From Actinomycetota bacterium (lineage in GTDB: Bacteria; Actinomycetota; Acidimicrobiia; IMCC26256; PALSA-610), in assembly GCA_003134555.1 (NCBI GenBank), contig PLBO01000127.1, forward strand, positions 6,503 to 39,353: a DNA stretch of 32,851 bases, written 5' to 3'. The notes beneath the pieces are model-generated. The model had not been told where the DNA came from. It saw only the letters and a program-made list of their open reading frames with translations, and made no database searches. Numbering within the stretch: the stretch's first letter is position 1; each line of letters starts with the position of its first letter. This document shows positions 1 to 32,851 of the stretch, piece by piece. A program made the translations under genes and the position numbers.

Positions 1-1
1 C

Positions 2-226
2 GGACCGGACATCGCCGATCGCCTCGCCGACGCATACTCGGGCATCGTCGGCGGCACCTCTGACGAACTCGCCGTGTACGACCTCATGTGTGTGTTCAGC
101 TCACGGCATTACCTTGCGGAGTCCCTCGCCGCGGACCGAGAGCAAGGCCATGTGCCCAACTATCAAATGTCACTCGCACACCTCGATGAGGAACTGCGGC
201 GAGCACTGAGACGACTCGACTGGTGA
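2..226 (+). CDS. C-terminal part of an unidentified protein (5' end outside window)
   Basis: An open frame enters from the left edge and ends at a TGA, giving the last 74 residues of a longer protein. The tail is mostly helical and charged, with D-E-L-A-V-Y-D-L in the middle and L-D-E-E-L-R-R-A-L-R near the end. This loosely resembles the C-terminal helices of aminoglycoside-phosphotransferase-fold proteins, but no catalytic motif lies inside the window, so the family is a guess. It runs toward the DUF4386 gene on the other strand, with a dispersed repeat between them. Confidence 0.5.
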   Translation, partial: GPDIADRLADAYSGIVGGTSDELAVYDLMCVFSSRHYLAESLAADREQGHVPNYQMSLAHLDEELRRALRRLDW

Positions 227-257
227 CGCTCATGCAGGGCGGCTACCAACATCATCC

Positions 258-310
258 CTGCCGATCGGGCACTCGCTACGACGATCGAGATCGGGCATTC
301 TGGGTCCCGC
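258..310 (+). repeat. Dispersed repeat copy R1 (no gene start attached)
   Basis: This is the first of four related 52-54 bp segments. It begins CTGCCGATCGGGCACTCGC and carries a second GATCGGGCA about 27 bp downstream, followed by CATTCT. It matches R3 closely in the first half and R4 across CATCCCTGCCGATCGG. Unlike the other three copies, the position six bases after CATTCT is CGC rather than GTG, so no gene starts here. It lies between two convergent genes, perhaps left behind after loss of a downstream gene. Confidence 0.6.
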
Positions 311-328
311 GCCTCGGCAGCCGGTCCG

Positions 329-1042
329 CTATGCCGGCGCCGTCTTGGGCTCGGCGATCGGGCTCGATCTGAAGCCTTTCCATGCCGCGTAGATGCCGAG
401 TGACAGCTCCCAAGCGATCTCCGGAAGGGCCAACAGGCTCGCAGGTCCCGACCCGTTCTTGTAGGCACCGAACAGGATCAGCACGAAGGACAGGATCAGC
501 AGTGGGCCACCGATGAGACCCAACATGGCCATACGAGGAGGGACGAGGCCCGAGCGGTACATCAGGTAACCCAGTAGCAAGCCATTCCCGAAGCCCACAA
601 CGAGTCCGGGCCCGAACAGGAAGGCCCATTCGTAGGTATGCACTAGGGAGTTGCCTTGAATGGCGAGTGCTGTCGCTTGCACGCCTGTAGCTCCGGCCAG
701 CGCGTCGTTGACGCTCAGGACCGAGACGATGCTCATGAGGCCGATCGCGATGATGACCGACTCCATGACGCGAGCGGTGACGTATCCGAGCGCGTGGGTG
801 TGGCTCTGTCGCTTCACGAGCGGATAGATGACGACCGCAGTCGCGATGTTCGCGACGATCAGTCCGAATTCGAAGATCGCGCCCATCTGCAGGCTCGTGT
901 CGGAACCGGCCCCAGCGATGAAGTGCACATCGGTCCAGCTAGCTCCCAGTCCATGAACGAAGAGGAGTCGGGCGGGGATGCTGGTTATGAAGGTCCCGAT
1001 GAAGAACCAGCCGAAGATCCGTCCGGTTCTCCGAGTATCCAA
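329..1042 (-). CDS. DUF4386 family membrane protein
   Basis: This is a 237-residue integral membrane protein. The start R-R-T-G-R-I-F-G-W-F-F, followed by about six hydrophobic segments and the central V-M-E-S-V segment, fits DUF4386, a family with no established function. The start is TTG at 1042. It is chosen because AAGGAG sits 6 bases upstream on the minus strand (plus positions 1049-1054) and because the first residues match the usual family start. It stands alone and reads away from the RCC1 gene. The protein should sit in the cytoplasmic membrane; nothing suggests a substrate. Confidence 0.8.
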   Translation of the reverse strand: MDTRRTGRIFGWFFIGTFITSIPARLLFVHGLGASWTDVHFIAGAGSDTSLQMGAIFEFGLIVANIATAVVIYPLVKRQSHTHALGYVTARVMESVIIAIGLMSIVSVLSVNDALAGATGVQATALAIQGNSLVHTYEWAFLFGPGLVVGFGNGLLLGYLMYRSGLVPPRMAMLGLIGGPLLILSFVLILFGAYKNGSGPASLLALPEIAWELSLGIYAAWKGFRSSPIAEPKTAPA

Positions 1043-1288
1043 TGTCGTCTCCTTCGTTTGTGCAGTAGGTCTGACCTTGCGTAGAGAACCATGCCTCGAA
1101 GGACGCCACGAGCGTCAAGTTCACGCGCGTGCCGCGAGTTTCGCCGGCCGTCGGAATGAGCTTGCCCGGGGTGTCGGTGCACGAAGGTGAATCGCGGTTC
1201 GGCCTCTTGAGTCGACTCTTGTGGTGTCTCCGCGTTCGGAGTGGTATTTACCGGCACCTCTTGGGTTGTCCTGAGCGGGGGACCAGTC

Positions 1289-1702
1289 ATGGCACGTGTG
1301 GGAATGGCACGTGTCGGAATGACCTTGGTGTTGATGGCGGCTGCGCTGGTGGGCCAAATCGGTCCTGCGGGTGCGGCCGTGCATCGTGCGGGCTCTCGGG
1401 TGGTCAGGCCCTCGATCGCGGCAGGTGGTGGGCACTCGTGTTCGCTGTTGGCGAACGGGACCGTCAAATGTTGGGGCGACAACAGCAGCGGCGAGTTGGG
1501 GAATGGCACGACGACGAGGTCGTCGCCACCGGTTTTGGTGAGTGGCTTGACGACCGCGGTCGCGATGTCGGCGGCCTTCGGCCATTCGTGTGCGGTGTTG
1601 CCGAACGGGACCGCCAAATGCTGGGGCGACAACAGCTACGGCGAGTTGGGGAACGGCACCACGATCAACTCGTCGACACCGGTAGTGGTGAGTGGCATCT
1701 AG
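1289..1702 (+). CDS. Secreted RCC1-repeat protein, short two-repeat form
   Basis: The start ATG follows a G-rich ribosome-binding stretch. The first 33 residues are a signal peptide ending in A-G-A-A. Two RCC1-type repeats follow, each reading roughly A-x-G-H-S-C-x-L-x-N-G-T-x-K-C-W-G-D-N-S-x-G-E-L-G-N-G-T. They are also visible in the DNA as a 150 bp tandem repeat (first unit around 1429-1578, second 1579-1702). Secreted RCC1 proteins normally have six or seven blades that close a propeller. Here the frame hits TAG at the end of the second unit, so the 137-residue product cannot form a full propeller alone. It is probably a truncated relic, or it assembles as an oligomer. Confidence 0.7.
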   Translation: MARVGMARVGMTLVLMAAALVGQIGPAGAAVHRAGSRVVRPSIAAGGGHSCSLLANGTVKCWGDNSSGELGNGTTTRSSPPVLVSGLTTAVAMSAAFGHSCAVLPNGTAKCWGDNSYGELGNGTTINSSTPVVVSGI

Positions 1703-1851
1703 CCCGCGCGTTGAACGATCTGTGCGTCAGCACTAAGCGTCCCCGAGCGGGGAATCTGTGTGGGTGACCGGCTGGTGGGAAGAGCGCGGCGACGATCCAC
1801 CTGGCTTCGTCGAGTGGCTGCGGTCGATCACGTGGGGGGAGGCTGTGGTTG

Positions 1852-2675
1852 ATGAATGCTGATGATGAGTCTGATGTTGTCTTCGCGGGTTCGGTTCCGG
1901 AGATATATGAGCGTTACCTAATTCCGCTGATCTTCCAGACCTACGCGTCGGACCTGGCCGCCCGTGTCGAGTCACTCGCTTCGGGTTCGCTGCTGGAAGT
2001 GGCGGCTGGTACCGGCGTGGTCACGCGCGAGATGGCGGCTCGGCTGCCGGGCACGGTAAAGGTCACGGCCACCGATCTGAACCAGCCGATGCTCGACTTC
2101 GCAGCCGCCATCGGCACGACACGACCCGTCGTCTGGCAGCAGGCCGACGTCATGGATCTGCCGTTCGACGACGACTCGTTCGACGCTGCCGTGTGCCAGT
2201 TCGGGGTGATGTTCTTCCCGGACCGGCCCCGAGCGTTCGCCGAGATCTGTCGGGTGCTCCGTCCCGGTGGCATGTTCGTGTTCAACGTATGGGACCGTCT
2301 CGATGAGAACGAGTTCATGCAGAAGTCAGCGACGCGCTCGGCACTGTATTTCCCGACGATCCTCCTCTCTTCGCGGCGCGCGTCGCCTACGGCTACTACG
2401 ACGCGGCGATCATTCAGGCCGATCTCGCGGCGGGAGGTTTCGTATCCCGTGCAAGGGTCGAGGCGCTCGAGGCTCGCAGCCGAGCGAAAACCTGCCGTAT
2501 ACCCGCCATCGGGTTCTGCCAGGGAACACCGCTGCGCAACGCGATCGAGGCACGCGACCCTGCACGCCTGGAAGAAGCGACCTCGGCCGCGGCGACCGCA
2601 ATCGCTCAACGCTTCGGGCCAGCCGACATCGACGCCAAGATACGCGCCTACGTCATCACCGTCGACAAACCCTGA
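1852..2675 (+). pseudogene. Frameshifted class I SAM-dependent methyltransferase
   Basis: The start ATG at 1852 has GGGGGGAGG at 1834-1842. The first frame encodes a methyltransferase N-terminus: motif I L-E-V-A-A-G-T-G-V-V, then A-T-D-L-N-Q, D-V-M-D-L-P-F-D-D-D-S-F-D and L-R-P-G-G. At about 2320 the family-like sequence moves to another frame. From 2322 it reads E-V-S-D-A-L-G-T-V-F-P-D-D and continues through Y-G-Y-Y-D, A-G-G-F-V and C-Q-G-T-P-L-R-N to a TGA at 2673-2675. One missing base in the M-Q-E-V region explains this. The original frame stays open by chance into the next gene, which is not a real fusion. It is either a true pseudogene or a single-base assembly error. Confidence 0.75.
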
Positions 2676-2721
2676 CCGCCCTTCATGGGCACGGGATCTC
2701 GATGGCACCGTCACGCCAGAA

Positions 2722-2775
2722 CTGCTGATCGGGTACACGCCGCGCCGGCGCGATATCGGGCATTCTGTGCGCGTG
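2722..2775 (+). repeat. Dispersed repeat copy R2, ending on the VOC gene start
   Basis: This copy starts CTGCTGATCGGGTACACG and contains the downstream ATCGGGCATTCTG found in R1. CATTCT at 2761-2766 is followed by exactly six bases and then the GTG start of the VOC gene. This is the most diverged of the first three copies in its middle. The CATTCT box looks like an actinobacterial -10 element placed for a leaderless transcript. Confidence 0.55.
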
Positions 2776-3159
2776 ACTCACAACGCCGACCGTCTCGTAA
2801 CCGTCGTGTTCACGGTGTTGGACCTCGACCGTGCGGTGAAGCTCTACAACGATGCCTTCGGACTCGATTTCCACGTCGACGATCATCACGGCGATGACCC
2901 GTGGACGTCTGGCCGACATGCCGCCACCTCGTGGACTGACGGTGAGTACATGCACTTCGCCCTGTACGAGAGCAAGGATGGAACCTCGACACGCGGTGCG
3001 CAGATCGCGTTCCGGGTAGATGACCTCGACGCGGCGCACTCCCGCGCAATCGCGGCTGGTGCACGGGTGCTGCACGGCCCGAAGCGGCAGCCATGGGGAA
3101 CGTCGGCGCGATACCAAGATGCTGATGGCAACGTGATCGAACTGACTCAGCACGGCTGA
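2773..3159 (+). CDS. VOC (glyoxalase-fold) superfamily protein
   Basis: This is a 128-residue protein with the paired beta-alpha-beta-beta-beta layout of the VOC superfamily. It has an N-terminal strand and helix ending V-F-T-V-L-D-L-D-R-A-V-K-L-Y-N-D-A-F-G-L, a central A-F-R-V-D-D-L-D-A-A segment, and the closing D-A-D-G-N-V-I-E-L-T. That C-terminal glutamate is where many members bind metal. Substrate cannot be told; such proteins include lyases, dioxygenases and resistance proteins. The GTG start is set by the repeat boundary and the conserved start. The frame is open upstream because of the frameshifted methyltransferase, so automated callers may wrongly fuse the two. Confidence 0.8.
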   Translation: MTHNADRLVTVVFTVLDLDRAVKLYNDAFGLDFHVDDHHGDDPWTSGRHAATSWTDGEYMHFALYESKDGTSTRGAQIAFRVDDLDAAHSRAIAAGARVLHGPKRQPWGTSARYQDADGNVIELTQHG

Positions 3160-3179
3160 ACCGAACTGCGCCCACAGAT

Positions 3180-3233
3180 CTGCCTGATCGGGCACTCGCT
3201 ACGGCGACCGCGATCGGCCATGATTGGTGCGTG
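3180..3233 (+). repeat. Dispersed repeat copy R3, ending on the LPRTG gene start
   Basis: This copy reads CTGCCTGATCGGGCACTCGC, nearly identical to R1 over the first 30 bases, then GATCGGCCATGATTGG. CATGAT at 3219-3224 is followed by six bases and the GTG start at 3231. It begins 20 bases after the stop of the VOC gene. Confidence 0.6.
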
Positions 3234-3839
3234 CGGTTCCGTCTGCTGGTGGTCGCTGCACTCACCGCGGCCTGTTTCATCGCGAAACCTGATGTCGCGA
3301 AAGCGCAAGTGGAGTTGCCAGTCGTACGAATCAGTTCTACGACATCTCCCATATTGTTCATCGACAGCTGCGTAGCTCCGACTCGGGTAAGCGTGTCGTC
3401 TCGGGGTCGGTTCGTGCTGTCGCGAACCGGCGCGACCGACCAGAAGCTCACAGTGACCTATCACGTCACGGGCTCAGTCCAGCCGACCTCGGGCACGGCG
3501 GTCTTTTCCGTGGGATCGAGCACAGTCGATGTCGCGCTCGTGCCGCTCACGACTACAGCGTTGTTTGGCGGTCACGTCGACGTAGTCGCGCTCGACGGGT
3601 CCGGCTACAGCCTTGGCAGTCCGTCGCAGGTGAGCGTGCTCATCGGCTCCGTGGCCACGACGTGTACGACGCGCCCGACGTCCACGTCGACAGCCACGTC
3701 CACGTCGACGACCATCTTCGTTGCACCGAAGCAACTTCCGCGCACTGGTGGGGGCCACACCAGTGCGATGCTCCTCAGCGGTGTGTTCGTATTGCTGCTC
3801 GGCGCGACACTCGCGCTCGTTCGGAGAAGGCCCATCTAA
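3231..3839 (+). CDS. Cell-wall protein with LPRTG sortase sorting signal
   Basis: This 202-residue protein is built for export and anchoring. An N-terminal signal peptide (L-L-V-V-A-A-L-T-A-A-C, cleavage likely near A-K-A) is followed by an Ig-like beta-rich body and a low-complexity Thr/Ser linker (about residues 146-160, T-S-T-S-T-A-T-S-T-S-T-T). The sorting signal L-P-R-T-G-G, a hydrophobic segment and the tail R-R-R-P-I come last. This is the classical order for a sortase substrate linked to peptidoglycan. The body has no named domain that I recognise. No sortase gene is in the window. The GTG start lies six bases after the -10-like box of repeat R3. Confidence 0.8.
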   Translation: MRFRLLVVAALTAACFIAKPDVAKAQVELPVVRISSTTSPILFIDSCVAPTRVSVSSRGRFVLSRTGATDQKLTVTYHVTGSVQPTSGTAVFSVGSSTVDVALVPLTTTALFGGHVDVVALDGSGYSLGSPSQVSVLIGSVATTCTTRPTSTSTATSTSTTIFVAPKQLPRTGGGHTSAMLLSGVFVLLLGATLALVRRRPI

Positions 3840-3898
3840 CGCGGGCAGGCGGTCCGGGATCGTCCCCGGCGACCGGACGTACAGATACTGCGCCATCC

Positions 3899-3950
3899 CT
3901 GCCGATCGGCACTCGCCGAACAGGGCCAGACCAGGCAAGATCTGAGGGTG
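3899..3950 (+). repeat. Dispersed repeat copy R4, ending on the next gene start
   Basis: This copy shares CATCCCTGCCGATCGG and CACTCGC with R1 but has drifted in its second half. CAAGAT at 3936-3941 is followed by six bases and the GTG at 3948, so the box-to-start spacing of R2 and R3 is kept although the bases differ. Confidence 0.45.
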
Positions 3951-4205
3951 ACGCGACGGCACTCGTCCTATCCCTACGCCGGAGCCGACAGACACTCCGG
4001 TCCCTGGTATGAGCAGAGCGACGAGGCCGTGGTCCTGCAACCGGGCGATCGCTTCTTCATCCCATGCGAGGGCGGACCGTCCACGAGCCGACTCGAAGCC
4101 TTCCCGCCGCGGCTTGAAGTTGAGGAACACGACGGCGTGTACGTGCTCGTCGACGACGGCCCGCGCGACCAATGGCGCTACGTCTTCGTATCCAAGAAGC
4201 CCTGA
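3948..4205 (+). CDS. Small conserved-looking hypothetical protein
   Basis: This 85-residue acidic, soluble protein has no signal peptide. Recognisable stretches are L-Q-P-G-D-R-F-F-I-P-C-E-G-G-P, S-R-L-E-A-F-P-P, V-Y-V-L-V-D-D-G-P and Q-W-R-Y-V-F-V. They resemble a short actinobacterial hypothetical family, but I know no function for it. It begins with GTG six bases after the CAAGAT box of repeat R4, in the same arrangement as the two genes before it. It ends 70 bases before the convergent COG4705 gene. Confidence 0.65.
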   Translation: MTRRHSSYPYAGADRHSGPWYEQSDEAVVLQPGDRFFIPCEGGPSTSRLEAFPPRLEVEEHDGVYVLVDDGPRDQWRYVFVSKKP

Positions 4206-4275
4206 CGGGCGCGAGCGAGCATGAGGATCGAGCGAGTTGTTTTGCGAGGCGTAGTGCGCGGAGTTGACTTGGGCG

Positions 4276-5079
4276 TCAGGCCGGTTTGGTTTCGAGCCCG
4301 GAGGAGCGTTGGACGTCGATGCGGGTGATCGCGAGGTACGCAACGAGGACGACGATGAGGACACCGAGCACGAGTTCCACCGGTCCGTTGCCGAGTCCTG
4401 CGCCGCTCACCTTTTTGGGTTTGGCTAAGCCGTCGGCGATCGAGGCACCGAGGGGACGGGTGATCACGTAGGCGAACCAGAACGAGACAACCGGGTTCCA
4501 TCGCAGCCACCGATAGCCGACGGCCGGGATAACAATGATCGCGGCGAACACGGCCGCTGAGGGGAAGTAGCCGAGGTGGAGGGTGTAAGCGGTGAAGTCG
4601 CCAAGCGCGGTTCCCATGGCGAACGTGGCCCCGACCGTCGTCCAGTAGAAGGCCTCTCGCCGGGGGGTGTCGATGCTGTGAATCGACAGCGTCTTTTCGG
4701 TCCTTTGCCAGGCGGCGAAAACCGAAATCAGCACCATCGCGTAGAGAATCGTCGAGGCGGTGTACGACACGCCGAGTCCCACGTGGAGGACGTCGGCTGC
4801 CATGGTCCCGAAGATCCCGACCATGATCACCGCGAACCAGTACGTCCAGGCGACGTAGCGGCGCATCCCAAACTGCAAGACCAGTGCGCAGACGAATCCG
4901 GCGAAGCCCAATAGCACCGCGAGTGGCGGCGCCATGGCGTGGACGAGGAAGTCGGAGGTGGATTCGCCGATCGCGGTTGATAGACCCTTGATGACCCAAA
5001 ACACGACGGTGATTTCAGGGACCCGCAATGCCCCCTTCTTGGTCAGCCAGGAGCCGGAGTCGTACACGCGCGCGTTCAC
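4276..5079 (-). CDS. COG4705-type multi-pass membrane protein
   Basis: This protein of about 267 residues has seven or eight hydrophobic segments. The opening V-P-E-I-T-V-V-F-W-V-I-K-x-L-S-T-A-I-G-E-S-T-S-D and the later Y-W-T-T-V-G-A-T-F-A-M-G-T-A-L-G-D-F form an internal duplication of a W/TT/G-(E/D) pattern, characteristic of this uncharacterised family. Conserved acidic residues inside membrane helices could bind a cation, which is inference. The frame is open to a GTG at 5088. I prefer the GTG at 5079 because TATCGT (plus 5087-5092) lies seven bases before it, as at other leaderless-looking starts here. The TTG just before the conserved V-P-E-I is also possible. Confidence 0.7.
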   Translation of the reverse strand: MNARVYDSGSWLTKKGALRVPEITVVFWVIKGLSTAIGESTSDFLVHAMAPPLAVLLGFAGFVCALVLQFGMRRYVAWTYWFAVIMVGIFGTMAADVLHVGLGVSYTASTILYAMVLISVFAAWQRTEKTLSIHSIDTPRREAFYWTTVGATFAMGTALGDFTAYTLHLGYFPSAAVFAAIIVIPAVGYRWLRWNPVVSFWFAYVITRPLGASIADGLAKPKKVSGAGLGNGPVELVLGVLIVVLVAYLAITRIDVQRSSGLETKPA

Positions 5080-5255
5080 CCCGGACACGATACGAGTTCC
5101 GCTCTGCCGACGGCGCGCACCTCAGGATCGATCGGCGGCTATGCGTTCGTAGCCACGCTCGCCATCGGCCAACATGGGCAGGTGAGTGGCTCTTCGACCG
5201 CGTGGACGCGTGCGGCGGATGGGAGGGCGTCGGGTCGCGGTTCGATGGGGATGAC

Positions 5256-5330
5256 ATGACCGAGTTGTTGGAGATTGGTGACGCGTCGCTGAGCTACGCG
5301 GTCCGGGGTCGCGGGCGTGGCCTCCTTGTG
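5256..5330 (+). pseudogene. Alpha/beta-hydrolase N-terminal remnant in a 313-base gap
   Basis: The 5083-5395 interval has no intact gene. Inside it, ATG at 5256 opens a frame reading M-T-E-L-L-E-I-G-D-A-S-L-S-Y-A-V-R-G-R-G, then R-G-L-L-V. This is the usual first strand pair of alpha/beta hydrolases, just before the H-G oxyanion motif. The similarity stops there and no catalytic residue follows, so it appears to be the surviving head of a deleted gene. I see nothing convincing in the rest of the gap. The match is short and from memory. Confidence 0.4.
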
Positions 5331-5395
5331 CCGCGAAGCAGTCTGGGCGGGCGCGCCGCAGTTACACCCCGCGACCAAACGCGGTCACGCTCCGA

Positions 5396-5716
5396 TTACT
5401 CCGACCTCGCAGAGCCGGCCGGTGTCCGTTGCAATTCCAACCAACGATGGAACAGCTCAACGCGCTGAGGGGCGTGCTCGTACGAGAACTTGCAGGTGTG
5501 CACCTCACCGCACTGCGAGTTGCTGGCGCCGGTGGCGAAGTTGAACAGGCAGGTCGGGCAGTGCACATCGAGGACCTCGGGCAGGAGCGGACAGAGGTAA
5601 CGCCCACACGGCGTCAGGCCCTCACCGGTCTCGAAGTCCCAATCGCAGCCCTCGCACGGAACGAACTGGAGCGAGCGTTCGACGATTGTGGGCTCTTTCA
5701 CCTGGTCGTGCTTCAT
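5396..5716 (-). CDS. Small cysteine-rich, probably zinc-binding protein
   Basis: This 106-residue soluble protein has eight cysteines in paired spacing: C-E-G-C, then L-T-P-C-G-R-Y-L-C-P, then H-C-P-T-C, and finally S-Q-C and H-T-C. Aromatic and acidic residues lie between (D-W-D-F-E-T-G, F-N-F-A-T-G). The two repeated C-x(n)-C blocks followed by F-x-F/T-G suggest a duplicated zinc ribbon. No known domain is certain and no DNA-binding or enzymatic residues can be named. The start is ATG at 5716; the codons before it in frame are not starts. A perfect 11-base inverted repeat lies about 70 bases upstream of the start. Confidence 0.65.
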   Translation of the reverse strand: MKHDQVKEPTIVERSLQFVPCEGCDWDFETGEGLTPCGRYLCPLLPEVLDVHCPTCLFNFATGASNSQCGEVHTCKFSYEHAPQRVELFHRWLELQRTPAGSARSE

Positions 5717-5783
5717 GCGAACACTTCCGTCTCGTGCCACCTGGGTTCGACGGCGTCGCCCCAGGGCTGCCCGGAAGGAGTCC

Positions 5784-5818
5784 CGACATTGGTGATCCCA
5801 CCGGGCCCACCAATGTCG
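5784..5818. promoter_or_regulatory. Perfect inverted repeat upstream of the cysteine-rich gene
   Basis: The arms CGACATTGGTG (5784-5794) and CACCAATGTCG (5808-5818) are exact reverse complements separated by 13 bases. On the minus strand a TACGCT box (plus 5820-5825) comes just before the repeat, so the element would cover the transcription start or the beginning of the leader of the cysteine-rich gene. It could be an operator for a dimeric regulator or an RNA hairpin in the leader. No T-run follows on either side, which argues against a simple terminator. Confidence 0.5.
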
Positions 5819-5936
5819 AGCGTACGAGCCAAAACCGCCAGCTAGTAGGGCCTTAGGTCCCGAGCGCGATTGACTTCCACCTGCATTGCCTGACGCTCGG
5901 GTGAGGTGGCTCAGGGCAATATGTGTCGTGGGCGGG

Positions 5937-6539
5937 ATGCAGACGCGCGCAGTGATCACTTCCGTCCTTGTTGTTGCCACCATCGTGTCGGTGACCGCGT
6001 GTGCGTCGGCAACGGGCGGTGCACGACGGTTGACGCCCTACCGGTGGCACGGCGTAAGCCACGGATCTTACGAAAGTGAGATCACAACCATCGATGGCAT
6101 CGCCGACCCCGCGCAGCATCGCTACTCGATGCACATCCACAGCAGCGTCGGAACTGTCGCGGGCGGCGACATGGTCCTATCCGACGGCACATTGTTCTCG
6201 GAGGATCGAGAGGGTCGATGGTGCATCCAACGCCTTCCCGTCCGCCTGGTCAAGCAGGCCATCGGAGACCTCACGCAGGCAGGAATCGACCCGACCCATT
6301 GGCTCGCGACACTGCGCGACGGCGACACGTCGCCCAGCATCTCGATCAGTCGATTCACCGGTTTCGAGCCCAATCTCGCCGCCAAGGTCCATCGACGAGG
6401 TGACTCCATCAGCGTCGAGTTCCGCCCGCGCCCCGGCCTCGCGAATCTTGTCCTCGGCTTCACCGACTTCGGCCGTGCTCCCGCTGTCGCCATTCCGAAC
6501 GCGACCAAGGAGTGCCCGTACACCCCGTCGGGGGACTGA
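5937..6539 (+). CDS. Predicted lipoprotein of unknown function
   Basis: This 200-residue exported protein has a short charged start, a hydrophobic core (V-I-T-S-V-L-V-V-A-T-I-V) and a lipobox S-V-T-A-C at residues 17-21, so it should be lipidated and held on the outer face of the membrane. The mature part has alternating hydrophobic and polar strands, T-x-D-G-I-A-D, H-I-H-S-S-V-G-T and D-M-V-L-S-D-G-T-L-F, loosely reminiscent of LppX/LprG-like lipid-binding folds; that is weak. ATG at 5937 is chosen because it puts the lipobox at the usual distance; an in-frame GTG at 5928 is also possible. Confidence 0.65.
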   Translation: MQTRAVITSVLVVATIVSVTACASATGGARRLTPYRWHGVSHGSYESEITTIDGIADPAQHRYSMHIHSSVGTVAGGDMVLSDGTLFSEDREGRWCIQRLPVRLVKQAIGDLTQAGIDPTHWLATLRDGDTSPSISISRFTGFEPNLAAKVHRRGDSISVEFRPRPGLANLVLGFTDFGRAPAVAIPNATKECPYTPSGD

Positions 6540-6594
6540 CCAAGCCGCCCGCTCCCAGACTCGGCAATGTGCCGCGCCGGAGACTCGAACGAGA

Positions 6595-6669
6595 TGGAGG
6601 CGGCGGCGGGAATCGAACCCGCGTGAAAGGTTTTGCAGACCTCTGCCTGTGCCACTCGGCTACGCCGCC
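6595..6669 (-). tRNA. tRNA-Cys (GCA), CCA encoded
   Basis: The minus strand folds into a full cloverleaf. The acceptor arms GGCGGCG/CGCCGCC pair exactly. The D-stem is GCC/GGC. The anticodon stem GAGGU/ACCUU closes a seven-base loop CUGCAAA with anticodon GCA. The T-arm is GCGGG-UUCGAUU-CCCGC. A discriminator U and CCA follow at plus 6595-6598. The gene lies between the lipoprotein and the catabolic operon and is read away from the operon. Confidence 0.95.
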
Positions 6670-6787
6670 AGAGCGAGCAATGCTATCCGAGGGCTCCTCA
6701 CGCGCCGACGCTGCAACACGTCGCGTCGACGCTCACGAACCGCTCCGCGAGCCGTCCCGCACATCGCCGGTCTCGGGGCTCGACCGC

Positions 6788-6821
6788 TACAGTCGTCGCT
6801 TCGACCGCATACCTCGGGGAG
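6788..6821 (+). promoter_or_regulatory. Likely promoter and ribosome-binding site of the thiolase operon
   Basis: TACAGT at 6788-6793 fits the actinobacterial TAnnnT -10 box. GGGGAG at 6816-6821 lies six bases before the ATG at 6828. The leader would be about 28 bases. The CTGACG-N4-CGTCAG element seen before three later operons is absent here. Confidence 0.4.
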
Positions 6822-6827
6822 CTCTGG

Positions 6828-8228
6828 ATGACCGTCCGGGTGTTGGGTGTCGGTGCCGCCGCGCCCGAACTGCGCCTGCGCGCCGCCGACGTCGGCGCCG
6901 CATGGGGCCGGGCCGGCCGCGGCGAGGTCGCAGTCTGCGCGCCCGACGAGGACACTCTCACCCTCGCGTGGCTGGCCGCTGATCGCGCGCTCACCGCAGC
7001 AGGAGTCGAGGCCGGCGACGTCGACGCCCTGTTCTGGGGAACCAGCCGGCCGCCGTTTGCCGAGGGTCCGAGTTTCGCGTTCCTGGCCGCGTCACTGAGC
7101 CTGGCGCCGACCGTCGGTGGCTTGTTGTGCGCGGGATCCGCGCACGCGGGAATGGAAGCGTTCGCCGCGGGCACCGACGCAGTCGCGGCCGGCTCCGCGC
7201 GGATCGCGCTGGTCATCGCATCTGACGCGCTGCGGCCCGGTCCGGGCACCGGATTCGAGGCGCGCTGCGGCGCGGGCGCGGGCGCATTCGTCTTGGCGGT
7301 CGACGGCCCGATCAGCGCAACCATCGGCACGCGCGTCACACGCACGCGTCCGTTCCTCGACCGCTACCGCGGCGACGGCGAGGTCGACAACCGCGACATG
7401 TACGACCCTCGGCTCTTCCGCGAAGAGATCTTCCTTCCCGTCGTGCGCGCCGTCGCCGAGCAGCTCGCCGCGTTCGACGTGCGCGCGTGGTCGCTCCCCG
7501 ATCCCGACGGCCGCCTCGGTGCCGTGCTCGCGCGCAATGTGCGCGCCACACTCACACCGTCCAGCACGATCTACGGCGCGATCGGCGACGCCGGTGCGGC
7601 CACCGCCCTGCTCGGCGGCATCGCCGCGCTCGACGCGGCCGGGCTCGTCGCGATCGTCGGCACCGGAGGCGGCCGCACCACCGGCGTGCTCGTCGATGCC
7701 GAGATACCTGTCCCCGGCGCCGCTCTGACCGCCGACGCAATCTCCGGCGGACGGCCGGCCGGCTACGTCGAGGCGTTGCGGGCACGCGGGCAACTCCAGC
7801 CGGTCGGCGAGACGATCCCGATGGGCGTCCCGCCCGAGAGCGCGATGTTCGTACGCGGCGCCGACGAGATGCTCGGACTGCTGGGAGGCCGGTGCGTCGA
7901 TTGCGGCACGATCAGCACGCCGCCGTCGATCCATCCACACTGCATCAACTGCGGCGGTCCGAAGCTCGAGCCGGTGGCGCTGGCGCGCCACGGCCGGGTG
8001 CACACGTTCGTCGTCAACCAGACCATGCCCGCGCCCTTCGTCGCGCCGCTTCCGATCGTCGTGCTCGACATGGACGACGGCGCGCGCTTGATGCTGCAGG
8101 CGATCGGCGACGGCACCGACATCGAGATCGGACGAAAGGTCGAGCTGGTGCTGCGGAAGTACGCGCACGAGCGCGGCGTTCCCGTCTACGGCTTCAAGGC
8201 CCGAGCGACGAAGGAAGACGCCCCGTGA
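6828..8228 (+). CDS. HMG-CoA-synthase/KASIII-like protein fused to a DUF35 zinc-ribbon/OB-fold domain
   Basis: This 466-residue protein has two parts. Residues 1 to about 310 have a thiolase-like fold of the HMG-CoA synthase/KASIII kind: the elbow L-L-C-A-G-S-A-H-A-G places a candidate nucleophile at Cys101, and I-A-S-D-A-L and G-A-G-A-G-A-F-V-L follow. By my alignment the usual F-H-Q-P-N histidine segment reads L-P-D-P-D-G and the usual G-N-T segment reads G-D-A, so the condensing triad appears incomplete. Residues from about 340 on are DUF35: a zinc ribbon with Cys356, Cys359, Cys372 and Cys375, then an OB fold. DUF35 proteins bring acyl-CoA to thiolase-fold partners, and the next gene is a thiolase overlapping by 4 bases. 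The product may be a scaffold or CoA channel for it. Confidence 0.8.
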   Translation: MTVRVLGVGAAAPELRLRAADVGAAWGRAGRGEVAVCAPDEDTLTLAWLAADRALTAAGVEAGDVDALFWGTSRPPFAEGPSFAFLAASLSLAPTVGGLLCAGSAHAGMEAFAAGTDAVAAGSARIALVIASDALRPGPGTGFEARCGAGAGAFVLAVDGPISATIGTRVTRTRPFLDRYRGDGEVDNRDMYDPRLFREEIFLPVVRAVAEQLAAFDVRAWSLPDPDGRLGAVLARNVRATLTPSSTIYGAIGDAGAATALLGGIAALDAAGLVAIVGTGGGRTTGVLVDAEIPVPGAALTADAISGGRPAGYVEALRARGQLQPVGETIPMGVPPESAMFVRGADEMLGLLGGRCVDCGTISTPPSIHPHCINCGGPKLEPVALARHGRVHTFVVNQTMPAPFVAPLPIVVLDMDDGARLMLQAIGDGTDIEIGRKVELVLRKYAHERGVPVYGFKARATKEDAP

Positions 8229-9409
8229 GTTGGAACAAGGTCGCAGTCGTCGGCGCGGGACTCATCAAGATGGGCGAGCTCTTCGACCAGAGCTACGAAC
8301 AGATGGCCTCGGGCGCGTTCGAAGCCGCGGTCGCGAGTGTCGACAAGGGCTTCGAACCCAACCAGGTCGAGGCCGCGTTCGTCGCCACCCAGCGCGGCAC
8401 GCTCTGGGGCCAGGAAGGCATCGGCGGCAACACCATCCCGACCGCGATCGGGCTCGCGGGCATCCCGTGCACCCGGATCGAGAACGCGTGCCCATCCGGT
8501 TCCGACGCGTTCCGCGTCGGTGCAATGGCAGTGGCCAGCGGCGTGCACGACGTCGTGCTCGTGATCGGCGTCGAGAAGATGCGCGACAAGTCGTCGGAGG
8601 AAGGGCTGCTCTCGCGTGCGGCCGCCGGGCATCCGATCTTCACCCGCGGCGAGACCGCACCGGTGCTGTTCGCGCCCTTCGCGACCCGGCACATGTACGA
8701 GTTCGGGACCACGCGCGAGATGCTCGCGTCAGTCGCGGTGAAGAACCACTACAACGGCGCGCGCGATCCTTACGCGCACTTCCAGAACGAGATCACGGTC
8801 GACGACGTGCTGAAGTCGCCGTCGGTGTGCCATCCGCTCCACCTGCTCGACTGCTGCCCGCAGACCGACGGCGCCGCGGCCGTGTTGCTCGTCAGCGCGG
8901 AACGCGCCCGTGAATTCACCGACAAGCCCGTATACGTGGCGGGGTTCGGGGTGGCAACCGATCACCCGTACCTCCACGAGAAGGACAGCTTCACCGAGAT
9001 CAAGGTCACGCGGATGGCGTCGCAACGCGCGTACGCGATGGCAGGCGTCGGTCCGGGCGACATCGACTGCGCCGAGGTGCACGACTGCTTCACCATTACC
9101 GAGATCCTCGACATCGAAGACCTCGGCTTCTTCGAGAAGGGCGACGGCGGGCGGGCGAGCCTCGAAGGTGAGACGTCACTGACGGGACGCATCCCGGTCA
9201 ACACCAGCGGCGGCCTCCTCGCCAAAGGGCACCCGATCGGCGCGACCGGGGTCGCGCAGATCACCGAATGTTGGTGGCAACTGCGCGGTGAGGCCGCCGA
9301 ACGGCAGGTCGAGACTCGAAACGGCTACGCGTTGCAACACAACGCGGGCGGTCGGGGCTCGGGCGTCGCCGTGGTCAACATCCTGACGAACCGAACCGAC
9401 GCGCCATGA
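8225..9409 (+). CDS. SCP-x-type thiolase
   Basis: This 394-residue thiolase-fold enzyme is expected to cleave 3-oxoacyl-CoA with CoA. Visible active-site pieces are the nucleophile Cys89 (E-N-A-C-P-S-G-S), His286 in E-V-H-D-C-F-T, His336 in G-G-L-L-A-K-G-H-P-I-G-A-T-G and His372 in L-Q-H-N-A-G-G. An H-N motif in place of the second cysteine is typical of the SCP-x/SCP2 thiolase branch. Because Cys89 is kept, it should be a true thiolase rather than an Ltp2-like retro-aldolase, which lacks that cysteine. The GTG start overlaps the stop of the DUF35 fusion in GTGA, implying coupled translation and a stable complex. Confidence 0.88.
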   Translation: MSWNKVAVVGAGLIKMGELFDQSYEQMASGAFEAAVASVDKGFEPNQVEAAFVATQRGTLWGQEGIGGNTIPTAIGLAGIPCTRIENACPSGSDAFRVGAMAVASGVHDVVLVIGVEKMRDKSSEEGLLSRAAAGHPIFTRGETAPVLFAPFATRHMYEFGTTREMLASVAVKNHYNGARDPYAHFQNEITVDDVLKSPSVCHPLHLLDCCPQTDGAAAVLLVSAERAREFTDKPVYVAGFGVATDHPYLHEKDSFTEIKVTRMASQRAYAMAGVGPGDIDCAEVHDCFTITEILDIEDLGFFEKGDGGRASLEGETSLTGRIPVNTSGGLLAKGHPIGATGVAQITECWWQLRGEAAERQVETRNGYALQHNAGGRGSGVAVVNILTNRTDAP

Positions 9410-10215
9410 CCGAGACCGATCTCCGCGTCGAGCGCGACACCGACGGCATCGGCCGGATCGTGCTCGATCGCCCGGAGGCGAAGAACGCGCTGACGATCGG
9501 GATGCGCGACGGCATCATCCAAGCCATCCGCGAGTTCCGCGCCGACCCGCTCGTGCGCGCGGTGCTCATTACCGGAGAGGGCGACGCGTTCTGCGCGGGC
9601 ATGGATCTCTCCGCATCGACGGTCTCGCAGGCCGGCAAGCCCGGATTCCAGCCCCGAACGACCTCGGAGGCGCTCCGCGCGGGCGTGCAAACACTCATTC
9701 GTGAGCTCTGGGAGCTCGACAAGCCGACCGTCGCGGCCGTGAACGGCACGGCCGTCGGACCGGGTGCCCATATCGCGCTCGCGTGCGATTTCGTGTTCGT
9801 GCACCCGCGCACGCGCTTCATCTGGTCGTTCGCGAAGTGGGGGCTGGTTGCCGACGCGGGCGGCGCCTACCTCCTCCCCCGTCTCGTCGGCCTGCCGCGC
9901 GCCAAGGCGATGCTGATGCTCGGCGACGGCGCCGTGGGCGCGGAAGCCGTCGACCTCGGACTCGCGTACCAGTGTGTCGACGATCCCGAGAAGTTGCTGC
10001 CCCAGGCGCTCGCGGTCGCGCACAAGCTGGCCGCGGGCCCGACCCGTTCGCTCGGACTCTCGAAGCGATTGCTGAACACGTCGTTCGAATCCGATCTTGC
10101 GATGTCGCTCGAGCTCGAAGCGCATTTCCAGGCGATCGCCACGTCGTCTCCGGATCTCGTCGAGGGCATGGCCGCGTTCCGCGACAAGCGCGACGCAAAG
10201 TTCACGGGCGAGTGA
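9406..10215 (+). CDS. Crotonase-family enzyme, PaaG-like active site
   Basis: This 269-residue crotonase has both oxyanion-hole segments, A-F-C-A-G-M-D-L-S and V-N-G-T-A-V-G-P-G-A-H-I-A-L-A-C-D. The two catalytic glutamates of true enoyl-CoA hydratases are missing: the first position is His122 and the second falls in F-I-W-S-F-A-K. Instead Asp150 sits in L-V-A-D-A-G-G, as in PaaG-type isomerases, whose pattern F-A-K-x-G-L-V-P-D-x-G-G it follows closely. It is more likely a double-bond or ring isomerase than a simple hydratase. The ATG overlaps the thiolase stop in ATGA. Its substrate would be an acyl-CoA from the same pathway. Confidence 0.85.
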   Translation: MTETDLRVERDTDGIGRIVLDRPEAKNALTIGMRDGIIQAIREFRADPLVRAVLITGEGDAFCAGMDLSASTVSQAGKPGFQPRTTSEALRAGVQTLIRELWELDKPTVAAVNGTAVGPGAHIALACDFVFVHPRTRFIWSFAKWGLVADAGGAYLLPRLVGLPRAKAMLMLGDGAVGAEAVDLGLAYQCVDDPEKLLPQALAVAHKLAAGPTRSLGLSKRLLNTSFESDLAMSLELEAHFQAIATSSPDLVEGMAAFRDKRDAKFTGE

Positions 10216-10655
10216 TCGAGCCCGCTCGCATCCAGCGCGTCGCCGCGTACAACGTCTGCATCGACTCCGACGACCGTCTGCTCGTCTGCCGGCTGTCGGA
10301 GATCACCGAGGTGCCGGGATCGTGGACGTTGCCCGGCGGCGGTGTCGAGTTCGGCGAGCATCCCGAGGCCGCGGCGCTCCGAGAGCTCCACGAGGAGACC
10401 GGATTGATCGGGAGCATCACCGAGCTCCTCGCGGTCGATTCGATGCACCGGCCCGCACGTGAAGGGGAACGCAGCACCGACTACCACAGCATCCGCATCA
10501 TCTACCGAACCGCGATCGAAGGCGGTGACCTCGTCCACGAGACCGACGAGTCGACCGATCGGGCGGCGTGGTGCACACGCGACGAGCTGGCGACGATGCC
10601 GCTCGTCTCGACGAGCCACCTCGGCATGCGGCTCGCCTACGGTGAGAGCCGATGA
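10212..10655 (+). CDS. Nudix hydrolase
   Basis: This 147-residue protein has a complete Nudix box at about residues 39-61: G-G-G-V-E-F-G-E-H-P-E, then A-A-A-L-R-E-L-H-E-E-T-G-L, matching G-x5-E-x7-R-E-x2-E-E-x-G. It should hydrolyse a nucleoside diphosphate linked to another group. The extra motif of CoA-specific Nudix enzymes is not visible, so CoA cleavage is not supported. The substrate is open; ADP-ribose- or nucleotide-type substrates are possible. The GTG start overlaps the crotonase stop by 4 bases, so it belongs to the same translational chain, which is unusual company for a beta-oxidation cluster. Confidence 0.85.
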   Translation: MIEPARIQRVAAYNVCIDSDDRLLVCRLSEITEVPGSWTLPGGGVEFGEHPEAAALRELHEETGLIGSITELLAVDSMHRPAREGERSTDYHSIRIIYRTAIEGGDLVHETDESTDRAAWCTRDELATMPLVSTSHLGMRLAYGESR

Positions 10656-11020
10656 CAATCCGCATTCCGATCAAGTACTCGAAGGTGTGGTCCTGGCTGC
10701 TCACCGTCCTTTTGATGCCGCGGCGCTTCTCGTACATCGAGATCGACGGCGGCACCATCCGAGTGCGCATGTCTTACGCGTTCCGCGCCAACTTCACCCG
10801 CGACGACATCAGCGACGTCAGCACGCACCGGCCCATCGTCAGTATCGGCCTCCACGGATGGCGCGGGCGTTGGATCGTGAACGGCGCGAACCGGCCGATC
10901 GCCCGGATCACGTTGGCGCTCCCCATACGGGCACGCGTCGCGGGTGTCGGCGTGAGTGTCCGCGAGATTCTGGTGAGTGTCGACGACGTTGCCGAACTGC
11001 AACGCGCCCTCCTAACCTGA
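10652..11020 (+). CDS. Small protein of unknown function closing the thiolase operon
   Basis: This 122-residue protein has a basic, hydrophobic N-terminus (W-S-W-L-L-T-V-L-L-M-P-R-R-F) that may lie on or in the membrane. It then forms mostly beta strands: Y-I-E-I-D-G-G-T-I-R-V-R-M, R-G-R-W-I-V-N-G and I-L-V-S-V-D-D-V-A-E-L. The closing V-D-D-x-x-E-L helix and strand-rich body recall bacterial PH-like domains, but I cannot name a family with confidence. Its ATG overlaps the Nudix stop by 4 bases. Its own TGA lies inside the operator at 11017-11032. Confidence 0.6.
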   Translation: MTIRIPIKYSKVWSWLLTVLLMPRRFSYIEIDGGTIRVRMSYAFRANFTRDDISDVSTHRPIVSIGLHGWRGRWIVNGANRPIARITLALPIRARVAGVGVSVREILVSVDDVAELQRALLT

Positions 11021-11032
11021 CACGCTCGTCAG
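11017..11032. promoter_or_regulatory. Operator copy 1 (CTGAC-N6-GTCAG) before the SDR gene
   Basis: The sequence CTGACACGCTCGTCAG is an inverted repeat differing from the CTGACG-N4-CGTCAG form of the other two copies by one base in one arm. A TAACCT box at 11013-11018 overlaps its left end, so a bound dimer would block RNA polymerase. It also covers the stop codon of the preceding gene. Confidence 0.6.
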
Positions 11033-11079
11033 CAATCGCGAACGTCTCCCAACCCGCAACGCAACGTCAAGGAGTGGCA

Positions 11080-12000
11080 GTGAGTCTGTTCGACGGCAAG
11101 GTCGCGATCGTCACCGGCGCGGGCCGCGGTATCGGCCGCAGTCACGCTTTGCTCCTCGCGTCCGAGGGCGCGGCCGTCGTCGTGAACGACCTCGGCGGCT
11201 CGAGCGGAGGAGAAGGTGCCGACGCAACCCCCGCCCAGCAGGTGGTCGACGAGATCGCCGCCAAGGGCGGCCGGGCAATCGCCAACTACGACAGCGTGTC
11301 GTCGTGGAGCGGCGCGGAAGCGATGGTGCAACAGGCCGTCGACGAATTCGGCGGGCTCGACGTGCTTGTGAACAACGCCGGGATCCTGCGCGACAAGATG
11401 AGCTTCAACATGGACGAGGCCGAGTGGGACCAGGTCATCGACGTCCATCTCAAGGGCCACTTCGCCACGTCGCGCTTCGCGGCCTCCTACTGGCGCGCCC
11501 GCTCGAAGGAGACGGGCGAGCCGGTGAACGCCAAGATCGTGAACACCGCGTCGGAGTCGGGGCTGTACGGCAACGCGGGACAGGCCAACTACGCCGCCGC
11601 GAAGGCCGGCATCGCGTCGATGACGATCGTGATGGCGCGCGAGCTCGAGCGCATCGGCGTGCGCGTCAACGCGATCTGCCCGGTCGCGCGCACCCGCCTG
11701 ACCGAGAGCGTGGCGGGCGACTTCATGAATCCCAAGGAAGGCGAGTTCGACCGGTTCGCGCCCGAGAACATCTCGGCAGTTGTGTGCTGGCTCGCCTCCG
11801 ACCTGGCGGAAGGCGTCACCGGACAGGTCGTCAAGGTCATGGGTGGTCAGGTCCAGCTGCTTCGAGGCTGGCGACCGATCACGGAGGCCACCGACGACAA
11901 GCCGTGGACGATCGCGTCGATCGACGCCGCCGCGCCGACGCTGTTCGCCAACGCGGCCAAAGGAACGCCGCCGTTCATGCCCAACGTGGGAGACATCTGA
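11080..12000 (+). CDS. Short-chain dehydrogenase, MFE-2-type 3-hydroxyacyl-CoA dehydrogenase
   Basis: This 306-residue classical SDR has T-G-A-G-R-G-I-G (from residue 12) for the nucleotide, V-N-D-L-G-G, N-N-A-G and the catalytic set Ser158, Tyr171 and Lys175. The longer-than-usual loop after D-L-G-G-S-S-G and the overall length match the dehydrogenase part of peroxisomal multifunctional enzyme type 2 and its actinobacterial relatives, which oxidise 3-hydroxyacyl-CoA, including steroid side chains. V-N-D suggests NAD rather than NADP preference, which is inference. The GTG start has AAGGAG five bases upstream. It is downstream of operator copy 1 and may share a transcript with the P450. Confidence 0.85.
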   Translation: MSLFDGKVAIVTGAGRGIGRSHALLLASEGAAVVVNDLGGSSGGEGADATPAQQVVDEIAAKGGRAIANYDSVSSWSGAEAMVQQAVDEFGGLDVLVNNAGILRDKMSFNMDEAEWDQVIDVHLKGHFATSRFAASYWRARSKETGEPVNAKIVNTASESGLYGNAGQANYAAAKAGIASMTIVMARELERIGVRVNAICPVARTRLTESVAGDFMNPKEGEFDRFAPENISAVVCWLASDLAEGVTGQVVKVMGGQVQLLRGWRPITEATDDKPWTIASIDAAAPTLFANAAKGTPPFMPNVGDI

Positions 12001-12041
12001 GCCCGACCCAACCAGCGGCGCAGCCTCTAGGCTCGGCGTCG

Positions 12042-13325
12042 ATGAGCATCGACCTTCCCGGCACCGATCTGGCGCTCGACGACATTCGCCTCGGAGACAT
12101 CGAGCAGTGGATGCGTCCCGACCGCGAGGGGATCTTCGCCAAGCTGCGCGCCGAACGACCCGTGTCGTTCCACCAGGAGCCGATCCCGCCGCCCGACCTG
12201 GGCTTCGATTTTCCGCAGGGGCCGGGATTCTGGGCGCTCACTCGCTACGCCGACGTCATGCAGGTGTCGCGCGACCCCGACTCGTTCCATTCCGCGCCGA
12301 CGTCGACGGTCGGCGACATGCCCGCCGAGATCGCGGAGTGGCTCGGTTCCATGATCAACATGGACGCGCCGAAGCACACCAAGCTGCGCCTCATCGTGAA
12401 CCGTGGTTTCACGCCCCGCCAGGTCGCGCGCATCGACGACTCGGTACGCGAACAGGCGAAGGAGATCGTCGAGCGCGTCGCGCCGATGGGCGAATGCGAC
12501 TTTGTGCGGGAGATCGCCGCCGCGCTCCCGCTGCAGATCATCTGCGACATGATGGGCATACCGCGCGAGGACACCCAGCAGATCTTCGATCACACCAACG
12601 TGATTCTGGGCGTCGGCGATCCCGAGTACGTCCAGACGATGGAACAACTCATGGCCGCCGGGATGGGCCTGTTCCAGTACGGCATCGCGCTCGCGCAGGA
12701 CCGTCTCGACAACCCCCGCGACGACATCACGACGCAGCTGATGCAGGCCGAGGTCGAGGACGAGAACGGCAAGCACCGCCTCACCACCGCTGAGCTCGGT
12801 TCCTTCTTCCTCTTGTTGGTCGCCGCGGGCAACGAGACCACCCGCAACGCCATCAGCCATGGCATGCGCGCCCTGACGGAGCACCCCGACCAGCGCAAAG
12901 TCTGGACCTCCGACTTCGACACGGTCTCCCCCACCGCGGTCGAGGAAATCGTCCGCTGGGCTACACCGGTGATCAACTTCCGACGCACCGCGACGCGCGA
13001 CCTGGTCGTCGGCGGCCAGGAAGTGAAAGCCGGGCAGAAGGTCGTGATGTTCTACAACTCCGCCAACCGCGACGAGCGCGCGTTTCCCGATCCCTTCCGG
13101 TTCGACGTGTCGCGCACCCCGAACGAACACTTCGGTTTCGGCGCGGGCGGCCCGCATTTCTGCCTCGGCGCGAACCTCGCCCGCAGAGAGATCCGGGTCA
13201 TGTTCGAAGAGGTCCTGCGCCGCCTGCCCGACATCGAGATCACGGGCGAGCCCGACATGCTGCAGAGCAACTTCATCCACGGCATCAAGCGCATGTCCTG
13301 CGCCTGGCACACGGTCAACGACTGA
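12042..13325 (+). CDS. Cytochrome P450, CYP125/CYP124/CYP142-like
   Basis: This 427-residue soluble bacterial P450 has every core element: the oxygen-activating I-helix A-A-G-N-E-T-T, the K-helix E-E-I-V-R, and the heme loop F-G-F-G-A-G-G-P-H-F-C-L-G with the iron ligand at Cys374. The start D-L-A-L-D-D-I, the loop G-F-W-A-L-T-R-Y-A-D-V and the P-H-F-C-L-G-A-N-L-A-R heme segment are those of the mycobacterial group that hydroxylates the terminal carbon of cholesterol side chains or branched lipids. A TAGGCT box at 12028-12033 lies eight bases before the ATG, so a leaderless transcript is possible besides readthrough from the SDR gene. No ferredoxin gene is nearby. Confidence 0.88.
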   Translation: MSIDLPGTDLALDDIRLGDIEQWMRPDREGIFAKLRAERPVSFHQEPIPPPDLGFDFPQGPGFWALTRYADVMQVSRDPDSFHSAPTSTVGDMPAEIAEWLGSMINMDAPKHTKLRLIVNRGFTPRQVARIDDSVREQAKEIVERVAPMGECDFVREIAAALPLQIICDMMGIPREDTQQIFDHTNVILGVGDPEYVQTMEQLMAAGMGLFQYGIALAQDRLDNPRDDITTQLMQAEVEDENGKHRLTTAELGSFFLLLVAAGNETTRNAISHGMRALTEHPDQRKVWTSDFDTVSPTAVEEIVRWATPVINFRRTATRDLVVGGQEVKAGQKVVMFYNSANRDERAFPDPFRFDVSRTPNEHFGFGAGGPHFCLGANLARREIRVMFEEVLRRLPDIEITGEPDMLQSNFIHGIKRMSCAWHTVND

Positions 13326-13337
13326 CGCGCTACCTTT

Positions 13338-13355
13338 CCTGACGCCGGCGTCAGG
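13338..13355. promoter_or_regulatory. Operator copy 2, perfect 18-base palindrome before the acyl-CoA dehydrogenase pair
   Basis: CCTGACGCCGGCGTCAGG is its own reverse complement over all 18 bases. A TACCTT box (13331-13336) ends one base before it, placing the palindrome over the expected transcription start. It follows the P450 stop by 12 bases, so it could also fold as a terminator hairpin. The recurrence of the same sequence at two other operon starts favours an operator. Confidence 0.65.
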
Positions 13356-13407
13356 TTCGCGCCGCCGGCTCACGGCGTCGGGTTCCGTCGGTCTGGAGGA
13401 GTGCAGG

Positions 13408-14583
13408 GTGCAGCTCGCGTGGAGCCCCGAGGACGAGGCGTTTCGCTTAGACCTGATCGCCTTCCTCGACGAGAACACGCCGGAGCAGATGCGCACCGGC
13501 TACGACTTCCAAGACGTCGGCGACGAGCACGAGCTGGTCCCGCAGTGGTTGCGCGACTGGCAAGCGACCTTGTTCGACCACGGCTGGATGATCCCCGGCT
13601 ACCCGCCCGAACGCGGTGGTCGCAACTGCACGCCCGTGCAGACGCTCATCTACCTGGAGACGATGGCCGGCCGGCGCATGATCCGCAGCGGACACTTCCC
13701 CGGGTACGCGATCGTCGCCCCCAGCCTGCTCGAGTTCGGCAACGACGAGCAGAAGCGGCTGGTTCCCGCGGCGATCCGCGGCGACACGATCTGGTGCATC
13801 GGGATGAGCGAGCCCAACGCGGGCTCCGATCTCGCGGGCCTTTCGACGCGCGCCGAACTGCGCGACGACCACTTCGTCGTGAACGGCCAGAAGGTCTGGA
13901 CGAGCTACGCGATGATCGCCCAGAAGTGCTTCTGCTACGTGCGCACCGATCCGACGTTGCCGAAGCACAAGGGCATCTCGCTGCTCATCATCGACGTCGA
14001 TTCACCCGGCATCGACATCCGCCCGCTGCGCCACATCAGCGGCACCGCGGGGTTCGCGGAGGTGTTCTTCACCGACGTGATCGTTCCCCGCGAGAACCTC
14101 GTCGGCGGATTGAACGGCGGCTGGGCAATCACGCAGGGATCGCTCGCGCACGAGCGCGCCGGACTTTGGGTCGAAGGCGTGGCGCGCTTCGAACAGACCA
14201 TCGAAGGACTCGTCAAGCTCGCACGTGAACAGGGTCGCGCCGGCGATCCGATCATCCGCCGGAAGATCGCTTCCGCCTACGAGCTGGCCGCGTCGTTGCG
14301 CGCGCTCGGCTACAAGGGCTTCGCGTCGTTCGCGCAGGGATCGAGCGCGCCGGAGCACAGCTACATGAAGATGGCGATGTCGGAGGCGGGCAAAGCGGCG
14401 TTCGAGCTCGGCATGGAGATCTCCGGACCGCTCGCGCCCGTCACCGATCCCGAGCTCGGCGCGTCGACGAACCGATTCGTGCACGGGTTCTTCATGTCGT
14501 TCGCAAACACGATCGCGGGCGGGAGCTCGGAGATCCAACGCAACATCATCGCCCAGCGCGTGCTCGGCCTCCCGAGGCGATGA
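13408..14583 (+). CDS. Acyl-CoA dehydrogenase, large subunit (FadE29-like)
   Basis: This 391-residue acyl-CoA dehydrogenase should use FAD to form the alpha-beta double bond. It shows W-C-I-G-M-S-E-P-N-A-G-S-D-L-A-G-L, W-T-S-Y-A for the flavin and middle domain, H-E-R-A-G-L, and the C-terminal S-S-E-I-Q-R-N-I-I-A-Q-R-V-L-G. At the place where many family members have the catalytic glutamate (Y-E-G-T), this protein reads A-G-G-S, so it probably cannot act alone. GTG at 13408 has GGAGGA at 13395-13400. The next gene encodes a shorter dehydrogenase, and the two probably form a mixed tetramer as FadE28-FadE29 (ChsE1-ChsE2) do in mycobacteria. Confidence 0.85.
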   Translation: MQLAWSPEDEAFRLDLIAFLDENTPEQMRTGYDFQDVGDEHELVPQWLRDWQATLFDHGWMIPGYPPERGGRNCTPVQTLIYLETMAGRRMIRSGHFPGYAIVAPSLLEFGNDEQKRLVPAAIRGDTIWCIGMSEPNAGSDLAGLSTRAELRDDHFVVNGQKVWTSYAMIAQKCFCYVRTDPTLPKHKGISLLIIDVDSPGIDIRPLRHISGTAGFAEVFFTDVIVPRENLVGGLNGGWAITQGSLAHERAGLWVEGVARFEQTIEGLVKLAREQGRAGDPIIRRKIASAYELAASLRALGYKGFASFAQGSSAPEHSYMKMAMSEAGKAAFELGMEISGPLAPVTDPELGASTNRFVHGFFMSFANTIAGGSSEIQRNIIAQRVLGLPRR

Positions 14584-14596
14584 GGCACCGGAACCC

Positions 14597-15529
14597 GTGG
14601 ACTTCTCGCTGACCCCCGACCAGGAGCTCTTGCGCGACACCGGTCGCAAGCTGCTCGAGCGCGAGTGCCCGCCCGCGCTCGTGCGCGCGCACATCGACGA
14701 TCCGTCCGCCTACGAGCCCCTGTGGCGGCATTTGTCGGAGTACACCGCGCTCGGCGCGGGCCCGGCGGCCGACCTCTGCCTGTTCCTCGAGGAGACCGGC
14801 TACGCGGCTGCGCCCGGACCTTTTCTCGCGACGACGGCGTACACGGCGCTGACGGGTGATGCCGTCACGACGGGGACTGTCGCGCTCGTCGACGATCCGA
14901 CACTCCTCTTCGTGCTCGAGGCCGAACGCGTCGATCGCATCGCCGTCGTGCTGCCCGGGCCCCGGCTCGCGGTCGTCGACGCAACCGATCTGCCCGTGCA
15001 TTTCGTCGCGACCGTCGACTTCTCCCGGCGTCTGTTCACGATCGATCTTCCGCATCTCGACGCCCAACCGCTGGACGCCGAGATGTACGCGCACTGGCGC
15101 GAACGGGCCTACGCGTGCATGGCGGCCGAGATGGTCGGGACCGCGCGTCGCATCTTCGACATGACGTTGGCGTACGCGAAGGAGCGCAAGCAGTTCGACG
15201 TGCCGATCGGTTCGTTTCAAGCGATCCAGCACAAGCTCGCCGACATGTCGCTCGTGCTCGAGCGCGCGACAGCTGCAGTGCACTACGCCGCGATGACGAT
15301 CGACGGAAACGACCCCGATCGCACGCGCGCCTGCCACGTGGCCAAGGCCTCGGCCGGCGAGGCCGCGCGCCGGATCCTCAAGGATGGAATCCAGATCCAC
15401 GGTGGCATCGGCTACACGTGGGAACACGATCTGCATCTCTACCTACGACGCGCGACCGCCGACGAGTACCTCTTCGGCACAACCGGCTGGCACCTCGACC
15501 GCCTCGCGGAACTACTCATCGATACCTAA
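14597..15529 (+). CDS. Acyl-CoA dehydrogenase, short subunit (FadE28-like)
   Basis: This protein has 310 residues, about 70 fewer than a normal acyl-CoA dehydrogenase. The N-terminal helical domain (F-S-L-T-P-D-Q-E-L-L-R-D) and the C-terminal bundle (R-K-Q-F-D-V-P-I-G-S-F-Q-A-I-Q-H-K-L-A-D-M, I-Q-I-H-G-G-I-G-Y-T-W-E-H-D) are kept, while the middle beta domain is reduced. The glutamate in T-W-E-H-D is a candidate catalytic base that the large subunit lacks. The reduced middle domain means flavin contacts must come from its partner. It starts with GTG 13 bases after the large-subunit stop. It is almost certainly the second half of a heteromeric enzyme for bulky acyl-CoA. Confidence 0.85.
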   Translation: MDFSLTPDQELLRDTGRKLLERECPPALVRAHIDDPSAYEPLWRHLSEYTALGAGPAADLCLFLEETGYAAAPGPFLATTAYTALTGDAVTTGTVALVDDPTLLFVLEAERVDRIAVVLPGPRLAVVDATDLPVHFVATVDFSRRLFTIDLPHLDAQPLDAEMYAHWRERAYACMAAEMVGTARRIFDMTLAYAKERKQFDVPIGSFQAIQHKLADMSLVLERATAAVHYAAMTIDGNDPDRTRACHVAKASAGEAARRILKDGIQIHGGIGYTWEHDLHLYLRRATADEYLFGTTGWHLDRLAELLIDT

Positions 15530-15604
15530 GCGTTCTACGTCCGCATAAACCCGCACGCGTTCGCGACGACATTCGCACGCGCGACGACGGCATATGGTCA
15601 GCGC

Positions 15605-16054
15605 ATGGGAATCGCGGGTCGGCACATCGAAGCACCCGACCTGATCGTGACGGTCTGGGACGGCTCGGTCACCGCGGCCGAGTGGGCTGACACCGTGCAG
15701 AATCAGGTTGCCTACCGGAGCAACTCGAAGAGCATGCGGCGGCTGACCGACGCGCGGACCGCCGACTCGTCGAACATCACCGAAGACGACGTGGCGGCGA
15801 TATCAGCCAGCTATGCGCGCTCCGGTGTACCGCTGTCGGGCGTGAAGTTGGCCATCGTCGCCAACGAGGGTTGGGCGACCGCGCAACAAGTGGAAACGAG
15901 CTTGAGCAATCTCGGTGTCACAACGGTGGTGTTCAGCGATGCGCACACAGCGTGCGTATGGCTCGGCGTCGATCCCGCGGTGGTGGTTGCCACCATCAAC
16001 GACCTCCGCAGAGAATTGCGGAGTCCGGTTCGCGACGGAGAGCCGCTCAAATAG
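15605..16054 (+). CDS. Small STAS/SpoIIAA-like protein
   Basis: This 149-residue soluble protein has a start and layout like SpoIIAA/STAS-type domains: a first strand I-V-T-V-W-D-G-S-V-T, a helix with A-E-W-A-D-T-V, a strand before T-D-A-R, then K-L-A-I-V-A-N-E-G and V-T-T-V-V-F-S-D-A-H-T-A-C-V-W-L-G. I see no kinase or DNA-binding motif. The phosphorylatable serine of true anti-anti-sigma factors is not obvious, so a regulatory role is only a possibility. TATGGT at 15593-15598 stands six bases before the ATG with no ribosome-binding site, a leaderless-looking start. It is an isolated gene between two catabolic operons. Confidence 0.6.
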   Translation: MGIAGRHIEAPDLIVTVWDGSVTAAEWADTVQNQVAYRSNSKSMRRLTDARTADSSNITEDDVAAISASYARSGVPLSGVKLAIVANEGWATAQQVETSLSNLGVTTVVFSDAHTACVWLGVDPAVVVATINDLRRELRSPVRDGEPLK

Positions 16055-16112
16055 AACCGGGGTCGTGCTCCCCCTTGGTCCCGCCCGGAGGCGAGGTCTA
16101 CACTTCTCTTCC

Positions 16113-16128
16113 CTGACGTCTGCGTCAG
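16113..16128. promoter_or_regulatory. Operator copy 3 (CTGACG-N4-CGTCAG) before hyuB
   Basis: CTGACGTCTGCGTCAG has perfect six-base arms. A TACACT box at 16099-16104 lies eight bases upstream, so the element covers the likely transcription start, as at 13338-13355. A strong ribosome-binding site (AGGAGGGA, 16133-16140) follows, then ATG at 16146. Confidence 0.65.
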
Positions 16129-16145
16129 TTTTAGGAGGGAAGCCG

Positions 16146-17978
16146 ATGACGAACGTCGACCTGGTGCGACTCGCCGGAAGTCGCGGCCGTATCTCCGAAA
16201 CACCGACCGTCGACCTCGTGACGGCCGAGGTCATCCGCGGCGGCATGGAGACGGTCTGCTTCGAGATGGCCGAGTACGTCTCGCGTACCGCCACCACGCC
16301 GATCCTCAACCAGTCGAACGAACGCAACGCGACCGTGCTCGACGCGCGGGGCCGGCTCGCAGCACTTTCGGTCGGCATTCCGCAGTTCATGCTCACCTCG
16401 ACATTGCCCGTGCGCTTCGCGCTCGAGTTTCTCGGTGCCGACGAGTTCCGCGAAGGCGACGTGTTCGTCGCCAACGACCCGTACCACGGCGGCGGTCACC
16501 TCCCCGATTACAACGTGTTCGCGCCGGTGTTCGCAGCTGATCCCGCGGCTCCCGGCGGGCGCCGCATGGTGTTGATCGCCAGCATCCAGTGCCACCACGG
16601 CGACACCGGAGGCGGCGTCCCCGGCGGCTACAACATCACCGCCAACGACATCTGGGGCGAAGGCGTGCGGTGGCCGGTCGTGAAGGTCCTCGACCGAGGA
16701 GTCGAACGGCGCGACGTGCTGTACGCGTTGCAGGCCAACAATCGCATCCCCAGCTACATCGGCGACCTGCATGCGCAGATCGGTTCCGCGCAGCTCGGCG
16801 CCCAGCGGCTCGGGGAGCTCATCGACCGCTACAGCGTCGGGGCGATCGAGGAATCCGTCGACTACATGATCGACTACGCGGCCCGGCGCTTCCGCGAGGA
16901 GGTCGCGCAGTGGCCCGACGGCGAGTACGAAGCCGACGCGTATGTCGACCACGACCCGCTGGGCAACCCCGACATTCATCTGCACGTGAAGGTCACGGTC
17001 GCCGGCGACGAGCTGACCATCGACTTCACGGGCACCGACACGCGCAACGAGCTGCAATCGTGGTCGACCTTCGGCAATACGCGCGGATACACCGTCGGCC
17101 AGATCGCGGCGATGATGGATCCCGAGATCCCGAAGAACGAGGGGTTCTTCGAGCAGATCAAGCTGATCGTGCCCAAGGGCTGCCTCCTCAACCCGGAGCC
17201 GGGCAAGCCGGTGTCGGCGGGAACTCACCATCCGGGCGCCGACGTGGGCGAGGTCATCGCCAAGGCGATGCAGTACGTGCTGCCCGACCGCGCCGTACCC
17301 CAGACGTACAAGACCGGCATCCCGACGATCATCGTGGGCGTCGACCCGCGCACGGGCGCGTCGTTCACCGATCACTCGGCCGAGGTGTACTCGGGTTGGT
17401 GCAACGCTTCCAAGGGCATGGACGCCTGGGGCGCGCTCAATGCCAGCTTCGGCAACTTGTGGAAAGCAACGGCGGAGATCAACGAGTCGCTCTATCCGCA
17501 CGTGCAGTGGAGCCGCGACTACCGCACCGACGGCGGCGGTCCCGGTGAATGGCGCGGCATCTGCGGCTCTCACTACGAGAAGGAAGTCCGCGTCGACGCC
17601 AAGGTGTACACGTACGTCGTCGGCATGAAGTATCCGATGCCGGGGATCTGTGGCGGCATGGACGGCTCGCCGAACGAGATGATCATCCGCTACGGCAGCG
17701 ACGACGAGTTCAAGGTGCGACACACCGCCGACTGGGTGCCGATCCACGCCGGCGAACGCATCATGTACGACTACGGCGGTGGCGGTGGTTGGGGCGATCC
17801 CCTCGTGCGCGATCCGCAAGCCGTGCTCGACGACGTGCTCGACGAGTACGTCTCAGTCGTTGGTGCGAGCCGCGACTACGGCGTCGTCCTGGAAGGCTCG
17901 CTCGAAGAGCTGACGCTCGAGGTCGACGAGGTCGGGACGCACGCGTTGCGCGAACGGATGCGGGCCGAACGAGCCTGA
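16146..17978 (+). CDS. hyuB: Hydantoinase B / acetone-carboxylase alpha-like subunit
   Basis: This 610-residue protein belongs to the HyuB family (N-methylhydantoinase B, 5-oxoprolinase C-terminal part, acetone and acetophenone carboxylase subunits). Visible signatures are D-P-Y-H-G-G-G-H-L-P-D with likely metal-binding His and Asp, H-H-G-D-T-G-G-G-V-P-G-G, the later F-T-G-T-D and the C-terminal G-G-G-G-W-G-D-P. The family needs an HyuA partner and ATP to open cyclic amides or carboxylate ketones. The acidic start D-L-V-R-L after ATG 16146 is well placed behind AGGAGGGA. The hyuA gene follows after one base. Which reaction this pair performs cannot be read from sequence. Confidence 0.88.
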   Translation: MTNVDLVRLAGSRGRISETPTVDLVTAEVIRGGMETVCFEMAEYVSRTATTPILNQSNERNATVLDARGRLAALSVGIPQFMLTSTLPVRFALEFLGADEFREGDVFVANDPYHGGGHLPDYNVFAPVFAADPAAPGGRRMVLIASIQCHHGDTGGGVPGGYNITANDIWGEGVRWPVVKVLDRGVERRDVLYALQANNRIPSYIGDLHAQIGSAQLGAQRLGELIDRYSVGAIEESVDYMIDYAARRFREEVAQWPDGEYEADAYVDHDPLGNPDIHLHVKVTVAGDELTIDFTGTDTRNELQSWSTFGNTRGYTVGQIAAMMDPEIPKNEGFFEQIKLIVPKGCLLNPEPGKPVSAGTHHPGADVGEVIAKAMQYVLPDRAVPQTYKTGIPTIIVGVDPRTGASFTDHSAEVYSGWCNASKGMDAWGALNASFGNLWKATAEINESLYPHVQWSRDYRTDGGGPGEWRGICGSHYEKEVRVDAKVYTYVVGMKYPMPGICGGMDGSPNEMIIRYGSDDEFKVRHTADWVPIHAGERIMYDYGGGGGWGDPLVRDPQAVLDDVLDEYVSVVGASRDYGVVLEGSLEELTLEVDEVGTHALRERMRAERA

Positions 17979-17979
17979 C

Positions 17980-20040
17980 ATGGGTTTCCGGGTAGGAGTC
18001 GATGTTGGCGGGACGTTCACCGACCTGATCTGCGTGACGCCCGCGGGCGAGGTCGTGCTCGACAAGACGCCCACGACGCTCGACGATCAGTCGACCGGCG
18101 TGATGAACGGTCTCGAGCAGCTCGCGGACCACTTCGGTATCGAGCTCGACGCGTTCTGCCGCGACCTCGACATCCTCGTACACGGCACCACGACCGCCGA
18201 CAACACGATGATCGAGATGAACGGCGCGCCGACCGGCCTGCTCGTGACCGAAGGCCACCGCGACGAGATCGAGCTGCGCCGCTGCCACAAGGAAGAGATC
18301 TGGGACCCGAACTATCCGGGTCCGACCCCGATCGCGCGCCGGCGGGCCCGGATCCCGATCCCGGAGCGCATGGACTTCGAGGGCAATACCTTGCTCGCCC
18401 TCGACGAGGACGCCGTTCGGCGCGGCGTGCAGCGCCTGAAGAAGCTCGGCGTTCGGTCGATCGCGGTGATGTACCTGTTCTCGTTCGTGAACTCCGCACA
18501 CGAGCGCCGCACACGTGAGATCATCCGCGAGGAATTCCCCGACGTCGAGCACATCTCGCTCTCGCACGAGGTCATGCCGCGCGGCCCCGAGTTCGAACGG
18601 GTGTCGACCACATTGGTGAACGCCTACGTCGCGCCGCGGATCGCGCTGTACACACAGAACCTGCAGGACAAGCTGCGCCGCGCCGGTTACCTCGGACCAC
18701 TCCTCATCATGCAATCGACCGGCGGCGTCATGCCGCCCGATTACGTGTCGCGGCGCGCGGTCACCCTGCTCGCGAGCGGACCGACCGGCGGCGTGATGGG
18801 CGCGACCGTCGCGGCCCGTGCGGCCGGCATCGGCGACTTCGTCGCCGTCGACATGGGCGGTACCAGCTTCGACATCTGCCTCGTCCGCCACGGCCGGCCC
18901 GAGATCAAGACCGACTGGAACTGGCGCTACCGCTATTACATCGGCTTGCCGATGGTCGACGTGCAGAGCGTCGGCGCAGGAGGTGGATCGATCGCGCGGG
19001 TGCGCCAGGGCGCGCTGCTCGTCGGCCCGGAATCGGCGGGCGCCACACCGGGGCCGGCGTGCTACGGGCGCGGCGGAACCCGACCGAGCGTGACCGACGC
19101 CGACGCGGTGCTCGGATACCTGCCCGTCGACGGGTTCGCCGGCGGGCGCATGCACCTCGACCTTCCCGCGGCCCGCACCGCGATCATCGAGCACGTAGCC
19201 AAGCCACTCGGAATCGAAATCACCGACGCGGCGTGGGGCATCGAGCGCATCGTGAACTCCAACATGGCCAACGCGACCCGCAAGGTGCTCGCCGGTCACG
19301 GCGCCGACCCGCGCGACCTCGCGCTGATCGCGTTCGGCGGCAACGGCGCGGTGCACGCGGTCCCGATCGCGCGCGAGCTCGGCGTCGGCCGGATCCTCGT
19401 ACCCAAGGCCGCACCCGCGTTCAGCGCGCTCGGCGTGCTCGTCGCCGACTACGTCGTCGACCTCGTGCGGTCGTATGTCACTCCCCTGTCGCAGGTCGAC
19501 CTCGGACGCGTGCGCGACCTGTTGACCGATCTTCTGCAGGAGGTCGACAAGGAGCTCGACCCCACCGGCGTGGCGGCGGCCGATGTGGAGCGCAACCTGT
19601 TCGCGCAGATGTGCTATCCGGGCCAGAACTTCGACATGAGCGTGCCCGTCCCCGAAGGCGTGTTGCTCGACGAGCCCGGTCTCCTCGACCTCGCGGAGCG
19701 CTTCCACGACCAACACCTCGACGAGCGCGGCTTCTGCTTCCGCTCGCAACAGCCGTTGATGCGCGGCGTCCGGGTCATCGCGCGCGGCACCACGCCCAAG
19801 CCCGATCATCTCGCAGAGACGGGCGCACTGTCCGACGCGAGCCAAGCGCTCCGCGGCACCCGTCCCGCGTACTGGGGCGAAGCGTTCGTCGACACCCCCG
19901 TGTTCGACGGCACCCGGCTCGGCGAAGGCGCAACAGTCGAGGGGCCTGCGCTGATCGAGGAGCCGTACACCGTTGTGGTGCTGCCCCCCGACGCGACCGC
20001 AACGCTCGACGGTCTCGGCAACTACGTCGTCTCGGTTTGA
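17980..20040 (+). CDS. hyuA: Hydantoinase A / acetone-carboxylase beta-like subunit
   Basis: This 686-residue HyuA protein has the two ASKHA-type nucleotide motifs V-G-V-D-V-G-G-T-F-T-D at the N-terminus and V-D-M-G-G-T-S-F-D around residue 290. It also has H-G-T-T-T-A-D-N, T-P-G-P-A-C-Y-G-R-G-G, and A-F-G-G-N-G-A-V-H. These bind and hydrolyse ATP to phosphorylate the substrate, which HyuB then processes. The full family length is present and no key residue appears missing. A separate C-terminal region (from about 510) matches the usual hydantoinase A tail. It starts one base after the hyuB stop. Its own stop overlaps the TTG start of the alpha-mannosidase. Confidence 0.9.
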   Translation: MGFRVGVDVGGTFTDLICVTPAGEVVLDKTPTTLDDQSTGVMNGLEQLADHFGIELDAFCRDLDILVHGTTTADNTMIEMNGAPTGLLVTEGHRDEIELRRCHKEEIWDPNYPGPTPIARRRARIPIPERMDFEGNTLLALDEDAVRRGVQRLKKLGVRSIAVMYLFSFVNSAHERRTREIIREEFPDVEHISLSHEVMPRGPEFERVSTTLVNAYVAPRIALYTQNLQDKLRRAGYLGPLLIMQSTGGVMPPDYVSRRAVTLLASGPTGGVMGATVAARAAGIGDFVAVDMGGTSFDICLVRHGRPEIKTDWNWRYRYYIGLPMVDVQSVGAGGGSIARVRQGALLVGPESAGATPGPACYGRGGTRPSVTDADAVLGYLPVDGFAGGRMHLDLPAARTAIIEHVAKPLGIEITDAAWGIERIVNSNMANATRKVLAGHGADPRDLALIAFGGNGAVHAVPIARELGVGRILVPKAAPAFSALGVLVADYVVDLVRSYVTPLSQVDLGRVRDLLTDLLQEVDKELDPTGVAAADVERNLFAQMCYPGQNFDMSVPVPEGVLLDEPGLLDLAERFHDQHLDERGFCFRSQQPLMRGVRVIARGTTPKPDHLAETGALSDASQALRGTRPAYWGEAFVDTPVFDGTRLGEGATVEGPALIEEPYTVVVLPPDATATLDGLGNYVVSV

Positions 20041-22520
20041 CGCGCGAGATCCTGCTCGTCTCCCACTTCCATTGGGATCGGGAGTGGTACCGCTCGTTCG
20101 AGGTATTCCGTGGTCGGCTCGTCGACGCCGTCGACGCGGTACTCGATCTGCTCGCGGCCGATCCCGGCTTTCATTTCGTGCTCGACGGGCAGGCGATCGT
20201 GCTCGACGACTACCTCGACGTGCGGCCCGACCGGCGTGACGAGCTCGTCGCGGGACTCCACGCGGGGCGGCTCTCTGCGGGACCGTGGTACGTGCAGCCC
20301 GACTCGCTGTTGCCGGCCGGAGAGACCCATGTCCGCAACCTGCTGCTCGGTCGCGCGGTTGCGGGCGCGCTCGGGCCCGTGTCGGCAGTCGCGTACGTCC
20401 CCGACTCCTTCGGTCATCCCGCGCAGTTCCCCCAGCTCCTCGCCGGCTTCGGGCTCGACCCGTTCGTGTACTGGCGAGGCAACGGCGCCGAGCTCGACCT
20501 GCTCGGTCCGCTCTACATCTGGCGCGCGCCCGACGGCACCTCGGTGCGCGCGTGGCACCTGCCCGAGGGCTACTTCGCCGCGGCCGGTCTCGACGCCGAC
20601 GGCGACCTCGCAGCAACGGTGGCGCGACTCCGGCCCGTGGTCGACCGTCTTCTCGCGGTGGGGGCGGGACCGGTGCTCCTCATGAACGGCTTCGACCACC
20701 TGCCGCCCGACACGTCGACCGCGCACGTTTCTGCATTGCTGGGTGCGGAACGGGTGCTGCTCGACGACGCGGCCGCGCGTCTGCCCGAGGAGTCGAGTCT
20801 CGTCGAATGGTCGGGCGCGCTCGTGGGCGCGCGCACTGCGAATCTCCTGCCCGGCGTGTGGTCGGCGCGCATGCCGTTGAAGTTGCGGAACCGCGCAATC
20901 GAGACATTGCTGACGGCGTGGGCGGAGCCGTGGTCTGCGTTCGCAGCGGCGTTCGGGCTCGCCGACGAACGGCCCGCCCTCGAACAGGCCTGGCGGGCGT
21001 TGCTGTGCAACCAGGCGCACGACTCGATCTGCGGGTGCTCCGTCGATCCCGTGCACGAGCGCATGGTCGCGCGCTACGACGACGCCGAGGGCCTCGGTCG
21101 GGCGACGCTGCAACGCGTTCTCGAACGGCTCGCGGGCGCAAACGTCACTCGCGACACACCCTGGCGCGACGAGCAGGCGATCGTCGTGTTCAACTCGTCG
21201 GCCGAGACGCGCACCGACGTGGTGCGGGTTCCGCTCGAAGCGTTCCCGCCGTGGCGGGTCAGCGTGACGCGTTTCGACATGCATCCGCTGGCGATGCCGT
21301 CGTTCCAAGGTGTCACCGTCGACGGCCGTCCTGCGCGCCTCGTCGCGAGTGACGACCCCACACGCGTGCGGTTCCTGCCCGGGCTCGGCGGCCTCGACGT
21401 CGAGTTCGTCGCGACCGTTCCGGCTTTCGGTTGCCGCCGTTACGCGCTCATGCCTGCCGAGGCCGCGGCCGATGATGTCGACCAAGGGCGCGAGATCGAA
21501 GCCGGCGACTTGCAGGTCGTGGCCCGTGGCGACGGTTCGCTGTCGGTCACGCTCGGCGATCGCACCTACGACGGGTTGTTCGGCATCGAGGACGCAATCG
21601 ATCGAGGCGACTCCTACGACTGCGATCCCGATCCCGTGCGCGACGTGTACGTGCGCTCCCTCACCGTCCGGCGCACGCGCCACGAGTCGGGCATCGCGCG
21701 CCTGCTGACGGTGCGCGAGCTCGACGGGATCGGCACACTCACCGTCGAAGCGTGCATCGCACCAGGGGTGCCGTTCGTTCGCTGCGAGGTCGTGCTCGAC
21801 AACCGCGCGCCCGACCACCGGCTGCGCCTGCGCTTCCCGACGGGGGCGCCCGTCGACCGGTTCGACGCCGCGACCACATTCGACATCGCGCATCGCTCCA
21901 CCGCGCCGACCGACGACGCGGGCTGGGTGCATCCCGCGCCCCGCACCTTCCCGCACCAGGGTTGGATCGCCGCGAACGGTCTCGTAGTCGGCGCACCGGG
22001 CCTGCCCGAGGCCGAGGTCACTCCGGCCGGCGAGATGCTCGTCACCCTCGTCCGCAGCGTCGGCGCGCTCGCGCGCATCGAGCTGCGTACCCGTCCGCTA
22101 CCGGCGGGTCCCGAGATGATGGCGCCGGGCGCCCAGACGCAGGGCCGCATCGCCGCTACGGTCACCCTCGCGCGCACGCGGTCCGACGCGCACGCCGCCG
22201 AGATCGGTTTCCTGGGAGTGCTCGGCGGCGACGCTCCGCTCCTCGACGACGACACCTCGCTGCTCGAGCTGGATGCGCGGCACTGCGTGCTGTGCGCGTG
22301 CAAGCCCGCGCAAGACGGTGACCGCGTGGTTGTACGAGTGTTGAATCCGACCGACGAGGCGGATGACGTGACCCTGCGCTTCGGCCTCGATGTTCGGCGC
22401 GCCCGGCCCGTCGGCCTCGACGAGCAACCGCGCGACTTCTTCGTCACTCACAACGGCCGCGACGTCGGATTCCACGTTCCGCCTCATGCGATGCGTAGCG
22501 TCCGGCTCACCTTCGGCTGA
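20037..22520 (+). CDS. GH38 family alpha-mannosidase
   Basis: This 827-residue glycoside hydrolase family 38 enzyme should remove alpha-linked mannose or a related sugar. The active-site set is complete: S-H-F-H-W-D-R-E-W-Y with zinc ligands His12 and Asp14, P-D-S-F-G-H with nucleophile Asp123, N-G-F-D-H, and N-Q-A-H-D-S-I-C-G-C with zinc ligand His328. The C-terminal half is the usual beta-sandwich region. It has no signal peptide, so it acts in the cytoplasm on an imported or internal substrate. The TTG start overlaps the hyuA stop in TTGA. The family start lies right there and no other start fits, so translation is coupled to hyuA. A mannosidase in this operon is unexpected. Confidence 0.88.
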   Translation: MTREILLVSHFHWDREWYRSFEVFRGRLVDAVDAVLDLLAADPGFHFVLDGQAIVLDDYLDVRPDRRDELVAGLHAGRLSAGPWYVQPDSLLPAGETHVRNLLLGRAVAGALGPVSAVAYVPDSFGHPAQFPQLLAGFGLDPFVYWRGNGAELDLLGPLYIWRAPDGTSVRAWHLPEGYFAAAGLDADGDLAATVARLRPVVDRLLAVGAGPVLLMNGFDHLPPDTSTAHVSALLGAERVLLDDAAARLPEESSLVEWSGALVGARTANLLPGVWSARMPLKLRNRAIETLLTAWAEPWSAFAAAFGLADERPALEQAWRALLCNQAHDSICGCSVDPVHERMVARYDDAEGLGRATLQRVLERLAGANVTRDTPWRDEQAIVVFNSSAETRTDVVRVPLEAFPPWRVSVTRFDMHPLAMPSFQGVTVDGRPARLVASDDPTRVRFLPGLGGLDVEFVATVPAFGCRRYALMPAEAAADDVDQGREIEAGDLQVVARGDGSLSVTLGDRTYDGLFGIEDAIDRGDSYDCDPDPVRDVYVRSLTVRRTRHESGIARLLTVRELDGIGTLTVEACIAPGVPFVRCEVVLDNRAPDHRLRLRFPTGAPVDRFDAATTFDIAHRSTAPTDDAGWVHPAPRTFPHQGWIAANGLVVGAPGLPEAEVTPAGEMLVTLVRSVGALARIELRTRPLPAGPEMMAPGAQTQGRIAATVTLARTRSDAHAAEIGFLGVLGGDAPLLDDDTSLLELDARHCVLCACKPAQDGDRVVVRVLNPTDEADDVTLRFGLDVRRARPVGLDEQPRDFFVTHNGRDVGFHVPPHAMRSVRLTFG

Positions 22521-22528
22521 GCTCGACC

Positions 22529-22879
22529 TCACTTGCGAGTCGCGTAGGCAAGGGCGGTCGCGCCGAAGCCGATCTCGGCCGCGAGATAACTCCAGAATGC
22601 CGCGTCGGTTCGAGGACGGTCGACCACGAGTGATGCCAGACGTACCGCGGCCGCGCCGAGCCAGGTGACCCCGACTGCCGCTTGTGCGGCCGGCTCGCGA
22701 CTGAGAAGCGCCCAACCACCGAGCGCGGCGTAGGTACCGCCCAGACCCGCGCGTGTTTCGGCGACACCCCGGTCCGAGACGGCGGACAGGTGAAGAGCCG
22801 ACGCGACTTGCTTTGGCGTCAACACCGCGGAGATTCCCGACAGCATCAACGCCGCGCTGCTGACGCGTCCGAGGTTCAT
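22529..22879 (-). CDS. DUF4345 family membrane protein
   Basis: This 116-residue protein has four hydrophobic segments. The pattern V-A-E-T-R-A-G-L-G-G-T-Y-A-A-L-G in helix two and A-A-V-R-L-A-S-L-V-V-D-R-P in helix three match DUF4345, a four-helix membrane family without assigned function. ATG at 22879 directly follows the TAG of the cupin remnant, so the gene may depend on translation of that stub. It converges with the mannosidase gene, leaving only eight bases between stops. Confidence 0.75.
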   Translation of the reverse strand: MNLGRVSSAALMLSGISAVLTPKQVASALHLSAVSDRGVAETRAGLGGTYAALGGWALLSREPAAQAAVGVTWLGAAAVRLASLVVDRPRTDAAFWSYLAAEIGFGATALAYATRK

Positions 22880-22990
22880 CTATCCGTCCGCGTCGGCTTC
22901 GTTCGTCATGTTCTCGGAGTGGAAGAACCGACCCGCCCAACCGGTGAGCGGGCTCCCATGACTCATCTCCGCGGGATCGACAAACGGCAT
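22880..22990 (-). pseudogene. Cupin-protein N-terminal stub
   Basis: On the minus strand ATG at 22990 opens a 36-codon frame reading M-P-F-V-D-P-A-E-M, then S-P-L-T-G-W-A-G-R-F-F-H-S-E-N-M-T. This is the standard opening of a small cupin-domain protein family. After N-M-T the match is lost (N-E-A-D-A-D-G) and TAG follows; the metal-binding cupin histidines are absent. It is best read as a gene head left by a deletion. It abuts the DUF4345 start with no gap. Confidence 0.55.
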
Positions 22991-23047
22991 CGCCGAAGGT
23001 TACGAGTCCTGGTTCCTGGTTGTCACGCAGGGTTGATCCGGCCCGGT

Positions 23048-23290
23048 TCAAGTCATTCGTTTGAGTACCGCGACATCGCGTTCGATCGCTTGTTCGCCGG
23101 GCGCGCCGTACCACCAGGAATGCGGGAGTTGCGCAGGTGCCGGCATCGTCAACTCGACCCTCATAGGAAACGGTGAGCCCTCTGCTCCTATCTCGAACAC
23201 ACCGGGTTCGGCTTCCCGCAGAATCGCGACTGATGGAGCGTGCTCGTGCCCGATCACCATCACCGTGTTGCCGTCGTGAGCTCGCGCCAC
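23048..23290 (-). CDS. Small hypothetical protein
   Basis: This frame of 80 codons on the minus strand starts at GTG 23290. It reads A-R-A-H-D-G-N-T-V-M-V-I-G-H-E-H-A-P-S-V, then P-G-V-F-E-I-G-A-E-G-S-P-F-P-M-R-V and ends E-R-D-V-A-V-L. Upstream codons in frame also look protein-like (I-R-G-H-I-E-H-T-I-V) back to a TGA, but contain no ATG or GTG, so the gene may have lost its true start. I do not recognise the family. It sits in a patch rich in gene remnants, so it could be one too. Confidence 0.45.
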   Translation of the reverse strand: MARAHDGNTVMVIGHEHAPSVAILREAEPGVFEIGAEGSPFPMRVELTMPAPAQLPHSWWYGAPGEQAIERDVAVLKRMT

Positions 23291-23384
23291 AATCGTGTGT
23301 TCGATGTGACCTCGAATTCGAGCAGGGGTCGCAGGGTTGAAGATCTCGCAATCGAGTGTGACGCTGCTTCAGCGGCGCCCGGAA

Positions 23385-23462
23385 CTAACGGCCCGTCTCC
23401 CCCTCAACGAGCTCCCGCAAGATGTCTGCGTGTCCAGCGTGGCGGGTCGTCTCTTCGAGGAG
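23385..23462 (-). pseudogene. DUF664/DinB-like C-terminal remnant
   Basis: Immediately after the TAG of the small gene at 23463-23705 and in the same frame, the minus strand reads L-L-E-E-T-T-R-H-A-G-H-A-D-I-L-R-E-L, then V-E-G-E-T-G-R and a stop. The E-x-x-R-H-x-G-H-A-D-x-L-R-E ending is the diagnostic last helix of DUF664/DinB-fold thiol-dependent enzymes, where the histidine binds metal. The other 130 or so residues are gone, and there is no start codon. It is the tail of a deleted gene. Confidence 0.6.
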
Positions 23463-23705
23463 CTACCTCAGGCGAGTCGCGAGAGCGTGAGCGCGCTTCT
23501 GCAGTTCCGCAGCCTGCGACCCGGTGGCACCGTCAGCGAGAAGGTCAGCGAGGTCACGTATCAGAGCGGCCAATGCCGCGAGGTCCTCGCTTGGCTCTTG
23601 AATCCTGATCTGTGAAAACGGAAACGCGACGTTGACCCTCGTCGTCACAACCTCGGAGTTCGGCTCAGGTTTCTTCGTCGACACGTCAGTACTCGGTTCG
23701 GCCAT
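23463..23705 (-). CDS. Small conserved hypothetical protein with C-terminal helix
   Basis: This 80-residue protein starts at ATG 23705. A polar N-terminal 20 residues lead into R-V-N-V-A-F-P-F-S-Q-I-R-I-Q-E-P-S-E-D-L, then a long amphipathic helix, L-A-A-L-A-A-L-I-R-D-L-A-D-L-L-A, and E-L-Q-K-R-A-H-A-L-A-T-R-L. The N-V-A-F-P-F-S-x-I-R-I-Q-E-P segment looks like a recurring actinobacterial small-protein family of unknown role. The leucine-rich helix could form a coiled coil. It ends in TAG directly against the DUF664 remnant. Confidence 0.65.
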   Translation of the reverse strand: MAEPSTDVSTKKPEPNSEVVTTRVNVAFPFSQIRIQEPSEDLAALAALIRDLADLLADGATGSQAAELQKRAHALATRLR

Positions 23706-23855
23706 GCCTTTCGCCTCGTTTCGTGGGCGGAGTTGCCACAGATCGTCGCCGAGAACGCCCGAGTGGGTCGAGTCGAGCACCCTCCAAGGCTGCCGCGCTC
23801 CGCGCTTGCCCGAACGAACCCACGAGTACGCTCGGGCGGGCCACCGGGAGGTGCG

Positions 23856-24458
23856 GTGCGCACGAAGCCTTCGTACGACGAACTCCTCGAACCGCTGTCG
23901 GTCATGGTCGACGGCGTGACGGTTGCGCCGGTGTGGGCGCACACGCGACTCACCGACGTCGGGCCGTACACCTTCGAGGCCGTCGACGAGGTTTGCACGC
24001 GGATCCTCGAGACGCCCGGGCTGGCCGCGCTGGCGCCATGGCTGGGTCCGCGGTCGCCCGTTCCCGAGACGCGAGTGCCGACTCCGCCCACGACCTTCAG
24101 CCGCATCTTCGAACTGCACCCCGCGCGACTCGAATTGCTTGCCGGTTGGTGGGAACGACACGCGCGCAACGAACGCGTCACGATCGCGCGCCGACTTTCG
24201 CTTTGCCCGCCTCGGCGCGTCGCGGATTGCGCCTGGACCATGCGCGCTTCACTGCGCGGTCGGTGGCAAATGCGACCGATGCCTATGGAACTGTCGTTGT
24301 GGCGACACCTCGGCGGATGGACGAAGCTCACCCTCGAACCCCAGCGCCGGGTGTACGTCAAGGCCTTCTACTTCGACACCGGCCATCGCGCGCTCGATGT
24401 TCTGTGCGACCAGCTGACTCGCGAGCTCGCCGGCCAGCATCTGACTCATATCCCGTGA
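23856..24458 (+). CDS. Hypothetical protein of 200 residues
   Basis: The frame opens earlier, but GTG at 23856 is the likely start: TACGCT at 23827-23832 is a good -10 box and GGGAGG ends five bases before it. The product is soluble, rich in Arg, Leu and Trp, with F-E-A-V-D-E-V, F-S-R-I-F-E-L-H-P-A-R-L-E-L-L-A-G-W-W, W-R-H-L-G-G-W-T-K-L and Y-V-K-A-F-Y-F-D-T-G. No signal peptide, membrane segment or catalytic motif is recognisable, and I cannot assign a family. It is divergent from the small gene at 23463-23705. Confidence 0.65.
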   Translation: MRTKPSYDELLEPLSVMVDGVTVAPVWAHTRLTDVGPYTFEAVDEVCTRILETPGLAALAPWLGPRSPVPETRVPTPPTTFSRIFELHPARLELLAGWWERHARNERVTIARRLSLCPPRRVADCAWTMRASLRGRWQMRPMPMELSLWRHLGGWTKLTLEPQRRVYVKAFYFDTGHRALDVLCDQLTRELAGQHLTHIP

Positions 24459-24480
24459 TCGGGTCGGACAAATCTATGCG

Positions 24481-24551
24481 TGTGCGTTCGCGAACAGCTC
24501 GTGGCTACTCGCATGAGCGTGCCGCAGCGGACAAGATGTGTGCGTTCGCGA
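24481..24551 (+). repeat. Short direct repeat in the gap before the Kelch-like gene
   Basis: TGTGCGTTCGCGA occurs at 24481-24493 and again at 24539-24551. Each copy is preceded a few bases upstream by CGGACAA and ATG-like bases, so the similarity is a little longer than the 13 exact bases. It lies in the 24459-24615 gap, where I see no gene. It may mark a local duplication. Confidence 0.4.
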
Positions 24552-24615
24552 CCGCAAGCGATCTCGTTCACGAGGCAGACGGGAGGAACGCCGTGAATGT
24601 TTCGACGCGTCGTCG

Positions 24616-25362
24616 ATGCTCCGTGACTTGGTCCCTCTGCGGGTGGCCGTCGGCGTCATTGTGATCCTCGGCGACGTCGTTCTCGTCTCACCGGGCGCGC
24701 GAGCGCTGACGGCGCCCGCCGCCGAGGTGGTGGAACGAACGTGGGTCGGGGTGTCCGGCGGGCCGCAACCGCCCGCGAATGGCACAATGACCTACGACTT
24801 GGCACGCCACCAGACCGTCCTGCTGGTGCCCGGCCACCCGAGCCAGACGTGGGTGTTCGACGGCGCGACGCGTCGGTGGTCGCAGAAGTTCCCCGTAACC
24901 AGTCCCGCGTTGACCGGCGCGGCAATAGCGTTCGACGCCGCGCGTGGATACGTCGTGCTCTTCGGCAGCAATGCAGACCCCTCAACCTGCAATCCGGGGG
25001 TGCCCGGTGAGACGTGGACTTGGAACGGCACGACGTGGACACAGTTGCATCCAGCAGTCGCGCCCGACGAGTGCGCCGGTCTCGGCGCCACGATGGTCTA
25101 CGACGCGGCTCACCAGCGCGATCTCGTGGTCTGTGACTGCGCCTTCCGGGCGACCTGGCTTTGGGATGGCGTGAACTGGGCGAAAGCCGATGGAGCGCCG
25201 TACGCAACGACACTCGCCTACGACCCGGCAGCCAAGCGAGTCGTCTCGTTCGGTGGGTACCTGTTCTTCCATGGCGACAACGACTTCGGCGACGCCGCGA
25301 GCCACGGCAACGTCCCAACCTCGCAGCTCCGCGCTCCAGTCGTCAGCGCGACAACAACCTGA
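24616..25362 (+). CDS. Secreted Kelch-like repeat protein, C-terminus apparently cut short
   Basis: This 248-residue protein opens with a signal peptide or anchor (V-A-V-G-V-I-V-I-L-G-D-V-V-L-V, likely cleavage after A-R-A). Kelch/galactose-oxidase-like blades follow, each with a motif such as M-T-Y-D-L-A-R-H-Q-T-V-L-L-V, then T-W-V-F-D-G-A-T-R-R-W, or A-F-D-A-A-R-G-Y-V-V-L-F-G with T-W-T-W-N-G-T-T-W-T-Q. About three and a half blades are present. After V-V-S-F-G-G-Y-L-F-F-H-G-D-N the expected T-W-x-W segment is missing and the frame ends. A GTG at 24592 has a better ribosome-binding site but is in another frame, so a frameshift near the start is possible. Confidence 0.6.
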   Translation: MLRDLVPLRVAVGVIVILGDVVLVSPGARALTAPAAEVVERTWVGVSGGPQPPANGTMTYDLARHQTVLLVPGHPSQTWVFDGATRRWSQKFPVTSPALTGAAIAFDAARGYVVLFGSNADPSTCNPGVPGETWTWNGTTWTQLHPAVAPDECAGLGATMVYDAAHQRDLVVCDCAFRATWLWDGVNWAKADGAPYATTLAYDPAAKRVVSFGGYLFFHGDNDFGDAASHGNVPTSQLRAPVVSATTT

Positions 25363-25381
25363 CCCTGCTACCGGGCAACCT

Positions 25382-25870
25382 GTGACCGACCGCTTGGAGC
25401 TGCGCCGTCCGTTGGAGACCGACAGGGCCCGCTTCGTCGAGCTCTTCTGCGACCACGACTTCATGGTGTTCTCCGACGGCGCTTGCATTGCCGAATCAGC
25501 CAACGCTCGATTCGACGAAATGCTGCGTAACGCAGCCGAGCTGCCATTCGCGAAGCAGCCGGTGATCGAGTTGTCGACGGGAATCATTGTCGGCTATTCC
25601 GGAGTCGCCTGGTTCGACTTCGAGGGACAGCGTCGACTCGAGTTCGGGTACCGCCTCGTCCCGGAGGCCCGAGGACGCGGGTATGCAACGGAGGCCGGCC
25701 GAGCCGTCCTGGCCATTGCGGCCGAGAGCTTTCGCGGGGAACTACTGGCAATGATCGACCCGATGAACCGGCCATCGAGCAACGTCGCCACGAAGCTCGG
25801 CTTCATCTTCTGGAAACAGGCGATGGTGAACGGCTACCGCGACGACCTCTATCGTCGAGTGGTCCCGTGA
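25382..25870 (+). CDS. GNAT N-acetyltransferase (RimJ/RimL type)
   Basis: This 162-residue acetyltransferase opens L-E-L-R-R-P-L-E-T-D-R-A-R-F and carries the acetyl-CoA loop R-G-R-G-Y-A-T-E-A, followed by N-x-P-S-x-N-V-A-T-K-L-G-F, the pattern of the Acetyltransf_3 group that modifies protein N-termini or small amines. The substrate is unknown. GTG at 25382 is chosen because it is at the conserved start and 19 bases after the Kelch-like stop; the longer upstream frame overlaps that gene. Confidence 0.82.
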   Translation: MTDRLELRRPLETDRARFVELFCDHDFMVFSDGACIAESANARFDEMLRNAAELPFAKQPVIELSTGIIVGYSGVAWFDFEGQRRLEFGYRLVPEARGRGYATEAGRAVLAIAAESFRGELLAMIDPMNRPSSNVATKLGFIFWKQAMVNGYRDDLYRRVVP

Positions 25871-25930
25871 CGCGCGGTCGATCCGGCGATCGCGGGTGGG
25901 CCGTCGCCGACGAGGCAGTGGAGCGCTGAC

Positions 25931-26335
25931 ATGGCACGACAGACGGACACCACGCCGGATGGGCTCGTAACCAAACGAAGCGCCCACGGCGTAGACGAAA
26001 CGATCGAACGGCTCACGACTGCGCTGACCGCGAAGTCGGTCACGATCTTCGCGATCATCGACCACAGCGGCGAGGCAGCTCGCGTCGGTCTCACGATGCC
26101 CGACACCAAGGTCGTCATCTTCGGTGATCCGCGTGCCGGGACTCCGATCATGCAGGCGTCGCCGCCTGCCGCGCTCGACTTGCCGCTGAGGGTCCTCGTC
26201 ACCTCCGACGGTGACGACACCGTCGTGCGCTACACCGACCCGCTGTGGTTTGCGTCCCGCTACGGCCTCGATCCAGAACTTGCGGGGAATCTCGCCGTCA
26301 TCGACGCGCTGACCGACGCCGCGACCGCGCCGTGA
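25931..26335 (+). CDS. DUF302 domain protein
   Basis: This 134-residue protein is almost wholly a DUF302 domain. Typical pieces are T-I-E-R-L-T-T-A-L, T-I-F-A-I-I-D-H-S-G-E-A, T-K-V-V-I-F-G-D-P-R-A-G-T-P-I-M and A-L-D-L-P-L-R-V-L-V. DUF302 forms a dimeric alpha-beta fold of unknown function; the histidine and the F-G-D/N-P-x-x-G-T loop are the conserved features and both are kept. No membrane segment or signal is present. It is a single gene, possibly co-transcribed with the next one. Confidence 0.85.
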   Translation: MARQTDTTPDGLVTKRSAHGVDETIERLTTALTAKSVTIFAIIDHSGEAARVGLTMPDTKVVIFGDPRAGTPIMQASPPAALDLPLRVLVTSDGDDTVVRYTDPLWFASRYGLDPELAGNLAVIDALTDAATAP

Positions 26336-26410
26336 CCGAGCCCGGCCCATCTCTACGCGTCTCCTCGGACAAGACAGATCAAGCGATTTCCAATCAGGAG
26401 CAGCAGCATC

Positions 26411-26737
26411 ATGACTGATCAGCCTTCCATCGCTCAGCAGACCATCGGCGGCATCGCGCCGAAGCTGGCGCAGCTCACCGATGAGGTGCTCTTCGGCGAT
26501 ATCTGGGAGCGTCCCGGCCTGTCGAAGCGCGATCGCAGTTTGATCACGGTGACGGCGCTCGTCGCGCTGTACCGAACCGAACAGATGCCCTTCCATCTGC
26601 AGCGGGCTCTCGACAATGGCGTGACGAAAGACGAGATCGTCGAGGTCATTACTCATCTCGCCTTCTACGCTGGTTGGCCGAACGCCATGACCGCGATGAA
26701 CCTCGCCAAGGAAGTCTTCGGCGAGGCCAACGGCTAA
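26411..26737 (+). CDS. Carboxymuconolactone decarboxylase family protein
   Basis: This 108-residue all-helical protein has the family core: R-D-R-S-L-I-T-V-T-A-L-V-A-L, then E-Q-M-P-F-H-L-Q-R-A-L-D-N-G-V-T-K-D-E-I-V-E-V-I-T and H-L-A-F-Y-A-G-W-P-N-A-M. The C-x-x-C of the AhpD redox branch is absent, so it belongs to the PcaC-like decarboxylase branch; such short members also serve in other pathways. AGGAG upstream of ATG 26411 is a clear ribosome-binding site. The dienelactone hydrolase gene that follows is a common partner in aromatic ring-cleavage pathways. Confidence 0.85.
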   Translation: MTDQPSIAQQTIGGIAPKLAQLTDEVLFGDIWERPGLSKRDRSLITVTALVALYRTEQMPFHLQRALDNGVTKDEIVEVITHLAFYAGWPNAMTAMNLAKEVFGEANG

Positions 26738-26790
26738 CCGTCGATCGTGCCCCGTGCATTTGTGCGCGGCCGCCGGATAGCTTCGCTTTG

Positions 26791-27507
26791 ATGGTGACGA
26801 CCCGAGATGTCGAGTACGACGCCCATGGAACCCTGATGGTCGGTCGTCTCGCACTGCCCGACGGCGAGGGCCTGCGGCCCGCGGTGCTGATCGCTCATGA
26901 GGGTCCCGGCCTCGACGACTACCAAAAGGACCGAGCCGGCCGGTTCGCCGAGCTCGGCTATGTCGCGTTCGCGCTCGACTACCACGGAGGCGGCAAGGTA
27001 CTTGCGGGCCGTGACGAGATGATGGCCCGCCTCGCGCTACTCGGTGGCGACCCCGACCGCATCCGCGCGCTCGGCCACGCCGGACTCGAGGTGCTCCTTC
27101 GGGAGCCGAGGGCTGACGCGTCGAAGGTTGCGGCGGTCGGCTATTGCTTCGGTGGCACCGTGGTGCTCGAACTCGCCCGCGGGGGCGCCGACATCAAGGC
27201 GGTGGTCGGCTTCCACCCCGGTCTGGGCACGCAACGACCGGAGGATGCTCGCAACATCACCGGCAAGGTGCTCGTGTGCGTCGGCAGCGAAGACCCGTTC
27301 ATCCCCATCGAGCAGCGACTGGCGTTCGAAGGCGAGATGCGCAGCGCCGGGGTCGACTGGAGAATGAACCTCTACGGCGGCGTCGAACACAGCTTCACGC
27401 ACCCTTGGGCGGAACTCGCCGCCATCCCCGGCGTCAAGTACGACCAATTGACCGACGAGCGATCGTGGCGCGCGATGGTCGATCTCTTCGGCGAAGTTTT
27501 CGACTGA
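26791..27507 (+). CDS. Dienelactone hydrolase family protein
   Basis: This 238-residue alpha/beta hydrolase should open an ester or lactone ring. The cysteine-type nucleophile is Cys119 in G-Y-C-F-G-G, with Asp168 in G-S-E-D-P-F-I-P and His200 in G-V-E-H-S-F-T-H-P, giving the Cys-Asp-His triad of dienelactone hydrolases. The N-terminal part has H-E-G-P-G-L-D-D. TAGCTT at 26778-26783 lies seven bases before the ATG and there is no ribosome-binding site, so it is probably leaderless. Which lactone it acts on is unknown; only the neighbouring carboxymuconolactone-type gene hints at aromatic breakdown. Confidence 0.88.
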   Translation: MVTTRDVEYDAHGTLMVGRLALPDGEGLRPAVLIAHEGPGLDDYQKDRAGRFAELGYVAFALDYHGGGKVLAGRDEMMARLALLGGDPDRIRALGHAGLEVLLREPRADASKVAAVGYCFGGTVVLELARGGADIKAVVGFHPGLGTQRPEDARNITGKVLVCVGSEDPFIPIEQRLAFEGEMRSAGVDWRMNLYGGVEHSFTHPWAELAAIPGVKYDQLTDERSWRAMVDLFGEVFD

Positions 27508-27521
27508 GGAACGTGTAGCGC

Positions 27522-27953
27522 GTGGACGCACAGAGCGACGGGCAGGTCATCGCAGCCCAGCTTTCGGTCCGAGATGGTCGCGCCGCTATCGAGTTCTACA
27601 AGGTCGCGTTCGGTGCGGTCGAGGACTATCGAGTGGGCGGAACTGACGATGAGCCTTCGGTGGTCGCGCAGTTGTCAGTTGGCAACACGTCATTCTGGGT
27701 CGCTGACGAGTCACCGCCGCACAAGAACTTCAGCCCCGAAACCCTTGGAGGAAGCACGACGCGCATGCTCCTCATTGCGGAACACCCGCAGGCAGTGATC
27801 GACCGAGCCGTCGCGGCGGGAGCAACGCAGGTCTACGAGGCGGGCGACGCGCATGGTTGGCGACTTGGACGCATTGAGGACCCATTCGGTCACCACTGGG
27901 AAATCGGAAAGCCACTTGTCGCGTGGCCACCCGAATCTGGAAGTCACGGGTGA
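27522..27953 (+). CDS. VOC superfamily protein (PhnB/glyoxalase-like)
   Basis: This 143-residue protein has two VOC modules: A-A-Q-L-S-V-R-D-G-R-A-A-I-E-F-Y-K-V-A-F-G-A at the start and a second half ending R-I-E-D-P-F-G-H-H-W-E-I-G. The D-P-F-G-H-x-W-E pattern is typical of the PhnB-like subgroup, where the glutamate can hold a metal. The reaction is unknown. The GTG start is 14 bases after the hydrolase stop, and the methyltransferase overlaps its end by 4 bases. Confidence 0.82.
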   Translation: MDAQSDGQVIAAQLSVRDGRAAIEFYKVAFGAVEDYRVGGTDDEPSVVAQLSVGNTSFWVADESPPHKNFSPETLGGSTTRMLLIAEHPQAVIDRAVAAGATQVYEAGDAHGWRLGRIEDPFGHHWEIGKPLVAWPPESGSHG

Positions 27954-28603
27954 CGGAACCGATCCACGTGCGCGCTACCCGCGCGGCCTACGACACCGTT
28001 GCCGTCGACTACGCCGCCCTTTTGAAGACCGAGCTCGCGAGCAAGCCACTGGACCGGGCAATGCTCGGCGCGTTCGCCGAGCTCGTGCAGGCCACCGGCA
28101 ACGGGCCCGTCGCTGATCTCGGCTGTGGCCCGGGTCGTGTAACGGCGTATCTCTGTTCCCTCGGATTGACTGCGTTCGGCGTCGATCTGTCGCCGGCGAT
28201 GGCTGCAGTGGCACGTCGGGAACACCCCGACCTTCGGTTCGACGAAGGCTCGATGTCGGCGCTGGACCTGGTCGACAGCGTCCTCGGCGGGATCGTGGCT
28301 TGGTACTCCATCATTCACACCCCACCGGATCAATTACCTGCGGTGTTCGCCGAGTTCCACCGGGTGCTTGCACCGGGCGGCTATCTCCTGCTCGCGTTCC
28401 AGGCCGGCGATGCGCGTGTGCACCTGGAACACGCGTACGGACACGCGGTGTCGCTCGACGCCTACCGGCTGTCACCTGACGTCGTCACCGAGTTGCTGAG
28501 CAAGTCCGGACTGGTCGTGAACGCCCGACTCGTGCGTGAGCCGGACAAGAACGAGACGATCCAGCAGGCGTACCTCCTGGCCCGCAAGCCCGTCGACGCG
28601 TAG
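27950..28603 (+). CDS. Class I SAM-dependent methyltransferase
   Basis: This 217-residue methyltransferase has motif I V-A-D-L-G-C-G-P-G-R-V-T, the acidic ribose-binding G-V-D-L-S-P-A-M, and L-A-P-G-G-Y-L-L-L-A-F-Q after the substrate strand. It fits the Methyltransf_11/25 type that acts on small molecules. GTG at 27950 overlaps the VOC stop in GTGA and is preferred over the open frame upstream, because the usual N-terminal helix begins there (A-T-R-A-A-Y-D-T-V-A-V-D-Y). Unlike the one at 1852-2675 it is intact. Confidence 0.85.
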   Translation: MTEPIHVRATRAAYDTVAVDYAALLKTELASKPLDRAMLGAFAELVQATGNGPVADLGCGPGRVTAYLCSLGLTAFGVDLSPAMAAVARREHPDLRFDEGSMSALDLVDSVLGGIVAWYSIIHTPPDQLPAVFAEFHRVLAPGGYLLLAFQAGDARVHLEHAYGHAVSLDAYRLSPDVVTELLSKSGLVVNARLVREPDKNETIQQAYLLARKPVDA

Positions 28604-28608
28604 TCGCG

Positions 28609-29211
28609 ATGGGCTCCCTTCACCCAGCAGTCGCCGCACCGCTGCAAGCGGTCGTAACCCGTCGCCTCTCGCTCCGCCCTCTCGACAACGACGACCTCGA
28701 CGCTCTCGCTGACGTCTTCGCGAACCGCGAGGTGTGGCAGTTCGAGTACGACCGCGGCATGACGCGCATCGAGACCCAAGCTTTCCTTGACCGTCAGTTG
28801 AAGTTGTGGATTGACTTCGGCTTCGGCGGCTGTGGAATACGCGAACTCGTTGGTCCAGACCTCGTCGGCGTTGTCGGGCTCTCGGTGCCGATGGTCTTAC
28901 AAGAGCTTCTTCCAGCCGTGACCGTCGGCTGGCGGCTCTCGCCAACGGTGTGGCGAAAGGGATACGCGGCGGAGGCTGCGACCGCCGTGCTCGACCAGGC
29001 GTTCACGACGATGGCACTCGACCGAGTTGGCTGCGTCACGGACGCCGCGAATCTCCGCTCGATCGCGGTTGCCGAACGACTCGGCATGACCTTCATCGCA
29101 GAGGCGAACGCGCCCAGGGATGACGGTTCAGGCGTGGTAGCAGCCAAGCTGTTTCAGATCGCGCGCGCCGACTGGCTCAACGCCCACAACATGCGAATCT
29201 CCCGACCATGA
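28609..29211 (+). CDS. GNAT N-acetyltransferase (RimJ/RimL type)
   Basis: This 200-residue acetyltransferase starts with R-R-L-S-L-R-P-L-D-N-D-D-L and shows V-G-W-R-L-S-P-T-V-W-R-K-G-Y-A-A-E-A for acetyl-CoA and N-L-R-S-I-A-V-A-E-R-L-G-M, the usual order of RimJ/RimL relatives. ATG at 28609 is six bases after the methyltransferase stop. An extra N-terminal 15 residues precede the domain, so a later start is possible. The acceptor is unknown. Confidence 0.82.
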   Translation: MGSLHPAVAAPLQAVVTRRLSLRPLDNDDLDALADVFANREVWQFEYDRGMTRIETQAFLDRQLKLWIDFGFGGCGIRELVGPDLVGVVGLSVPMVLQELLPAVTVGWRLSPTVWRKGYAAEAATAVLDQAFTTMALDRVGCVTDAANLRSIAVAERLGMTFIAEANAPRDDGSGVVAAKLFQIARADWLNAHNMRISRP

Positions 29212-29286
29212 CTGTCGATCCGGACGCCGAGGTGTGGGCGGATCGGCCGGATCGCATTACGCGCACCTACCAGGCAATGTCCGCTC

Positions 29287-29778
29287 GTGCTTCGTTCGCC
29301 GGCCGCGAGGAGTCGATTCGGTATCGCGAAAGCGTTGGCGTTCGGAATACTCATCTCAGCGCTTGCCTCGTGCAGCGGTTCAGCGCTTCGCGTCAACCCG
29401 ACGCCGCCGCCATCGTCGTACCCGTCAGCCCGAGCGTTGACCGGTACTCAGCGCTCTCAGCGGATCATCGAGATTCAACACGAACTGGGCGTCGACATGC
29501 ATTACACGGTTCCGAGGTTGGCTTCGTCTCTCTCGACTGGCGAGCCCATCTCCTGCGTCAGGGTGGACGACGATGAGTTTCACCGCGGCGAGATCGGTAG
29601 CGCCTACCAGTCCTCCCGCGAGACACCCGACCATTGGAGTCGCGTCGAGGCGGGCGTCATAGCTGGGGCTTGCCCAGCGCGGTTGCCGTCTTTCGTTGCG
29701 TCACTCGCTCGTCTCGGTCACGCGCAGATCGCGTCACGCCTCGCGGCCGAACTGCGCACACTCGGCGTTGCGAGCTAG
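29287..29778 (+). CDS. Predicted small lipoprotein
   Basis: This 163-residue exported protein has a hydrophobic signal (A-K-A-L-A-F-G-I-L-I) with a lipobox A-L-A-S-C, cysteine at residue 29, followed by a Pro/Ser-rich stretch (P-T-P-P-P-S-S-Y-P). The mature part contains three more cysteines or polar loops around P-I-S-C-V-R-V-D and A-G-A-C-P-A-R, and a last amphipathic helix. No domain is recognised. The start is GTG at 29287, placed to give a normal lipoprotein signal length. It converges with the ABC permease. Confidence 0.6.
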   Translation: MLRSPAARSRFGIAKALAFGILISALASCSGSALRVNPTPPPSSYPSARALTGTQRSQRIIEIQHELGVDMHYTVPRLASSLSTGEPISCVRVDDDEFHRGEIGSAYQSSRETPDHWSRVEAGVIAGACPARLPSFVASLARLGHAQIASRLAAELRTLGVAS

Positions 29779-29808
29779 ATCTAAAACTGACGGAGGGCCG
29801 ACTGGAAC

Positions 29809-29826
29809 CCCCGCGGCTCTGCGGGG
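29809..29826. terminator. Possible two-way terminator hairpin
   Basis: CCCCGC (29809-29814) and GCGGGG (29821-29826) pair perfectly around a six-base loop, in the 100-base gap between the convergent lipoprotein and ABC permease genes. No U-run follows, which is common in GC-rich actinobacteria. Confidence 0.45.
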
Positions 29827-29879
29827 AGATCGACACGCGGAGACTGAACCGCGCCGATCTCTGTGGTTGTGGCGAGGAC

Positions 29880-30698
29880 TCAGACCTTGCGGCGGTACAT
29901 CCGCACGGCAAGAGGAGCCGCGATCACAATGATGGCGAGGCTCCACGCGATCGCGCCGAACACCTTGCTCGTCGACGCGAACTGGCCGCCGTACGTGACC
30001 GCTCTTACCGCATCGATCACGATCGACACGGGTTGGTGGTTCGCGAACCACTCGAGCGGCGCCGGCATCGACGCGGCCGACACGAACGCGGTCGACGCGA
30101 AGACGAGCGGCGCGAGGATCGGGAACGACGCCGCTTGCGCAGCCTCGGCGTTCGCGGCTGTCAATCCGACGAGGGCGAAGACCCACGAAAGCGAATGGGC
30201 GAACAGCAGCATCAGTGCGATGCCGCCGAGCAGACCGAACACGCTGGTGTGAATGCGCCAGCCGACCAGGAAGCCGACACCGACCATCAGGGCGACGACG
30301 AACACGTTGCGAACGAGATCGGCGAGAGTGCGACCGGCGAGCACCGCGGAACGCGCCATCGGAAGCGATTGAAACCGTTCGATGAGACCCTTGTGGAGAT
30401 CTTCCGCCAACCCGACGCCGGTCTGGATCGATCCGAACACGACGGTCTGCGCGAAGACTCCGGGCATCAGATAGTCGACGTAGTGCGTCACGCCCGGGAT
30501 CCGGATCGCGCCGCCGAAGACGTAGCGGAACATCAACACGAAGATGATCGGCTGGATCGTCGAGAACACCAACACCTGCGGCGTGCGTTTCATCGCGACG
30601 AGGTTTCGCCACGTGACGGTCAGTGCGTCCTGCACCGCCCAGCTGAACGCGCCGTGCTTCGGGCGCTCGATCGTGGTCGGAATGGCAATCGCCGTCAT
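29880..30698 (-). CDS. ABC-2 type drug exporter permease (DrrB-like)
   Basis: This 272-residue permease has six membrane segments. An amphipathic start (W-R-N-L-V-A-M-K-R-T-P-Q-V-L-V-F-S-T-I-Q-P) leads into G-V-F-A-Q-T-V-V-F-G, then E-D-L-H-K-G-L-I-E-R-F-Q-S-L-P-M-A-R as the cytoplasmic coupling helix, as in DrrB-type exporters. Its ATG overlaps the stop of the ATPase gene by 4 bases (TCAT on the plus strand), so both subunits are made together. It should form the membrane half of an efflux pump for a hydrophobic compound; the drug is unknown. Confidence 0.88.
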   Translation of the reverse strand: MTAIAIPTTIERPKHGAFSWAVQDALTVTWRNLVAMKRTPQVLVFSTIQPIIFVLMFRYVFGGAIRIPGVTHYVDYLMPGVFAQTVVFGSIQTGVGLAEDLHKGLIERFQSLPMARSAVLAGRTLADLVRNVFVVALMVGVGFLVGWRIHTSVFGLLGGIALMLLFAHSLSWVFALVGLTAANAEAAQAASFPILAPLVFASTAFVSAASMPAPLEWFANHQPVSIVIDAVRAVTYGGQFASTSKVFGAIAWSLAIIVIAAPLAVRMYRRKV

Positions 30699-31690
30699 GC
30701 TGCACCTCGGGTCCGCCGGCGGCCGGTCTCGACCGGCGCGTCCTCGGCAATGGGCTCCTCGGCCTTGTGACCGGTGAGTGTGAGGAAGACGTCGTCGAGC
30801 GTCGGCTCGCGCACATTCAGCGTGACCGGCTCGAGGTGCGCGGTGTCGAGTGTCCGTACGACGTCGAGCACGACCCGCGCCCCGTCGTCGACCTTGAGCT
30901 CCACCACTGTCGAGGATGCACCGATGTCGCACAAGCCGATGCGTGCGAGCTCGGCCTGGGCCCGTTGCGCCGTCGCCGGATCGGCGAAGCCGACTTCGAC
31001 GATCGTCGCACCCAGCTTCGCCTTGAGCTGCGACGACGTGCCCTCCGCGATGACGCGACCGTGATCGATGACGACGATGTTGTCCGCCAAGCGGTCGGCT
31101 TCCTCGAGGTACTGCGTCGTGAGGAGGAGCGTGGTGCCCTCGCGGACAAGGCCTTCGATCACGCCCCAGAGGTCTTGGCGACCGCTCGGGTCGAGGCCGG
31201 TGGTCGGCTCGTCGAGGAAGAGAACGGGTGGGCGGTGCACGAGCGCGGCGGCGAGGTCGAGCCGGCGGCGCATGCCGCCCGAGTAGGTACGCACCGGACG
31301 GTCGGCGGCGTCGGCGAGCGCGAAACGTTCGAGCAGCTCACCTGCTCGCCCGAGGACGACCGACTTCGACAGGTGCGAGAGCCGGCCGACCATCCGCAGG
31401 TTCTCGAGACCGGTGAGGTTCTCGTCGACCGCGGCGTACTGCCCCGCGAGGCCGATGCGCTCCCGCACGGCCTGCGCGTTACGGGTGACATCGAGCCCGA
31501 GTACCTCGGCGCGTCCGGCGTCGGGCCGCAGGATCGTGGTGAGGACGCGCACCGATGTGGTCTTGCCCGCGCCGTTCGGGCCGAGCAATCCGAGCACGGT
31601 CCCGGTCGGTACGGCGAAGTCGACGCCGTCGAGGGCGACGACCGAACCGAAGCGCTTTTGCAGACCTTCGACGATGATGGCGTTCGTCAT
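30695..31690 (-). CDS. ABC transporter ATP-binding protein (DrrA-like)
   Basis: This 331-residue ATPase has Walker A G-P-N-G-A-G-K-T-T, Q-loop L-A-G-Q-Y-A-A-V-D, signature Y-S-G-G-M-R-R-R-L, Walker B V-L-F-L-D-E-P-T-T-G-L-D and a T-T-Q-Y-L-E-E-A-D switch, where Q replaces the usual H, as in daunorubicin-type DrrA proteins. A C-terminal extension of about 90 residues holds the R-E-P-T-L-D-D-V-F-L motif seen in that family. It powers the adjacent permease. The ATG at 31690 is divergent from the MarR gene and preceded by the operator at 31711-31730. Confidence 0.9.
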   Translation of the reverse strand: MTNAIIVEGLQKRFGSVVALDGVDFAVPTGTVLGLLGPNGAGKTTSVRVLTTILRPDAGRAEVLGLDVTRNAQAVRERIGLAGQYAAVDENLTGLENLRMVGRLSHLSKSVVLGRAGELLERFALADAADRPVRTYSGGMRRRLDLAAALVHRPPVLFLDEPTTGLDPSGRQDLWGVIEGLVREGTTLLLTTQYLEEADRLADNIVVIDHGRVIAEGTSSQLKAKLGATIVEVGFADPATAQRAQAELARIGLCDIGASSTVVELKVDDGARVVLDVVRTLDTAHLEPVTLNVREPTLDDVFLTLTGHKAEEPIAEDAPVETGRRRTRGAA

Positions 31691-31710
31691 GGGTCTCAGC
31701 CTTTCACATT

Positions 31711-31730
31711 TACTTGAACGATGTCAAGTA
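31711..31730. promoter_or_regulatory. MarR operator between exporter and regulator genes
   Basis: TACTTGA (31711-31717) and TCAAGTA (31724-31730) form a perfect inverted repeat with a six-base spacer. On the minus strand TAGATACT lies beside it, so binding would cover the exporter promoter. A related half-site, TACTTGA at 31753-31759, overlaps the -35 box of the MarR gene. This is the usual layout for MarR-type autoregulation with control of a divergent pump. Confidence 0.7.
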
Positions 31731-31755
31731 TCTATGTCATCAACCTTCGAAGTAC

Positions 31756-31784
31756 TTGAAACATCGCGTGAACAGCCGTACCAT
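31756..31784 (+). promoter_or_regulatory. Promoter of the MarR-family gene
   Basis: TTGAAA (31756-31761) and TACCAT (31779-31784) are 17 bases apart. The ATG at 31791 lies six bases after the -10 box without a ribosome-binding site, so the transcript should begin at or next to the start codon. The -35 box overlaps a half-operator. Confidence 0.6.
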
Positions 31785-31790
31785 CCGGTT

Positions 31791-32240
31791 ATGACCACCG
31801 AGCCGGCCCCGGTCTACGACCCCGCTGACGAGGTGTGGCGCCTGATCACCGCGGTGCTCATGGTGCGCAAGGAGGAATTCCCGGCCCTGGCCGCGTCGTT
31901 CGGGCTCAATCCGGGTGCGATGCACGCCCTCCTCCAGCTCGACCCCGACGAACCACAGTCGATGAGCTCGCTCGCCGGCGCATGGAAGTGCGATGCGTCG
32001 AACGTGACGTGGCTCGTCGACCGCCTCGAGGAGCACGGACTCGCCGAACGCCGGGCCCATCCGGGTGATCGTCGCATTCGCACCGTCGGTCTTACCCGCA
32101 AGGGCGCGAAGATACGCAGCCAGGTGGAAGCTCGCCTGTACGAGGCGCCCGAAAACCTGCGCGCGCTGAGCGCGCGCGACCTCGACACGATGGCCAAGAT
32201 CCTCCGCAAGATCGTGCCCGACGACCGCCCGCGGTCGTAG
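31791..32240 (+). CDS. MarR family transcriptional regulator
   Basis: This 149-residue winged-helix regulator has a dimerisation helix at the start (V-W-R-L-I-T-A-V-L-M), a recognition region S-M-S-S-L-A-G-A-W-K-C-D-A-S-N-V-T-W-L-V-D-R-L-E-E, and the wing A-H-P-G-D-R-R-I-R-T-V-G-L-T-R-K-G. It probably represses itself and the divergent exporter through the TACTTGA-N6-TCAAGTA site and is released by a small ligand; that is inferred from layout. Its stop codon shares one base with the GTG of the next gene. Confidence 0.9.
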   Translation: MTTEPAPVYDPADEVWRLITAVLMVRKEEFPALAASFGLNPGAMHALLQLDPDEPQSMSSLAGAWKCDASNVTWLVDRLEEHGLAERRAHPGDRRIRTVGLTRKGAKIRSQVEARLYEAPENLRALSARDLDTMAKILRKIVPDDRPRS

Positions 32241-32806
32241 TGCCGCGCTTTCTGACCGATCACGAATACGGCGTGGTGTCGGCTGCGGCCGATCGACTCA
32301 TACCTCCACTCGATGCACATCCAGGCGGGTCGGCGCTCGGCGTCGCGGATTACGTCGACAACCTGCTCGGCGCGTTCACGTTCGATCCGCCGTTGATCTT
32401 CGCGGGCGGGCCGTTCAGCGGCCGCTTCGGAGGCGACGCGTCGTTCGCGCGGTTCATGCCGCTCTCGCCGCACGAGGAGCTCGCCTGGCGAACCCGCATC
32501 GAAGGCTCGTGCGGAATCCCGGAGAGAGAGTTCAACGGCGCCACGCGCGGTTGGCAGGAGATCTACCGCGACGGCATCGCCGCGCTCGATGCCGACTTTT
32601 GCGAGGTCGACGGCGACGAGCAGGATCGTCGCCTGCACGCGCAGCGCGAGCTGCGCGGCGTGCTGTACGTCCACGCGTGTGAAGGCGCGTACGGCGCTCC
32701 CGAGTACTGCGGCAATCGCGATCTTGCGGGCTGGCGCGCCATCGGATGGGAGGGCGACGTGCAACCGCGCGGCTACACCGACGACGAAGTGAGCGGGCGT
32801 GCCTGA
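32240..32806 (+). CDS. Gluconate 2-dehydrogenase subunit 3 family protein
   Basis: This 188-residue protein matches the small subunit that pairs with GMC-type or related flavin oxidoreductases. Visible features are D-R-L-I-P-P-L-D-A-H-P-G-G near the start and the C-terminal A-C-E-G-A-Y-G-A-P-E-Y-C-G-N-R, G-W-x-x-I-G-W-E-G-D and P-R-G-Y-T-D-D-E-V. There is no twin-arginine signal, unlike many secreted members, so the complex is likely cytoplasmic or carried by its partner. GTG at 32240 overlaps the MarR stop by one base. The flavoprotein gene begins before this one ends. Confidence 0.85.
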   Translation: MPRFLTDHEYGVVSAAADRLIPPLDAHPGGSALGVADYVDNLLGAFTFDPPLIFAGGPFSGRFGGDASFARFMPLSPHEELAWRTRIEGSCGIPEREFNGATRGWQEIYRDGIAALDADFCEVDGDEQDRRLHAQRELRGVLYVHACEGAYGAPEYCGNRDLAGWRAIGWEGDVQPRGYTDDEVSGRA

Positions 32807-32851
32807 GCCGCGAGATTGCGACGCGGTCGTCGTCGGAACCGGACCGGCGGG
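32799..32851 (+). CDS. Start of a FAD-dependent (probably GMC) oxidoreductase, cut by window end
   Basis: GTG at 32799 begins a frame reading P-E-P-R-D-C-D-A-V-V-V-G-T-G-P-A-G, the first strand and glycine-rich loop of an FAD-binding fold. With subunit 3 of gluconate-2-dehydrogenase type immediately upstream and overlapping by 8 bases, a GMC oxidoreductase is the likely identity. Only 17 codons are visible. Confidence 0.65.
   Translation, partial: MPEPRDCDAVVVGTGPA

Follow-up and report, generated by a model that had tools for sequence, protein, structure and literature searches.

The window, a 32,851-nucleotide stretch of DNA (C148:6503-39353) from a genome of 4.63 Mb in 154 contigs (G000), raises the question of what a short repeat in front of several unrelated genes is for. 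The first-pass annotation had described this repeat as a 52-54 bp element and had read the locus as a cassette array in which each gene carries a portable promoter. Our analysis favours, with a probability of roughly 0.74, the reading that the repeat acts as the recombination site in an integron-like but distinct cassette system, which would be served by an Xer-like recombinase encoded in the arrays.

The repeat, its copies and the genes that follow

All four repeat copies reported earlier (258-310, 2722-2775, 3180-3233 and 3899-3950) are present at these positions, and the left-arm sequence CTGCC or CTGCT falls exactly on their starts at 258, 2722, 3180 and 3899. The element is real, but its size is about 57 nt: it extends ~8 nt further left (CGCCATAA), and its right end lies at about GTGCGC. 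Two occurrences of GATCGGGCA per repeat are confirmed, at a distance of 26-27 nt, and the 22-nt left half has no chance matches in shuffled sequence. Site 1 occupies positions 250-307 on the plus strand (left arm at 250-262, core, right arm GGGCA to 297, and box CATTCT) and corresponds to a covariance-model match of 59.7 bits at C148:6752-6809. This copy has the -10-like box but no start codon, in agreement with the earlier description, because the next gene, encoding a DUF4386 membrane protein (329-1042), lies on the minus strand. Site 2 (2714-2772, 61.6 bits), site 3 (3172-3230, 49.4 bits) and site 4 (3891-3947, 54.8 bits), all on the plus strand, contain the boxes CATTCT, CATGAT and CAAGAT, respectively, and the reported spacing of six bases to a GTG codon is exact for the plus-strand genes at 2773, 3231 and 3948. 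These genes encode a glyoxalase/VOC-family protein (2773-3159), a secreted protein with an LPXTG-like C-terminal anchor (3231-3839) and a small protein without a Pfam match (3948-4205). The cargo of the window further comprises an RCC1-repeat ORF (1241-1702, plus strand) and a SAM-dependent methyltransferase gene (1849-2674, plus strand) that is frameshifted after about 2445. A half-site (AAGCGTCCCCGAGCGGGGAATCTG; 1734-1770, plus strand; C148:8236-8272, 17.7 bits) resembles the sites that flank the recombinase, and a weak, degenerate site is located near the end of the array in C148 (5131-5187, plus strand, 18.8 bits). The short RCC1-repeat ORF resembles the long RCC1-like repeat arrays of contigs C28 and C135. 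A tRNA gene (6598-6669, minus strand) is found about 1.4 kb past the end of the window's array, and the array may belong to a tRNA-associated island.

The pattern of two GATCGGGCA motifs occurs 10 times genome-wide, compared with 0 for the reversed control. Iterated profile searches of a first set of contigs yielded about 90 copies with the consensus CGCCATAACTGCCGATCGG(G)CACTCGC-N13-GATCGGGCA(A/T)T(A/C)TGTGCGCGTG. A covariance model (R1) built on 44 sites matched 94 copies in the genome at E≤0.01, nearly all of them on contigs with at least two. The copies are mostly arranged in same-strand runs on small contigs, ~0.8 kb apart (median spacing 798 nt), and the longest runs reach about 15 sites. 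Three genus-mates (G001-G003) contain 15, 23 and 46 covariance-model matches, and a genome from another family (G014) contains 5. Any match was obtained in only ten of the 100 genomes searched, G000 itself counted, and arrays of sites are missing from most relatives searched; all assemblies are fragmented. Long site variants of about 150-165 bp have ends identical to those of the ~57-bp sites, and no Rfam family matches the site. A seemingly divergent site pair on contig C344 of G003 turned out to be one long palindromic site. Separately, a 157-nt near-perfect hairpin with site-like ends (L181 2819-2975 and L040 18937-19094; 88% identity between two species of the genus) may represent either a MITE or an extended form of the site.

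Each copy forms an imperfect palindrome of about 57 bp, and the earlier remark that no attC-like site is visible thus does not hold genome-wide, since the repeat itself has this form. Folding of the full site is more favourable than that of mononucleotide shuffles (mean z -1.66), with single sites near dinucleotide shuffles, and the drawn pairing leaves C/G positions unpaired. No covariation was found in the palindrome; pairing of the outer arms, be it inside one site or across the two ends of a unit, was also considered and rejected, as it showed none. The palindrome is a fact of sequence, and its action as a folded single strand is putative.

The position of the sites relative to start codons was tabulated for 134 sites of G000-G003, using open frames of at least 60 codons. 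Forty of these sites have an open frame starting 10 nt past GGGCA and 15 have one at 11 nt, compared with about 4 at each other offset, so that a frame begins 6-7 nt after the CAWTMT box at 55 of the 134 sites. In 534 kb of G000 outside the arrays (C83, C6 and others), candidate starts are preceded by TANNNT more often at gaps of 6, 7 and 8 nt (18, 13 and 8 occurrences, respectively) than at most other gaps (about 1-2). These peaks are a sign of leaderless promoters and suggest that many transcripts of this genome lack a leader. The 6-7 nt between site box and start codon equals the genome's own TANNNT leaderless spacing. The site box begins with CA rather than TA, and CANNNT shows no clear peak 6-7 nt before other genes in the same 534 kb. 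The portable promoter proposed by the first-pass annotation is plausible: the box of this putative promoter has the leaderless spacing and apparently moves with the downstream gene, although it begins with CA.

A tyrosine recombinase within the arrays

The genome contains thirteen tyrosine recombinase matches, one of which, an Xer-like gene at C128:7699-8613, sits within arrays that extend from it in both directions. Contig C65 carries a frameshifted copy, and the homologous recombinase block of C65 and C128 ends at sites. The statement that no integrase is visible therefore fails at the level of the genome; the gene had been missed because it lies on other array contigs. The catalytic residues R157, K183/K186, H246, R249, H272 and Y281 are invariant or nearly so in the recombinase alignment. 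The protein scores 131 bits with the XerD model (cut-off 329.6) and 68 bits with the IntI model TIGR02249 (cut-off 265). The closest structures to its structure model, which is of moderate quality (pLDDT 73), are XerD (1a0p), Brujita integrase (5vfz) and archaeal Xer (4a8e). An extra α-helix, I2, has been described in the catalytic domain of IntI (PMC7790495, PMC8138268). No I2-type extra helix is observed between H194-204 and H223-236 of the recombinase model, where pLDDT is about 80-90, and no I2-type insertion is found in the alignment.

Relatives of the recombinase were collected from 71 loci, mostly of Acidimicrobiia and other Actinomycetota MAGs; plasmid records contain distant relatives only (≤46% identity). 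When the two flanks of the gene were compared for inverted matches, the best one was an outward-facing pair of sites (57 to 27 nt long, 82-94% identical) in C65, C128, G014, L078, L081 and L089. The sites of these pairs end in CGGGCAWT or close to it, and their sequence is lineage-specific. Shorter outward pairs flank the recombinase in L080 and L128, and every outward-pair row falls into one supported clade of a tree that was built without L128. In G014 and in the KLAP8 MAG, the recombinase likewise lies between a pair of outward-facing sites, from which arrays extend in either direction, and G100 (L078), G105 and G106 contain same-strand site series with the same left arm.

The cassettes could be real and another recombinase their enzyme, the in-array XerD-like gene being only cargo. 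The thirteen tyrosine recombinase matches leave room for such an enzyme, and the C128-type gene was not recovered from G001-G003, which do contain arrays, perhaps because these assemblies are only 74-88% complete. A different integrase of the Phage_int_SAM_3 type also adjoins array sites at the end of C137 (L053 12437-13336). We nevertheless regard this explanation as unlikely, given that C128-type genes are accompanied by outward inverted site pairs in distant genomes, with a site sequence particular to each lineage, and that gene and sites co-occur in G014.

Some array orientation switches occur without a recombinase. Near the KLAP8 array, L078 contains a tandem pair of tyrosine recombinase genes as well as a large relaxase-like gene (484-2735 and 14299-17835), which suggests a mobilizable element. 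In a sister group of recombinases, palindromic sites of another kind (GCACAGAACTGCCGG...TCGATAACGTGC) lie directly downstream of the gene in L086, L087, L101 and L135, those of L086 being at 10952 and 11793, 841 bp apart; these are possibly further cassette systems.

Gene units and the position of their ends

Comparison of the array contigs revealed single-gene blocks of 70-100% identity that recur in otherwise unrelated contexts. Of the 79 ends of such blocks, 44 are no more than 60 nt away from a GGGCA site anchor, versus 17.6% for random positions. Among the most similar pairs, identity on the 3′ side extends as far as ..CATAACTGCCGATC and no further, and the downstream core differs. This stop is observed for C109/C8 (100% identity), C37/C128 (99.7%), C123/C142 (98.5%), C104/C137 (92% over the stretch) and C109/C287 of G003 (90%). 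The 3′ ends of units fall at the left arm (AWC/TGCC), and a unit does not include the core of the site that follows it, because the identity ends at ..CATAACTGCCGATC. The upstream core is common to C37/C128, to C287 of G003 and C123, and to C148 and C529 of G001. The last of these pairs involves the first unit of the window (DUF4386 gene and site core; 93% identity, core identity 0.89). The upstream core is shared in part between C148 and C655 of G002 and is not shared between C109 and C287 of G003. Some 5′ boundaries are located at the right arm (C109/C287 of G003 and C309/C43). Core similarity in ten core pairs (n=5 each) did not separate travel with the upstream gene from travel with the downstream gene. 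Because the 3′ ends of units lie at the left arm, the site core and box most likely travel with the downstream gene, which is in line with the portable element originally proposed. The cassette-array reading itself is well supported, in that single-gene units recur in unrelated contexts with their ends at the site; in the synteny comparison that had been suggested, blocks of 90-100% identity break at the site across arrays and species.

Arrays other than that of the window contain acetyltransferase-, nucleotidyltransferase-, HAD-, DinB-, P450- and serine beta-lactamase-like proteins, recognised by reading translations. The largest ORF is antisense in about one-third of the units, partly owing to high GC.

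The same breaks bear on the possibility that the repeat is a dispersed intergenic element, either REP/MITE-like or a promoter or terminator repeat, whose copies are joined by ordinary homologous recombination. A short palindrome between genes, a variable centre that is swapped independently of the genes and the presence of some weak or partial copies would all suit such an element. However, the breaks cluster at one arm even though the flanks, otherwise unrelated, have only about 10-20 nt in common at that point, the sites occur in long same-strand runs, and a recombinase with inverted flanking sites is kept across lineages, which together make a dispersed element quite improbable.

In the preferred reading of a cassette system with its own recombinase, the enzyme would insert or remove circular units composed of site core, right arm and gene, cutting at the left arm (about CAKAWC^TGCC). 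With a unit of this composition, each captured gene would bring its own -10-like box CAWTMT, 6-7 nt before its start codon, and could be transcribed from its own site as a leaderless mRNA instead of from a common promoter of the array. That units move, that the enzyme is active and that the sites act as promoters are predictions. We propose more tentatively, and at somewhat less than even odds, that the system is an independently evolved analogue of the integron. Such an analogue would combine an Xer-derived recombinase lacking the I2 helix with a pair of divergent arrays and with site-first cassettes in which the recombination site also serves as a leaderless promoter, so that every captured gene would be expressed whatever its place in the array.

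Comparison with integrons and Xer-type systems

The arrays resemble integrons in their tandem, same-direction arrangement of single unrelated genes between imperfect palindromic sites whose length varies (here from 57 to about 165 bp). A tyrosine recombinase gene beside the array start and varied single-gene cassettes in one orientation are common to both, and the attI-like site next to the integrase has a counterpart in the specific sites that flank the recombinase, here as an outward pair. Unlike in integrons, the recombinase is Xer-like, far under the cut-off of the IntI model and without the I2 helix, and arrays lie on either side of it, between two inverted sites. The right arm lacks G^TTRRRY, and an A precedes the right-arm WT in 43 of 44 sites; the left arms, CAKAWC, fit RYYYAAC (R″) only in part. 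Whereas an integron cassette carries its entire attC along at the 3′ end, the core here is apparently at the 5′ end of the gene, and each unit has its own putative promoter. A true integron or attC cluster, with ordinary cassettes, an unusual attC and a conventional IntI acting from elsewhere, would account for the array logic, the palindromic sites with unpaired bases, the typical cassette cargo and the likeness of left arm CATAAC to RYYYAAC, but is also improbable. No protein of the genome reaches the IntI cut-off (best 70.6 versus 265 bits), GTTRRRY is at the right arm of no site, the identity of shared units ends at the left arm without taking in the downstream core, and for Actinobacteria the IntegronFinder 2.0 survey (PMC9024848) recorded a single In0 and few CALIN but no complete integron.

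Similarities to systems based on simple tyrosine recombinases are also observed. XerD, XerA and Brujita integrase share the fold and catalytic residues of the array recombinase, but their target is a dif or phage att site and not a cassette array. In the Xer/dif (pdif) modules of Acinetobacter plasmids, genes are likewise mobilised between short sites by Xer-type simple tyrosine recombinases. The pdif sites are 28 bp long and are used by the chromosomal XerC/XerD, whereas the sites described here are palindromes of at least 57 bp with a dedicated recombinase within the array. Movement of genes as units between short sites by such recombinases is described in PMC7399989. No report of the present system was found in the open-access PMC literature searched for integrons in Acidimicrobiia or Actinobacteria and for integron-like arrays. 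As a whole, the system would work like an integron yet lacks several of the defining features tested, namely IntI, the I2 helix, the R′ box and an attC that travels at the 3′ end.

Integrons are the classic platforms of gene capture, and complete ones have been reported to be absent from Actinobacteria (PMC9024848). A second cassette system with machinery of its own would be a test of whether cassette shuffling needs the I2 helix and single-strand attC recombination. It would show another way of expressing captured genes, with a promoter at each site instead of one promoter for the array, and would open an unseen pool of mobile genes whose cargo, judged from the translations, includes acetyltransferase-, nucleotidyltransferase-, serine beta-lactamase- and VOC-like proteins.
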